A DNA stretch of 45,498 nt, taken from positions 1-45,498 of the forward strand of contig JAJZBL010000006.1 in assembly GCA_021798935.1 (NCBI GenBank), read 5' to 3'. Origin of the DNA: Microcaldota archaeon (GTDB lineage: Archaea; Micrarchaeota; Micrarchaeia; Micrarchaeales; Micrarchaeaceae). Of the stretch, positions 1-45,498 are shown piece by piece; the stretch's first letter is position 1; every line of letters starts with the position of its first letter. The position numbers and the translations under genes are program-made. The notes under the pieces were generated by a model. The model saw only the letters and a list, made by a program, of their open reading frames with translations. It had not been told where the DNA came from and did not search any database.

Positions 1-76
1 TTGCACTTCTCGAAGCTGAATCCAATTCCAAGCAGGAATTTTCATATAATACTTTGACAAGTTCATCTAAACTCAT
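1..76 (-). CDS. 5' end of a gene running off the left edge, function unknown
   Basis: On the minus strand an ATG at 76-74 opens a frame that stays open to the window edge (25 codons, beginning MSLDELVKVLYENS). A strong TATA element reading GGTATTTATACC on this strand lies at about 102-113, which places the transcription start a few bases before the ATG. This matches the short-leader genes seen elsewhere in the window. Too little protein is visible to name a family. The call rests on the promoter spacing and the open frame only. Confidence 0.45.
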   Translation of the reverse strand, partial: MSLDELVKVLYENSCLELDSASRSA

Positions 77-318
77 CAAAATTCATCAATATATTAGAGG
101 GAAAGGTATAAATACCTTATTATTTTTCAGCTATTTCCAATTTGTCCTCTTAAACATGCAGTCAAAACGAGTTTAAAGGATTGACAAACCTGCAAAATTG
201 GAATGTAAACTTAAGGTAAGCTTGCAATCTTAAGTATGCACTAAATGATGTAACCTTTGCCTTTTGCAAGAATGGACAAAACCAATAAAAATATTGTATT
301 TTATATAAGAGTGATAGT
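77..318. other. Intergenic region with two divergent promoters and a 21-nt repeat copy
   Basis: This gene-free stretch holds the TATA box of the leftward gene (about 102-113). An A/T-rich element near 281-295 could serve the rightward peptidase gene. At 208-228 lies a 21-nt sequence repeated exactly at 749-769 inside the peptidase gene. The upstream copy is framed by ACTTAAG (209-215) and CTTAAGT (229-235), which can pair as a 7-bp hairpin. I see no coding frame or known RNA here. Confidence 0.4.
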
Positions 319-1533
319 ATGGACGATGTATCTTACATAGATTCGATTAATAATAAAATAAATAGTTACAAAGATGAGATGGTTTCTTCTTTATCCGAAT
401 TGGTTAGCATCCCTGCAATCTCTCCTGAAATAGGAGGAAAGGGAGAGTTAGGCAGAGCTGAATTGATAACAAATTTCCTAAAAGGCATAGGTGTAACGGA
501 TATTAAAAGATATGATTATATAGATGCAACAGGCACCACACGGCCAAATATAGTGTCGAAGGTAGGTGAAAATAAAAGAACAATATGGATACTGTGCCAT
601 ATGGATACAGTAGCAGCAGGAGATCTGTCACTTTGGAAGCATGATCCATTTAAAGCGTATGTTGAGGATGGTAAGATATATGGGAGAGGGACTAATGACA
701 ATGGGCAATCTCTCGTAGCTACATTGTACGCTGCAAAAGCTATAATTGAACTTAAGGTAAGCTTGCAATATAATTTTGGGATGGTTTTTGTAGCGGATGA
801 GGAAATTGGAAGCCATTATGGAGCTGAGAAGTTGGCAAAGGAGGATATATTTGGAAGTGACGATATGATGCTAGTCCCTGATTGGGGTGTTCCGACAGGT
901 GACAAGATAGAAGTAGCTGAGAAAAGCATATTATGGATCAAGATTACTGCTTCAGGGAAGCAGGTACATGCAAGTACACCAGAGGATGGAGTCAATGCTT
1001 ATAAGCTTGCGGTAAAATTCTTGAACGACCTTGATGATCAGCTTCACTCAAAGTACAATGTCAAAGATGAAATGTTTGATTACCCTGTATCTTCATTTGA
1101 GATGACAAAACATGAGAAAAATGTGGATAGTATAAACATAATACCTGGAAAAGATATATCTTACATTGATTGCAGGGTTCTGCCCAACTATAAGCTGGAT
1201 GAGGTAATTGCGGATATTAAGGCATTGGCAGAAAAGCATTCCAAGAGGGGCCAGATAGAAGTTGAGGTATTCAATAGAGAAGATGCAGCTAAGCCTACAG
1301 ATTCTAATTCTGAGATTATCCAGCTGCTATCAAAGAGAATAAACCAGATTAGGAAGATTGCAGTTAGCACTGTTGGGATAGGGGGTGGCACAGTAGCAAA
1401 GTATTTTAGGGATAAAGGTGTTCCTGTAGCAGTGTGGAGCACGGAGGATGATGTTGCACATCAGCCTAATGAGTACTCGGTTATAGATGCTCTTGTTTCT
1501 GACTCAAAAGTATTCGCATCATTGGTGCTTTGA
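319..1533 (+). CDS. M20-family metallopeptidase (ArgE/DapE/CPG2-like deacylase or peptidase)
   Basis: The 404-aa protein has the M20 di-zinc layout. HMD (H94, D96) is followed by GRGTNDNGQ (bridging D127), the catalytic/metal pair DEE (E161-E162), a PDWG aspartate near 189 and a C-terminal VAHQPNE histidine near 384. A lid/dimerisation domain sits between about 200 and 310. M20 enzymes hydrolyse amide bonds of N-acyl amino acids or small peptides in the cytosol. Which substrate applies (acetylornithine, succinyl-DAP, dipeptide) cannot be told, and no arginine or lysine pathway genes lie nearby. The ATG at 319 follows GTGAT at 311-315, a weak SD. The 3' end overlaps the convergent next gene by 15 bp. 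Confidence 0.9.
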   Translation: MDDVSYIDSINNKINSYKDEMVSSLSELVSIPAISPEIGGKGELGRAELITNFLKGIGVTDIKRYDYIDATGTTRPNIVSKVGENKRTIWILCHMDTVAAGDLSLWKHDPFKAYVEDGKIYGRGTNDNGQSLVATLYAAKAIIELKVSLQYNFGMVFVADEEIGSHYGAEKLAKEDIFGSDDMMLVPDWGVPTGDKIEVAEKSILWIKITASGKQVHASTPEDGVNAYKLAVKFLNDLDDQLHSKYNVKDEMFDYPVSSFEMTKHEKNVDSINIIPGKDISYIDCRVLPNYKLDEVIADIKALAEKHSKRGQIEVEVFNREDAAKPTDSNSEIIQLLSKRINQIRKIAVSTVGIGGGTVAKYFRDKGVPVAVWSTEDDVAHQPNEYSVIDALVSDSKVFASLVL

Positions 1534-2304
1534 TCTACCAAATAAAACCACCCTTGAATAGTTGTCAGCTATCAGCGATAAACAATTATTTGCCTTTATT
1601 GGCCTGCAGAATTCTGCAAATATATAATCTCCAGGGTGGAATTCCTTTACACATTTAATTGAAGAGCCCTCAAGTACTAGGTTTAGTGGCTTGTTTCCTA
1701 AATCCAATTTCAATTCTAAATGTCCGTCTCTATTGCCTCTTGCAATTTTATTGGTATTAGAACCAACTATCTTTGCCAATACTCGGGTATTTCCCATTGA
1801 ATGGTCCATCTCCATATAGGGTTCCAGCTTTGGTCTGCTTCTATCTACTTTTATTAAATCTGTGTCTTTTCCAGAATAAAGAAAATCGTCGTGTAAATTC
1901 ACTATGGCATTGCTTATCATTATTTCGTCATTACTCTTGACTATCTTATTGGGTTTATCGAGCTTTTTGGATAGTTTTGCTGAGATAAAAAATTTCATTG
2001 TATCTGGAGATAACCCTATTACTATCAAGCGCTTGGCTCCAAATAGCTTATAACTTTTTATAGAGTTTTCATTGAATATCCTATATATCTTATCCCTTAT
2101 ATTGACAGAATAAAACATGTTCTTAAATTCATTTCTTATAAGATCTTCTTTTTTATCTTCTATTAAAGATATTAATTCCTTTACAGATATGCTATTTGGG
2201 CCACTTAAGGACATGCAGAAGTTATACCCATCACCCTCCAACTTTTGAGCTTGCTTCTTATTTATCATGCCTTCATATTCATTTATTAATTTTTCATAAT
2301 CCAA
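1519..2304 (-). CDS. Hypothetical protein, 261 aa
   Basis: I do not recognise this family. The protein is soluble and lysine-rich with no signal peptide or membrane segment. The N-terminal half is mainly helical. The C-terminal 110 residues look beta-rich (alternating hydrophobic runs such as LVLEGSSIKC and DYIFAEFCRP), which could be a small barrel, but that is only a guess. The start is probably TTG at 2304, with a GTGAT SD-like sequence 5 nt upstream. It converges on and overlaps the peptidase gene by 15 bp. A short A/T-rich region containing promoters for both directions separates it from the rhodanese-like gene. Confidence 0.6.
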   Translation of the reverse strand: MDYEKLINEYEGMINKKQAQKLEGDGYNFCMSLSGPNSISVKELISLIEDKKEDLIRNEFKNMFYSVNIRDKIYRIFNENSIKSYKLFGAKRLIVIGLSPDTMKFFISAKLSKKLDKPNKIVKSNDEIMISNAIVNLHDDFLYSGKDTDLIKVDRSRPKLEPYMEMDHSMGNTRVLAKIVGSNTNKIARGNRDGHLELKLDLGNKPLNLVLEGSSIKCVKEFHPGDYIFAEFCRPIKANNCLSLIADNYSRVVLFGRSKHQ

Positions 2305-2365
2305 AATATCACACCATATTGATAAAAAATAGGGGATAGCAAAGTATATATATTAAATACTAGCA

Positions 2366-2378
2366 AGATTTATTTATA
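2366..2378 (+). promoter_or_regulatory. TATA box of the rhodanese-like gene
   Basis: The A/T-rich element AGATTTATTTATA is centred about 24 nt before the ATG at 2396. Archaeal TATA boxes lie about 26 nt before transcription start, so the message probably begins at or next to the ATG. That favours ATG 2396 over the upstream in-frame GTG at 2387. Confidence 0.5.
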
Positions 2379-2395
2379 GTTGTTAAGTGACCTCC

Positions 2396-2776
2396 ATGGA
2401 TATGAGCATTAAAAAATTTTCTAAAGATACCTCCTTTAAATTGGATTTTGACAATGGGTTAGAGATAGTAAAGAAGGGGGATAAAAAATTAGTTTGGCTT
2501 GGGACAGAGCCTATCAGCAGGATAAGAAAGATGTTAGGTATTGAAAAAGATAAAGCTATCTCCCTTAAACCAGAGGAGGCAATATATTTCACAGAAGAGC
2601 AAGCTAAAAAGATGGAAGGGTGTGTATTCCTCTGCTACAATGGAACGACATCTGCATTTCTGAATAATTATTTCAGAAAAAAGTTTGGTGTGAACACATA
2701 CCTTTTGGATGGTGGCTTGAAGGAGCATATTGAAAACTTTAAATTATTTGATGAGAATAAATTGCTTAAAAAGTAA
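2396..2776 (+). CDS. Rhodanese-like domain protein
   Basis: The C-terminal half contains FLCYNGTTSA followed by a Leu/Gly-rich end, YLLDGGLKEH. This is the order of the rhodanese active-site loop (Cys then a six-residue anion-binding loop) and the terminal GG-x-x-x-W/H motif. The likely persulfide-forming cysteine is C80 counted from ATG 2396. Rhodaneses move sulfane sulfur; a role in thiolation or Fe-S supply is possible, but the suf operon is 12 kb away. The protein (126 aa) is about the size of a single-domain rhodanese, but the N-terminal 60 residues match poorly. It could therefore be a divergent or inactive member. Confidence 0.6.
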   Translation: MDMSIKKFSKDTSFKLDFDNGLEIVKKGDKKLVWLGTEPISRIRKMLGIEKDKAISLKPEEAIYFTEEQAKKMEGCVFLCYNGTTSAFLNNYFRKKFGVNTYLLDGGLKEHIENFKLFDENKLLKK

Positions 2777-2805
2777 CGAAAGATTTGCAATTTTCCATTT
2801 TATCC

Positions 2806-3507
2806 TTACCCTATTATTTCCTTCAGTGATTTCAATACCTTAGAAAAGCTTTTGCCCTTAATGTGAATATCTGCGGCTTCTATTACCTCTCTGTTATCGG
2901 TATTGAATGCGATGCCCACACCTGCTTGATTTAGTGCCTCCTTGTCATTAATCCCATCGCCTACAAAAAGGACATTCTCCATGCATATGCCTTCATTCTT
3001 GCAAATTTCTGATATCGCTTTCACTTTCCCTGAGAAGTTGTAATTGTGTAACTCCTTATCTACAAGATTGCCTTTGTCGTCAAAAATATAATAATTAGAT
3101 ATGAATTCATAGTCCATCTTTATTTTATTAGCTTCAGCAAAAATATCGAATGTGTTTTTAATGCTACCAGATACAACTGCAGTTTTTACTCCTCTTTTGT
3201 GCAGATAGTTTAGGGTTTTCTTAAAGCCCGATGCGGGCTTGAGATAGCTTGTTGCAACCTCAAATAGATCGACTTGTGTAACTCCACATTTCTTGTATAA
3301 CTCGAATGATTTTATCGACCATTCCATAAGACTAGATTCAGTAAGGTTATCCTGATATTTTTCTCTTATTTCTTGAGCTTCTTTGTCTAAACCTTTTTTG
3401 CTTTCTAGAAGATTGAATATAGAAGTTTTATTCTCTGCTTTTACAATTGTGCCATCAATATCAAAAACTGCCAATTTTATCTCTTTTTTAGTTTTATTAG
3501 TCGTCAT
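2806..3507 (-). CDS. HAD-superfamily IB phosphatase (phosphoserine phosphatase-like)
   Basis: All four HAD motifs are visible. FDIDGT near the N-terminus has two aspartates, of which the first is the nucleophile. AVVSGS is motif II, a lysine in the FSGKVKAI segment is motif III, and FVGDGINDKEAL is motif IV. The helical cap between motifs I and II (about 90 residues) is the HAD-IB type, as in SerB. Substrate is uncertain: serine biosynthesis, or a broad small-molecule phosphatase. ATG 3507 is chosen over the in-frame TTG at 3519 because the latter adds only MWVY. The gene follows the surface-protein gene on the same strand and probably has its own promoter. Confidence 0.85.
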   Translation of the reverse strand: MTTNKTKKEIKLAVFDIDGTIVKAENKTSIFNLLESKKGLDKEAQEIREKYQDNLTESSLMEWSIKSFELYKKCGVTQVDLFEVATSYLKPASGFKKTLNYLHKRGVKTAVVSGSIKNTFDIFAEANKIKMDYEFISNYYIFDDKGNLVDKELHNYNFSGKVKAISEICKNEGICMENVLFVGDGINDKEALNQAGVGIAFNTDNREVIEAADIHIKGKSFSKVLKSLKEIIG

Positions 3508-3554
3508 ATAAACCCACAATAAATAAATCTTTTATCTGTAATTTGTTTGATTTT

Positions 3555-5585
3555 TTAAATATTAAACCCTTTCTTTTTGTACTTTGTGCTTTTCCTTTTT
3601 CTATTGCGACTTGCCATATAAGCAGCGATTAACAGGAATGTAACCAGCACAATTATTAACAGGATTGCAGGAAGAGTTACTAAGTAAATTTTTTCTGAAG
3701 GGTTCTGCGATTCCAGGTACACTGGCAAAGCAAGAGAAGATTTTAATTCTAGAGAGTAATTTCCGTATATATTGCTTATTACAGCTGTCCCATTTCTACC
3801 AGTATGATATACAGATGAAGTCCCATTTTCAAATGTTGTGTAAATTGTAGTATTCATAGGATTGCCAAAAAGGTAGCTTAGAGTTGTTATTTTGACATTG
3901 TAAAGAGGTATTGTAAAATCGTAGCTTGCATCTGCTGCAGTTATTGTTTTATTTATTGGTATGCTGTTTTTATCATATTCTGCACTGTTTACATAGTAAC
4001 TTTGGCCTGCATTGAGAAAAGGGGATGTGTTATATTTTTCATTGTTTATTATTATTTCGCTTATATTTGCTGTTTCGTTCTCTAAATTCTTTATTATGAA
4101 ATTGACCTTATCTTCTTTTTGGTATATAGGCTCTATGCTATAGCTATTGTTAATTAAAATGGAGATGCTTGGCTTGCTTGTATTTAGTAAATTGCCATTT
4201 ACAGACCATTTAATAAGGGCGTATCTTGATGTGCTGTTTATTCCTATGAATTGAGAGTCTACGGATATGTTTGCATAGGTAGATTTATTGTACCATCCTT
4301 CTCCTGATGCACCTAGATACTTGCTTGATACACTTACATAGTACTGCTTCTGGAATTCAGCTGTTAGCTTGACAGGTTTAGTTACTTTGAAATAAATTGG
4401 GTCATTTGTAGAATTGTTGCTCCATTTTACAAATATGTCCCTTTCTTTTCCAGAGACAATCAATATTGTCTTGTTAATCTCCAATTCTGCTATGGAGTTT
4501 GCATTATACCAACCAGACCCCTTCACATTTCCAATGCTGCTATTGCCATCTACATAATACTGCCTCTGGAATTCTGCAGTTTCTGAGATATTTGAGTTCA
4601 TTGTCACCTGTGCAGTTCTTAAATTTCCAGAATACGAGCCAAATCCTTTTCCGGACCATCCTACAAAAACTTCGCGTGTAGATCTGTTTATGTAATAATA
4701 TTTAGGCTCGGATATATTTACGGTAGAATAAGCGTTGTATATATTCGAAGCACTTATGTTGCCGTATTGAGATATTATGTTAAGCTTGAATCCTAAATTC
4801 CACAGAGTCGTTCCATTTTTTGGTATATTTATACCAGAGCCTACTTCAAACTCATCAATTATATTGTCTACTTCTGACACACCATAATCATTAGGTATCG
4901 ATGAATCACTTCCTGTTCCGTAGCCCACATATGATAATCCCTTTTGGACTTGCAGGTAATTTTTATCGTTATAAAATGAGAGATTTTTGAATATTACAGG
5001 GCTTATGTAATAAGTATTGTTTTTGGCATTGGAATATTCTCCAATACCTGTCAGCTCATTTGGTCCGGATTGTGAAGTATCTAAATTCACAGACCCAATT
5101 TTATTTCCATTAAAATAAAAATTCCATATCCCATTTCCAGATGAGTTAAATGAATAGGTATTGAACTTACCATTGCTGCCTGCTGCTCCGTTCGGGCCTA
5201 TGGACCCTAAGAATGATCCTGAATACCCTTTAGGGAAATATTCGTAGAACCATGTTGGTGTTCCTTTTGTCAAATAAGTGTTGCTCGCACATCCACTTAT
5301 AGTACAGTTATCTGGGTATAAACCGGTTTCATTTGGTACTAAGTATCCTATCTGTATAAATGCACCATTTTGTAGGGTTTCTCCTGTCCAAAACCCTAGG
5401 GATCCGGTTTTTGGGGCAACCTGTGAAACAGTCTCTATTTGTACTGATCCACCATAATTGTATTCTGTTGCACTGCCTCCAAAAACACCACTTTGGAACC
5501 AATATTGTGCATCAGCCGAATTTTCCATGCATGATAATGATACTGATATGACCAATATTAAAGCAAGATAGTTGAAAAATTTCAT
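3555..5585 (-). CDS. Large secreted, C-terminally anchored surface protein with B-repeat-like modules
   Basis: The 676-aa protein starts with a hydrophobic signal sequence (about residues 5-20) ending near SADAQ. It ends with a membrane segment (about 632-655) and a positive tail (RNRKRKSTKYKKK), so the body faces outside. It is rich in Asn/Ser/Thr/Tyr and N-glycosylation sequons. Three modules between about 290 and 480 follow the pattern AEFQ(K/R)QYYV, then G-x-GWYN, then (F/I)xxWS, typical of the divergent InlB B-repeat-like units common in archaeal surface proteins. The N-terminal 280 residues look like a beta-sandwich, but no family is recognised. Likely an envelope or adhesion protein. 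Confidence 0.75.
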   Translation of the reverse strand: MKFFNYLALILVISVSLSCMENSADAQYWFQSGVFGGSATEYNYGGSVQIETVSQVAPKTGSLGFWTGETLQNGAFIQIGYLVPNETGLYPDNCTISGCASNTYLTKGTPTWFYEYFPKGYSGSFLGSIGPNGAAGSNGKFNTYSFNSSGNGIWNFYFNGNKIGSVNLDTSQSGPNELTGIGEYSNAKNNTYYISPVIFKNLSFYNDKNYLQVQKGLSYVGYGTGSDSSIPNDYGVSEVDNIIDEFEVGSGINIPKNGTTLWNLGFKLNIISQYGNISASNIYNAYSTVNISEPKYYYINRSTREVFVGWSGKGFGSYSGNLRTAQVTMNSNISETAEFQRQYYVDGNSSIGNVKGSGWYNANSIAELEINKTILIVSGKERDIFVKWSNNSTNDPIYFKVTKPVKLTAEFQKQYYVSVSSKYLGASGEGWYNKSTYANISVDSQFIGINSTSRYALIKWSVNGNLLNTSKPSISILINNSYSIEPIYQKEDKVNFIIKNLENETANISEIIINNEKYNTSPFLNAGQSYYVNSAEYDKNSIPINKTITAADASYDFTIPLYNVKITTLSYLFGNPMNTTIYTTFENGTSSVYHTGRNGTAVISNIYGNYSLELKSSLALPVYLESQNPSEKIYLVTLPAILLIIVLVTFLLIAAYMASRNRKRKSTKYKKKGFNI

Positions 5586-5634
5586 CTCTAATGTTTGGGA
5601 TGTTTAAAATTAAATTGCTTTTGTATTTTTGCAG

Positions 5635-6294
5635 TTAATTTTTATTTTCTAAAAATTCCATAGCTCTTTCAAATGCTGCAATATTTTCTGTCAATACAAA
5701 TTTGCTAGTATTGTAATGCTTTACCTCATATGTGGACAAAGCGGTGGAAGCTATATAGATTGCATCGAAATTGTCAGTATCTGCAATAGTAGCTTTATTG
5801 ATTAATTTATATAAACAGGAAGGCTCTGTATTAGATATATCTACACCGCTTATTTTATTCATATAAACATATCCTTTGACATAAATAGACTTCGATTCAA
5901 AAAATCTTATCATATTTAATGTTCTTCTCCTGTTATATGGAGATATCAGGTATATATTATTTGCATTTCTGGATTTCAGCTTGTTAATAACCTCTTCTTC
6001 GGGAAGTATTATTTTTTTAGACAATGACTTTATAATACTGGAATGGTATCTGGAACCGTAAGTCCTTCCATATACTATTACATCTGAAACTTTATCCAAT
6101 AAGGATATTGCGCTCTGCAGATCAGCTTTGAATTTTAATGTTTCCTCTGTGGTATAAGGCTCGTCTCCTTTTACAGATGGCATCCTAGTTGAATGTACAG
6201 TTATTCCTTCAGGCACCAGCTTCCAAAAATCATATTCTATAGCTGCATTATTTGCTGGTACTATAAGCCCTATTCTTCCTTTGCTGCTTATCAT
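5635..6294 (-). CDS. Maleate isomerase / Asp-Glu racemase-fold protein lacking both catalytic cysteines
   Basis: The opening RIGLIVPANNAAIEYDFW followed by PEGITVHSTRM is the signature of the maleate cis-trans isomerase and arylmalonate decarboxylase branch of the Asp/Glu racemase superfamily. Those enzymes use two cysteines in motifs of the form Y-x-C-T-S-G-S and S-C-T-x-L. Here the matching segments read VYGRTYGS (Arg77 where Cys is expected) and IASTALST (Ser183 where Cys is expected). The fold seems intact at 219 aa, but the known two-cysteine chemistry cannot work, so it is either a different enzyme or a binding protein. ATG at 6294. It abuts the IS-like remnant at 6317-6356. Confidence 0.75.
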   Translation of the reverse strand: MISSKGRIGLIVPANNAAIEYDFWKLVPEGITVHSTRMPSVKGDEPYTTEETLKFKADLQSAISLLDKVSDVIVYGRTYGSRYHSSIIKSLSKKIILPEEEVINKLKSRNANNIYLISPYNRRRTLNMIRFFESKSIYVKGYVYMNKISGVDISNTEPSCLYKLINKATIADTDNFDAIYIASTALSTYEVKHYNTSKFVLTENIAAFERAMEFLENKN

Positions 6295-6316
6295 TTAATC
6301 ATTTTTTAACAACATA

Positions 6317-6356
6317 GTCGGGAAATCCCACCTCATTTATGGGTGAGGGGGTGTCA
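6317..6356 (+). mobile_element. Possible solo right end of an IS200/IS605-type (TnpB) element
   Basis: The sequence has a G/C-rich hairpin (CCTCA at 6331-6335 pairing with TGAGG at 6344-6348), is preceded by AAATCCCA and ends in GGGTGTCA. This resembles the right-end layout of IS605-group elements: a subterminal hairpin, then a short G-rich run and a TCA-type cleavage site. No tnpA or tnpB lies beside it. A similar sequence occurs at 13208-13251. The HEPN-like gene runs its last six codons through it, as expected if the element landed at the gene's 3' end. This is a family-resemblance argument; I cannot check it against an IS database. Confidence 0.35.
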
Positions 6357-7056
6357 CATTGTCAAATAAGGAATTTACCATATAAGAAGCGGTATATAAG
6401 CTAGCTATGCTGGGGTTTAGATCCCATTCAAGCTCGCCATGGGCTAGCAGATTCCTTACATTCAATGATATTTTGAAGGCTTCTGCATAATCATCATTCA
6501 TATAACCTTCCGCCCAATTTAAAAGTGATCCCTGGGAATAGGGGAATGCTTTTCCATTAACCCTAATATCATATAAGCTCATATGTTTCATCCTTACATA
6601 AAGTTTGAGCTTCCTATAATCCATATCTCTTAATGCTATTGATTTGCCTTTATATTCAATTGTTGCTTGATCGCTAATTTGCTTTGAGTAAAGTTCCCTC
6701 AATCCCATTTCCATTAAAAGGTAGATTTGCAAGGTAGCTATATCGTTAAGTGTACTATCTTTTAGAGATATTAACTTTTCTGCAGCATTATATATTTTAG
6801 CAAGCTTTTCGTAAGGCAGCTCTGCTTTATGTTTTAAACCTACAAAAATCAGGGGTATGTTTGCCAATGCTACTCCAATAACTGCATTATCATCAGATGT
6901 ATCCACATTGAATCCTACCTCCCCTATATACAATTTGCCATCTATCTCCTTTATACTTTCTAATTTACTATCTATTGCTTCCTCATCCCCTTTTGACCTA
7001 TATTGCAAGAAAGAGAATATTTCATCCTTTATTATATCTTTGAATTCTTTGACCAT
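6337..7056 (-). CDS. HEPN-like helical protein with R-x4-H motif
   Basis: A mostly helical, soluble 239-aa protein. The C-terminal region contains SLNVRNLLAHGE: Arg201-Asn202 and His206 form R-N-x3-H, the R-x4-6-H motif of HEPN-domain ribonucleases and HEPN toxins. It follows a helix containing a conserved-looking WAEGYM. The helical layout around residues 100-215 fits a HEPN bundle. No MNT nucleotidyltransferase, the usual antitoxin, lies next to it. The last residues (VTPPHP) are encoded by the putative IS-end sequence. ATG 7056 lies just downstream of an A/T-rich promoter (TATATATTAT). Function as a nuclease is inference; it may instead be a non-catalytic RNA-binding HEPN. Confidence 0.55.
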   Translation of the reverse strand: MVKEFKDIIKDEIFSFLQYRSKGDEEAIDSKLESIKEIDGKLYIGEVGFNVDTSDDNAVIGVALANIPLIFVGLKHKAELPYEKLAKIYNAAEKLISLKDSTLNDIATLQIYLLMEMGLRELYSKQISDQATIEYKGKSIALRDMDYRKLKLYVRMKHMSLYDIRVNGKAFPYSQGSLLNWAEGYMNDDYAEAFKISLNVRNLLAHGELEWDLNPSIASLYTASYMVNSLFDNVTPPHP

Positions 7057-7125
7057 TTACCACGCCAATAATATATAGATCAGAACAAAAATCTTGCCTG
7101 TAAATAAATTTAAAAACTGAAAATA

Positions 7126-7198
7126 TGGGGCTGCCGAGATTTGGACTCGGATTACTAGCTCCCTAAGCTAGCAGTCTACCAGGTTAGCGTACAGCCCC
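7126..7198 (-). tRNA. tRNA-Pro-like gene, anticodon AGG, structurally unusual
   Basis: The minus strand folds as a 73-nt tRNA. The acceptor stem is GGGGCTG/CAGCCCC, the anticodon stem CTAGC/GCTAG with loop TTAGGGA, the T stem CCGAG/CTCGG, and the discriminator is A. CCA is not encoded. The anticodon AGG would read proline codons. Three features are abnormal. A34 is essentially absent from archaeal tRNA-Pro. The T-loop begins T-C instead of T-T (no U55). The D stem forms only G11-C24 and a T-G wobble, with 10-25 and 12-23 mismatched. A TATA-like element lies about 30 nt upstream and a T-rich run follows, so it looks transcribed. It could be a specialised or decaying tRNA. Confidence 0.65.
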
Positions 7199-7364
7199 TT
7201 TATTACTCAATAATTTTTCCTTATAATTATAAATATCTTTCATAAACTTTGATCCGACAACCTTTTATTATCTGAAAAATTGCAGATTTATTCACAATAA
7301 GCAGATTTTAAAAATAGGTTTAAGAAAAAAATCAAAAAAATTTAAAAATAATTAATAACTTGAT

Positions 7365-7958
7365 TCAAAGCTTTCCTATATCCTTTACAAGGTCTACATT
7401 TAGTGTTTCTTTTCCTTTTCTCCAGTTTGCCGGCAATGCACACATATGCCCTTCTTTGTTTGGAGTATCATGCAGGTACTTTAATCCTTGGAAAGCGTTG
7501 TATATATGATCTACATCTTTGCCAAGATTATCGTTGAACACCGAATAATATTGCAGATTTCCTTCAGGGTCTACAATTACTAACCCTCTTCTTGCTGCAC
7601 CGCTTTCCGCATTCAAAAATCCATACTGGCTTATCATAGACTTCTTGAAATCTTCTACCAGAGGTATTTCACTCTTTGATACACGTGGAGATGTTTGTGC
7701 CCATTCCCTATGCGAAAAAATACTATCTGCGCTTATTGCAAAGACTTCAGCATTTTCAGCCCTGAAATCCTTGTACTTTTTCTCAAGTTCCTCCAAATCC
7801 GTTGCGCATACGAATGTAAAATCTCCAGGATAAAAAGTCAGAACATTCCATTTACCCTTTACTGGTATGGTTATATCTTCAATTTTATCCTCTTTTGGAT
7901 AGTAAGCCTTTGATGTTACCTCTGGAATCTTCTGCCCTATATCTATATTTGCTACCAT
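7365..7958 (-). CDS. 2-Cys peroxiredoxin (AhpC/Prx family)
   Basis: TFYPGDFTFVCAT is the peroxiredoxin active-site block, with Pro, Thr and the peroxidatic Cys51. The C-terminal GHMCALPANWRKG carries the resolving Cys173, as in AhpC-type typical 2-Cys enzymes. It reduces H2O2 and alkyl hydroperoxides in the cytosol, normally with thioredoxin or an AhpF-like partner, neither of which is visible here. The start is set at ATG 7958 because an AAGGTGA SD lies 5 nt upstream. The in-frame GTG at 7967 falls inside that SD. The gene is divergent from an Lrp/AsnC regulator across a 75-bp shared promoter with an inverted repeat, suggesting possible control by it. Confidence 0.92.
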   Translation of the reverse strand: MVANIDIGQKIPEVTSKAYYPKEDKIEDITIPVKGKWNVLTFYPGDFTFVCATDLEELEKKYKDFRAENAEVFAISADSIFSHREWAQTSPRVSKSEIPLVEDFKKSMISQYGFLNAESGAARRGLVIVDPEGNLQYYSVFNDNLGKDVDHIYNAFQGLKYLHDTPNKEGHMCALPANWRKGKETLNVDLVKDIGKL

Positions 7959-7972
7959 TTGATTCACCTTTT

Positions 7973-8005
7973 AATTATTTATTTAAACTAAAAATATAAA
8001 TAATT
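7973..8005. promoter_or_regulatory. Inverted repeat between divergent prx and Lrp-type regulator genes
   Basis: AATTATTTA (7973-7981) and TAAATAATT (7997-8005) form a perfect 9-bp inverted repeat with a 15-bp spacer in the shared promoter region. The right arm overlaps the likely TATA box of the regulator gene (centre about 8000, ATG 8034). Lrp/AsnC proteins often bind A/T-rich palindromes in their own promoters, so this is a plausible operator. In sequence this A/T-rich it could also arise by chance from two facing TATA boxes. Confidence 0.35.
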
Positions 8006-8033
8006 TGTTATTTTAATTATATAAATTGATAAA

Positions 8034-8450
8034 ATGTTTAATAAAATTGATAAAGATATAATAACTTTACTTTATTCCAATGGAGATATATCATCTGATG
8101 AAATTGCTTCGAAGCTTGGCATAAGTAAAGGTACAGTCAGAAATAGATTGATAAAGTTAAAAGACGAAGGAGTGATCAAAAACTATAGCATAAGGGCAAA
8201 ATTGCAAAAAATTGGTATGGCTGAAGTTATAGTTGGGTTGGAGATTGCACCTGAAAATTATATCCAAGCAACAAGTGATATTGCATCTTATGGCTGGGTG
8301 AATGAATTTTACAGGACTTCTGGAGATCACTCTGCTATAGCTATAATTATATCTGATAATGACACCATACAGGAGAAAGTTGCGGATTTGCTGAAAGTAA
8401 AGGGAGTAAAGAACGTATATCCTTCTTTTGTGCAGGACTTGATCAAGTAA
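8034..8450 (+). CDS. Lrp/AsnC-family transcriptional regulator
   Basis: The N-terminal winged helix-turn-helix (about residues 5-52, with SSDEIASKLGISKGTVRNRL) is followed by a RAM/ligand-binding domain (about 65-130). This is the standard single-unit Lrp/AsnC architecture, and 138 aa is slightly short but complete. These proteins form dimers and higher oligomers and respond to amino acids or redox cues. Its position, divergent from the peroxiredoxin gene, makes that gene and itself the most likely targets. A TATA-like element about 30 nt upstream implies a very short leader. The stop codon touches the end of the convergent nth gene. Confidence 0.9.
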   Translation: MFNKIDKDIITLLYSNGDISSDEIASKLGISKGTVRNRLIKLKDEGVIKNYSIRAKLQKIGMAEVIVGLEIAPENYIQATSDIASYGWVNEFYRTSGDHSAIAIIISDNDTIQEKVADLLKVKGVKNVYPSFVQDLIK

Positions 8451-9098
8451 TTATAAGCTCTTTGCAACTCCATTTTTTGGGCATAACTTATTAAGTGGGC
8501 ATTGGCTGCAACGAGGGATAGTGCCGCATAATTCCTTTCCATGTTCCTTAAGTATATATGCAAAATTATGCCAATATTTCTTGTCTAATTTAGACTTCAG
8601 TTCCTCCTCTATTTTATCAGGGTTTTTTGAATCTGCTAGCCCTATCCTTTGCGATAGCTTTATTACCCAAGTGTCGACAGGTATACCTTCAACTTTACCG
8701 TAAGCATTTATCAGTATTGTTACTGCAGTCTTCTCTCCTATTCCGGGAAGCTTTAGAAGGTCCTCTTTTTTATCGGGCAATTTTCCATTATATTTTTCTT
8801 CTATGATCCTGCATGCTTCTATTATCCTCTCTGCCTTTGGATTAGAAAATGTAACCGGCTTTATATAAGACAAAAGATCTTCTTTATTCGCATGTGCATA
8901 ATCAGATGCAGTTTTATATTTTTCAAAAAGCTTTGGAGTAAGCTTGTTAATAGTTGTATCTCTTGTCTGCGGCGAAAGTATAGCTGCGACAAGTAAATCT
9001 ATAGGTGTTTTAAAGTTTAGGTAATATCCTACATTTTTATATTTGTCCTCGAGGATGTTTACAATCTCATCAAACTTCTTTTCATCTACTATTTCCAT
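8451..9098 (-). CDS. nth: Endonuclease III-like DNA glycosylase (HhH-GPD with Fe-S cluster)
   Basis: The helix-hairpin-helix LPGIGEKTAV carries the Schiff-base lysine K123. The GPD loop PVDTWV carries the catalytic aspartate D142. C-terminal cysteines (CGTIPRCSQCPLNKLC) make the 4Fe-4S site, but with C-x5-C-x2-C-x5-C spacing rather than the usual C-x6 at the first interval. It removes oxidised pyrimidines from DNA and cuts the abasic site. It is one of two paralogues in the window; the other is at 10370 beyond the IPP isomerase gene. It converges on the Lrp gene with no gap. Confidence 0.88.
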   Translation of the reverse strand: MEIVDEKKFDEIVNILEDKYKNVGYYLNFKTPIDLLVAAILSPQTRDTTINKLTPKLFEKYKTASDYAHANKEDLLSYIKPVTFSNPKAERIIEACRIIEEKYNGKLPDKKEDLLKLPGIGEKTAVTILINAYGKVEGIPVDTWVIKLSQRIGLADSKNPDKIEEELKSKLDKKYWHNFAYILKEHGKELCGTIPRCSQCPLNKLCPKNGVAKSL

Positions 9099-9111
9099 TT
9101 AATAACCCAAA

Positions 9112-10209
9112 TTATATATCTGCTTTCACCCAGCTTTCAAGAGGTTCTGTCATAACGTATTTCGCTTTCCTTAAGCCTTCTATATCCTTTGCTCCTATTA
9201 GGAACATTATAGATTTTAATTCATAAATTTTCTGTTCTAAAAATCTTTTAACTGCGTCACTTGATTCGGTTGCTGGCCTAAGTACTGGCCACGCCATAGC
9301 AGTCATCGATGCTCCTAATGCTATAGATTTGGCTACATCAAGGCCTGTCCTTAATCCACCTGATGAAACAACAGGCACGTTTACTTTATTTACTACGGAG
9401 CATAAAGAAGCTGCAGTTGGTATTCCCCAATCCCATAGCAGATTTCCGAGTAATTCCTTGCTATGCAAATTCATCTGCTTTGCACGATAATATTCAACTG
9501 CAGAATAACTTGTTCCTCCCATTCCTGCAACCTCTATTGCGCTTACTTTTGCTTTCTCCAGATTGGACGCTACATATCCAGATATCCCAAACCCCACTTC
9601 TTTTGGTATTACTGGAACCCCCACCTTCTCAACCAATTCCCTTATTCCATCTAAAACTGATGTATAATGGGGCTCTCCCTCTGGTTGTACAAGTTCTTGA
9701 GTTGGATTTAGATGTGTATATAAAGCATCTGCATCCAGCATGTTTACCAATTCCTTTGCATCATCTATAGAAAAACCTTTTGATATCTGTGCGCCACCAA
9801 TATTAGCACCTATGAACGCAGATGGAGCAGATTTGCGGGCTATTGAGTATGTTTCCTCCAATTTCTTATCGTATAATGCAGCCCTCTGGCTCCCTACCGC
9901 CATTCCAAGGCCAAGCTCTTCCACTGCAATTCCTATATTTTCATTTATTTTATAAGCTAAATCTGCACCTCCTGTCATTGCACCCACCATTATAGGCGCA
10001 GAAAACTTATGGCCTAAAAAATTGACTGATGTATCTATATCATCAAAATTTATTTCAGGAAGTGAATTATTGATTAAATGCACACACTCAAATAAAGTAG
10101 ATACCTTTTTAGCTTGTACTGGTTTGTCAATGCATATGTTAATATGGTCCTCTTTCCTCTGCATTATGTCTTTTATTTTTTCTTCCTTTGTGGAATCTGA
10201 ATCCTGCAT
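9112..10209 (-). CDS. fni: Type 2 isopentenyl-diphosphate isomerase (FMN-dependent)
   Basis: RKEDHINICI near the N-terminus, followed by APIMVGAMTGG and GGTSYSAVEYYRA, are hallmark segments of IDI-2, a TIM-barrel flavoenzyme. It interconverts IPP and DMAPP using FMN and NAD(P)H. This is the usual archaeal isomerase feeding isoprenoid lipid synthesis, and the geranylgeranyl reductase at 38.8 kb acts later in that pathway. The longest frame starts at 10263, but a TATA box at 10233-10245 lies inside that extension and about 30 nt before ATG 10209. The true protein is therefore most likely 365 aa, beginning MQDSDSTKEEK. It ends 14 nt before nth on the same strand. Confidence 0.93.
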   Translation of the reverse strand: MQDSDSTKEEKIKDIMQRKEDHINICIDKPVQAKKVSTLFECVHLINNSLPEINFDDIDTSVNFLGHKFSAPIMVGAMTGGADLAYKINENIGIAVEELGLGMAVGSQRAALYDKKLEETYSIARKSAPSAFIGANIGGAQISKGFSIDDAKELVNMLDADALYTHLNPTQELVQPEGEPHYTSVLDGIRELVEKVGVPVIPKEVGFGISGYVASNLEKAKVSAIEVAGMGGTSYSAVEYYRAKQMNLHSKELLGNLLWDWGIPTAASLCSVVNKVNVPVVSSGGLRTGLDVAKSIALGASMTAMAWPVLRPATESSDAVKRFLEQKIYELKSIMFLIGAKDIEGLRKAKYVMTEPLESWVKADI

Positions 10210-10232
10210 AGTATCAATAATTACAACGCAAG

Positions 10233-10245
10233 AAATAAATAAAAA
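10233..10245 (-). promoter_or_regulatory. TATA box of the IPP isomerase gene
   Basis: On the minus strand this reads GTTTTTATTTATT, centred about 30 nt before ATG 10209. It fixes that ATG as start and excludes the hydrophobic 18-residue extension encoded upstream. Confidence 0.5.
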
Positions 10246-10369
10246 CATTGATATGGCTTGCAAGCCTTAATTTACATATTTTGCAAAGATTCAGGATAGC
10301 AGAAAAGCATTATATTTCATATTTAAGATAATATCTAAATTTTAATGTTCTGAAATAAGATTGGATTTG

Positions 10370-11071
10370 ATGGACACAAAAAGCATTAAAAGCAGAAAAT
10401 TTATAAATCTAGTGATAAAGAGGCTCAAAGAGGCTTATCCCGATCAGATGCATACACAGCTTAAGTATTCTAACAAATGGGAGCTTTTGGTTGCAGTTAT
10501 ATTATCTGCACAGACCAAGGATATATCAGTAAATGCCATAACTAAAAAGCTTTTTGAGGACTTTCCAAAGCCGGAAGATTTATTGAGCCTTGAGCCTGAA
10601 GATCTGTATCCATATTTAAGATCGATTGGACTTTATAAGGGAAAATCAAAGCGGCTCATTGATGCTGCAAAAATGGTAGTCAACCAATTCGATTCGAGAG
10701 TCCCAAACAATACAAAGGATCTTATGAAAATTCCGGGAGTAGGCAGAAAGGTCGCAAATGTGGTATTATCAGAGGGATTTGGCATAAATGAAGGGATTGC
10801 AATAGATACGCATTGCATAACAGTATCAAACAGATTAGGCTTGGCAGATACAACTAATCCTGCAGTTATAGAAAGGGAATTGATGAGGATCACAGCAAAA
10901 AGGGAATGGAACAACATATCGCATCTATTTATAGCACTTGGCAGGGATACATGCCAAGCAAGGAAAAAGATATGTGAAAGGTGTGTACTAAATGATATAT
11001 GCATATCAAGCACAGTAAAAAATGATACTTATAAAAATAGAAATATCCACAATATTAATAGATTAAAATGA
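10370..11071 (+). CDS. nth: Endonuclease III, second paralogue
   Basis: The HhH motif IPGVGRKVANVVL (lysine K127 from ATG 10370), the catalytic aspartate in AIDTHC (D146) and a canonical cluster CQARKKICERCVLNDIC (C-x6-C-x2-C-x5-C) identify a classic Nth glycosylase/AP lyase. The loop histidine in DTHC and the intact cluster make it the more typical of the two paralogues here. ATG 10370 is preferred over the TTG at 10361. A hydrophilic tail of about 25 residues follows the cluster. Its stop overlaps the ATG of the next gene by 4 bp (ATGA), so the two are co-translated. Confidence 0.92.
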   Translation: MDTKSIKSRKFINLVIKRLKEAYPDQMHTQLKYSNKWELLVAVILSAQTKDISVNAITKKLFEDFPKPEDLLSLEPEDLYPYLRSIGLYKGKSKRLIDAAKMVVNQFDSRVPNNTKDLMKIPGVGRKVANVVLSEGFGINEGIAIDTHCITVSNRLGLADTTNPAVIERELMRITAKREWNNISHLFIALGRDTCQARKKICERCVLNDICISSTVKNDTYKNRNIHNINRLK

Positions 11072-11739
11072 AAGCAGTCTGCCTTTTCAGTGGTGGCAAA
11101 GATTCTACATTAGCTTTACATAGAGCTTTTGGAAGAGGGATAAAGGTTGACCAACTTTTGACTATTTCTCCAGATAATGATTACAGTTATATGTTTCATA
11201 AGCCAAATATAAAATTTACTTCTCTGCAGGCTGAATCCTTGGGCATAACACAGGTAATGATTAAAACCAAAGGCAACAAGGATGAGGAATTGATAGACCT
11301 TGAATCTGCAATAGAAGATTCTAATGCTGATTTAATTATAACAGGTGCAATTGCGAGCCAATACCAAAAAAGCAGAGTGGATGCAATATGCGAAAAACTT
11401 GGAATAATAGATTATTCGCCATTATGGGGCATAGAGCCTCTTGAGGAGCTTAAAGAACTTGCTAAAAATTTCGATGTTATAATAACAAAAGTCTCTGCTG
11501 ATGGTATGGACAAGTCCTTGCTAGGTGCACATATAGATGGTGACACCATAATAAAATTATTGGACATCGAAAGAAAGTTCCACATAAACTTATCATTTGA
11601 AGGAGGGGAAGCAGAGTCTTTTGTGCTAGATGCACCTTTATTTAAGAAAAAGATTATTGTAGATAAATCGCATGTTGAAAATGATGGAACTAATGGCGAG
11701 TATATTATAGATAACGCACATTTAGAGAATAAAATTTAG
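11068..11739 (+). CDS. dph6: Diphthine--ammonia ligase (Dph6-type ATP pyrophosphatase)
   Basis: FSGGKDS at residues 7-13 is the PP-loop that binds ATP. ITGAIASQYQKSRVDAIC and YSPLWG are the conserved downstream blocks of the Dph6/MJ0570 family. It amidates diphthine to diphthamide on elongation factor 2, using ATP and ammonia. The family length of about 220 aa matches. The start ATG overlaps the stop of nth, and the aminotransferase gene follows after 8 nt, so nth-dph6-aminotransferase form one operon. The other diphthamide genes (dph2, dph5) are not in the window. Confidence 0.9.
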   Translation: MKAVCLFSGGKDSTLALHRAFGRGIKVDQLLTISPDNDYSYMFHKPNIKFTSLQAESLGITQVMIKTKGNKDEELIDLESAIEDSNADLIITGAIASQYQKSRVDAICEKLGIIDYSPLWGIEPLEELKELAKNFDVIITKVSADGMDKSLLGAHIDGDTIIKLLDIERKFHINLSFEGGEAESFVLDAPLFKKKIIVDKSHVENDGTNGEYIIDNAHLENKI

Positions 11740-11747
11740 GTGAGTAT

Positions 11748-12980
11748 ATGGTAAACGAGAGTTTGGCAAAAAGAAGCAAGTTTGCGTATAATGATATAGA
11801 AGAGGATAATGCAATTGCATCAAGGATAGAAAAGGCAGGCAAGCAGGTTATAAAACTTAACCGTGGCGATCCTCCTCAGTATATAAAGACTCCTGATTAC
11901 ATAATAGATGCTTATGTAGATGCACTGAAACATTACAAAACAGGATACACTGACATGACAGGGATTAAAGAACTCCGTGAAGCAGTATCAGATAGATACG
12001 CAAGATTTTACAAAGTTAAAGTTAATCCAGAAAATGTTATAATAACACAGGGAGTCTCAGAAGCACTTGCATTCTTGAATAATGTACTTATTGATAGCAA
12101 TGACAAAGCTATACTATTTGCGCCTTATTATCCTCAGTACATGCCTCTTCTTCAGATGTATGGAGGCTCTCCTATATTAGAAAAATATTCTGAAAAGCTT
12201 GATTGGAATCTGGATATAGATTCGTTGAGCAAATCGTTAAAGAGAATACCGAAGCCTCAGCTTAAGAAAGTTAAATATATGATGATAACCAATCCAAATA
12301 ATCCTACTGGAACTGTGCTTAAGAGGAGTTATCTTAAAGACATAGTAGATTTGGCAAACGAGTACGGGCTTTTCATAGTGAGTGATGAGATTTATGATGA
12401 AATAGTATATAATGATGCAAAATTCACAAGCATAAGTGAGGTTGCAAAAGGCATTCCACATATGATCCTCAATGGTGCCTCTAAAGTATATGACTCTACT
12501 GGATTCAGGATTGGATTTATGATAATCCCTGAAACAGACAAATTTTCATTAAAGATTTCTGCTAAGCTAAGAGACTATGCTACAGTCAGGTTGTCCGTGA
12601 ACACACCTGCGCAATATGCTATTGCTGCAGCTATAACGAATAAGAAGGAGCATGAAAAAGCAATAAAAAGTATGGTTAAAGAGATAAGCGACCGTGTCAA
12701 TTATGCTTATAATCTTTTGAAAAAGAATGAATACCTCGAAACAGTAAAGCCAAATGGCGCTTTCTATATATTTCCAAGGATAAAATTAGACAAACTTAGG
12801 ATTAAGGATGATAAAGACTTTGTGATCAAGCTGCTTGAAGAAAAGAACCTGCAGGTTACAAGAGGCTCGGGATTTGGTGGAGACGGGCATTTCAGGATAG
12901 TGTCATTACCACCTAAGGAAATATTAAAGGAATCAATAGATAGGATAGGTGATTTCTGCGAAGAAAACAAAAAGAAATAG
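11748..12980 (+). CDS. PLP-dependent aminotransferase, class I (aspartate/alanine-type)
   Basis: Family blocks occur in order: NPNNPTGTV, the PLP-binding aspartate in SDEIYDEIVY, the Schiff-base lysine in NGASKVYDSTGFRIGF, and the substrate-carboxylate arginine near the end in GDGHFRIVSL. It transfers amino groups between amino acids and 2-oxo acids. Similar archaeal proteins are annotated as alanine or aspartate aminotransferases, and sequence alone does not separate them. An AGGTGA SD sits 4 nt before ATG 11748. It is the last gene of the nth-dph6 operon; tRNA-Val follows 38 nt downstream. Confidence 0.9.
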   Translation: MVNESLAKRSKFAYNDIEEDNAIASRIEKAGKQVIKLNRGDPPQYIKTPDYIIDAYVDALKHYKTGYTDMTGIKELREAVSDRYARFYKVKVNPENVIITQGVSEALAFLNNVLIDSNDKAILFAPYYPQYMPLLQMYGGSPILEKYSEKLDWNLDIDSLSKSLKRIPKPQLKKVKYMMITNPNNPTGTVLKRSYLKDIVDLANEYGLFIVSDEIYDEIVYNDAKFTSISEVAKGIPHMILNGASKVYDSTGFRIGFMIIPETDKFSLKISAKLRDYATVRLSVNTPAQYAIAAAITNKKEHEKAIKSMVKEISDRVNYAYNLLKKNEYLETVKPNGAFYIFPRIKLDKLRIKDDKDFVIKLLEEKNLQVTRGSGFGGDGHFRIVSLPPKEILKESIDRIGDFCEENKKK

Positions 12981-13018
12981 ATATATTTAAAAATATGATT
13001 TAAGAATATATCTTTACT

Positions 13019-13090
13019 GGGCTCGTCGTCCAACGGCTAAGATGCCAGCTTTACACGCTGGAGATTGGAGTTCGACCCTCCACGGGCCCA
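13019..13090 (+). tRNA. tRNA-Val, anticodon TAC
   Basis: The acceptor stem GGGCTCG/CGGGCCC has one T-G wobble. The anticodon stem is CCAGC/GCTGG with loop TTTACAC (anticodon TAC), and the T arm is TGGAG-TTCGACC-CTCCA. The discriminator is A. CCA is not encoded and no intron is present. The A/T-rich region just upstream (TATATTTAAAAATATG) can act as promoter. Confidence 0.95.
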
Positions 13091-13207
13091 TTAGGCAGTT
13101 GGTTTATTTAGGTGTCTTTGCCTTTGCTTCTAATTTCATTTCTACCTGATGCTTCTTCATAAAAGAACTTTATTTACATTAATACAAATTGTGTTAAATT
13201 TTATTCT

Positions 13208-13251
13208 ATGTGGGAGTAAAATCCACATCCTTTAGGAGTAGGAGAATGTCA
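13208..13251 (+). mobile_element. Second possible IS200/IS605 right-end remnant
   Basis: This sequence has the same layout as 6317-6356: GTGGGAG, AAATCCAC, a short hairpin around TCCTTTAGGA, then GGAGAATGTCA. Aligned, the two share AAATCC, a TTTA loop, AGG-rich 3' arms and the terminal TGTCA, followed in both by ATTG and CA. It abuts the 3' end of the exonuclease III gene, whose TGA stop lies inside the terminal TCA. No transposase or tnpB is nearby. Assignment rests on resemblance alone. The rest of 13091-13207 is A/T-rich with no evident gene. Confidence 0.35.
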
Positions 13252-14010
13252 TATTGACAAGGTTAGCTCTATAGGTGCATGATCTGATCCTTTTACTTTA
13301 TCTAATATGTCCGCGGATTTTATATTTTCCTTAAGGCTGCTATCTACTATGAAGTAATCTATCCTCCATCCTATATTTCTATTTCTTGCACCTGCAAAGT
13401 TTGACCACCATGAGTATTTTATTTTTTCTCCGTTTAGATATCTGAATGTATCTATATAACCTGATGAGAGAAGCTCATCCATCCATTGCCTTTCCTGTTC
13501 GGTAAAACCTGCATGGTTAATATTGTTCTGTGGCTGCGCTATATCAATATTCTTATGGGCGACATTGAAATCTCCGCAAACTATAACTCCTTTATTCTTC
13601 TTGAGGCTATTCAGATAATTTAATAATTCATTATCAAATTCTATTTTATAGTTTAGCCTTTCAAGCATAGGCTTAGAATTCGGAAAATATATATTTAAGA
13701 GGTAAAATTTTTCGAATTCTAATACCTCAACCCTGCCTTCTGAATCATCGGAGCTCTCGATCCCTTTTTGAAACTTTAAGGGCTTTATTTTGCTCATAAT
13801 CATTGTGCCGCTGTACCCCTTTTTCTCTGCAGAGTTTACGAACAAATTGTATCCTTCATTTCTTAAAACAGATGGTATGTCTGATTCACCTGCCTTAATT
13901 TCCTGAAAGCATAAGATATCAGCATTCTCGCTTTTAATGAAATCATCAAGACCTTTGGTGGTTGCAGATCTTATGCCATTAACATTCCACGATATGATCT
14001 TTAATTCCAT
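13249..14010 (-). CDS. xthA: Exodeoxyribonuclease III / AP endonuclease
   Basis: The EEP-fold motifs are complete: SWNVNGIRSA at the N-terminus, CFQEIKA (metal-binding Glu), VCGDFNVAHKNID, the WRIDYFIV Asp block and the catalytic GSDHAPI near the C-terminus. The enzyme cuts DNA 5' to abasic sites and trims 3' ends, so it works downstream of the two Nth glycosylases in base-excision repair. Its 253-aa length fits the family. The stop codon lies within the IS-like remnant. A TATA-like ATTTATAG lies about 35 nt before ATG 14010. Confidence 0.95.
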   Translation of the reverse strand: MELKIISWNVNGIRSATTKGLDDFIKSENADILCFQEIKAGESDIPSVLRNEGYNLFVNSAEKKGYSGTMIMSKIKPLKFQKGIESSDDSEGRVEVLEFEKFYLLNIYFPNSKPMLERLNYKIEFDNELLNYLNSLKKNKGVIVCGDFNVAHKNIDIAQPQNNINHAGFTEQERQWMDELLSSGYIDTFRYLNGEKIKYSWWSNFAGARNRNIGWRIDYFIVDSSLKENIKSADILDKVKGSDHAPIELTLSI

Positions 14011-14053
14011 GTGCTTGCCTTTTATTTGAGAACTTAAAAGCTCTATAAATCTA

Positions 14054-14131
14054 ATAAAGCGATATTCTCCGATCGCTAAAACATTTAGGCCTCCAAGGAA
14101 GGATGATTGGCCATCCTGATACCGCTTTTAT
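14054..14131 (-). ncRNA. Possible structured RNA or leader/trailer element between sufC and xthA
   Basis: In this 242-bp gap, ATAAAGCG (14054-14061) can pair with CGCTTTTAT (14123-14131, one bulge). Inside lie AGGATG/CATCCT (about 14100-14116, loop ATTGGC) and an alternative hairpin AGCGAT/ATCGCT (14058-14076). The closing stem and the alternative hairpin compete for the same bases. It sits upstream of the xthA promoter and downstream of the suf operon. No known family is recognised, and either strand is possible. Confidence 0.2.
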
Positions 14132-14252
14132 TTTATCTTTCAAATTTATATATGTTGCATTAGACTTATATGCACATAAAAGGGAGGTTTTAACACTCCG
14201 ATAAAATAATCCTAATATTTCATTAGGTTTCAGAGCTTGAAATACCTAAAAT

Positions 14253-14993
14253 TTACTCACTGCTTTCTAATCCCTGGTATCCGGATTTCTCTATCTGGGA
14301 TACTAGCTCCATCCCACCACTCTTTACTATCTTCCCTTTTTCCATTATATGGACAAATGTTGGATTCATGTATGACAGAATGCGGTTATAATGGGTAATA
14401 AGTATTGTACCCATGCCAGTCTGACTCACAACCCTGTTTATATTTTCAGCGACTACCTTTATAGCATCGACATCAAGCCCTGAATCAGGCTCATCCAATA
14501 TTGCTATCTTTGGCTTAAGTAATGACATCTGCAGTATTTCCGATTTTTTCTTCTCTCCTCCTGAGAAACCTTTATTTAGGTATTTATCAATCAATGAATA
14601 GTTTACTTTAAGTGCAGATTCTTCTGATTTAATATCATTAAGCATTCCTCTTATGTTTACAGGCTTGTCTGATATTGACTCTATAGAAGATCTAAGGAAG
14701 TTAACAAAGCCTACTCCATCTATTTCCACAGGCTCTTGGAATTGAAGGAAAAGCCCAAGCTTTGCCCTTTTATCAGTTGACAATGTAAGTATGCTCTTTC
14801 CATCTGCAAGTATGTCGCCCTCGCTAACCTTGTATGCAGGGTGGCCCATTATAACTTTAGCTAAAGTAGTCTTACCAGATCCATTTGGGCCCATGAGCAC
14901 ATGCATCTCGCCTTCCTTTACTGTCAAATTAAGACCTTTTATTATTTCATTTTCGCCTACTTTAACATGCAAATTTTTTATTTCCAAAATCAT
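14253..14993 (-). CDS. sufC: SufC, ATPase of the SUF Fe-S cluster assembly scaffold
   Basis: An ABC ATPase with Walker A GPNGSGKTT, signature GFSGGEKKKSEI (the SufC form), Walker B AILDEPDSGLD and switch histidine ILITHYNR. SufC binds SufB and SufD and drives the conformational change that builds Fe-S clusters. Its 246-aa length is typical. It is the last gene of the operon sufB-sufD-regulator-sufC, 28 nt after the regulator. No cysteine desulfurase or SufU/SufA gene is in the window. Confidence 0.96.
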   Translation of the reverse strand: MILEIKNLHVKVGENEIIKGLNLTVKEGEMHVLMGPNGSGKTTLAKVIMGHPAYKVSEGDILADGKSILTLSTDKRAKLGLFLQFQEPVEIDGVGFVNFLRSSIESISDKPVNIRGMLNDIKSEESALKVNYSLIDKYLNKGFSGGEKKKSEILQMSLLKPKIAILDEPDSGLDVDAIKVVAENINRVVSQTGMGTILITHYNRILSYMNPTFVHIMEKGKIVKSGGMELVSQIEKSGYQGLESSE

Positions 14994-15021
14994 TTTATCA
15001 TCTTATTTATTCAGATTAATT

Positions 15022-15333
15022 TTATTGCCAAACTTTAATGGTGCACTTTGTATTAGAACCTACAGGGCATATGCTGCAGATTTGCTTTTGTGCATCTGCC
15101 AAATTTCCTGCAACCATGAGAGAAGCTATAGATTCTATATCAGAATCTTTTATCTTATATAGAGGGGTTTTAACATTTAATTTATTCAGGTATTTGCTTA
15201 TCTGTGCTTGAGTAACACCTAGTTCTTCTGCTATCTCTGACTCTTTCATATTAAATTTCTCATTCATTTTTATTGCCAATGCACTTCTGAAAGAAGGAAG
15301 AAACTTTTTCAGAAACACCTCATAGTATATCAT
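15022..15333 (-). CDS. HTH regulator with C-terminal Cys cluster embedded in the suf operon
   Basis: The helix-turn-helix NMKESEIAEELGVTQAQISKYL (about residues 29-50) is followed by a short helical segment. The C-terminus contains CSICPVGSNTKC, i.e. C-x2-C-x7-C (about residues 86-97). This resembles the archaeal predicted-regulator family COG2522. The position inside the operon, 4 nt after sufD and before sufC, and the three cysteines suggest an Fe-S or metal sensor that represses suf when clusters are plentiful. That role is inference. The palindrome at 18039-18057 over the operon promoter is a candidate binding site. Start ATG 15333. Confidence 0.75.
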   Translation of the reverse strand: MIYYEVFLKKFLPSFRSALAIKMNEKFNMKESEIAEELGVTQAQISKYLNKLNVKTPLYKIKDSDIESIASLMVAGNLADAQKQICSICPVGSNTKCTIKVWQ

Positions 15334-15337
15334 GTTT

Positions 15338-16606
15338 TCACTTCTTATCCTTTATCCCCTTTACAAGCCCAATATTCCCATCGAACTCCCAGTCAATACG
15401 TTTTAATTCTTCGGGTAAATGGTAATCTTTTTTCTTCAGCACATAATCTAGAATAGAGATTGCAGAATTCTTTAAGTTTTCATCTTTTATCATGCTTATA
15501 TTCGTGCTAAAGAATCCTAAAGATATAAGATGCTCTGCCTGCTCCTCTGACATCCCTCTTGATTCAAGGTAAAATAGTTCATCTCTATCTATTGGCGAAG
15601 AATAGCTGTAGTGAGATGCTTTTGTATAACTCTCGTTTATCGACATATCTGGCATCATATTTAGGCTTGCAGTAGGATCTCTTATTATACCTCTTTGAGA
15701 TATATGAGATAGTGAACTTTTGGCACCCTCCTTTACCTCTGCAAAATCCTTTGCATAGCATACAGAATTGCCGGATGCAATAACATTTAGGCTTGAATCA
15801 CATCTTGTATTCCTTTCATTATTGATTATATCTGAAAGTAGATCAATTTTTTGATTTAGGCTTGCGGCAACTGTTTTTCTAATATTTACTTCAGCATTTG
15901 CTGATGCAGATATTATGCGGGACTCTTCTTTTGTAAGTGAGTTGCCAACATATATTTCATTTATATTCAGCTTTGAGTATTCTCCAGCATTTCCACGGAG
16001 CATGCTTATTATTCCAGAATCTCCGCCAAGGTACAGTATATTGAACTCTAAATTTGAATCCTTTCCTGCTGATATCTCATGCATTATAACTGAAGGCGGC
16101 AACTCTTCTGATTTTCCAGATAATATGATTTCATTGATTGTCGATGGCTCCTTATCTCTGGCATCTATAATAAGCTGTATTGGATAGGAATCGTTGCTGT
16201 AATCCAAAATAATATTTACAGGCTTGCCTGCCTTTGGGCTTATGTATATTATTTTCTCTGAAAATGCATGTACGAATACTGCATATATATCTGAGTTGTC
16301 AAATAATTTTTTCCCTGTGATATTAAACGAATCGGGCGTATATACTTGGACTTCATCAGGGATTGTGTTGATTACATCAAATCCTCCTGTTATTCGTGCA
16401 TTGAATTTTATTCCAAGAATTTTCTCATATTTGGCATAATTGCTGCTTGGTGAAACAGCATCATTAGAAGGCTGTGATAGATTAACCTTGAAATTATACT
16501 TTTTGTATAATATATCTCTTAGGTAATTCTGTGAGGCTTTGCTGTTTTTATGCATTAAAATTGCCTCTTCCCTAAGGCTTTTGTAATCCTTTATATTGCT
16601 ATTCAT
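15338..16606 (-). CDS. sufD: SufD, SufBC2D scaffold subunit
   Basis: A 422-aa SufB/SufD-family beta-helix protein, shorter and more divergent than its neighbour SufB. Its C-terminal block reads KASHYSYSSPIDRDELFYLESRGMS, which retains the SufD histidine region, and then EEQAEHLISLGFF. It pairs with SufB to form the scaffold on which clusters assemble, with SufC as ATPase. Gene order and the more divergent core support SufD rather than a second SufB. It starts 3 nt after the sufB stop. Confidence 0.9.
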   Translation of the reverse strand: MNSNIKDYKSLREEAILMHKNSKASQNYLRDILYKKYNFKVNLSQPSNDAVSPSSNYAKYEKILGIKFNARITGGFDVINTIPDEVQVYTPDSFNITGKKLFDNSDIYAVFVHAFSEKIIYISPKAGKPVNIILDYSNDSYPIQLIIDARDKEPSTINEIILSGKSEELPPSVIMHEISAGKDSNLEFNILYLGGDSGIISMLRGNAGEYSKLNINEIYVGNSLTKEESRIISASANAEVNIRKTVAASLNQKIDLLSDIINNERNTRCDSSLNVIASGNSVCYAKDFAEVKEGAKSSLSHISQRGIIRDPTASLNMMPDMSINESYTKASHYSYSSPIDRDELFYLESRGMSEEQAEHLISLGFFSTNISMIKDENLKNSAISILDYVLKKKDYHLPEELKRIDWEFDGNIGLVKGIKDKK

Positions 16607-16609
16607 AAT

Positions 16610-18025
16610 TTATCCCACCGAATTGCTTGTATCCATCTTTATAAGCCTTTTAAGCTCCAGCGAATACTCCATAGGCAATACCTCAACTAATGGCTGTATA
16701 AACCCAAGCACTGCAGTTGCTATTGCATCATCTTCACTAAGCCCGCGTGACATTAGATAGAATAGTTCATCCTCTCCAAGCCTTCCCACAGTAGCTTCGT
16801 GGCTTACGAAAGCATCATCAGCATATATCTCATTGTATGGATAGGTATTTGTCTTTGAATTCTCATCTAGCAGAAGTGCATCGCACTTCACAGTGGATCT
16901 TGCATTCCTAGCACGGCTATCTATGTGTACCAACCCTCTGTAAGTTGTTATACCTGTCCCTTTTGATATGCTTTTTGATATAATCTTTGAAGTTGTGTTA
17001 CTTGCCAAGTGGAATACTTTTCCGCCAGTATCCTGATACTGGCCATCTCCCGCAACTGCTATAGACAATATCTCACCTCTTGCACCTTCTCCTTGCAAAT
17101 AGACACTTGGGTATTTCATATTTGCACTGCTACCTATATTTGCATCTATCCATTCAACCCTTGCATTCTCAGCTGCAAAAGCACGTTGCGTTACTAAATT
17201 GTATACGTTCTTTGACCAGTTCTGCACAGTTACGTAGCGTATGTGTGCACCTTTCTTTGCCACAAGCTCTACAACTGCTGCATGTAGTGATGAATTTATA
17301 TATATTGGAGCGGTGCATCCCTCTATATAAGTTACATCGGAATCTTCATCTGCAATTATCAAAGTCCTTTCAAATTGACCTGAACTCTCTGCATTTATAC
17401 GAAAATATGCCTGAAGGGGCAATGATAATTTTACACCTTTTGGCACATATATGAAGCTTCCTCCAGACCAAGTAGCGGTATTCAATGCGGCATACTTATT
17501 ATCTGTAGGAGGTATTACAGAACCAAAGTATTTTTTAACTAAATCAGGGTGCTCTTTAACTGCTGTATCCATATCGGTAAATATGACACCTCGTTTTTCC
17601 AGGTCATCCTTCAGGTGGTGGTATACTACTTCAGAATCATACTGTGCTGCACCTCCTGCAAAAAATTTTCTCTCAGCCTCAGGTACACCTAGCTTATCAA
17701 ACGTCTTTTTTATTTCTTCTGGAACCTTCTCCCAAGCATCTGAATTTTGGCTATTTGAAGGTTTTCTATAATAGTATATAGAATCGTAATCTATTTTGCT
17801 CAAATCTGGGCCCCAATTGGGAACGGGTTTATCTTTAAAGATTTTGTACCCTAATAGCCTCTTCTTAAGCATCCATTCTGGCTCATTTTTCAATTTTGAT
17901 ATATGTATTACTATGTCTTCCGATAAACCTTTTTTCATTTCGTTGTATGCGAGTTTATCACTAAATCCATATTTCTCCGCATACTCCTTTTCTTCCTGCA
18001 AAACAGAATTTGCTAAATCCGACAA
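16610..18025 (-). CDS. sufB: SufB, Fe-S scaffold subunit
   Basis: The 471-aa protein is highly typical of SufB, with WSGGSFIYVPKGVKLSLPLQ, a TAPIY segment, RNARSTVKCDALLLDE and SHEATVGRLGEDELFYLMSRGLSE near the C-terminus. The His-Glu of SHEAT is part of the SufB-SufD cluster site. The start is TTG 18025, 6 nt after an AGGTG SD. It is the first gene of the suf operon. The promoter region carries the 19-bp palindrome described separately. Confidence 0.96.
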   Translation of the reverse strand: MSDLANSVLQEEKEYAEKYGFSDKLAYNEMKKGLSEDIVIHISKLKNEPEWMLKKRLLGYKIFKDKPVPNWGPDLSKIDYDSIYYYRKPSNSQNSDAWEKVPEEIKKTFDKLGVPEAERKFFAGGAAQYDSEVVYHHLKDDLEKRGVIFTDMDTAVKEHPDLVKKYFGSVIPPTDNKYAALNTATWSGGSFIYVPKGVKLSLPLQAYFRINAESSGQFERTLIIADEDSDVTYIEGCTAPIYINSSLHAAVVELVAKKGAHIRYVTVQNWSKNVYNLVTQRAFAAENARVEWIDANIGSSANMKYPSVYLQGEGARGEILSIAVAGDGQYQDTGGKVFHLASNTTSKIISKSISKGTGITTYRGLVHIDSRARNARSTVKCDALLLDENSKTNTYPYNEIYADDAFVSHEATVGRLGEDELFYLMSRGLSEDDAIATAVLGFIQPLVEVLPMEYSLELKRLIKMDTSNSVG

Positions 18026-18038
18026 AATTTACACCTAT

Positions 18039-18057
18039 TTTATAACTGAGTTATAAA
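18039..18057. promoter_or_regulatory. 19-bp perfect palindrome over the suf promoter (candidate operator)
   Basis: TTTATAACT-G-AGTTATAAA has two perfect 9-bp arms around one base. It lies 14 nt before the sufB start codon and overlaps the TATA-like ATATTTATAA. A dimeric HTH protein bound here would block TBP or polymerase. The obvious candidate is the Cys-containing HTH regulator encoded in the operon. Nothing in the sequence proves that pairing. Confidence 0.5.
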
Positions 18058-18174
18058 TATAAGGATTAACAACCTATTTATGCTTTAATATTGCAAATTT
18101 AACATATTCTAAAAATTTGTATTAGTAACGTGAGTTTTAGGATTAGTTTAAAATTAAGTTTAAGGCGTTTTTAG

Positions 18175-18591
18175 ATGCTCAAATTTTTAAAAAGATTTCA
18201 GAAGTATAATGAAAAGCTTATTGCGATAGGAGACATAGAACTTAATGCAATAATATCTGATAATTTCATAAAGAGAATGATAGGCTTGATGTATACGGAT
18301 TCTTTAAAAGAAAATAGCTGTATGCTTTTCATTTTTGATTCTGAAAGTAAACCAGGAATCTGGATGTATAATATGAAGTTTCCTATTGACATATTATGGA
18401 TAAATAAAGATCTCTCCATTGTAGACATTAAAGAGAACTTGCAGCCTTGCAAAAATATCTTCACATGCGATATCTCATATCCTAAGGCAGAGTCAAAGTA
18501 TATAATAGAATTAAATGCAGGATATGTTAAATCTCATAATATACAATTAGGTACTAAGATTAATTTAAAAGAAATAGAAACAAAAAATTAA
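18175..18591 (+). CDS. DUF192 family protein
   Basis: The conserved DUF192 blocks appear in order: RMIGLMYTDSL, CMLFIF, IWMYNMKFPIDILWI, then YIIELNAGYV near the C-terminus. In this family the WM-x-N-T/M-x-x-P-hD core is nearly invariant; its biochemical role is not established. This copy has no signal peptide or membrane segment, unlike many exported DUF192 proteins. It is divergent from the suf operon and has an A/T-rich promoter about 27 nt before ATG 18175, implying a leaderless message. Confidence 0.8.
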   Translation: MLKFLKRFQKYNEKLIAIGDIELNAIISDNFIKRMIGLMYTDSLKENSCMLFIFDSESKPGIWMYNMKFPIDILWINKDLSIVDIKENLQPCKNIFTCDISYPKAESKYIIELNAGYVKSHNIQLGTKINLKEIETKN

Positions 18592-18599
18592 ATTTCTGA

Positions 18600-18827
18600 T
18601 TACTTAGATGCTCTGCCGCCTCTATTCATTTTACTTCTAGCAACATAGCCTTTCTTATTGATGAAATACAAGTATCCCTGTTCCCTATTTATGCGCTCAG
18701 TTCCAACCTTCTTCTTCTTTCCTGATGGGTTTGACTTCATAGGGGTCTGCCACACATATCCATCGCTTCCTAAATAATATAGGTATCCATTCTCTCTATT
18801 AATCTGTTCCTTTCCTACCTGTTCCAT
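18600..18827 (-). CDS. Small basic protein with two tandem 28-residue repeats
   Basis: The 75-aa protein consists of two repeat units, residues 4-31 and 41-68. Each follows the pattern VG-x-E-x-INRE-x-GYLY-x5-GYV-x3-M. They are joined by a basic linker (SGKKKK) and end in a basic tail (NRGGRASK). The alternating aromatic residues suggest two small beta-hairpin units, and the net charge is strongly positive, so nucleic-acid or ribosome binding is possible. I think related short proteins occur in other small archaea, but I do not know a function. Start ATG 18827. The stop faces the DUF192 gene end 8 nt away. Confidence 0.75.
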   Translation of the reverse strand: MEQVGKEQINRENGYLYYLGSDGYVWQTPMKSNPSGKKKKVGTERINREQGYLYFINKKGYVARSKMNRGGRASK

Positions 18828-19066
18828 TCTTACACCAATATTATTATTGATAGATATATTTAAATATTTATCTCGTAGTCTACTCGTAAATTCTACTAAA
18901 ACTATGCATTATACAGCGTTTGCGTATTAAACACTGAAAAATAATAGATTTTCTGCTCTCCCATCAAAATATACATAAAGTGTGAGGATTTTGGCACAAA
19001 GTGAATTGCTATTATAGGCATTTTCAAAATATATTTAATAATTGCTTACCATAAATTAATGATTTT

Positions 19067-19831
19067 ATGATAGATATTAAACTGGTAGGTGAAAAATTCA
19101 ATTTTAATGGTTATTCGTTTATAGAAGGATTTCCTGGTATAGGGTTGGTAGGACCAATGGCTATAAATTACATGATAGACAAGCTTAATATGGATTACTG
19201 TGGATATTTAGATTCAGATAAATTCCCACCTTTAATAGCAATACACGATTCAATACCTATGCCACCGATAAGGATTTACTGCTCCAAAAAATACAAGCTT
19301 TTGACTATATTTGCAGAATTCCAAATACCTATGGACCTTATATACGAATTAAGTGCTAAATTAAATGAATTTATAAAGGAAAACAAGATATCTAAGATAG
19401 TTTCGGTAAATGGTATGCCATATAAGGATGACAGCAAAGATGCAACTGCCTTAAAAGATTCAGATGTTGCATTTGGAATGGTATCTAAAAAGAGTCTAAT
19501 TGATGAATTAAAGAAATACAATATTTCTCCAGTTAACGAGGGGGTTGCAACAGGTATAAGTGCAATGATGATGACAAAGGCATTGAATGATAACATCGAT
19601 GACATAACATTATTAATACCTGTCAATCCAAATTTGATTGACCCAGGATATGCAGAATCTGCTATAAAATATATGAACAAGCTGATGGACCTTAATATAA
19701 ATACTGATGAACTTGAAAAGGAGTCTAAAGAAGTTGAAGCAAAGATAAAAGAGATTATGAAAAAGAATAAAGATACACACCAGACTTACAAGAATTCATA
19801 CAACGACAGCGGATTATCAATGTATGCATGA
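19067..19831 (+). CDS. PAC2-family proteasome assembly chaperone homologue (PbaB-like)
   Basis: EGFPGIGLVGPMAINYMIDKL is the PAC2-family start block. It is followed by GYLDSDKFPPL and a SVNGMP segment typical of the archaeal COG2047 branch. Archaeal members (PbaA, PbaB) bind proteasome core particles. The last three residues, M-Y-A, form a hydrophobic-Tyr-X (HbYX) tail, the motif that docks into pockets of the proteasome alpha ring. A charged helix (about 215-240) precedes the tail as a likely tether. A TATA-like element about 30 nt before ATG 19067 gives a short leader. No proteasome subunit gene is in the window. Confidence 0.88.
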   Translation: MIDIKLVGEKFNFNGYSFIEGFPGIGLVGPMAINYMIDKLNMDYCGYLDSDKFPPLIAIHDSIPMPPIRIYCSKKYKLLTIFAEFQIPMDLIYELSAKLNEFIKENKISKIVSVNGMPYKDDSKDATALKDSDVAFGMVSKKSLIDELKKYNISPVNEGVATGISAMMMTKALNDNIDDITLLIPVNPNLIDPGYAESAIKYMNKLMDLNINTDELEKESKEVEAKIKEIMKKNKDTHQTYKNSYNDSGLSMYA

Positions 19832-19844
19832 ATTTTTTTCTTTT

Positions 19845-19953
19845 GCAGGGGTGGCAGAGTCTGGTCTGACCGGGTGATAGGTCACAGAAAAATGCGCAGG
19901 ACTTAAGATCCTGTGGCTTAGCGCCTTCGTGAGTTCAAATCTCACCCCCTGCA
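19845..19953 (+). tRNA. tRNA-Leu, anticodon TAA, with a 25-nt D-loop intron
   Basis: The acceptor stem is GCAGGGG/CCCCTGC, the anticodon stem CAGGA/TCCTG with loop CTTAAGA (TAA), followed by a long variable arm (GGC/GCC) and T arm GTGAG-TTCAAAT-CTCAC; discriminator A. The D-loop carries 25 extra bases. Removing 19866-19890 restores a standard leucine D arm: A14, G15, G18, G19, T20, then A21 and a GCA/TGC stem. The gene is 109 nt long; the mature tRNA would be 84 nt. Confidence 0.93.
19866..19890 (+). other. Non-canonical tRNA intron at position 20/21 with BHB-type structure
   Basis: Exon bases TCTG (19860-19863) pair with CAGA (19885-19888) as the 4-bp central helix. GTC (19864-19866) is a 3-nt 5' bulge. 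TGACC/GGTCA (19867-19871/19880-19884) is the inner helix, and AAA (19889-19891) is the 3' bulge. Cutting each bulge after its second base removes exactly 19866-19890 and leaves a normal D-loop. On the exon side the helix is only GCA/TGC with an internal loop, so this is a relaxed BHB of the kind cut by broad-specificity archaeal splicing endonucleases. Confidence 0.85.
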
Positions 19954-20000
19954 CTCTAATGTTTATTAGTTTAAATATGTGCTATAATTATAATTTTTAG

Positions 20001-20060
20001 GTTAGAAGTTTTACCTAATAAAAATACATTAGGGTTGTTTTGCTATTTTCTAACTTCTGA
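20001..20060 (+). ncRNA. Possible small structured RNA between tRNA-Leu and the phosphoesterase gene
   Basis: TTAGAAGTT (20002-20010) can pair with AACTTCTGA (20052-20060, one G-T wobble). The enclosed CCTAAT (20014-20019) pairs with ATTAGG (20028-20033). A TATA-like TTTAAATAT at about 19971-19979 is spaced to start transcription near 20001. No family is recognised and coding potential is absent. In A/T-rich DNA such nesting can be chance. Confidence 0.22.
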
Positions 20061-20205
20061 TATTAAAGATTAAGGATAAGTGCGTTACAATATACTTCTT
20101 TATGTGATATTTTTAAAACTTGCTATTTTTACAATATTTTAAAATATAAGGTAGTAATATTATATGATTAAATAGCTTACTTTTCCTTTTTGATTGGTGA
20201 ATTGT

Positions 20206-22929
20206 GTGGGTGACAAAAGAAGGGTACTTAAGAGTACATATAATATTTATTCCTTAGGAGATATTGGCGGTGCACAGAAGTATATGAGTGAAAGGAATCT
20301 CATAGGAATAAGCAGATACTTAAAAATGGCAGAAAAAGAGGATTTGCCAGATGTTTTAATATTTGGAGGGGGAATTATACCATATTTCCCAACTAAAGGT
20401 TCTACCGCTAATAACAATTATCTTGATACTATAATACCTAACCTAAATTCAATATTTGATTCTGCAATATATATGAAGCCACATCTTAACAGGATACTTT
20501 CTTTGCTCCCAAAAGAGACAAAAGTAATATATACATTAGGGGATGAGGACAGAAAGAATATGCTTGAGATACAGAGATCTTTAGGGTTGGCTTACAAAAA
20601 TGATATAGAGTATTTAGAAAAACTAATAAGCGATGAAAATCTTACAGTTAATTCCAGAGTAGAAATAATAAAAGGCATTAATGCATCTAAAGCAAAGTTC
20701 AAGGAAATGCTTTCTAAAGATAAGAGCAATCAAAGCAAATATGATAGAGATATGAAAGAGCTGCAGAACATTAGAATTAAGGAAAGAATAAACAAAGAGG
20801 AAAAGAAAGAGGCAGAAGAGAGAAGAGATCTCTTAAAGAGCCTTTATAAATTAAAAGTCGGTGAGGCAGATCCGAGTGATGGAAAATTTGACAAGTACCT
20901 TAACCAAAAGAAAGAGGAGATGGCAAAAATACTTGAAGAGATGAAAAACGTGACAGATTCCGATAAGCTGGCAGAGCTTTCGGCAAAATCAAAGGCAATA
21001 TCCAATTCCATAAGAGTTATGGGAAATAAGATGAAGGAAAAAAGCAACACAAATGAGCAGTACAAAAATGACTTGCGCAATAAGAGTGTGGACAATTATA
21101 CAGGAAATTCTCTAACAGACCATAGATCTCACGAGATAATAGATAAACTTTCAGAGTCATATTACCTAAGCTATTTAAAGGATGCTTTTGGTAGAAAAAG
21201 AAAATTGATATTGCAAAATGAAAAAGTTGATGGTAGGGTTATAGATATTGGCAAAGGCAAGTTCAATCTCGTCACCGCTTATAGTTTGAATGTTATACTT
21301 GGAGCAAGAAGTATAGGCAGCAATAACAAGCTTGCAGGCAAACTCGATATACTTACAGATAATGGATTGAAGGCAGGAAAGATAAATTACAAACTTGACA
21401 CAATAGTTGTAACAAGTAAAAATAATACTAGTTCATTTACAATAGAACCATACAAAAATAAATCAGAGTCTTTAAAATTCGCACTTGCACAGGGACCTTT
21501 TACAGATCCAAGCAAGGTTGCTGCTGAATGGAACAAATGGACTAACACAAAATATACGCAATCGGTTCAGAAAGGTGTTATGAGCAGTGACTTTACTATA
21601 CTGCATGTATCAGACCCGAGTTTACCAATAAAATATGAAACTAAAACCTCTGAGATGCTTTCTAAATTGTACTTTGATGAAATGAAAGAGCAGTACAAGA
21701 TTCTGAATAAGCGCTGGAATGCTATCAAAGACCAGGATATACAATTTCCACTGAATGGGGTTTCTAATGTTAATTTGGAGTACTATGTAGCTATGAACAA
21801 ACTTCCTTCTGAGTTAAAGGATTGGGAACTTAAGAAATATTATACACAGATAAAGGCTAAAATTGAAAATGAATTAAATAACGATATTGATACGAAAATG
21901 AGTAGCGCCAGCAATAAGCTTGTTGTGGGTGTGATTACAGATACACACATAGGCAATCATGCTGAGTATGAACTTTTGGAGAATTCTGTTAAAGATATGC
22001 AGGGAAGGGGCGTTGATGTACTTATCCTCTCTGGAGATATATTAGATGGATTTTACAAGAACCATGGAGCCGAGCCTCATATAAACGATTCTTTTTCCCA
22101 TACTGAAAAAGTTAAGGATATATTGAGGAGAGACTCACCTAATGCACTAAATGACTTCTACAAGAATAAGTCCGAACAACTCTACTTTAACATAGATGAA
22201 CAGGTTATAGTTCTCCTTGATAAGATAGCAGATCTGGTGTATGGAGTTGCCAACAGAGGCGGCACAGTTATTACAGTTTCAGGAAATCATTACAATAAAA
22301 CAGAGGGCGAAGGACATAGGGATGAGTCCACAACCATAGCCAACTCCTTAAAGCAGAGATTACAAGGTTACCTTGATGGAATACGTAGAGAGGGCAATGA
22401 TAAGGATCTTGAGAAAAATATAGAGAAAGCCATATATGGCATTACCGCAATCGTTGGGGGAGAATATGGTGCAGGTGAAGTCAATATTAATGGAATGAAA
22501 ACTTCATTATCTCATGAGAAAGGAACGTCAAATGAGAGCAGCTTGCTTAAGCATGTGATGGACAAGAGATCAGAAGCCGTGCTTCATATAGCAGGTCATG
22601 ATCATGTTGCCATGGCTGAGTGGGTAGGGAACAGGCTTGTTGTTAAAGTGCCTAGCATGCAGGAATCTAATAGCTCTTTCATGAATGCACTTCCAATACC
22701 TGTTGGAGATTACCCTAAAGGTGCGGTAAATGGTTATACTATTATAGACCTTAACTTAGATAGTGCCGGCAGAATAATGGATTCTTCAATTGAATATATA
22801 TTAGCTAGAAATCTGATAAGGTCCGATTCGCCTTCTGCAATCATAAGCAAAGCGAACAGGAAGGCTGATAACATAAGCGTCAATTACCATAATACAGTAA
22901 ATAAAGAGAAAAGTAAAAGCACAGCATAA
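20206..22929 (+). CDS. Large protein: degenerate N-terminal module, coiled coil, C-terminal metallophosphoesterase
   Basis: A 907-aa soluble protein. The C-terminal third has a complete calcineurin-type metallophosphoesterase site: TDTHIG (about residue 579), SGDILDG (about 609), SGNHYNK (about 693), SHEK (about 768) and AGHDHV (about 796). The N-terminal 120 residues show similar but altered motifs (SLGDIGGA, VLIFGGGIIP, IYTLGDED), as if from a second, inactive copy of the fold. A charged coiled coil (about 140-290) follows, and then a beta-rich region to about 560. GTG 20206 is the likely start, 5 nt after a GGTGA SD. Substrate is unknown; the coiled coil plus phosphoesterase plan recalls nucleic-acid enzymes such as Mre11, but similarity is not close. 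Confidence 0.7.
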   Translation: MGDKRRVLKSTYNIYSLGDIGGAQKYMSERNLIGISRYLKMAEKEDLPDVLIFGGGIIPYFPTKGSTANNNYLDTIIPNLNSIFDSAIYMKPHLNRILSLLPKETKVIYTLGDEDRKNMLEIQRSLGLAYKNDIEYLEKLISDENLTVNSRVEIIKGINASKAKFKEMLSKDKSNQSKYDRDMKELQNIRIKERINKEEKKEAEERRDLLKSLYKLKVGEADPSDGKFDKYLNQKKEEMAKILEEMKNVTDSDKLAELSAKSKAISNSIRVMGNKMKEKSNTNEQYKNDLRNKSVDNYTGNSLTDHRSHEIIDKLSESYYLSYLKDAFGRKRKLILQNEKVDGRVIDIGKGKFNLVTAYSLNVILGARSIGSNNKLAGKLDILTDNGLKAGKINYKLDTIVVTSKNNTSSFTIEPYKNKSESLKFALAQGPFTDPSKVAAEWNKWTNTKYTQSVQKGVMSSDFTILHVSDPSLPIKYETKTSEMLSKLYFDEMKEQYKILNKRWNAIKDQDIQFPLNGVSNVNLEYYVAMNKLPSELKDWELKKYYTQIKAKIENELNNDIDTKMSSASNKLVVGVITDTHIGNHAEYELLENSVKDMQGRGVDVLILSGDILDGFYKNHGAEPHINDSFSHTEKVKDILRRDSPNALNDFYKNKSEQLYFNIDEQVIVLLDKIADLVYGVANRGGTVITVSGNHYNKTEGEGHRDESTTIANSLKQRLQGYLDGIRREGNDKDLEKNIEKAIYGITAIVGGEYGAGEVNINGMKTSLSHEKGTSNESSLLKHVMDKRSEAVLHIAGHDHVAMAEWVGNRLVVKVPSMQESNSSFMNALPIPVGDYPKGAVNGYTIIDLNLDSAGRIMDSSIEYILARNLIRSDSPSAIISKANRKADNISVNYHNTVNKEKSKSTA

Positions 22930-22940
22930 ATTCCAATCTG

Positions 22941-23044
22941 CGGGCCCGACGGGATTTTCATGTTTGCTTTTTATGGCAAACAATTTGAACCCGTGACCAT
23001 CAGCTTAGAAGGCTGCCGCTCTATCCAAGCTGAGCTACGGGCCC
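22941..23044 (-). tRNA. tRNA-Arg, anticodon TCT, with a 29-nt T-loop intron
   Basis: On the minus strand: acceptor GGGCCCG/CGGGCCC, D arm GCTC/GAGC, anticodon stem CAGC/GCTG with TCT in the loop, T stem ACGGG/CCCGT and discriminator G. The T-loop is interrupted by 29 bases. Removing 22955-22983 leaves the standard loop TTCAAAT. The gene is 104 nt long and the mature tRNA would be 75 nt. CCA is not encoded. Confidence 0.94.
22955..22983 (-). other. Non-canonical tRNA intron at position 59/60 with a strict BHB motif
   Basis: Read on the minus strand: the T stem ACGGG/CCCGT is the outer helix. TTCA pairs with TGAA as the 4-bp central helix. AAT is the 5' bulge, and TGTTTGC/GCAAACA is a 7-bp inner helix closed by an 8-nt loop. 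A second AAT is the 3' bulge. Cutting both AAT bulges as AA|T removes 29 nt and restores a 7-nt T-loop. This fits the classical hBHBh' geometry exactly. Confidence 0.92.
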
Positions 23045-23150
23045 ACATATTTTAAGCTAAAATGCTCAATGCACAATAATTTAAACAAAATGTACATATT
23101 ACATAGCTCATTGGAATAATTACTTTTAACTCTATATTTATAAATACTTT

Positions 23151-23984
23151 TCATTGCTTACCAGATCTTAATAGAGAAGCGTGCTCTTCGGTTATATTGA
23201 AGAACCTGCGTGTATTCATAGTCAACTGCTTTGCCGTCTCCTCTAATCCTAAACCTTTCGCTTTTGCTATAAGCTCTATAGAGTATATTACATCTTTAGG
23301 CAAAGAACCGGCAGTTGGGGAATCTGTCTCAGCCATCAGGTTTTTTATCGGTACTGCTTTAATCACAGCATTTCTTTTTGAGGAAGGTAAAGGCGGTATT
23401 GATATCATATATCCATATTCAACTGCTTTCATCGCTTGCTCGACGGTTCCTTCAAAGAAATGTATATGAGCTTTTTTTATATTTTTCTTGTGGAGCATAT
23501 ACAGCACTTCATCCATTGCTTCACGCGAATGTACGGTAACTGGCAAATCTAGCTTGTTTGCTAACGTAAGCATTCTTAAGAATAAGCTTCTCTGCTTTGC
23601 TTTTGAGCCTTTTATTTGAGAAGCAAATTTATAATCCAATCCTATTTCACCTATTCCTTTTATCGATTTAGAGTGCTTCTTTATAAAATCTATTATATAG
23701 TCAACTTCGTATTTTTTTAAGGATGCTGCAAACTCTGGATGTATGCCAAGGCAGGCAAATATGTGCCTGTTGTCCACAAGCTCTAAATTCCTGATATTTG
23801 ATGGCATGTCTACCCCATTTGTTACCATGCCTGCAATATACCTTAAGGAATCATCAATATCTTTCTGCTTAATCTGATCTAAATGGCAATGGGCATCTAT
23901 TATATCGAATACCCTAATTTCTCCAGCAATCTGCCTCTCCTTTTGCTTGGTTTGACTTGTAACCTGCAAACTCTGAATCATCAA
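23151..23984 (-). CDS. TatD-family metal-dependent hydrolase (DNase)
   Basis: DAHCHLD gives the two N-terminal metal histidines. GIGEIGLDYKF carries the bridging glutamate, PVTVHSREAMDE and KAHIHFF supply further histidines, and AETDSPTAGS the final aspartate. This is the full TatD amidohydrolase set. TatD proteins are 3'-5' exonucleases and DNases in several organisms. The first 25 residues (MMIQSLQVTSQTKQKERQIAGE) look like a non-conserved extension, so the true start may be internal. tRNA-Arg lies downstream on the same strand. Confidence 0.9.
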   Translation of the reverse strand: MMIQSLQVTSQTKQKERQIAGEIRVFDIIDAHCHLDQIKQKDIDDSLRYIAGMVTNGVDMPSNIRNLELVDNRHIFACLGIHPEFAASLKKYEVDYIIDFIKKHSKSIKGIGEIGLDYKFASQIKGSKAKQRSLFLRMLTLANKLDLPVTVHSREAMDEVLYMLHKKNIKKAHIHFFEGTVEQAMKAVEYGYMISIPPLPSSKRNAVIKAVPIKNLMAETDSPTAGSLPKDVIYSIELIAKAKGLGLEETAKQLTMNTRRFFNITEEHASLLRSGKQ

Positions 23985-24080
23985 AATACCTTCTTATTTA
24001 GATTAGGATTAGCTATCTAAATATTTATTTATATTGCACTGTTTTATAAACTCTCGATCTGCACGACCTAAATTAATTTT

Positions 24081-24099
24081 TACCTTTTTACTAAAGGTA
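24081..24099. promoter_or_regulatory. Inverted repeat upstream of the DUF929 gene promoter
   Basis: TACCTTT-TTACT-AAAGGTA is a perfect 7-bp inverted repeat, 10 nt before the TATA box TTATAAATAT (24109-24118). That spacing is where archaeal activators often bind. A related repeat (27859-27882) precedes the membrane protein gene at 28011; both contain TTACTAAArGTAT. A shared regulator is possible but unproven. Confidence 0.35.
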
Positions 24100-24159
24100 T
24101 TGCAAAACTTATAAATATATTGAATTTTCTAATCAGTTATGTAGTTTACCGAATTATAG

Positions 24160-25359
24160 ATGTTCAAAATGGCTGATAATTATTCAAGTAGTAAGGAAAA
24201 TAAAGAGGAGATAGATAAAAACTTAAAGGGTAATGAGAAGAAAAAGTTTGAAATTAATAAATACCTACCATACATACTGATAATATTGGTGCTTGTTGTA
24301 GTTATTGTATTGTTCGCAAACTTGTCTTCGGAGTTAAACGGCATTTCAAATAAATTGAATAGCCTTTCATCTGCTAAGCCGACGACCTCTGTTACTCCTA
24401 ACAGCACAACAGAAAATTCAACTATCTTATCAGATCCCTCCTATAATATAACTGGCTCTCTTATAGTACCTCCTAAATCCCTACCCAATGATCCAGTTAT
24501 AACTGCGAATGCGTCTTTTGGAAGCAGGTTAACTAATATAAACCAGCCATTAAATAAAAGTGAACTAGCCTTATTCAACAATGCAAATGACAGCTATTTC
24601 GAGGAAGCAGGGCAGATGATTTTGAATGGAACCTTTGGAGGCTATGTATTTGGTTCCACTGTAGGATCAAATGCAGAGGTTAAAATTCTAGATAACCCTT
24701 TTGTAGTAAATGGAAAACCTTCTGTGATTTACTTTGGTTCCACTACCTGCATATTCTGTGGAGAAAACCGGTGGGCCATGGCCTTGGCTTTAGGCAAATT
24801 TGGAAACTTCAGCGAACTTTATAAGGGTTATTCTTCATTTGGTGACCATGATATACCTACAATTTACTGGGCACCTGCACATTACAATCAATCAGCTGAG
24901 GATTTAGGTAACTTTTATAGCAGCAAATATATCAACTTCATCTCTATAGAAGATGACCTTCCGATAACTGGAGGGTTTCAATTAAATCCTATGTCAACTA
25001 TAGGGGCAAGGATAAATGCCACGAACAACAGCGTTTACATTAATGCATTTAAATTTATATTGCAGCTTAATAACTTTCAAGGCACACCCTATACAATATG
25101 GGGCAAATACAATGTTCTTGGTGCAGATGATGCAGACTTTGGATTCAAATCAGAACCAAGCGGAAATCCATCAATAGAATATAAAACCCATAATATGGTA
25201 TTTGATAATATAAGCCATCCCAACAGCGAGTTTGGATATTTGGAGTATGCAGGTGCAGACCTTTATATTGCAATGACTTGCGCATCAATAAACAACACTG
25301 CACCTATATGTTCTTTGCCAGTGATACCTAAATTGGAATCATATGAAGGTTACAACTAA
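24160..25359 (+). CDS. DUF929 family membrane-anchored thioredoxin-like protein
   Basis: A charged N-terminus is followed by a single membrane segment (about residues 34-53) and a Ser/Thr-rich linker. The exported domain contains SVIYFGSTTCIFCGENRW: Cys197 and Cys200 form a C-x2-C at the end of a strand, the thioredoxin-fold position. This block and the later PTIYWAPAHYN region match the archaeal DUF929 family, known from Sulfolobales and Thermoplasmatales. The C-terminal part adds two more cysteines (CASIN, ICSLP). The likely role is extracytoplasmic thiol-disulfide exchange. Only 2 nt separate its stop from the next gene, a small membrane protein with its own Cys pair. Confidence 0.8.
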   Translation: MFKMADNYSSSKENKEEIDKNLKGNEKKKFEINKYLPYILIILVLVVVIVLFANLSSELNGISNKLNSLSSAKPTTSVTPNSTTENSTILSDPSYNITGSLIVPPKSLPNDPVITANASFGSRLTNINQPLNKSELALFNNANDSYFEEAGQMILNGTFGGYVFGSTVGSNAEVKILDNPFVVNGKPSVIYFGSTTCIFCGENRWAMALALGKFGNFSELYKGYSSFGDHDIPTIYWAPAHYNQSAEDLGNFYSSKYINFISIEDDLPITGGFQLNPMSTIGARINATNNSVYINAFKFILQLNNFQGTPYTIWGKYNVLGADDADFGFKSEPSGNPSIEYKTHNMVFDNISHPNSEFGYLEYAGADLYIAMTCASINNTAPICSLPVIPKLESYEGYN

Positions 25360-25361
25360 AG

Positions 25362-25850
25362 GTGATAGCAATTAATTTCAAATCAAAAAAATTAAGTATT
25401 TTGAAAGATATATTTTCAAAACCTCTTTACTTGGCGATTTTAGTTGTAGCAGCTGTTTTATATTATTTTCTTTTATATACGATAATATACATGAGTTCGT
25501 TTAGAGGAATTGTAATTTTGACTGTTCCTGTTTATATGTTTTACTTGCTTGTGATTACCTCTGCAATTTTAATAACTATAAGCATATATGGAATAAGGAA
25601 AAGAATTGCAATTAAGGATGCTACTGCAGGTGGGGTTGTCAGTGTAGTGATGCCTTCCGTTGGTGGATTAGTTGCAGGATGTGGATGTAGTGCTCCTTTG
25701 CTATCAAGTTTGTTGATACCTGTTTTGGGCAGCATAGGTGCTGAGGGTATTTTGAGTTACTTATCCGCTTATAATGTTTACATATTGGGAATTCTAACTG
25801 TCATAAACCTATTACTTGTTTATTACCAGCTCCATTTGCTTTCAAGGTAA
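25362..25850 (+). CDS. Small membrane protein with a conserved-looking C-x-C pair, partner of DUF929
   Basis: Four predicted membrane segments (about residues 20-42, 48-72, 84-115, 130-158). The third contains GGLVAGCGCSAPLLSS, where two cysteines one residue apart sit among small residues at a helix break. That looks like a redox or metal-handling site. I do not recognise a named family. The tight coupling to the DUF929 thioredoxin-like gene suggests that the two exchange electrons across the membrane. GTG 25362 is the only conventional start near the preceding stop. It lies within an AGGTGAT SD-like sequence, so an ATT at 25371 is an alternative. Confidence 0.65.
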   Translation: MIAINFKSKKLSILKDIFSKPLYLAILVVAAVLYYFLLYTIIYMSSFRGIVILTVPVYMFYLLVITSAILITISIYGIRKRIAIKDATAGGVVSVVMPSVGGLVAGCGCSAPLLSSLLIPVLGSIGAEGILSYLSAYNVYILGILTVINLLLVYYQLHLLSR

Positions 25851-25919
25851 TCATTTAATAAGTAAAGAAAGACTTTGGTCTATTTTTTGGTTTCAGGTGC
25901 CTAGAATATTAAGGTAAAA

Positions 25920-25945
25920 TAGGTAAGTTTATAAAGTATTACCTA
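25920..25945. promoter_or_regulatory. Inverted repeat upstream of secY
   Basis: TAGGTAA (25920-25926) and TTACCTA (25939-25945) are perfect 7-bp inverted arms with a 12-bp spacer, just before the A/T-rich secY promoter (about 25946-25962). It could be an operator or a hairpin ending the upstream transcript. The A/T-rich context makes chance possible. Confidence 0.25.
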
Positions 25946-26014
25946 ATAATATTTATTATATTTTGTAATAGATGAAATTAACAAAATCTATTGGATATTT
26001 ACTTCTGTGGTAAC

Positions 26015-27454
26015 ATGACATTTGAATTTATGGATAAGATTTCAAAGTATATACCAGTGATAACGCCGCCTAAAAAGCCACTTTCATTGAGAGAAAAGAT
26101 GGTATGGACTGCAATGATACTTGGAATATACTTCTTGCTTTATAACACATATGCCATAGGAGTAAACATAACAGATGTAACTCAACCAGTACTGCAACTT
26201 ATAAGTATAATATTTGCAGCTAGGATAGGAAGTATAATAACAGTTGGAATAGGCCCAATAGTTCTTTCCAGCATAGTACTGCAGCTTCTCAATGGATCTG
26301 GGATAATACATATAGATATGGATAACCCTATAGAGAAAGGAAGATTTCAGAGTTTGCAGAAATTCTCTGCGATAGCAATTGCGATCATTGAATCTGTTGC
26401 ATTCGTGCTTAGTGGTTATGTGCCTGTAAGCAACCCTGCTTTGGCTGGAGCAGTAATGCTGCAATTGGCCCTAGGTGCTATAGCTATAATTTTTATGGAC
26501 GAAATGATGAGCAAATACGGGATAACTTCCGGAATAAATATGTTCATAGCTGCAGGAGTATCTTATGCAATAGTAGCTGGAACAGCTACTGTAATATTTC
26601 CTGAAGTTATAGGGGCAATAACAGCAGGGGGTGCAGCAGCACCTGCAAATGCGGTTCTTGCCTTTGGTCCGCTGATATTTGCTATAATTGTGTTCTTAGT
26701 AAGCATATATGCTTATGAGATGAAAATAGAGCTTCCACTTAGCTTTGGCCAAATGAGGGGCGTTGGTGGCCGTTTGCCAATACCATTCCTTTATGTAAGC
26801 GTTTTGCCAGTAATACTCGCAACGGCACTTGAAGAAAGCTTTACAGTTTGGTTCAAGTTTCTTTCTGGGATTACAGGTTCATTTGCAAATCTAGCAAAGT
26901 TTATAGCTTATTATCAAAACGGCGCACTGTCTGGAGGTCTTATATATCTTATATCTCCATCATTTCCGTTGCCTTACAGTGCACCTTATGGGATAGGTGG
27001 ATATTTGCCATATTTCTCTTACTTGCTGACTCATACATCTGATCTTTTCCTTCCTATGGGTGGTATGATTTTAGTACCTGAATGGATACATGTAATAATT
27101 TACATTGTAGTGCTTGAAATACTGTGCGTCTTGTTTGGAAAGTTCTGGATAGAAATGACAGGGCAAAATCCAGAGAAGTTAGCACAGCAATTGCAGGACA
27201 TGGGATGGCAGATACCAGGATTTAGGAGAGACCCTAGGATGATAAAGAAACTTTTGGACAAATACATACCCGATATAACAGTGCTTGGAAGCTTGTTTGT
27301 AGGGCTTTTAGCAGCAATAGCAACATTGACAGGAGCAATAGGTACTGGAATGGGCATATTGCTTACTGTAGGTATAATATACATGGTTTACCAGCAGCTG
27401 GAACAAGAGAATCTATATGAGACATACCCAATACTTAGCAAGATAGCAAAGTAA
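26015..27454 (+). CDS. secY: SecY, channel subunit of the Sec translocon
   Basis: About ten membrane helices, with archaeal SecY features: PPKKPLSLREKMVWT before helix 1, the plug/first-loop region after it, and GRLPIPFLYVSVLPVI followed by the long loop before the last helices. It forms the protein-conducting channel for exported proteins such as the surface protein, the DUF929 protein and signal peptidase substrates here. The frame opens at TTG 25991, but ATG 26015 (MTFEFMDKISKY) or ATG 26030 (MDKISKY) fits family N-termini better. SecE and Sec61-beta genes were not seen nearby. Confidence 0.95.
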   Translation: MTFEFMDKISKYIPVITPPKKPLSLREKMVWTAMILGIYFLLYNTYAIGVNITDVTQPVLQLISIIFAARIGSIITVGIGPIVLSSIVLQLLNGSGIIHIDMDNPIEKGRFQSLQKFSAIAIAIIESVAFVLSGYVPVSNPALAGAVMLQLALGAIAIIFMDEMMSKYGITSGINMFIAAGVSYAIVAGTATVIFPEVIGAITAGGAAAPANAVLAFGPLIFAIIVFLVSIYAYEMKIELPLSFGQMRGVGGRLPIPFLYVSVLPVILATALEESFTVWFKFLSGITGSFANLAKFIAYYQNGALSGGLIYLISPSFPLPYSAPYGIGGYLPYFSYLLTHTSDLFLPMGGMILVPEWIHVIIYIVVLEILCVLFGKFWIEMTGQNPEKLAQQLQDMGWQIPGFRRDPRMIKKLLDKYIPDITVLGSLFVGLLAAIATLTGAIGTGMGILLTVGIIYMVYQQLEQENLYETYPILSKIAK

Positions 27455-27462
27455 TTCGCATT

Positions 27463-27505
27463 TCTGGCTTTTTGGAGCCTTGCTGTTTTTATTTTTATTT
27501 TATAT
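27463..27505 (+). terminator. Probable transcription terminator after secY
   Basis: A short hairpin (GGCT/AGCC) is followed by TTGCTGTTTTTATTTTTATTTTAT. Archaeal polymerases stop at T-runs, and this is the densest one just after the secY stop. Confidence 0.5.
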
Positions 27506-27632
27506 TTTAATAATTAGTGCAAGCAAGCTTTCTCTTAAAAAATTTAGTCTATTTTATTTTTATTAATTAAAATATAAGAAGTTGCAAGATAAAACATATA
27601 AATAAAAAGTATCAAAAAAAGGAAGAATATGA

Positions 27633-27746
27633 TTAAAGTTCTCCTACTCTACGTTTCTGCGCTCTCTTTAGCCTTTTGCGCCTTTTCTTTTTCCATTTCC
27701 AGCGCATCCTGCCTTTCTTTTTCCATTTTCTAGGTATACTTCCCAA
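27633..27746 (-). CDS. rpl41e: Ribosomal protein eL41 (37 aa)
   Basis: On the minus strand a frame beginning TTG at 27746 encodes 37 residues containing RKWKKKGRMRWKWKKKR and then RLKRAQKRR. This is the hallmark of archaeal eL41, a single basic helix bridging the ribosomal subunits. An AGGTGA SD lies 4 nt before the TTG, and a TATA-like TTTATAAGG lies about 50 nt upstream, so the gene has normal signals. An internal ATG (27707) could start a 24-aa form, but the SD and the family N-terminus favour TTG. It converges on secY across an A/T-rich spacer. Confidence 0.88.
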   Translation of the reverse strand: MGSIPRKWKKKGRMRWKWKKKRRKRLKRAQKRRVGEL

Positions 27747-27858
27747 ATATTCACCTGTTTGAATGAATTAAATCTTTTAATAAACTATTTTTCAACCTTA
27801 TAAATGTATGCACGTTTGATTTTAGGGCATCACAATTACAGGTTTAGATACAAATAGT

Positions 27859-27882
27859 TACTTTTATTGCTTACTAAAAGTA
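27859..27882. promoter_or_regulatory. Inverted repeat upstream of the membrane-anchored protein gene at 28011
   Basis: TACTTTTA-TTGCTTAC-TAAAAGTA has perfect 8-bp arms and runs directly into TATAAATA (27881-27888). It resembles the repeat at 24081-24099. The TATA overlap would suit a repressor. The start codon is about 120 nt further on, so a second promoter may exist nearer to it. Confidence 0.3.
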
Positions 27883-28010
27883 TAAATAAGTATCGCGCAT
27901 TAGCCCGTTTCAAATGGGTTATTTTCTGAAAATACTGGTTTATATATTCTTTATCGTGTAAATTTGTCAATAATAATTAAATATTTAATTCAGTAAGTTT
28001 AATTGATACC

Positions 28011-29072
28011 ATGGCAAGTGCTTCTATAGGTGTAATAATTTTAATCACCATAATAATTATTCTGGCAATAGTTGGTTATTATGAAACAGGGGGTTTTAAA
28101 CTAAATAAAAATATTATAAGTGTAACCCCTCCTCCACGTGCACCTCCTGTTACTACTAAGCCTAATGTTACCAATTCAAGTTACCTTTATGGCTGTGACA
28201 ATTATGATTTGGATGCTAAAGCAGGCTCATCTACCATTGGGGCTTGTACATGGAAAGGAGGAACTCTTGGTGTATGGGTTTCGACAGGAAAAATGGGTTA
28301 TGTCAATTTTAGCATAGTTGGCTCTAACAATAAAACCTATGTCAAACAAGATTATTTGCCTTATAGCTGCAGCACCTTTTATACAGAGTTTTATGCTCCT
28401 GCACAGATATATTATTTGACTTTAAATGCAAGCAATTCCACTACCAATGGTCCGTGCCTCAACAACTATAGCATCATAACTTTGAATACAAGTGTAAAAG
28501 TGCTGCTTAATAAGACTTATTATTCCGTTTATCAGGGAGATTTGTCAACTGGCACTTATATTGGTTGGAATATTTCAGGCCCTGGTTTTGGATATAAGCC
28601 TCTTAATTTAACTTATGCAAACGATGTCGGGTGCTATCCAAAATTCCCCTGGGAAAATTATTCAAAGACCTATTATATATCATCATATAATTGTTCACCT
28701 ATAGAGAATACAGGGAATATTACTTCGAGTAGGTTCCTAGTAGATAAACCCTTCTTAAATCTTCAAGTAATAAGCCCAAAAAACAATTTGGATTACATAG
28801 AAATAATTCCATCTAATGGAAGCACCCCTTATATAAAGGATCAGATATCAACATATAGCCTTAGCTTATCTAATGGAAGCTTGATTGGACAAGGTTACAA
28901 ATTAGAGAATGCCACTATCCCATTGACCTCTTTGCTTGGAAAAGTTGTAAGGCTTCGTATAGTTCAAGGATCAGATCAAAAATACGAATACATGATAGTT
29001 GGTGATATAAGAATGTCAGATTCTCCAAATCAGGGTAGCGGATTCTTTGACAATATCACTTATGCAAAGTGA
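28011..29072 (+). CDS. Membrane-anchored extracellular protein of unknown function
   Basis: An N-terminal hydrophobic helix (about residues 5-26) with little upstream charge is followed by a Pro/Thr linker and about 300 residues rich in Asn, Ser, Thr and Tyr with many N-glycosylation sequons. This is the profile of an archaeal surface protein or pilin-like anchor. At least six cysteines in the ectodomain (for example YGCDNY, GACTW, YSCSTF, GPCLN) suggest disulfides, which would fit a local thiol-exchange system. No family is recognised. The stop is 5 nt before the DUF763 start. Confidence 0.65.
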   Translation: MASASIGVIILITIIIILAIVGYYETGGFKLNKNIISVTPPPRAPPVTTKPNVTNSSYLYGCDNYDLDAKAGSSTIGACTWKGGTLGVWVSTGKMGYVNFSIVGSNNKTYVKQDYLPYSCSTFYTEFYAPAQIYYLTLNASNSTTNGPCLNNYSIITLNTSVKVLLNKTYYSVYQGDLSTGTYIGWNISGPGFGYKPLNLTYANDVGCYPKFPWENYSKTYYISSYNCSPIENTGNITSSRFLVDKPFLNLQVISPKNNLDYIEIIPSNGSTPYIKDQISTYSLSLSNGSLIGQGYKLENATIPLTSLLGKVVRLRIVQGSDQKYEYMIVGDIRMSDSPNQGSGFFDNITYAK

Positions 29073-29077
29073 ATAAA

Positions 29078-30166
29078 ATGCAAAATTACTCGTTTTTGCC
29101 ATTGCATGGCGGCAATGCCCCAAAATGGCTATTTGGGCGAATGGTAAAGCTATCATCCATAATAGCTAACGAGATAATAGAAGAATACGGAGCTGATGAA
29201 TTTGTAAAGAGGGTCGCAGATCCATATTGGTTTCAGGCACTTGCATGCGCAGTTGGTTATGATTGGCATAGCAGTGGAACAACCACAGTAACTATGGCAG
29301 CATTAAAGCAAGCTCTGAATGGGTATAGTGACATATATATAGCTGGAGGAAAGGGCAAGACAGGATTAAAGACACCTGAAGATATATTGAAAGGTGCAGA
29401 TCAGTTATCTGCAAGCAATGCTGAAGAACTTGTGAAATATAGCAGAATCACCGCAAAAATAGATTCTTCTCTTATATATGATAATTTTGGCATATATCAT
29501 CATACTTTTATATTCTCAAAAAATAAATGGAGTGTTGTGCAACAGGGAATGTTCAACAAAGGCAATACTGCAGTTAGGTTTCAGATATTCTCAGATAATA
29601 TTGACAAAAAGGATATTTCTTGTGAGACAAATAACGCAATAGCCTCCGATGTTTCAAGTAACACCGTCGATTTGACTTTTAAGGGTAATTCGGATATTAA
29701 AATGCAAAGCTTAAATCTTATAAATGAAAGTTTAAGTGAAATAGTTACTTTTGGCAAAACCTATAATCTTCCTAACAGGCATAATATAATTCCATCAATG
29801 GATTTAAGCAAACAGGCAATAAAGCTTCTTGAATATGCAAATGATATTAAGCCTGAAAATTATGATGCACTTTTATCGATAAAAGGCATAGGTAGGAAGA
29901 CATTGAAATCCGTTGCTTTGATTTCCTCACTTATATACAATAATGAGATTTACGAAAGGGATCCTGTACTTTATTCTTATAATTTAGGTGGCAAAGATGG
30001 CATACCTTATAGAATAAATTTAAAAGACTATGATAACACTATTAATAGTTTGAAGGATATAATTGATAATGCTAAGTTTAATCCACAGGAGAAAGGCCAA
30101 GTATTATTAAGGTTAAGCAAGGACTTAGAGGAAAAATATATTCAATTGAACAAGTCTATGAAGTGA
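29078..30166 (+). CDS. DUF763 family protein
   Basis: The opening LPLHGGNAPKWLFGRMVKLS and then DPYWFQALACAVGYDWHSSGTTT are the highly conserved N-terminal blocks of DUF763. The C-terminal part has a helix-hairpin-helix (SIKGIGRKTLKSVAL) and the RDPVLYSYNLGGKDGIPYRI segment of the family. The family is widespread in archaea, and its HhH suggests DNA binding, but I know of no established function. ATG 29078 is preferred over GTG 29069, which overlaps the previous stop. cysS follows after 4 nt, so the genes are one transcript. Confidence 0.9.
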   Translation: MQNYSFLPLHGGNAPKWLFGRMVKLSSIIANEIIEEYGADEFVKRVADPYWFQALACAVGYDWHSSGTTTVTMAALKQALNGYSDIYIAGGKGKTGLKTPEDILKGADQLSASNAEELVKYSRITAKIDSSLIYDNFGIYHHTFIFSKNKWSVVQQGMFNKGNTAVRFQIFSDNIDKKDISCETNNAIASDVSSNTVDLTFKGNSDIKMQSLNLINESLSEIVTFGKTYNLPNRHNIIPSMDLSKQAIKLLEYANDIKPENYDALLSIKGIGRKTLKSVALISSLIYNNEIYERDPVLYSYNLGGKDGIPYRINLKDYDNTINSLKDIIDNAKFNPQEKGQVLLRLSKDLEEKYIQLNKSMK

Positions 30167-30170
30167 TTTT

Positions 30171-31631
30171 ATGGTATTGAAAGTTTATAATACTCTTACT
30201 AGATCGGAAGAAGAATTCAAGCCTTTGAAAGACAAGATAGTTAATATGTTTGTATGCGGGCAGACCCCTTATGATGATGCACATTTAGGCCATGCAAGGA
30301 ACTATATAATGTTTGATGTTATAGCCAGATGGCTCAGGCATGAAGGTTACAGAGTTAATTATGTTCAAAATATAACAGATATAGATGATAAGATAATAAA
30401 CAGGGCAAAAGAGCAAGGTATAACCGCAGAGCAGCTTGAGAGGAAATATGAAAAGAGATTCCTTGAGGATATGGAAGCGATAGGAGTAAAGAAGAATATA
30501 ACAAAATACGCAAGATCTCATGATTATATAGAAGCTATAAGGCAGCAGATACAACTTCTTTTAGACAAAGGATATGCATATTACCTTGACGGAGATATAT
30601 ATTATGATGTTGACAAATTCAAAGATTATACAAAGCTATCTGGAATGAAGCTTGAGGAACTTAAGAACCATAGGATAGAACCGAAGGAAGGAAAAAGGAA
30701 TGTATATGATTTTGCTTTATGGAAAGCAGCAAAGCCAGGTGAACCTAAATGGGATATTAAGCTTAATATAGATGGAAAGGAGAGGGTCTTGTCAGGTAGG
30801 CCTGGGTGGCATATAGAAGATACTGCGATAACTTATACTATTTTTGGGCCTCAATATGACCTTCATGGTGGTGCTAGTGAATTGATATTCCCCCACCATA
30901 CTAATGAGATAGCACAGGCAGAGGCAGCTTTCGGGAAGAAGCCTTTTGTAAGATATTGGCTGCATACAGGAGTGTTGAATATAAACAACGTTAAAATGAG
31001 CAAGAGCCTTAAAAATTTCATAACAATAAGAGATACCCTAAGCAAGTATGATCCTGAAGCTTTGAGGCTCATGATGATATCTGCAAATTATAGGAAAGAA
31101 GTTAACTATACAGATAGAATGATGCAGGACGCTCAGGGCAAGCTTAATTATATATACAATTCATTTAGCATATTATATAATTACCCTAAGATTTTAGGAT
31201 CTAAAAGCACAGATGAAGAGGCACTTATAGAAGGATTTAGGGGATTTGAAAGAGAGTTTACCGAATTGATGGACGATGATTTCAATACATCTGTTGCATT
31301 GATGAAGCTAATTGCTATTTTAACTACAATAAGGTCATATTTGGAAAGCCATGATGGGATTACACAAAACTCAAAGGACTATCTAATAAAAGGTATATTA
31401 GAATATGCAGACATATTTGGCCTTCTCGAAAATACTTACTACAAGGATAGCCTCCCTGAGGGTTTGGAAGGATTGATAAAGAAAAGGGATGAGTTAAGGA
31501 AAAACAAGGATTATGCTGAAGCTGATAAAATAAGGGATGAAATCAAAGAAAAATATGGAATAATGCTTGAAGATACAGAATATGGCACTGTGTGGTATAA
31601 GAAGAGAGCACAGGAGAATGTTTCAGCTTGA
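30171..31631 (+). CDS. cysS: Cysteinyl-tRNA synthetase
   Basis: Class I synthetase with HLGH (residues 38-41), KMSKSLKNF near residue 276 and the CysRS core MFVCGQTPYDDAHLGHA. Zinc ligands normally come from Cys (here in FVCG), a Cys in the WHIEC block, and His/Glu in PHHTNE. Here the WHIE block reads GWHIEDTA, with Asp where many enzymes have Cys, which may alter the zinc site. The C-terminal helical bundle is complete. A GTGAT SD lies 4 nt before ATG 30171. The end overlaps the convergent gene by 9 bp. Confidence 0.95.
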   Translation: MVLKVYNTLTRSEEEFKPLKDKIVNMFVCGQTPYDDAHLGHARNYIMFDVIARWLRHEGYRVNYVQNITDIDDKIINRAKEQGITAEQLERKYEKRFLEDMEAIGVKKNITKYARSHDYIEAIRQQIQLLLDKGYAYYLDGDIYYDVDKFKDYTKLSGMKLEELKNHRIEPKEGKRNVYDFALWKAAKPGEPKWDIKLNIDGKERVLSGRPGWHIEDTAITYTIFGPQYDLHGGASELIFPHHTNEIAQAEAAFGKKPFVRYWLHTGVLNINNVKMSKSLKNFITIRDTLSKYDPEALRLMMISANYRKEVNYTDRMMQDAQGKLNYIYNSFSILYNYPKILGSKSTDEEALIEGFRGFEREFTELMDDDFNTSVALMKLIAILTTIRSYLESHDGITQNSKDYLIKGILEYADIFGLLENTYYKDSLPEGLEGLIKKRDELRKNKDYAEADKIRDEIKEKYGIMLEDTEYGTVWYKKRAQENVSA

Positions 31632-32162
31632 AGCAGGCCCTGAACCTGAAGCCTCATCTTTGTTGTCCTCGTCTTTTCCGCTGATGACTTTACTGCCTAC
31701 TGCAGCCCTGTTCTCTATTGCTGTTTTTATGCTGTTTATATCCTCTGGCTTCATAACCTTTTCAAGTATGTATTTTGAATAATTTACTGATGTTTCAGAC
31801 AGATCCATCAGTATAGTCTGCAACTCTGCACCTGTCAGGTGTATTTCATTTGCGGGCTTTAGGATCTCAACCCCTGCAGGTGCATAATTGAATGCTATTT
31901 TAAATGCATAGCTTGGCTTCTCAAAAAGCGTTGTTACCTCGGCTACTGTGCTATATAAGTCTTTTACCTTTATAGGTTCCTCTATAGCACCATAGCAGTA
32001 TACCACACCTTGTTCTTTTAAAAGCCTGTTGCTTATCAAATCTGTCATCAACGGCTGGAGCTTGCTTTCATCTTCACTTTGCATATCAAAATAAAGCTTT
32101 ATCAATATTCCTCCCTTTTCTATTGTTTCTTCTGTAACTCTATCGACTTCTGATTTTGCCAT
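31623..32162 (-). CDS. Hypothetical protein, 179 aa
   Basis: I do not recognise the family. It is soluble, with an alpha/beta N-terminal 140 residues and an acidic, Ser/Gly-rich disordered tail (from about 160 on). It contains a single cysteine (VVYCYG). It is the last gene of the minus-strand group site-2 protease-smc-signal peptidase, 12 nt after the signal peptidase, so it is probably co-expressed. Its 3' end overlaps cysS. Confidence 0.6.
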   Translation of the reverse strand: MAKSEVDRVTEETIEKGGILIKLYFDMQSEDESKLQPLMTDLISNRLLKEQGVVYCYGAIEEPIKVKDLYSTVAEVTTLFEKPSYAFKIAFNYAPAGVEILKPANEIHLTGAELQTILMDLSETSVNYSKYILEKVMKPEDINSIKTAIENRAAVGSKVISGKDEDNKDEASGSGPASS

Positions 32163-32174
32163 ATTATCACTTAA

Positions 32175-33233
32175 TTATGATTCCCAACTATGTATAACTG
32201 TAGAATTGCATCCTGCAGGTGCAGCAAATTTGCCGCTTATGAGCAATTTCAGATACCCTAAGTATGGTATAATACCTACCACTCTGCCTTCAACTTCACT
32301 GCTATTAGGTGGATAATTATCGTATTGCATATCAAGGCCTGGGTTATTATCCCCTTTTGTCAATATATAATAATTACCACTCTGATTTAGTATTGCATAT
32401 GCCCTATGAACTATGAATGAATCTCCTTCTCTGTAAAATAAATCCGAAGGCTGAGTCTGGTATACAAGGACACTATTACCCGCATCCCCTTTTATAGTTT
32501 TATTATTTATCTTTATAGACTCAAGGTACGCTTCTTCACCTTCTGTTCCGTTGTTGTATCTTATGCTTCTAACACCGCAATTGTAGCTTATAGGATAGCC
32601 ACTTGAATTGTTAAATAATTCATTTTCTGGTGATCCCTCTTTGTAAAGCCCAATTGCCCACCCTGCCTTATAATACTGCGATATAACTAGCTGCGTTCCG
32701 TTGTATCTATAAGCAACACAGGACAATGAATCGGGATACCCCTTAGACATTATGTACCCAATTTCGCCTTTAGTTACATTTACTATAGGTGCTTTTATCT
32801 GCTTTATGCTTGATATCCCTGAGATTGCTATTATATCCCCTCTGTGCAAGTATGGAAGCATGCTGCAGCTAGGCACTACATTTATAGGATATCGTGTATT
32901 TAACCCGTACATTAGAGCCAGCCAGATTATTACTACAACAACAATAGTGCCTAAAATTTCAAGGACTACCTTTTTGCTTCCCTCCTCCTTAACACTTTGC
33001 TCTAACTCAAGCCCTATTATCAGGACCAAAAATATGAATGATAATAGGCCAAATATTATAGATAGGTTTTCGGATCTGTTGAATAATAGATAAAGTATTA
33101 TAGATACAAAGAATAAGACATAGAAGGGCAGCAGCTTTATTTCTTTTTTCTTTGACGGAGTTTCAGCTGCTCTGCTAGAAGTGGCAGGTTTAGATTTTGA
33201 ATTTTTGTAGTTGACCTTTTTCTTTTTTGGCAA
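32175..33233 (-). CDS. Signal peptidase I (archaeal/ER type) with extended membrane N-terminus
   Basis: VVPSCSMLPYLHRGDII holds the catalytic serine (Ser124, in the S-M-x-P motif). SFIVHRAYAI holds the histidine that replaces lysine in archaeal and ER enzymes, and YYILTKGDNNP is the conserved aspartate box. Three membrane segments (about 33-51, 58-76, 91-109) precede the catalytic domain; most archaeal enzymes have one or two. It cleaves signal peptides of Sec substrates outside the membrane. The start is TTG 33233, with a GATGA SD-like sequence just upstream. smc ends 11 nt before it. Confidence 0.85.
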   Translation of the reverse strand: MPKKKKVNYKNSKSKPATSSRAAETPSKKKEIKLLPFYVLFFVSIILYLLFNRSENLSIIFGLLSFIFLVLIIGLELEQSVKEEGSKKVVLEILGTIVVVVIIWLALMYGLNTRYPINVVPSCSMLPYLHRGDIIAISGISSIKQIKAPIVNVTKGEIGYIMSKGYPDSLSCVAYRYNGTQLVISQYYKAGWAIGLYKEGSPENELFNNSSGYPISYNCGVRSIRYNNGTEGEEAYLESIKINNKTIKGDAGNSVLVYQTQPSDLFYREGDSFIVHRAYAILNQSGNYYILTKGDNNPGLDMQYDNYPPNSSEVEGRVVGIIPYLGYLKLLISGKFAAPAGCNSTVIHSWES

Positions 33234-33244
33234 GAAATCATCTT

Positions 33245-36200
33245 TTATCTGTTCAAGTTGCTTAATTTGACAGCTACGGATTTAGATTCATCATTCTGGT
33301 TTACGAAACCTATTACAGCATCAGCTGAAGTTATTAAGGTATCATTGTGGCTTACTACTATGAACTGGGATTTTTCACTCATCTTCTTCAGCAATACTGA
33401 TAACTTCTTTGAGTTATCCTTATCTAATGCAGAATCAATTTCATCAAATATGTAAAATGACTTAGGATCACGCATCAGTATGGCAAATAATAATATCAGG
33501 AGGTTTAAAGACTTTTCCCCTCCTGATAGAGTTTCCGAATTAACTTCTCTTCCACTATCTTTTTTTACAATTATATTAAGTCCAGAGTTGAATGGGTCCT
33601 TTGGATTCTGCAAAACCAAATATCCATCAGTCCCAATTGTAACTTTATGAAGGGTTGAGAAGTTATCATTCACCTTGGCGAAGGTTTCATTAAATACTTC
33701 AAGCTTCTTGCGCTCAATCTCTTTTATCATTGACATTATTGAATTTTTCTCATTGTCTAAAGTATTCAGTTTAGTTGCGGCCTCTTCAACGCCCCTGCTC
33801 TTTTCAATGTACATTTCAGGGGCTTTAAGATTTACTTCCCCTAACTTTGATAGATTTGATTTAAATTCGGATAGTTTTCCTTCTAATTCTTCTATGCTGC
33901 CTTGCAGCTCTTCAATGCCTTCATAAGAGGATAATTCTGCTTTTATATCTGCCAATCTTACATTTGATTCTATAGTGCCTGATTTTAAATCGTTGATCTC
34001 CTTGTTTAACTGATCCATGCGCGAGGATATCTTGCCTTTTTCAAATCCTAATTCTTCAAGGTTCTTTTCAATACTTGACAGCTTATTGTAAAGCTCTACA
34101 CTATAAGCATCCTGAGCTTTGATTACTTTTTCATTTTCTGCCTTAACCTTTTTTTCTTCTTCTAATTTCGTCTCAAAATCTTTTACTTGAGATTTTTGCA
34201 ATGTAATTTTTGATTCAATTTTCTTTGATTCATCTAACAGTTCCTGAAGCTTTACTTTGTTTATGCTTACCTCCTTGTTCTTTGATGCTTGATTTACTTT
34301 AAGGTTTTCTATTTCAGATCTTATTTTTGCTAAATCCTGACTGCCAGATTTTGCAGGCATGCTAAATTCCTTTTCTTCCATTGCCTTTTTTACTTCGTTT
34401 ATCCTCTCGCTTACTTTTGATTTTTCAGAATTTAGTGCTTCAACCTCTGCTGAAAGAGAATCTAATTGTTCTTTTAGTATTTTGTTCTTTTCTGGAATAA
34501 TGCTTGCAGAATTATACTGATCAAGCAACTTTTTCTTATTTGCTATTTCATTGTCTAAGTTCTCCAACCTTACTTGATTTTGAGAGATTTGCCTGAAAGT
34601 TTCATTTATAAGTTCATCCAACTCCACTTGTCTTGATGAAAGGCTTTTCCTAGTGGATTCTACTTCCTCCAACTCCATTCTCAGCTTCCCAGGAAATACA
34701 TTGCTGCTCTTAGAACGCCCTCCTGTCACTATCCCTGAAGGCTCCACTAGTTCCCCATCAAGAGTTACAAACCTGTATTTTCCTATACCCTGCTTCTTTG
34801 CCTCCTCAATATTGCCGATAATATAAGTATTGGAAAATATGTATGCAAATACCTTTTCGAACTTTGGATCGTACTCTATGTGCTTCAAAAGAGGATCCAT
34901 CTTGTTCTCCTGCATCGGATAATAGGATATCTCTTCTATAGGTATGAATGATGCACGGCCCATCATTGCCCTTTTGAGCACTTTTATGGCATCATTTGCT
35001 GTTCTTATATTATCCACAACAAAGTAGTTCAGCCGGCTTCCAGCAGCTGCATTTACTGCTTCAGAATAATTTTCATCATATCTGCATAATTCATATGCCC
35101 TTCCATAAAATCCTTCTTTTATTACTCCTTTCAGCGTTTCTTCAATACTGTCCTTTGCTCCTCCAAAGCTTGATAATTGCTCTCTAAGGTTTATGCTGCT
35201 TGTATTGGCTTTGTCAAGCATTCCTCCAATCTCTATACGCTCCGATTTTAGCTGAGATATAGACTTTCCCTCTTTTGATATCTCCGAGCTAAGTTTTGCC
35301 TTCTCTGATTCTAAGTTAGATAACTCTGCTTTTAGATTCTTTATATCCTCTCCTGACGTGGCAATCTTCGATTGCATTGAGGAATATTCAAGTTTTAATT
35401 GCTCCAAGCTTACCTTTCTATCCGTATATTCAGAGTTTAATGAATTTAACTTTGCAGACTGCTCTTCATACTCTTTCTGCAGTTTTTTGTACTCCTCCAT
35501 CCCTGCATCATTTGTAGATTCTAAATCACTATAAATTTTTATCTTAGATTCGAGTTCTTTTGATATCGCTTCTAATTCTATTGACCCCTCTTTTATTTGG
35601 GATGAAATCTTAGACATATCTGATTTATAGCCTTCTAGCCTAATTTCTAATTCTCTAATAGATTCGTTGAGGTTTGATATATTAGCCATATAAACTGCAA
35701 TATTTTTGTTGGCATCTTCCAATGCTGCATTTATAGAGCTGAGTTTGCTAGACTTAGAGTTTATTTCCTTTGATACCTCACTATGCTTTGTGGAAAGCTC
35801 AGATATTTGAGTATTTAGGGAATTAAGTGATTCTTGGTCTTTTGACAAAAGATCATTTTTGGTTTTTATTTCCTCATTTATCTTTGACATCTTTGAATTT
35901 ATATCTTCGAATCTTCTCTTTAATATGGTGTAATTTATCTTTTTTATCTGTGAAGAAAAATACTGGTATGCTTCAGCATCATCTTTCTCTTTTTTGAGCT
36001 CATTCAAGAATCCTAACCTTTCTCCAAGCAACGCCTTTGCGCCACTTATCTTTTCATCTACCTTTTCGAGTTCCTTTAAGGAGTCCTCACGCTTGTCATC
36101 AAATTCTTTAATTCCTGCAGCTATATCTATAAGATATCTCCTCTCCTTCACACTTAATGACATAATTTTATTTATTTCGCCTTGTGTGATTGTATTTGTT

Positions 36201-36589
36201 TCATTTACAACTGCACCATTTCTTGCCAACATGTCTACAATCTCCTGCCTTGTTACCTTTTTTCCATCGAGCCTATATTCTATCTTCCCTTCACTATCTA
36301 CAGACCTGTAAATCTCAAATGAGGAACTGCCAGAAAATAAGATACTTACAGACGCTATCTTCTTTGTCTTGGCATTCTCAAGAACTAGTGCATTGATTAG
36401 ATCCTTTGTTTTAGAAACCCTCATCCTCTTCAACGATGTTTCGCCAAGCGCAAATAGCAGTGAATCGCATATGTTCGATTTTCCTGCACCGTTTGGTCCT
36501 ACGATGCAGTTAAAGCCGTTTGTAAACTGAGTAGATGAGTTTTTGAAAGACTTGAAATTCTTAATATGTATCTTATCAATATAAAGCAT
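33245..36589 (-). CDS. smc: SMC chromosome-condensation ATPase
   Basis: The N-terminal head contains IVGPNGAGKSN (Walker A), followed by a coiled coil (about 170-480), a hinge with conserved glycines (about 490-640), a second coiled coil (650-990), and the C-terminal head with LSGGEKSLNLL and FYIFDEIDSALD (Walker B). At 1114 aa it is a full SMC. It organises and segregates the chromosome, usually with ScpA/ScpB kleisin partners, which were not found next to it. The gene lies between the site-2 protease and signal peptidase genes with gaps of 21 and 11 nt. Confidence 0.95.
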   Translation of the reverse strand: MLYIDKIHIKNFKSFKNSSTQFTNGFNCIVGPNGAGKSNICDSLLFALGETSLKRMRVSKTKDLINALVLENAKTKKIASVSILFSGSSSFEIYRSVDSEGKIEYRLDGKKVTRQEIVDMLARNGAVVNETNTITQGEINKIMSLSVKERRYLIDIAAGIKEFDDKREDSLKELEKVDEKISGAKALLGERLGFLNELKKEKDDAEAYQYFSSQIKKINYTILKRRFEDINSKMSKINEEIKTKNDLLSKDQESLNSLNTQISELSTKHSEVSKEINSKSSKLSSINAALEDANKNIAVYMANISNLNESIRELEIRLEGYKSDMSKISSQIKEGSIELEAISKELESKIKIYSDLESTNDAGMEEYKKLQKEYEEQSAKLNSLNSEYTDRKVSLEQLKLEYSSMQSKIATSGEDIKNLKAELSNLESEKAKLSSEISKEGKSISQLKSERIEIGGMLDKANTSSINLREQLSSFGGAKDSIEETLKGVIKEGFYGRAYELCRYDENYSEAVNAAAGSRLNYFVVDNIRTANDAIKVLKRAMMGRASFIPIEEISYYPMQENKMDPLLKHIEYDPKFEKVFAYIFSNTYIIGNIEEAKKQGIGKYRFVTLDGELVEPSGIVTGGRSKSSNVFPGKLRMELEEVESTRKSLSSRQVELDELINETFRQISQNQVRLENLDNEIANKKKLLDQYNSASIIPEKNKILKEQLDSLSAEVEALNSEKSKVSERINEVKKAMEEKEFSMPAKSGSQDLAKIRSEIENLKVNQASKNKEVSINKVKLQELLDESKKIESKITLQKSQVKDFETKLEEEKKVKAENEKVIKAQDAYSVELYNKLSSIEKNLEELGFEKGKISSRMDQLNKEINDLKSGTIESNVRLADIKAELSSYEGIEELQGSIEELEGKLSEFKSNLSKLGEVNLKAPEMYIEKSRGVEEAATKLNTLDNEKNSIMSMIKEIERKKLEVFNETFAKVNDNFSTLHKVTIGTDGYLVLQNPKDPFNSGLNIIVKKDSGREVNSETLSGGEKSLNLLILLFAILMRDPKSFYIFDEIDSALDKDNSKKLSVLLKKMSEKSQFIVVSHNDTLITSADAVIGFVNQNDESKSVAVKLSNLNR

Positions 36590-36610
36590 CTTTTACCACT
36601 GTCCTTTTAT

Positions 36611-37690
36611 TTATTTGGCCTGCATACTGCTGATGTTTGACATATGCAATGATACAAATGAGTCAAGGTGCTGCCTCGATATTACCCCTATCAGCGTCTT
36701 CCCTCTAATAACACCTATTATTGGCAGATTTGTATTTTGCATTTTGTTAAATGCATCGTATACCTTTTTATTATAATCTATTACAGGCAATGATAGTTTA
36801 TAGTACATCGAGTTCTGTTTGCTCGACATATTCAAATTCAATGCATTTATGTTGGGTGCCGGCAACTTTGATATTATCTGATATCCACCATTACCCTTGA
36901 AAAGTATTATGTTGGTATGGTATTTTATTACGGCATCATATATCTCCCTCAATGATGCAGGCTTCTTGAATAGGATATAATTCTTTGATATAAGCGAGCG
37001 TATAGGCAAATCTTTGGTGTTTTCTTTTATATAAGCTAATTCCATCTCGGATTTTGCACCACTATATATGAACATTGCCATAAATACATCAATAAAAATA
37101 ATAAATTCCTTATAAGTTATAGTATAGGTAGAAATTCCTGCATATACCAATGTCCCTATTATGAATACAACAGTTATTATGTTGCTTGCCATTACGGTCT
37201 TTTTTGTTGCGGTTATAAATGGGTATTTTTTCCTGAAATAACCTCTGAGAACTCTTCCCCCATCTAATGGGAACCATGGTATTATATTGAATATAGCCAA
37301 CAATATGTTAAGCAGGAAAAATATTTGGATGAAGCTCTCAATCTCTCCCCCCGGCAGTATAACAGCTGCTATTCCAAATGCAAATCCCATTATAAAGCTT
37401 GCGACGGGACCCGCTAATGAGATCCTAAATTCCAGTTCTGGATTCAAGCTATCTGAATCTATAAGTGATCCTCCGCCTAATGGGTAGAGTATTATTTTTT
37501 CGACAGGTACTTTGTTTCTATATGCTGTCAACGTATGTGACATCTCATGAAGAAGCACGCATGCGAAAAGTATTACAAGCACAAAAAATAGAGGTACGCT
37601 TATTGCAAGCGCAAATATCATCAGCAAAACGAATGACCAGTGCAACTGTATTGGTATGCCTTTGAATTTTCCTATAATTGGGGACCACAT
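36611..37690 (-). CDS. Site-2 protease family membrane metalloprotease
   Basis: LLHEMSH supplies the HExxH zinc site within membrane helix 2, and IPWFPLDGGRVL supplies the second zinc-binding segment (F-x-L-D-G). Five to six membrane segments fill the first 220 residues. The C-terminal 140 residues look like two CBS-like repeats, as in many archaeal members of the family. It cleaves membrane proteins within the bilayer. ATG 37690 (MWSP) is chosen over ATG 37696 because a TATATA-type element at 37711-37718 is spaced for it; the difference is two residues. First gene of the cluster with smc and signal peptidase. Confidence 0.88.
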   Translation of the reverse strand: MWSPIIGKFKGIPIQLHWSFVLLMIFALAISVPLFFVLVILFACVLLHEMSHTLTAYRNKVPVEKIILYPLGGGSLIDSDSLNPELEFRISLAGPVASFIMGFAFGIAAVILPGGEIESFIQIFFLLNILLAIFNIIPWFPLDGGRVLRGYFRKKYPFITATKKTVMASNIITVVFIIGTLVYAGISTYTITYKEFIIFIDVFMAMFIYSGAKSEMELAYIKENTKDLPIRSLISKNYILFKKPASLREIYDAVIKYHTNIILFKGNGGYQIISKLPAPNINALNLNMSSKQNSMYYKLSLPVIDYNKKVYDAFNKMQNTNLPIIGVIRGKTLIGVISRQHLDSFVSLHMSNISSMQAK

Positions 37691-37710
37691 TGACATAATA
37701 ATTCACTAGT

Positions 37711-37734
37711 TATTTATACTAAAAAATATAAATA
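37711..37734. promoter_or_regulatory. Facing TATA boxes forming an 8-bp inverted repeat
   Basis: TATTTATA (37711-37718) and TATAAATA (37727-37734) are mirror images. The left one lies about 25 nt before the site-2 protease start; the right one faces the phosphoesterase gene but is about 100 nt from it. This is consistent with divergent transcription from a shared promoter. Confidence 0.4.
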
Positions 37735-37837
37735 GTAAAGGGTAGATAAGTAATATTATATAATAATAACGGATATTTTTAGAGTTTGCGATTTGCCATG
37801 TAATTGTTTTATTATCTCAATTATCTAAGGTCATAGA

Positions 37838-38614
37838 TTGTTGCATTTGAATAACATAAAATTTGTATATGGAAAACCTGTATTGATTGCAAAATCTTAC
37901 AAGCGCAGCTACATGGTTATAGGGGACCTCCATATAGGTTATGAGAGTAAATTATTGAAGAAAGGCATACATATATACAATAACACAGATATCATGGCTT
38001 CTAGCATCTTAAAGATGTCAGATGATTATGGTATAAGAAGATTGGTGCTTTTAGGAGATGTTAAGGATAGCATAATGCATCCTAGCAAATATGAACTGGA
38101 ATCATTGAAAAGATTTTTTGACTTGCTTAGCCCTTTAGACCTGACAGTAGTCAATGGAAATCATGACTCATTTTTAAGTGAGATAATTGGTATAGATACT
38201 TTGGATGAATTCTTGGTAGGGGATTTTGCCTTCTTGCATGGCAATAGATTTCCTTCACTTAAAGCGATGAGCAAAAAAATAATAATCACAGCACATAACC
38301 ATATAGCTGTTGAGATAAAAGAAGGCGAAAAGAATTTTTATAAAGAAAAGGCTTGGCTTATATCGGGCATAAATAAGAGCACTGCCAAAAAGTTCTATAG
38401 CACATTTTCTGCTAACAAGCTTATAGTAATGCCTGCATTCAACCCCTTTATAATAGGAAGTGCAGTAAATTTTGTGTCGAACAACGATAAGAGGAACATA
38501 AACCCATTATTCAGCAACGATATATTTTCTTACGATAAATCCTATGTCTATAGCTTAAATGGCATAAAACTAGGCACAGTAGGCCAGCTAATTGCAAAAA
38601 ACAATGTTAATTAA
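37838..38614 (+). CDS. Metallophosphoesterase of the COG1407 (ICC-like) type
   Basis: GDLHIGYE, LLGDVKD, NGNHDS, the LHGN block and TAHNHIA are the calcineurin-type metal and catalytic motifs in order. Spacing and the 258-aa length match the small archaeal COG1407 phosphoesterases. Substrate is unknown; related enzymes hydrolyse phosphodiesters. The start is probably TTG 37838 (or the TTG that follows it), behind a weak AAGGTC SD. It stands alone between divergent and convergent neighbours and ends 5 nt from rpoK. Confidence 0.85.
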   Translation: MLHLNNIKFVYGKPVLIAKSYKRSYMVIGDLHIGYESKLLKKGIHIYNNTDIMASSILKMSDDYGIRRLVLLGDVKDSIMHPSKYELESLKRFFDLLSPLDLTVVNGNHDSFLSEIIGIDTLDEFLVGDFAFLHGNRFPSLKAMSKKIIITAHNHIAVEIKEGEKNFYKEKAWLISGINKSTAKKFYSTFSANKLIVMPAFNPFIIGSAVNFVSNNDKRNINPLFSNDIFSYDKSYVYSLNGIKLGTVGQLIAKNNVN

Positions 38615-38618
38615 AAAT

Positions 38619-38795
38619 CTACTCTCTTATGACTGTTATAGGTATTACTTCCTTTTCAAATTCCAGCTGAGCTAAGTCAAGCGGATTTATTATCCCTTCT
38701 GGAACTCTTATCAGTGGTGGGGCGCCATAAGCTAGCTGTAGAGCTCTTGATCCTACTATCCTAGCTTTTTCAAATCTTGTATATTCTTTTTCCAT
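38619..38795 (-). CDS. rpoK: DNA-directed RNA polymerase subunit K (Rpb6/omega homologue)
   Basis: YTRFEKARIVGSRALQLAYG followed by APPLIR and INPLDLAQLEFE is nearly diagnostic of archaeal RpoK. It is a small subunit that helps assemble and stabilise RNA polymerase. The frame extends upstream to 38891, but an AAAGGTGA SD 5 nt before ATG 38795 shows the real start, giving 58 aa, the normal length. The gene follows the geranylgeranyl-reductase-like gene by 29 nt on the same strand. Confidence 0.95.
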   Translation of the reverse strand: MEKEYTRFEKARIVGSRALQLAYGAPPLIRVPEGIINPLDLAQLEFEKEVIPITVIRE

Positions 38796-38824
38796 AAATT
38801 TCACCTTTAACCTCGCAGCCATTA

Positions 38825-40270
38825 TCAGACAGGGTTGGGCTTGAACTTTTCTTTTACCTCCTCTATCTCTTTTTTGACGGATCCTCTCCATCTCTCAAAT
38901 CCTTCAGGTGTAGCTGGATACTCCTCGTATATGCTATCCAGCTTCTTCATCTTGCCCATTACATATACAAGGTTGGAGAATGCTTGTATATTAGAAGCCC
39001 CTTTGAGCACAAGCTTGAATTTTGACTTTAGGCTAAGTTCAGGCACCTTGCCAAGGGTGAGATCTGTTGCTTCATCAGATGTCAAAAATGTCTTTATTCC
39101 GTAGTTTAATGTATCTACGTTTAAGGATTGAAGGTAAATCCTAAATGCTTCTAATCCTGCAGTCTTCTTTCCATATTCTTGATTATAAGCAACATTATAA
39201 TCCCATAAGCCTTTAAGAGACACATCCCCTCCTTCTATTGACTTTACTGCTTGCTCACCTGCTAATATGCCAGATATTAGAGCAGGGCCAATACCTCCTG
39301 CACTAAGAGGGTTAGGCATTACCATGCTGTCTCCTACTCCCATATATCCGTTGAATACTAAGCTTTCCATCTGACGCCTAACTGCAACAGACCATATCCC
39401 TCTTCCATTATTATTTTTGTTGAATAGTTTAAGATTCTTGAATACTGGAACCCACTTTACATATTCATCTATAAGGGTCTGAAGGCTATCTTTTTTGTTT
39501 AGTTTTTTGTTCCTTATATCTAAGCTGCTTTTCTGTACTCCTATTCCTATATTTATCTTGTTACCGCTCTTTGGGAATACCCATCCATATCCACCTGGAG
39601 CTAATATAGGATTTAGATGTATGAGCGCGTTCTTTGGATCATAATATTTAAGGTCTTCATGATCCAGCTCAAATTCATATATATATCTTCCAGTGGACTC
39701 GATATCATCGATATCTACGAATCTGTCAACGTAGGGATTTTCTGGAAGCCTCCTTCTGAGTACTGTTGATATTCCCAACCCATCTATGACAATCTTTGAT
39801 AAGAACTTCTTAGGCTGTTTATCTTTGTCCTTACCAAAGATACCTATTACAGTGTTATTTTCCATCAATGGCCCTTCAACTTCAAAATTTGGCACGTAAT
39901 GGGCGCCATTGTCTATCGCAAACTTCAAAAGCTTTGTTTCAAACTCAGGCCTATCTAAAGTATATCCAATTCCGTCGAATTTGTACTTTGATTCTAAATC
40001 TGGAGAGAGAGCATATACGCCATCTACCTGATAATCTAATTCAGGTTTTGAAAACTTTAATCCTGTGCGTTCAGTAACGAAATCAAGATGAGATTTGGCA
40101 ACTGCATCTCCGCATGTCCAGCCCCAATTAGTTTTCTTTCCTACCTCTATCTGGGAATTCCTATCCAATAAAAGGACATTCAATCCTTTCTTAGCAGCTA
40201 TGCCTGCTGCTAGATTTCCTGCCATTCCTGCTCCTGCGACTATTAAATCGTATTTATCGTTTGCTTCCAT
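38825..40270 (-). CDS. Geranylgeranyl reductase family flavoprotein
   Basis: The N-terminal FAD-binding GAGMAGNLAAGIAAKKGLNVLLLDR, an inner GDSMVMPNPLSAGGIGPAL (the second FAD motif of the family) and a helical C-terminus identify the GGR group. In archaea these enzymes saturate the isoprenoid chains of membrane lipids, after IPP isomerase (present at 9.1 kb). The family also includes related oxidoreductases, so exact activity is likely but not certain. At 481 aa it is longer than many GGRs (about 390-460). A TATA-like box about 25 nt before ATG 40270 implies a leaderless message. Confidence 0.85.
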   Translation of the reverse strand: MEANDKYDLIVAGAGMAGNLAAGIAAKKGLNVLLLDRNSQIEVGKKTNWGWTCGDAVAKSHLDFVTERTGLKFSKPELDYQVDGVYALSPDLESKYKFDGIGYTLDRPEFETKLLKFAIDNGAHYVPNFEVEGPLMENNTVIGIFGKDKDKQPKKFLSKIVIDGLGISTVLRRRLPENPYVDRFVDIDDIESTGRYIYEFELDHEDLKYYDPKNALIHLNPILAPGGYGWVFPKSGNKINIGIGVQKSSLDIRNKKLNKKDSLQTLIDEYVKWVPVFKNLKLFNKNNNGRGIWSVAVRRQMESLVFNGYMGVGDSMVMPNPLSAGGIGPALISGILAGEQAVKSIEGGDVSLKGLWDYNVAYNQEYGKKTAGLEAFRIYLQSLNVDTLNYGIKTFLTSDEATDLTLGKVPELSLKSKFKLVLKGASNIQAFSNLVYVMGKMKKLDSIYEEYPATPEGFERWRGSVKKEIEEVKEKFKPNPV

Positions 40271-40401
40271 AAAAACACTTATGACTTAATTTTTATTGAA
40301 CTTCACAATTTAAAATCAAAATTTACCTAAAATTCTATTATTATTTGTTTAAAACTTTTATAAACTTATGTTTTGCATTGCCATTTCAATAGGTTATGAA
40401 T

Positions 40402-41127
40402 TTATTTTTCTTTTAAAGTTATTTCTATCCTTTTATTGTGTGAGCCCTTATTTTCGTATTTGGATAATTCGATTTTCCCTAACTCAGAGGTATTTTTGAC
40501 GTGTGTGCCACCATCCAATTGAAAATCAAATCCCTCTATATCTATTACCCTAAAGGTATCAAGCTTCTTCATAAGCTCTTTTCCTGGCTCTGTCCTTGCT
40601 AGTTCTGGAACCTTTAAGGCTTCCTCTTTGGTTAGGAACTTCACTTTTATAGGCAAAGACTTATCTATAACCTCCTGTGATTTCTCAAGAATCTTCAAAA
40701 CTTTATCCTTGTCCAATCCAGGTATATCAAAATCTGCTCTTGCCCTGTCATCGTATATCTGCCCTCCTGTCATACTTCCATTTCCATCATGGAATACCAC
40801 GCCGTCTATTATATGCAAAGCTGTATGATACTTCATGTGCTGGTACCTTTTATCCCAGTCCACCTTACCCTTAATTATAGATCCTTCAGATAATCCGGAT
40901 ATATCGGAAACTTTGTGGAATACCTTATCTCCTGATTTAGAAACATCCAACACTTCGTAAGATCTTCCATCAAATTCTATAATTCCGGTGTCGGAAGGTT
41001 GGCCCCCTCCTGTAGGATAAAATGCAGTTTTGTCGAGTTCTACTAATTTTTCACTCTCATTCAAAGATACGACTTTTGCCTCAAACTCCTTGAGATAAGA
41101 ATCTTTAAGATACAATTTTTCCGTCAA
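40402..41127 (-). CDS. alaX: AlaX-type alanyl-tRNA editing protein (medium form)
   Basis: Homologous to the AlaRS editing domain: YHTALHIIDG carries the HxxxH zinc pair, and LDGGTHVKNTSELG is the second zinc motif, with Asp at the position where AlaRS has Cys. The glycine-rich YPTGGGQPSDTG near residue 40 marks the AlaX-M subtype. It deacylates tRNA-Ala mischarged with serine (or glycine) in trans. Its 241-aa length fits. Start TTG 41127, with GGTAA just upstream as a weak SD. tRNA-Gln follows 34 bp upstream on the same strand. Confidence 0.9.
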   Translation of the reverse strand: MTEKLYLKDSYLKEFEAKVVSLNESEKLVELDKTAFYPTGGGQPSDTGIIEFDGRSYEVLDVSKSGDKVFHKVSDISGLSEGSIIKGKVDWDKRYQHMKYHTALHIIDGVVFHDGNGSMTGGQIYDDRARADFDIPGLDKDKVLKILEKSQEVIDKSLPIKVKFLTKEEALKVPELARTEPGKELMKKLDTFRVIDIEGFDFQLDGGTHVKNTSELGKIELSKYENKGSHNKRIEITLKEK

Positions 41128-41160
41128 TATATTACCTTCTATACACTTTCACTAGTACAA

Positions 41161-41233
41161 TAGCCCCGGTCGGATTCGAACCGGCGTATGCGGGTCCAAA
41201 GCCCGCAGTCCTTGGCCTCTAGACGACAGGGCT
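41161..41233 (-). tRNA. tRNA-Gln, anticodon TTG
   Basis: On the minus strand: acceptor AGCCCTG/CGGGGCT (one T-G), anticodon stem GCGGG/CCCGC with loop CTTTGGA (TTG), and T arm GCCGG-TTCGAAT-CCGAC with one C-A mismatch. Discriminator A; no intron; CCA not encoded. A TATA-like TTTAAATATTT lies about 34 nt upstream. Confidence 0.93.
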
Positions 41234-41348
41234 TCGAAATTATATAAGCCTTAAAAATATTTAAAACTATATAATTAAAACCAATATTCGCATAATACTT
41301 TTTACTGCATTAAATTTTAAGCAATATTAATATGCGATTGGTTATAAT

Positions 41349-42809
41349 TTAGTAGGATCTTGCAAAGTTTACTATATGTTTTGCTGGTTTGCCGCAATAT
41401 ATGCAGTTCTTGCCTTCTATATCCTTCTGTGCATCAAATGGCATATTTGTTGCCTTTGCTTTTGTTTCCTCAGCAATTTTGTCTTCGCATTCGGTTGAAC
41501 CACACCATGGTGCTTGCACGAATCCAGGGTCCTTGCTTATAAGGTCCTTGAACTTCTCATAATCATAAACCTTGTGGATATGGGACTGCAAAAACTCTTT
41601 CGCTTTGTTGTATAGGTTCTCATGGATTTTGTCAAGCATCTCTTTAAGCTTGCCGTCTGCTTCGTCTATCTTAAAGGTAAACTTATCTCCTGTGTCCCTT
41701 CTTTTGGCAGTTGCAAACTTTCCTTCATACTCCTTCTGGCCTACTTCTATCCTGATAGGGATGCCTTTTAGTTCATATTCATTAAATTTCCAACCTGGAG
41801 AGTATGCACTGCTGGAATCTACATATACACGAAGATCTTTTATTTTATCCTTTATCTCTTCGGCATACTTTATTATTTTTTCTTTGTTAGAATCATTGTA
41901 AATTGGTATTATCACCACTTGTATCTCGGCTAATTTAGGAGGTATCACTAGCCCTTTGTCATCGCTATGCATCGCTACCATAACTCCTATCATACGTGTT
42001 GATATTGCAAAGGTATTTTGATATACATATTCATAATTGCCATTTTTATCTGTAAATTTTATATCGAAGCTTTTAGAGAAGTTCTGGCCATCATTATGGA
42101 AATCAGGACCTTGTATAGCCCATCCATCAGGCATAAGCATCTCTATGCTGTAGCTGGCTACAGCACCAGCAAACTTCTCCTTATTTGTCTTCTTGCCTGG
42201 CACACCTTCCAATGCCAATACCTCCCTCAGGACTTTTTGGTAAATCCCAAGTACCTGCTCTCTTTCTTCAAGTGCTTCTTTTTCCGTTGCAAAGGCAGTA
42301 TGCCCCTCATTCCAAAGGAATTCCCTGCTCCTTATGAATGGTGTTGGGTGCTTGAACTCCCACCTAACTACATTATTCCATTGGTTAAGCCTTAAAGGCA
42401 AGTCCCTCCATGATTTAATCCATCTAGAATAGCTATCGTACATGATAGTTTCTGATGTGGGCCTTACTGCCAACCTTTCATCAAATGTTGAACTTCCAGC
42501 ACCAGTTACCCAAGCAACTTCAGGATTAAATCCTGCTATATGTTCTTTTTCCTTGTTTAGGAATCTTTCAGGTATAAATAATGGAAAATATGCATCCTTT
42601 ATACCCGCTTCCTTGAAAAGTACATCTGTAGCTTCCTTTATCTTGTCCCATACAAAATAGCTGCTGGGCCTGAACACAATTATTCCGGATACAGCGCTGT
42701 AATCAATAAATTCTGAATTTATCAGAACTTGCGTGTACCACTCTGAGAAGTTATCCTTCTTTTTGGCTGTCAACGCTTTTATTTGCTCTTTTTTGCTTTC
42801 ATCTTCCAT
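41349..42809 (-). CDS. proS: Prolyl-tRNA synthetase, archaeal/eukaryal type
   Basis: Class II motifs: the FRPSSYFVWD region, VRPTSETIMYDSY, motif 2 RWEFKHPTPFIRSREFLW and motif 3 GVMVAMHSDDKGL. The C-terminal domain has four zinc cysteines (WCGSTEC and CIYCG), and the protein ends in Tyr, as is typical of this group. It charges tRNA-Pro; the anomalous AGG tRNA at 7.1 kb would be a test substrate. ATG 42809 (MEDESK) is preferred over GTG/ATG codons just upstream, which overlap a GTGATG SD-like sequence. It follows the HAD gene closely. Confidence 0.95.
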   Translation of the reverse strand: MEDESKKEQIKALTAKKKDNFSEWYTQVLINSEFIDYSAVSGIIVFRPSSYFVWDKIKEATDVLFKEAGIKDAYFPLFIPERFLNKEKEHIAGFNPEVAWVTGAGSSTFDERLAVRPTSETIMYDSYSRWIKSWRDLPLRLNQWNNVVRWEFKHPTPFIRSREFLWNEGHTAFATEKEALEEREQVLGIYQKVLREVLALEGVPGKKTNKEKFAGAVASYSIEMLMPDGWAIQGPDFHNDGQNFSKSFDIKFTDKNGNYEYVYQNTFAISTRMIGVMVAMHSDDKGLVIPPKLAEIQVVIIPIYNDSNKEKIIKYAEEIKDKIKDLRVYVDSSSAYSPGWKFNEYELKGIPIRIEVGQKEYEGKFATAKRRDTGDKFTFKIDEADGKLKEMLDKIHENLYNKAKEFLQSHIHKVYDYEKFKDLISKDPGFVQAPWCGSTECEDKIAEETKAKATNMPFDAQKDIEGKNCIYCGKPAKHIVNFARSY

Positions 42810-42820
42810 AATCATCACTT

Positions 42821-43414
42821 TTATATTTTTATCCCGTACTTCTTTAGCTGTGGAAGCAGAGACTCATAATTTATGAATGTTATAGATTTTATCCCAAGTT
42901 CCTCAGCTGCATAAGTGTTCTCCTTCAGATTATCGATAAATACTGATTCTTCAGGCTTAACATTAAATTGGCTTATTACATGCTTATATATATTTTGTTC
43001 AGGTTTTACCATCCCTAAGTAACCTGATAGAAAGGCCCTCTCATAATGCAGTTTGTAAAGATAAAGTTTTCTCGCCAATAAGTATCTCGATATACTTATA
43101 TTGCTTAAAATTGCGATCTTGTAATTCTTTGATAAAGTATTTACCAAATTTACCATATTTAGATCAAGCTTTGACTTTTCATAAAAGACCTTATTCCAAC
43201 TTACATCACCACGTATTCCAAGCCCCTTCTTCATGCCTTTATACATATCATTTAGTTCTATCTCCCCCTTTTCTAAGCTTTTGCTCAAAGGCTTGAAAGT
43301 ATCGATAACTTTCTTGAAATTTACTTTGAACTTCTCGCTGATATATTCGCAATAATAGACTTCGCTGTAATCTATTATCACACCCCCTAAATCAAATATC
43401 ACTAATTTTATCAT
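42821..43414 (-). CDS. HAD-superfamily hydrolase (subfamily IA, YihX-like)
   Basis: DLGGVII replaces the usual DxDGT: the first Asp is the nucleophile, and the second position is Gly, as in the YihX-type subgroup. ILSNIS is motif II, GMVKPEQNIY holds the motif III lysine, and SVFIDNLKEN is motif IV. A helical C1 cap lies between motifs I and II. Such proteins dephosphorylate sugar phosphates or other small metabolites. It is upstream of proS by about 11 nt, and the two genes likely share a transcript. Confidence 0.85.
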   Translation of the reverse strand: MIKLVIFDLGGVIIDYSEVYYCEYISEKFKVNFKKVIDTFKPLSKSLEKGEIELNDMYKGMKKGLGIRGDVSWNKVFYEKSKLDLNMVNLVNTLSKNYKIAILSNISISRYLLARKLYLYKLHYERAFLSGYLGMVKPEQNIYKHVISQFNVKPEESVFIDNLKENTYAAEELGIKSITFINYESLLPQLKKYGIKI

Positions 43415-43529
43415 TTTTTAGCACACCAAAAACTTTTTATGAAAAGGCAGGCCTTGAAATTTTAGATAATGTTATCCTTCCCTTTCATAAATACTTATAT
43501 AGAAAAATTATTAAGAGTAAATTAATTAT

Positions 43530-44585
43530 TTAATAAAAAGACTCGATAGCTTTATGGTAGGGATTCTTTTTATAAGTTCCTTCGATTGGTATTTTGTATC
43601 CGCATTTCTTGCACCTGTTATCGCTATCAAGATTCCACCTGCTTATCACAAACCCATTTCTCTTTATCACTTCCTCTCCACAGTCTGGGCAGTAGGTACT
43701 TTCGTGCTTGTTTCCTGGAACATTGCCTATATATACAAACTTCAATCCGTTCTTCTTTGCTATCTTGTAATGCTCTTCCAAGCTCTCTACGCTAGTATAA
43801 GGGTAATTGTACATCTTGTAATCGGGATAAAACCTCGTGAACTGTATCGGTGTTTCTTTGCCAAGGTTATCCGCAATCCATTTTGTTAACGAGTCGGCAG
43901 CTTCCAAAGAGTCTCCTACTTTTGGGACTACCAAATCGGTTATCTCTACATGTATGCCTGCCTTTTTTAAATTTATCAAAGTTTCCTTTATAGGCTCTTC
44001 TCTTGGGACCACTTCATACTTATTCATAAATTTCTGCTCTCCATTGCCTTTGAAATCAACTACCACCGCATCTATCTTGCCCTTTATAGCTTCTACTGCC
44101 TCTTTTGTCATGTAGCCATTGCTTACAAATAGGGTAAAAAGTCCTTTTTCCTTTGCCAATTCAGCTACGTCCAATGCATACTCTATAAAGATGGTTGGCT
44201 CATTATATGTAAAGGCGATGCCATCGACTTTATTGGCAATTGCCATCTCAATTAGGTCTTCTGGGCTTATGTAAGTTTGATTTATCTCTTTTTCCTTTGA
44301 TATTGCATGATTCTGGCAGAATGCACAATCGAAATTGCATGAATCAGTTCCTACTCCGAGCACCCAGCTGCCTGGCCTAAAGTGGTTAAATGGCTTCTTT
44401 TCTATTGGGTCTATCTGTATTGCAGACAAGTTGCCGTAGTTTATCAGGTAAAGCTCACCACTTATATTCTTTCTCACAAAGCAGAATCCATTGCTTCCAT
44501 TAGGTATGTGGCAGTATCGAGCACAAGCAGTACATATTACCCTATCGCCTGCATCCTTCTTCCACAATATCGCTTTCTTTATCAT
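43530..44585 (-). CDS. amrS: Radical SAM enzyme of the AmmeMemoRadiSam system
   Basis: SCNFDCAFCQN supplies the C-x3-C-x2-C that binds the radical-SAM 4Fe-4S cluster. The N-terminal ICTACARYCHIPNG and GFCFVR cysteines and the IEKKPFNHF block are characteristic of AmrS (COG1180 branch). A C-terminal zinc-ribbon-like pair (CPDCG and CKKCG) is present. AmrS usually acts with AMMECR1 and MEMO proteins; neither gene is in this window, so this copy is an orphan here. ATG 44585 is chosen over TTG 44588 because a TATA-like box about 26 nt upstream fits a leaderless start. Confidence 0.9.
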   Translation of the reverse strand: MIKKAILWKKDAGDRVICTACARYCHIPNGSNGFCFVRKNISGELYLINYGNLSAIQIDPIEKKPFNHFRPGSWVLGVGTDSCNFDCAFCQNHAISKEKEINQTYISPEDLIEMAIANKVDGIAFTYNEPTIFIEYALDVAELAKEKGLFTLFVSNGYMTKEAVEAIKGKIDAVVVDFKGNGEQKFMNKYEVVPREEPIKETLINLKKAGIHVEITDLVVPKVGDSLEAADSLTKWIADNLGKETPIQFTRFYPDYKMYNYPYTSVESLEEHYKIAKKNGLKFVYIGNVPGNKHESTYCPDCGEEVIKRNGFVISRWNLDSDNRCKKCGYKIPIEGTYKKNPYHKAIESFY

Positions 44586-44699
44586 CAAACCTATTGTAGT
44601 ATTTCTATATATTTATATTTATTTTAAAAATCGGTCAAAGCTCACGCTGCAAAAGAATTATTTTAAATAGAAAAAGTGGCGTATGCACCGAGTAGAAGA

Positions 44700-45498
44700 T
44701 TATTATTAATTAGGCTTTAGTAATGGAATGTTCATAGGTCGCCGAAGCTCCCTACTTACGCACCCATCCTATCAAAGTCGTCTATTGCGACCGCCCTAGT
44801 GCCTCGTTTCGGGTTTGACTTCGTCCTTAGATGCTTTCAGGACTTATTCTTCTGGCGCGTAGCTACCCGGCAATGCAATCACAACCGGTACACCAGTGGC
44901 GCCGATCTTCCGTTCCTCTCGTACTAGGAAGATCTTACCCTCCGGCACTGACACCATCAGTAGATCTTACCGTACTGTCTCGCGACGTACTAAACGCAGC
45001 TCATGTGAGTTTTTGATGGGCGTACAGCCCAACCCTTGGCAGCTTGTGTACCACCAGGATAACTCAAGCCCATATCGAGGTATCAAACAGCCGGGTCGAT
45101 GTGAACTCTCACCGGCTACAAATCAGTTACCTCTAGAGTAACTTGTCTGACAGCTTGGAGCCCCATTAAAAGAGCTACCAAAGTTCGTTAAGCCCCTGTT
45201 TCCAGTCTGCATACCACGCTTTTCAGTATACAGTCAGCCCTGCATTTGCCTTTGAGCTTACCGATGAGTTTCCAACTCATCTAAGCAGAGCATTGGCCAC
45301 TTTCGTTTCCTTATCGAAAGCGACCGTCCAGTCTAACTATCCACCTGCAGATGTCCTATTTCTAGTTAGCTGTATGGCAAGCTATAAGTGGTGTTACATT
45401 GGTGCTCCATTTGGGCCAGAGCCCAAATATCGACGCTCCCACTTACGCTATGTATAGCAAGACATGCAACAACTACAGGCTATAGTCAAGCTTCATAG
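44700..45498 (-). rRNA. 23S ribosomal RNA, 3' portion (runs off the right edge)
   Basis: The minus strand contains the sarcin-ricin loop AGTACGAGAGGAA (complement at about 44909-44921) and the domain V/VI sequence on either side. It also contains the terminal region GATAGGATGGGTGCG, the AGCTTCGGCGACC block and an ATTACTAA segment, after which the molecule ends near 44700. The 5' part lies outside the window. Base changes in normally steady segments (for example near 44985-45060) make it divergent from common archaeal 23S rRNAs, but I see no intron or truncation in the visible part. The exact 3' end is estimated. Confidence 0.92.

Follow-up and report, generated by a model that had tools for sequence, protein, structure and literature searches.

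We analyzed a 45,498-nt stretch of Micrarchaeota DNA (the window) and found that its tRNA-Arg(TCT) gene (23044..22941, minus strand) is interrupted between T-loop nucleotides 59 and 60 by 29 nt, which, judged from the sequence, are almost certainly a protein-spliced archaeal tRNA intron of known class. The gene is an ordinary member of that class, as position 59/60, bulge-helix-bulge (BHB) splicing, the breadth of the epsilon2 endonuclease and the ARMAN introns have already been published. The broader T-loop pattern described below is worth a systematic survey.

The tRNA-Arg(TCT) gene and its intron

The minus strand reads GGGCCCG-TA-GCTCAGCTTGGATAGAGC-G-GCAGCCTTCTAAGCTG-ATGGTC-ACGGG-TTCAAA, followed by the intron TTGTTTGCCATAAAAAGCAAACATGAAAA and then by T-CCCGT-CGGGCCC-G, so that the insert lies 3' of the sixth base in the seven-base T loop (features are listed in Table 1). 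The BHB is complete, with a central helix of 4 bp, an outer helix of 5 bp, an inner helix of 7 bp and 3-nt bulges. The intron at 22955-22983 and the hBHBh' geometry given in the original prediction (ACGGG/CCCGT, TTCA/TGAA, two AAT bulges and a 7-bp inner helix) were thereby recovered exactly, base for base.

Table 1 Features of the tRNA-Arg(TCT) gene and of the second intron-containing tRNA gene in the window
Feature	Position	Strand	Details and support
tRNA-Arg(TCT) pre-tRNA gene with intron, 104 nt	22941..23044	-	discriminator G at 22941, CCA not encoded; cmscan RF00005 32.3 bits
5' exon, 61 nt, tRNA positions 1-59	22984..23044	-	intronless ortholog in G001
Intron, 29 nt, TTGTTTGCCATAAAAAGCAAACATGAAAA, position 59/60	22955..22983	-	comparison with relatives, ARAGORN/BHB script
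3' exon, 14 nt, positions 60-73	22941..22954	-	ARAGORN/BHB script
T-stem 5' strand ACGGG (BHB outer helix), partner 22949-22953	22990..22994	-	
T-stem 3' strand CCCGT (BHB outer helix)	22949..22953	-	
Central helix 5' strand TTCA (T-loop 54-57)	22986..22989	-	phylum-wide covariation
Central helix 3' strand TGAA, within intron	22957..22960	-	covariation
5' bulge AAT, predicted cut AA^T	22983..22985	-	bulge statistics
3' bulge AAT, predicted cut AA^T	22954..22956	-	bulge statistics
Inner hairpin TGTTTGC-CATAAAAA-GCAAACA, 7 bp	22961..22982	-	fold; C-G to U-G in G002 (L128), pair kept
tRNA-Leu(TAA) with ~24-25 nt D-loop intron near 20/21	19845..19953	+	TCTG/CAGA central, TGACC/GGTCA inner helix; intronless relative L294

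In its unspliced form, the gene scored only 32.3 bits against Rfam and was not called as a tRNA by ARAGORN, whose intron options did not recover it either. Removal of the 29 nt in silico restored the loop TTCAAAT, as had been expected, and gave a 75-nt sequence with a full acceptor stem that ARAGORN recognised as tRNA-Arg(tct); this sequence matches the intronless gene of a genome of the same genus (G001). A script was run over all intron positions and lengths of 8-79 nt, which required a 4-bp central helix and kept a cut if ARAGORN recognised the remainder, and 59/60 was the sole BHB cut that restored a tRNA. Owing to AAAT repeats on either side, the sequence by itself would allow the intron boundary to shift by a few bases, and the BHB rule was used to place it at 59/60.

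The minimum-energy fold of the pre-tRNA (-48.4 kcal/mol, z -5.9) contained the T-stem and the 7-bp inner hairpin. The fold program left the 4-bp TTCA/TGAA helix unpaired, but comparative data back its pairing. Among shuffled 29-nt inserts, the 4-bp central helix arose in 1.35%, and its combination with a 7-bp inner helix in 0 of 100,000.

Introns of the source genome and of Micrarchaeota

The source genome is a Micrarchaeota metagenome assembly (MAG) of 857 kb in 10 contigs. We read ~45 distinct tRNA genes from stretches around tRNA matches, part of the intron assignments being made by inspection rather than by script, and found introns in ~23 of them, with at most one recognised per gene. Twelve occupied the canonical anticodon-loop site. 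The survey for introns outside 37/38 that the original prediction had proposed yielded ~11, of which 7 were located in the T loop: Arg-TCT, Arg-CCT, Arg-TCG, Lys-CTT, Ala-GGC and Cys-GCA at 59/60, and Leu-CAA at ~58/59. The others were found in the D arm (Ser-GCT, Leu-TAA and Gln-CTG) and at ~30/31 (Ser-CGA). Within the window, two of the five tRNA genes carry non-canonical introns, as had been noted. The second is the D-loop intron of tRNA-Leu(TAA), which forms a relaxed BHB with no contiguous outer helix. In G001, G002 and G007, the orthologous gene is interrupted in the same place, by introns that differ in sequence. ARAGORN recovered three of these five genes; thus, a standard gene finder overlooks essential tRNAs in Micrarchaeota.

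Some further observations were made on the tRNA genes of this genome. The tRNA-Trp gene (L029, C10:110279-110415) has an anticodon-loop intron of ~64 nt with GATGA-like motifs, possibly a C/D-box guide RNA by analogy with other archaea. One tRNA-Tyr gene occurs at two contig ends (L010 and L011, at the ends of C5 and C9), and therefore these contigs probably adjoin. I34-tRNAs have been described as absent from Archaea (PMC8266599). A tRNA-Pro at 7126-7198 of the window (minus strand) has the anticodon AGG and one tRNA-Leu (L038, C10:123951-124048) has AAG, and the tRNA genes read included neither Pro(GGG) nor Leu(GAG). Each of the three genomes of the genus retains A34, and Pro(AGG) is present in five further Micrarchaeota genera; CCC and CTC codons are rare yet used. 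The sole PF00383 deaminase found (L291:125-661, C3:64824-65360) appears dCMP/cytidine-deaminase-like (HAE...PYCTRC) and, from its sequence, is not clearly a TadA.

Search for tRNA-Arg(TCT) gave a match in 59 of the 60 genomes searched. Among the 39 genes classified, 25 carried an intron at 59/60, 5 an anticodon-loop intron and none both, while 9 were intronless. The 59/60 introns of these genes were 12-43 nt long, and their inner sequences were mostly unrelated; a T-loop intron of 32 nt interrupts tRNA-Arg(TCT) in G032 (L143). In the same genus, flanking homology is still recognisable around the intronless gene of G001. G002 shares the intron but differs from the source genome at two intron bases, one change turning an inner C-G into U-G; its exons are identical to those of the source genome and its flanks ~79% identical. 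Because most other genera carry an intron at this site, loss in G001 appears no less likely than gain in the source genome and G002.

The original prediction also suggested that this genome is unusually rich in small non-canonical introns. The richness itself stood, but it is not peculiar to the genome: the strict T-loop-intron pattern GGGTTCAA-N(6-36)-TGAAANTCCC was detected in 157 of the 301 genomes scanned, all of them Micrarchaeota, with up to five matches per genome, and the reversed pattern gave zero in every row. Intron richness is a lineage trait of Micrarchaeota, in line with the epsilon2 endonuclease. The matches listed comprised 140 distinct introns with a median length of 29 nt and with bulges that were mostly AAA/AAT and AAT; their inner helices had 3.0 contiguous pairs compared with 0.63 in shuffles (p ~0.0005). 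The common central helix was TTCA/TGAA. When the T loop read TTCG (position 57 = G), the intron arm was CGAA in 69 of the 76 matches listed, only part of which were checked as tRNA, and TGAA (G-U) in 7. The match of CGAA with TTCG shows directly that the two strands of the central helix covary. In the source genome, Cys(GCA) has TTCG/CGAA, and Lys(CTT) keeps TCCA/TGGA together with its two genus orthologs, so that compensatory change maintains the helix as TTCA/TGAA, TCCA/TGGA or TTCG/CGAA. It should be noted that the TCCA pattern scan was noisy, several matches resembling coding DNA and the reversed control being non-empty, and hence the TCCA evidence is limited to the Lys orthologs of the own genus.

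On the basis of these data, we tentatively suggest, as one possibility, that the T loop (59/60) serves as a phylum-wide acceptor site for tRNA introns in Micrarchaeota. Any insert ending in UGAA(A/N) would pair with the near-universal UUCA and become spliceable, and introns may have undergone repeated gain, exchange and precise loss at this site, perhaps through reverse splicing or copying between tRNA genes. No report of phylum-wide T-loop use was found in the literature searched, which did not include a key study of ARMAN tRNA introns, so that this is weak evidence of novelty.

With regard to its origin, the tRNA-Arg(TCT) intron could be a recent copy from a different tRNA within the cell and not an inherited intron that diverged in place; this reading is compatible with splicing, but we regard it as rather unlikely. 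Close pairs of T-loop introns were more frequent within a genome than after shuffling of labels (8 vs 2.0, P<0.001), and Thermoproteales offer a precedent (PMC4033280, PMC4090602). This likeness fits either copying or gene conversion between tRNA genes, but the introns of one genome also share composition and pairing constraints, which confounds the comparison by raising within-genome similarity; moreover, none of the other introns read in the genome was a close copy of the one in tRNA-Arg(TCT). Pairs of loci with the same or nearly the same T-loop intron were observed within G026 (C1:114583 and 276901, identical) and within G183 (C15:226 and C20:1482), and these pairs are candidates for recent intron copying.

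Splicing enzymes and the fate of the insert

The source genome encodes RtcB and one splicing endonuclease of 396 aa (L031:859-2049). The latter matched ARMAN-2 EndA (4fz2) over nearly its full length (E=3.5e-158, 62.5% identity) and keeps all nine residues checked (ARMAN-2 Y236, H251, K282, Y160, K161, R275, W384, K228 and S252), including the catalytic Tyr/His/Lys, the bulge-holding Arg/Trp pair and the ASL Tyr-Lys described for the ARMAN-2 type (PMC12397907). By homology, it is an epsilon2 enzyme, a single chain of three units. This type cleaves both canonical and relaxed BHBs (PMC6379350; PMC4033280). Relatives of the protein came from genomes labelled Micrarchaeota, Marsarchaeota or Mancarchaeum; most of these are MAGs, and Candidatus Micrarchaeum sp. 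A_DKE is among them.

We infer the following course of cleavage, ligation and processing. The T arm of the pre-tRNA would fold into the BHB with the T-stem as outer helix; the conserved T-loop UUCA would pair with UGAA near the 3' end of the intron, whose hairpin would form the inner helix. The epsilon2 endonuclease would then cut both bulges (AA^U), and ligation of the exons, most likely by the genome's own RtcB, would give the 7-nt T loop UUCAAAU. As tRNA folding and end processing normally require an intact T arm, splicing is probably early.

Two readings without splicing were considered, and both were rejected, given that the genome yielded no second Arg(TCT) gene, that the exons are conserved and that the BHB is beyond chance. 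That the gene is a decayed pseudogene with a random 29-nt insertion, tRNA-Arg(UCU) coming from another gene, would explain why it escapes ARAGORN as written; it is very improbable, considering the identical exons of G002 between diverged flanks, the substitutions in its intron that preserve pairing, and a BHB of a quality never reached by shuffled inserts. It is just as hard to credit that the insert is retained in a functional tRNA with an extended T arm. The T-stem and hairpin would make a stable arm, but the T loop required for D-loop contact would be lost, the insert is dispensable in G001, unrelated sequences occupy the same BHB site elsewhere, and the genome encodes splicing enzymes. A group I or II self-splicing intron was rejected, since it needs a catalytic core of hundreds of nucleotides, as against the 29 nt here, and cmscan gave no Rfam intron match for the region.

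Comparison with known systems

The intron described here has the same geometry as canonical 37/38 introns, both being cut past the sixth base of a seven-base loop. Position 59/60 is among the tRNA intron positions already listed for archaea, and the non-canonical BHB introns of that list share both insertion site and BHB geometry with ours (PMC4090602). The published cases are mostly from Crenarchaeota/Nanoarchaeota, whereas here the site is used in several tRNAs per genome in Micrarchaeota. The 140 distinct introns among the matches listed offer a large natural data set on how a broad-specificity epsilon2 endonuclease reads non-canonical BHBs. As a single fixed site is occupied, empty or differently occupied from genome to genome, the gain and loss of introns can be traced directly.

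Another close system is that of ARMAN-1 and ARMAN-2 (Micrarchaeum), which belong to the same phylum and have tRNA introns and an orthologous three-unit epsilon2 endonuclease (PMC12397907, PMC6379350, PMC4033280; PDB 4fz2, 9w2k), although the genome is a different one; both have been named as having multiple-intron tRNAs (PMC4033280). Permuted tRNA genes of Thermofilum pendens and Cyanidioschyzon merolae involve the same 59/60 T-loop junction, that of archaeal permuted tRNAs, and BHB-type processing (PMC3218864, PMC3978253), but the exons of tRNA-Arg(TCT) are in normal order. Finally, the tRNA intron expansion in Thermoproteales (PMC4033280, PMC8450103) likewise features many non-canonical introns per genome and similar introns in different tRNAs; there, the endonuclease is (alpha beta)2 and a gene may have up to three introns, in contrast with at most one recognised per gene in the source genome.
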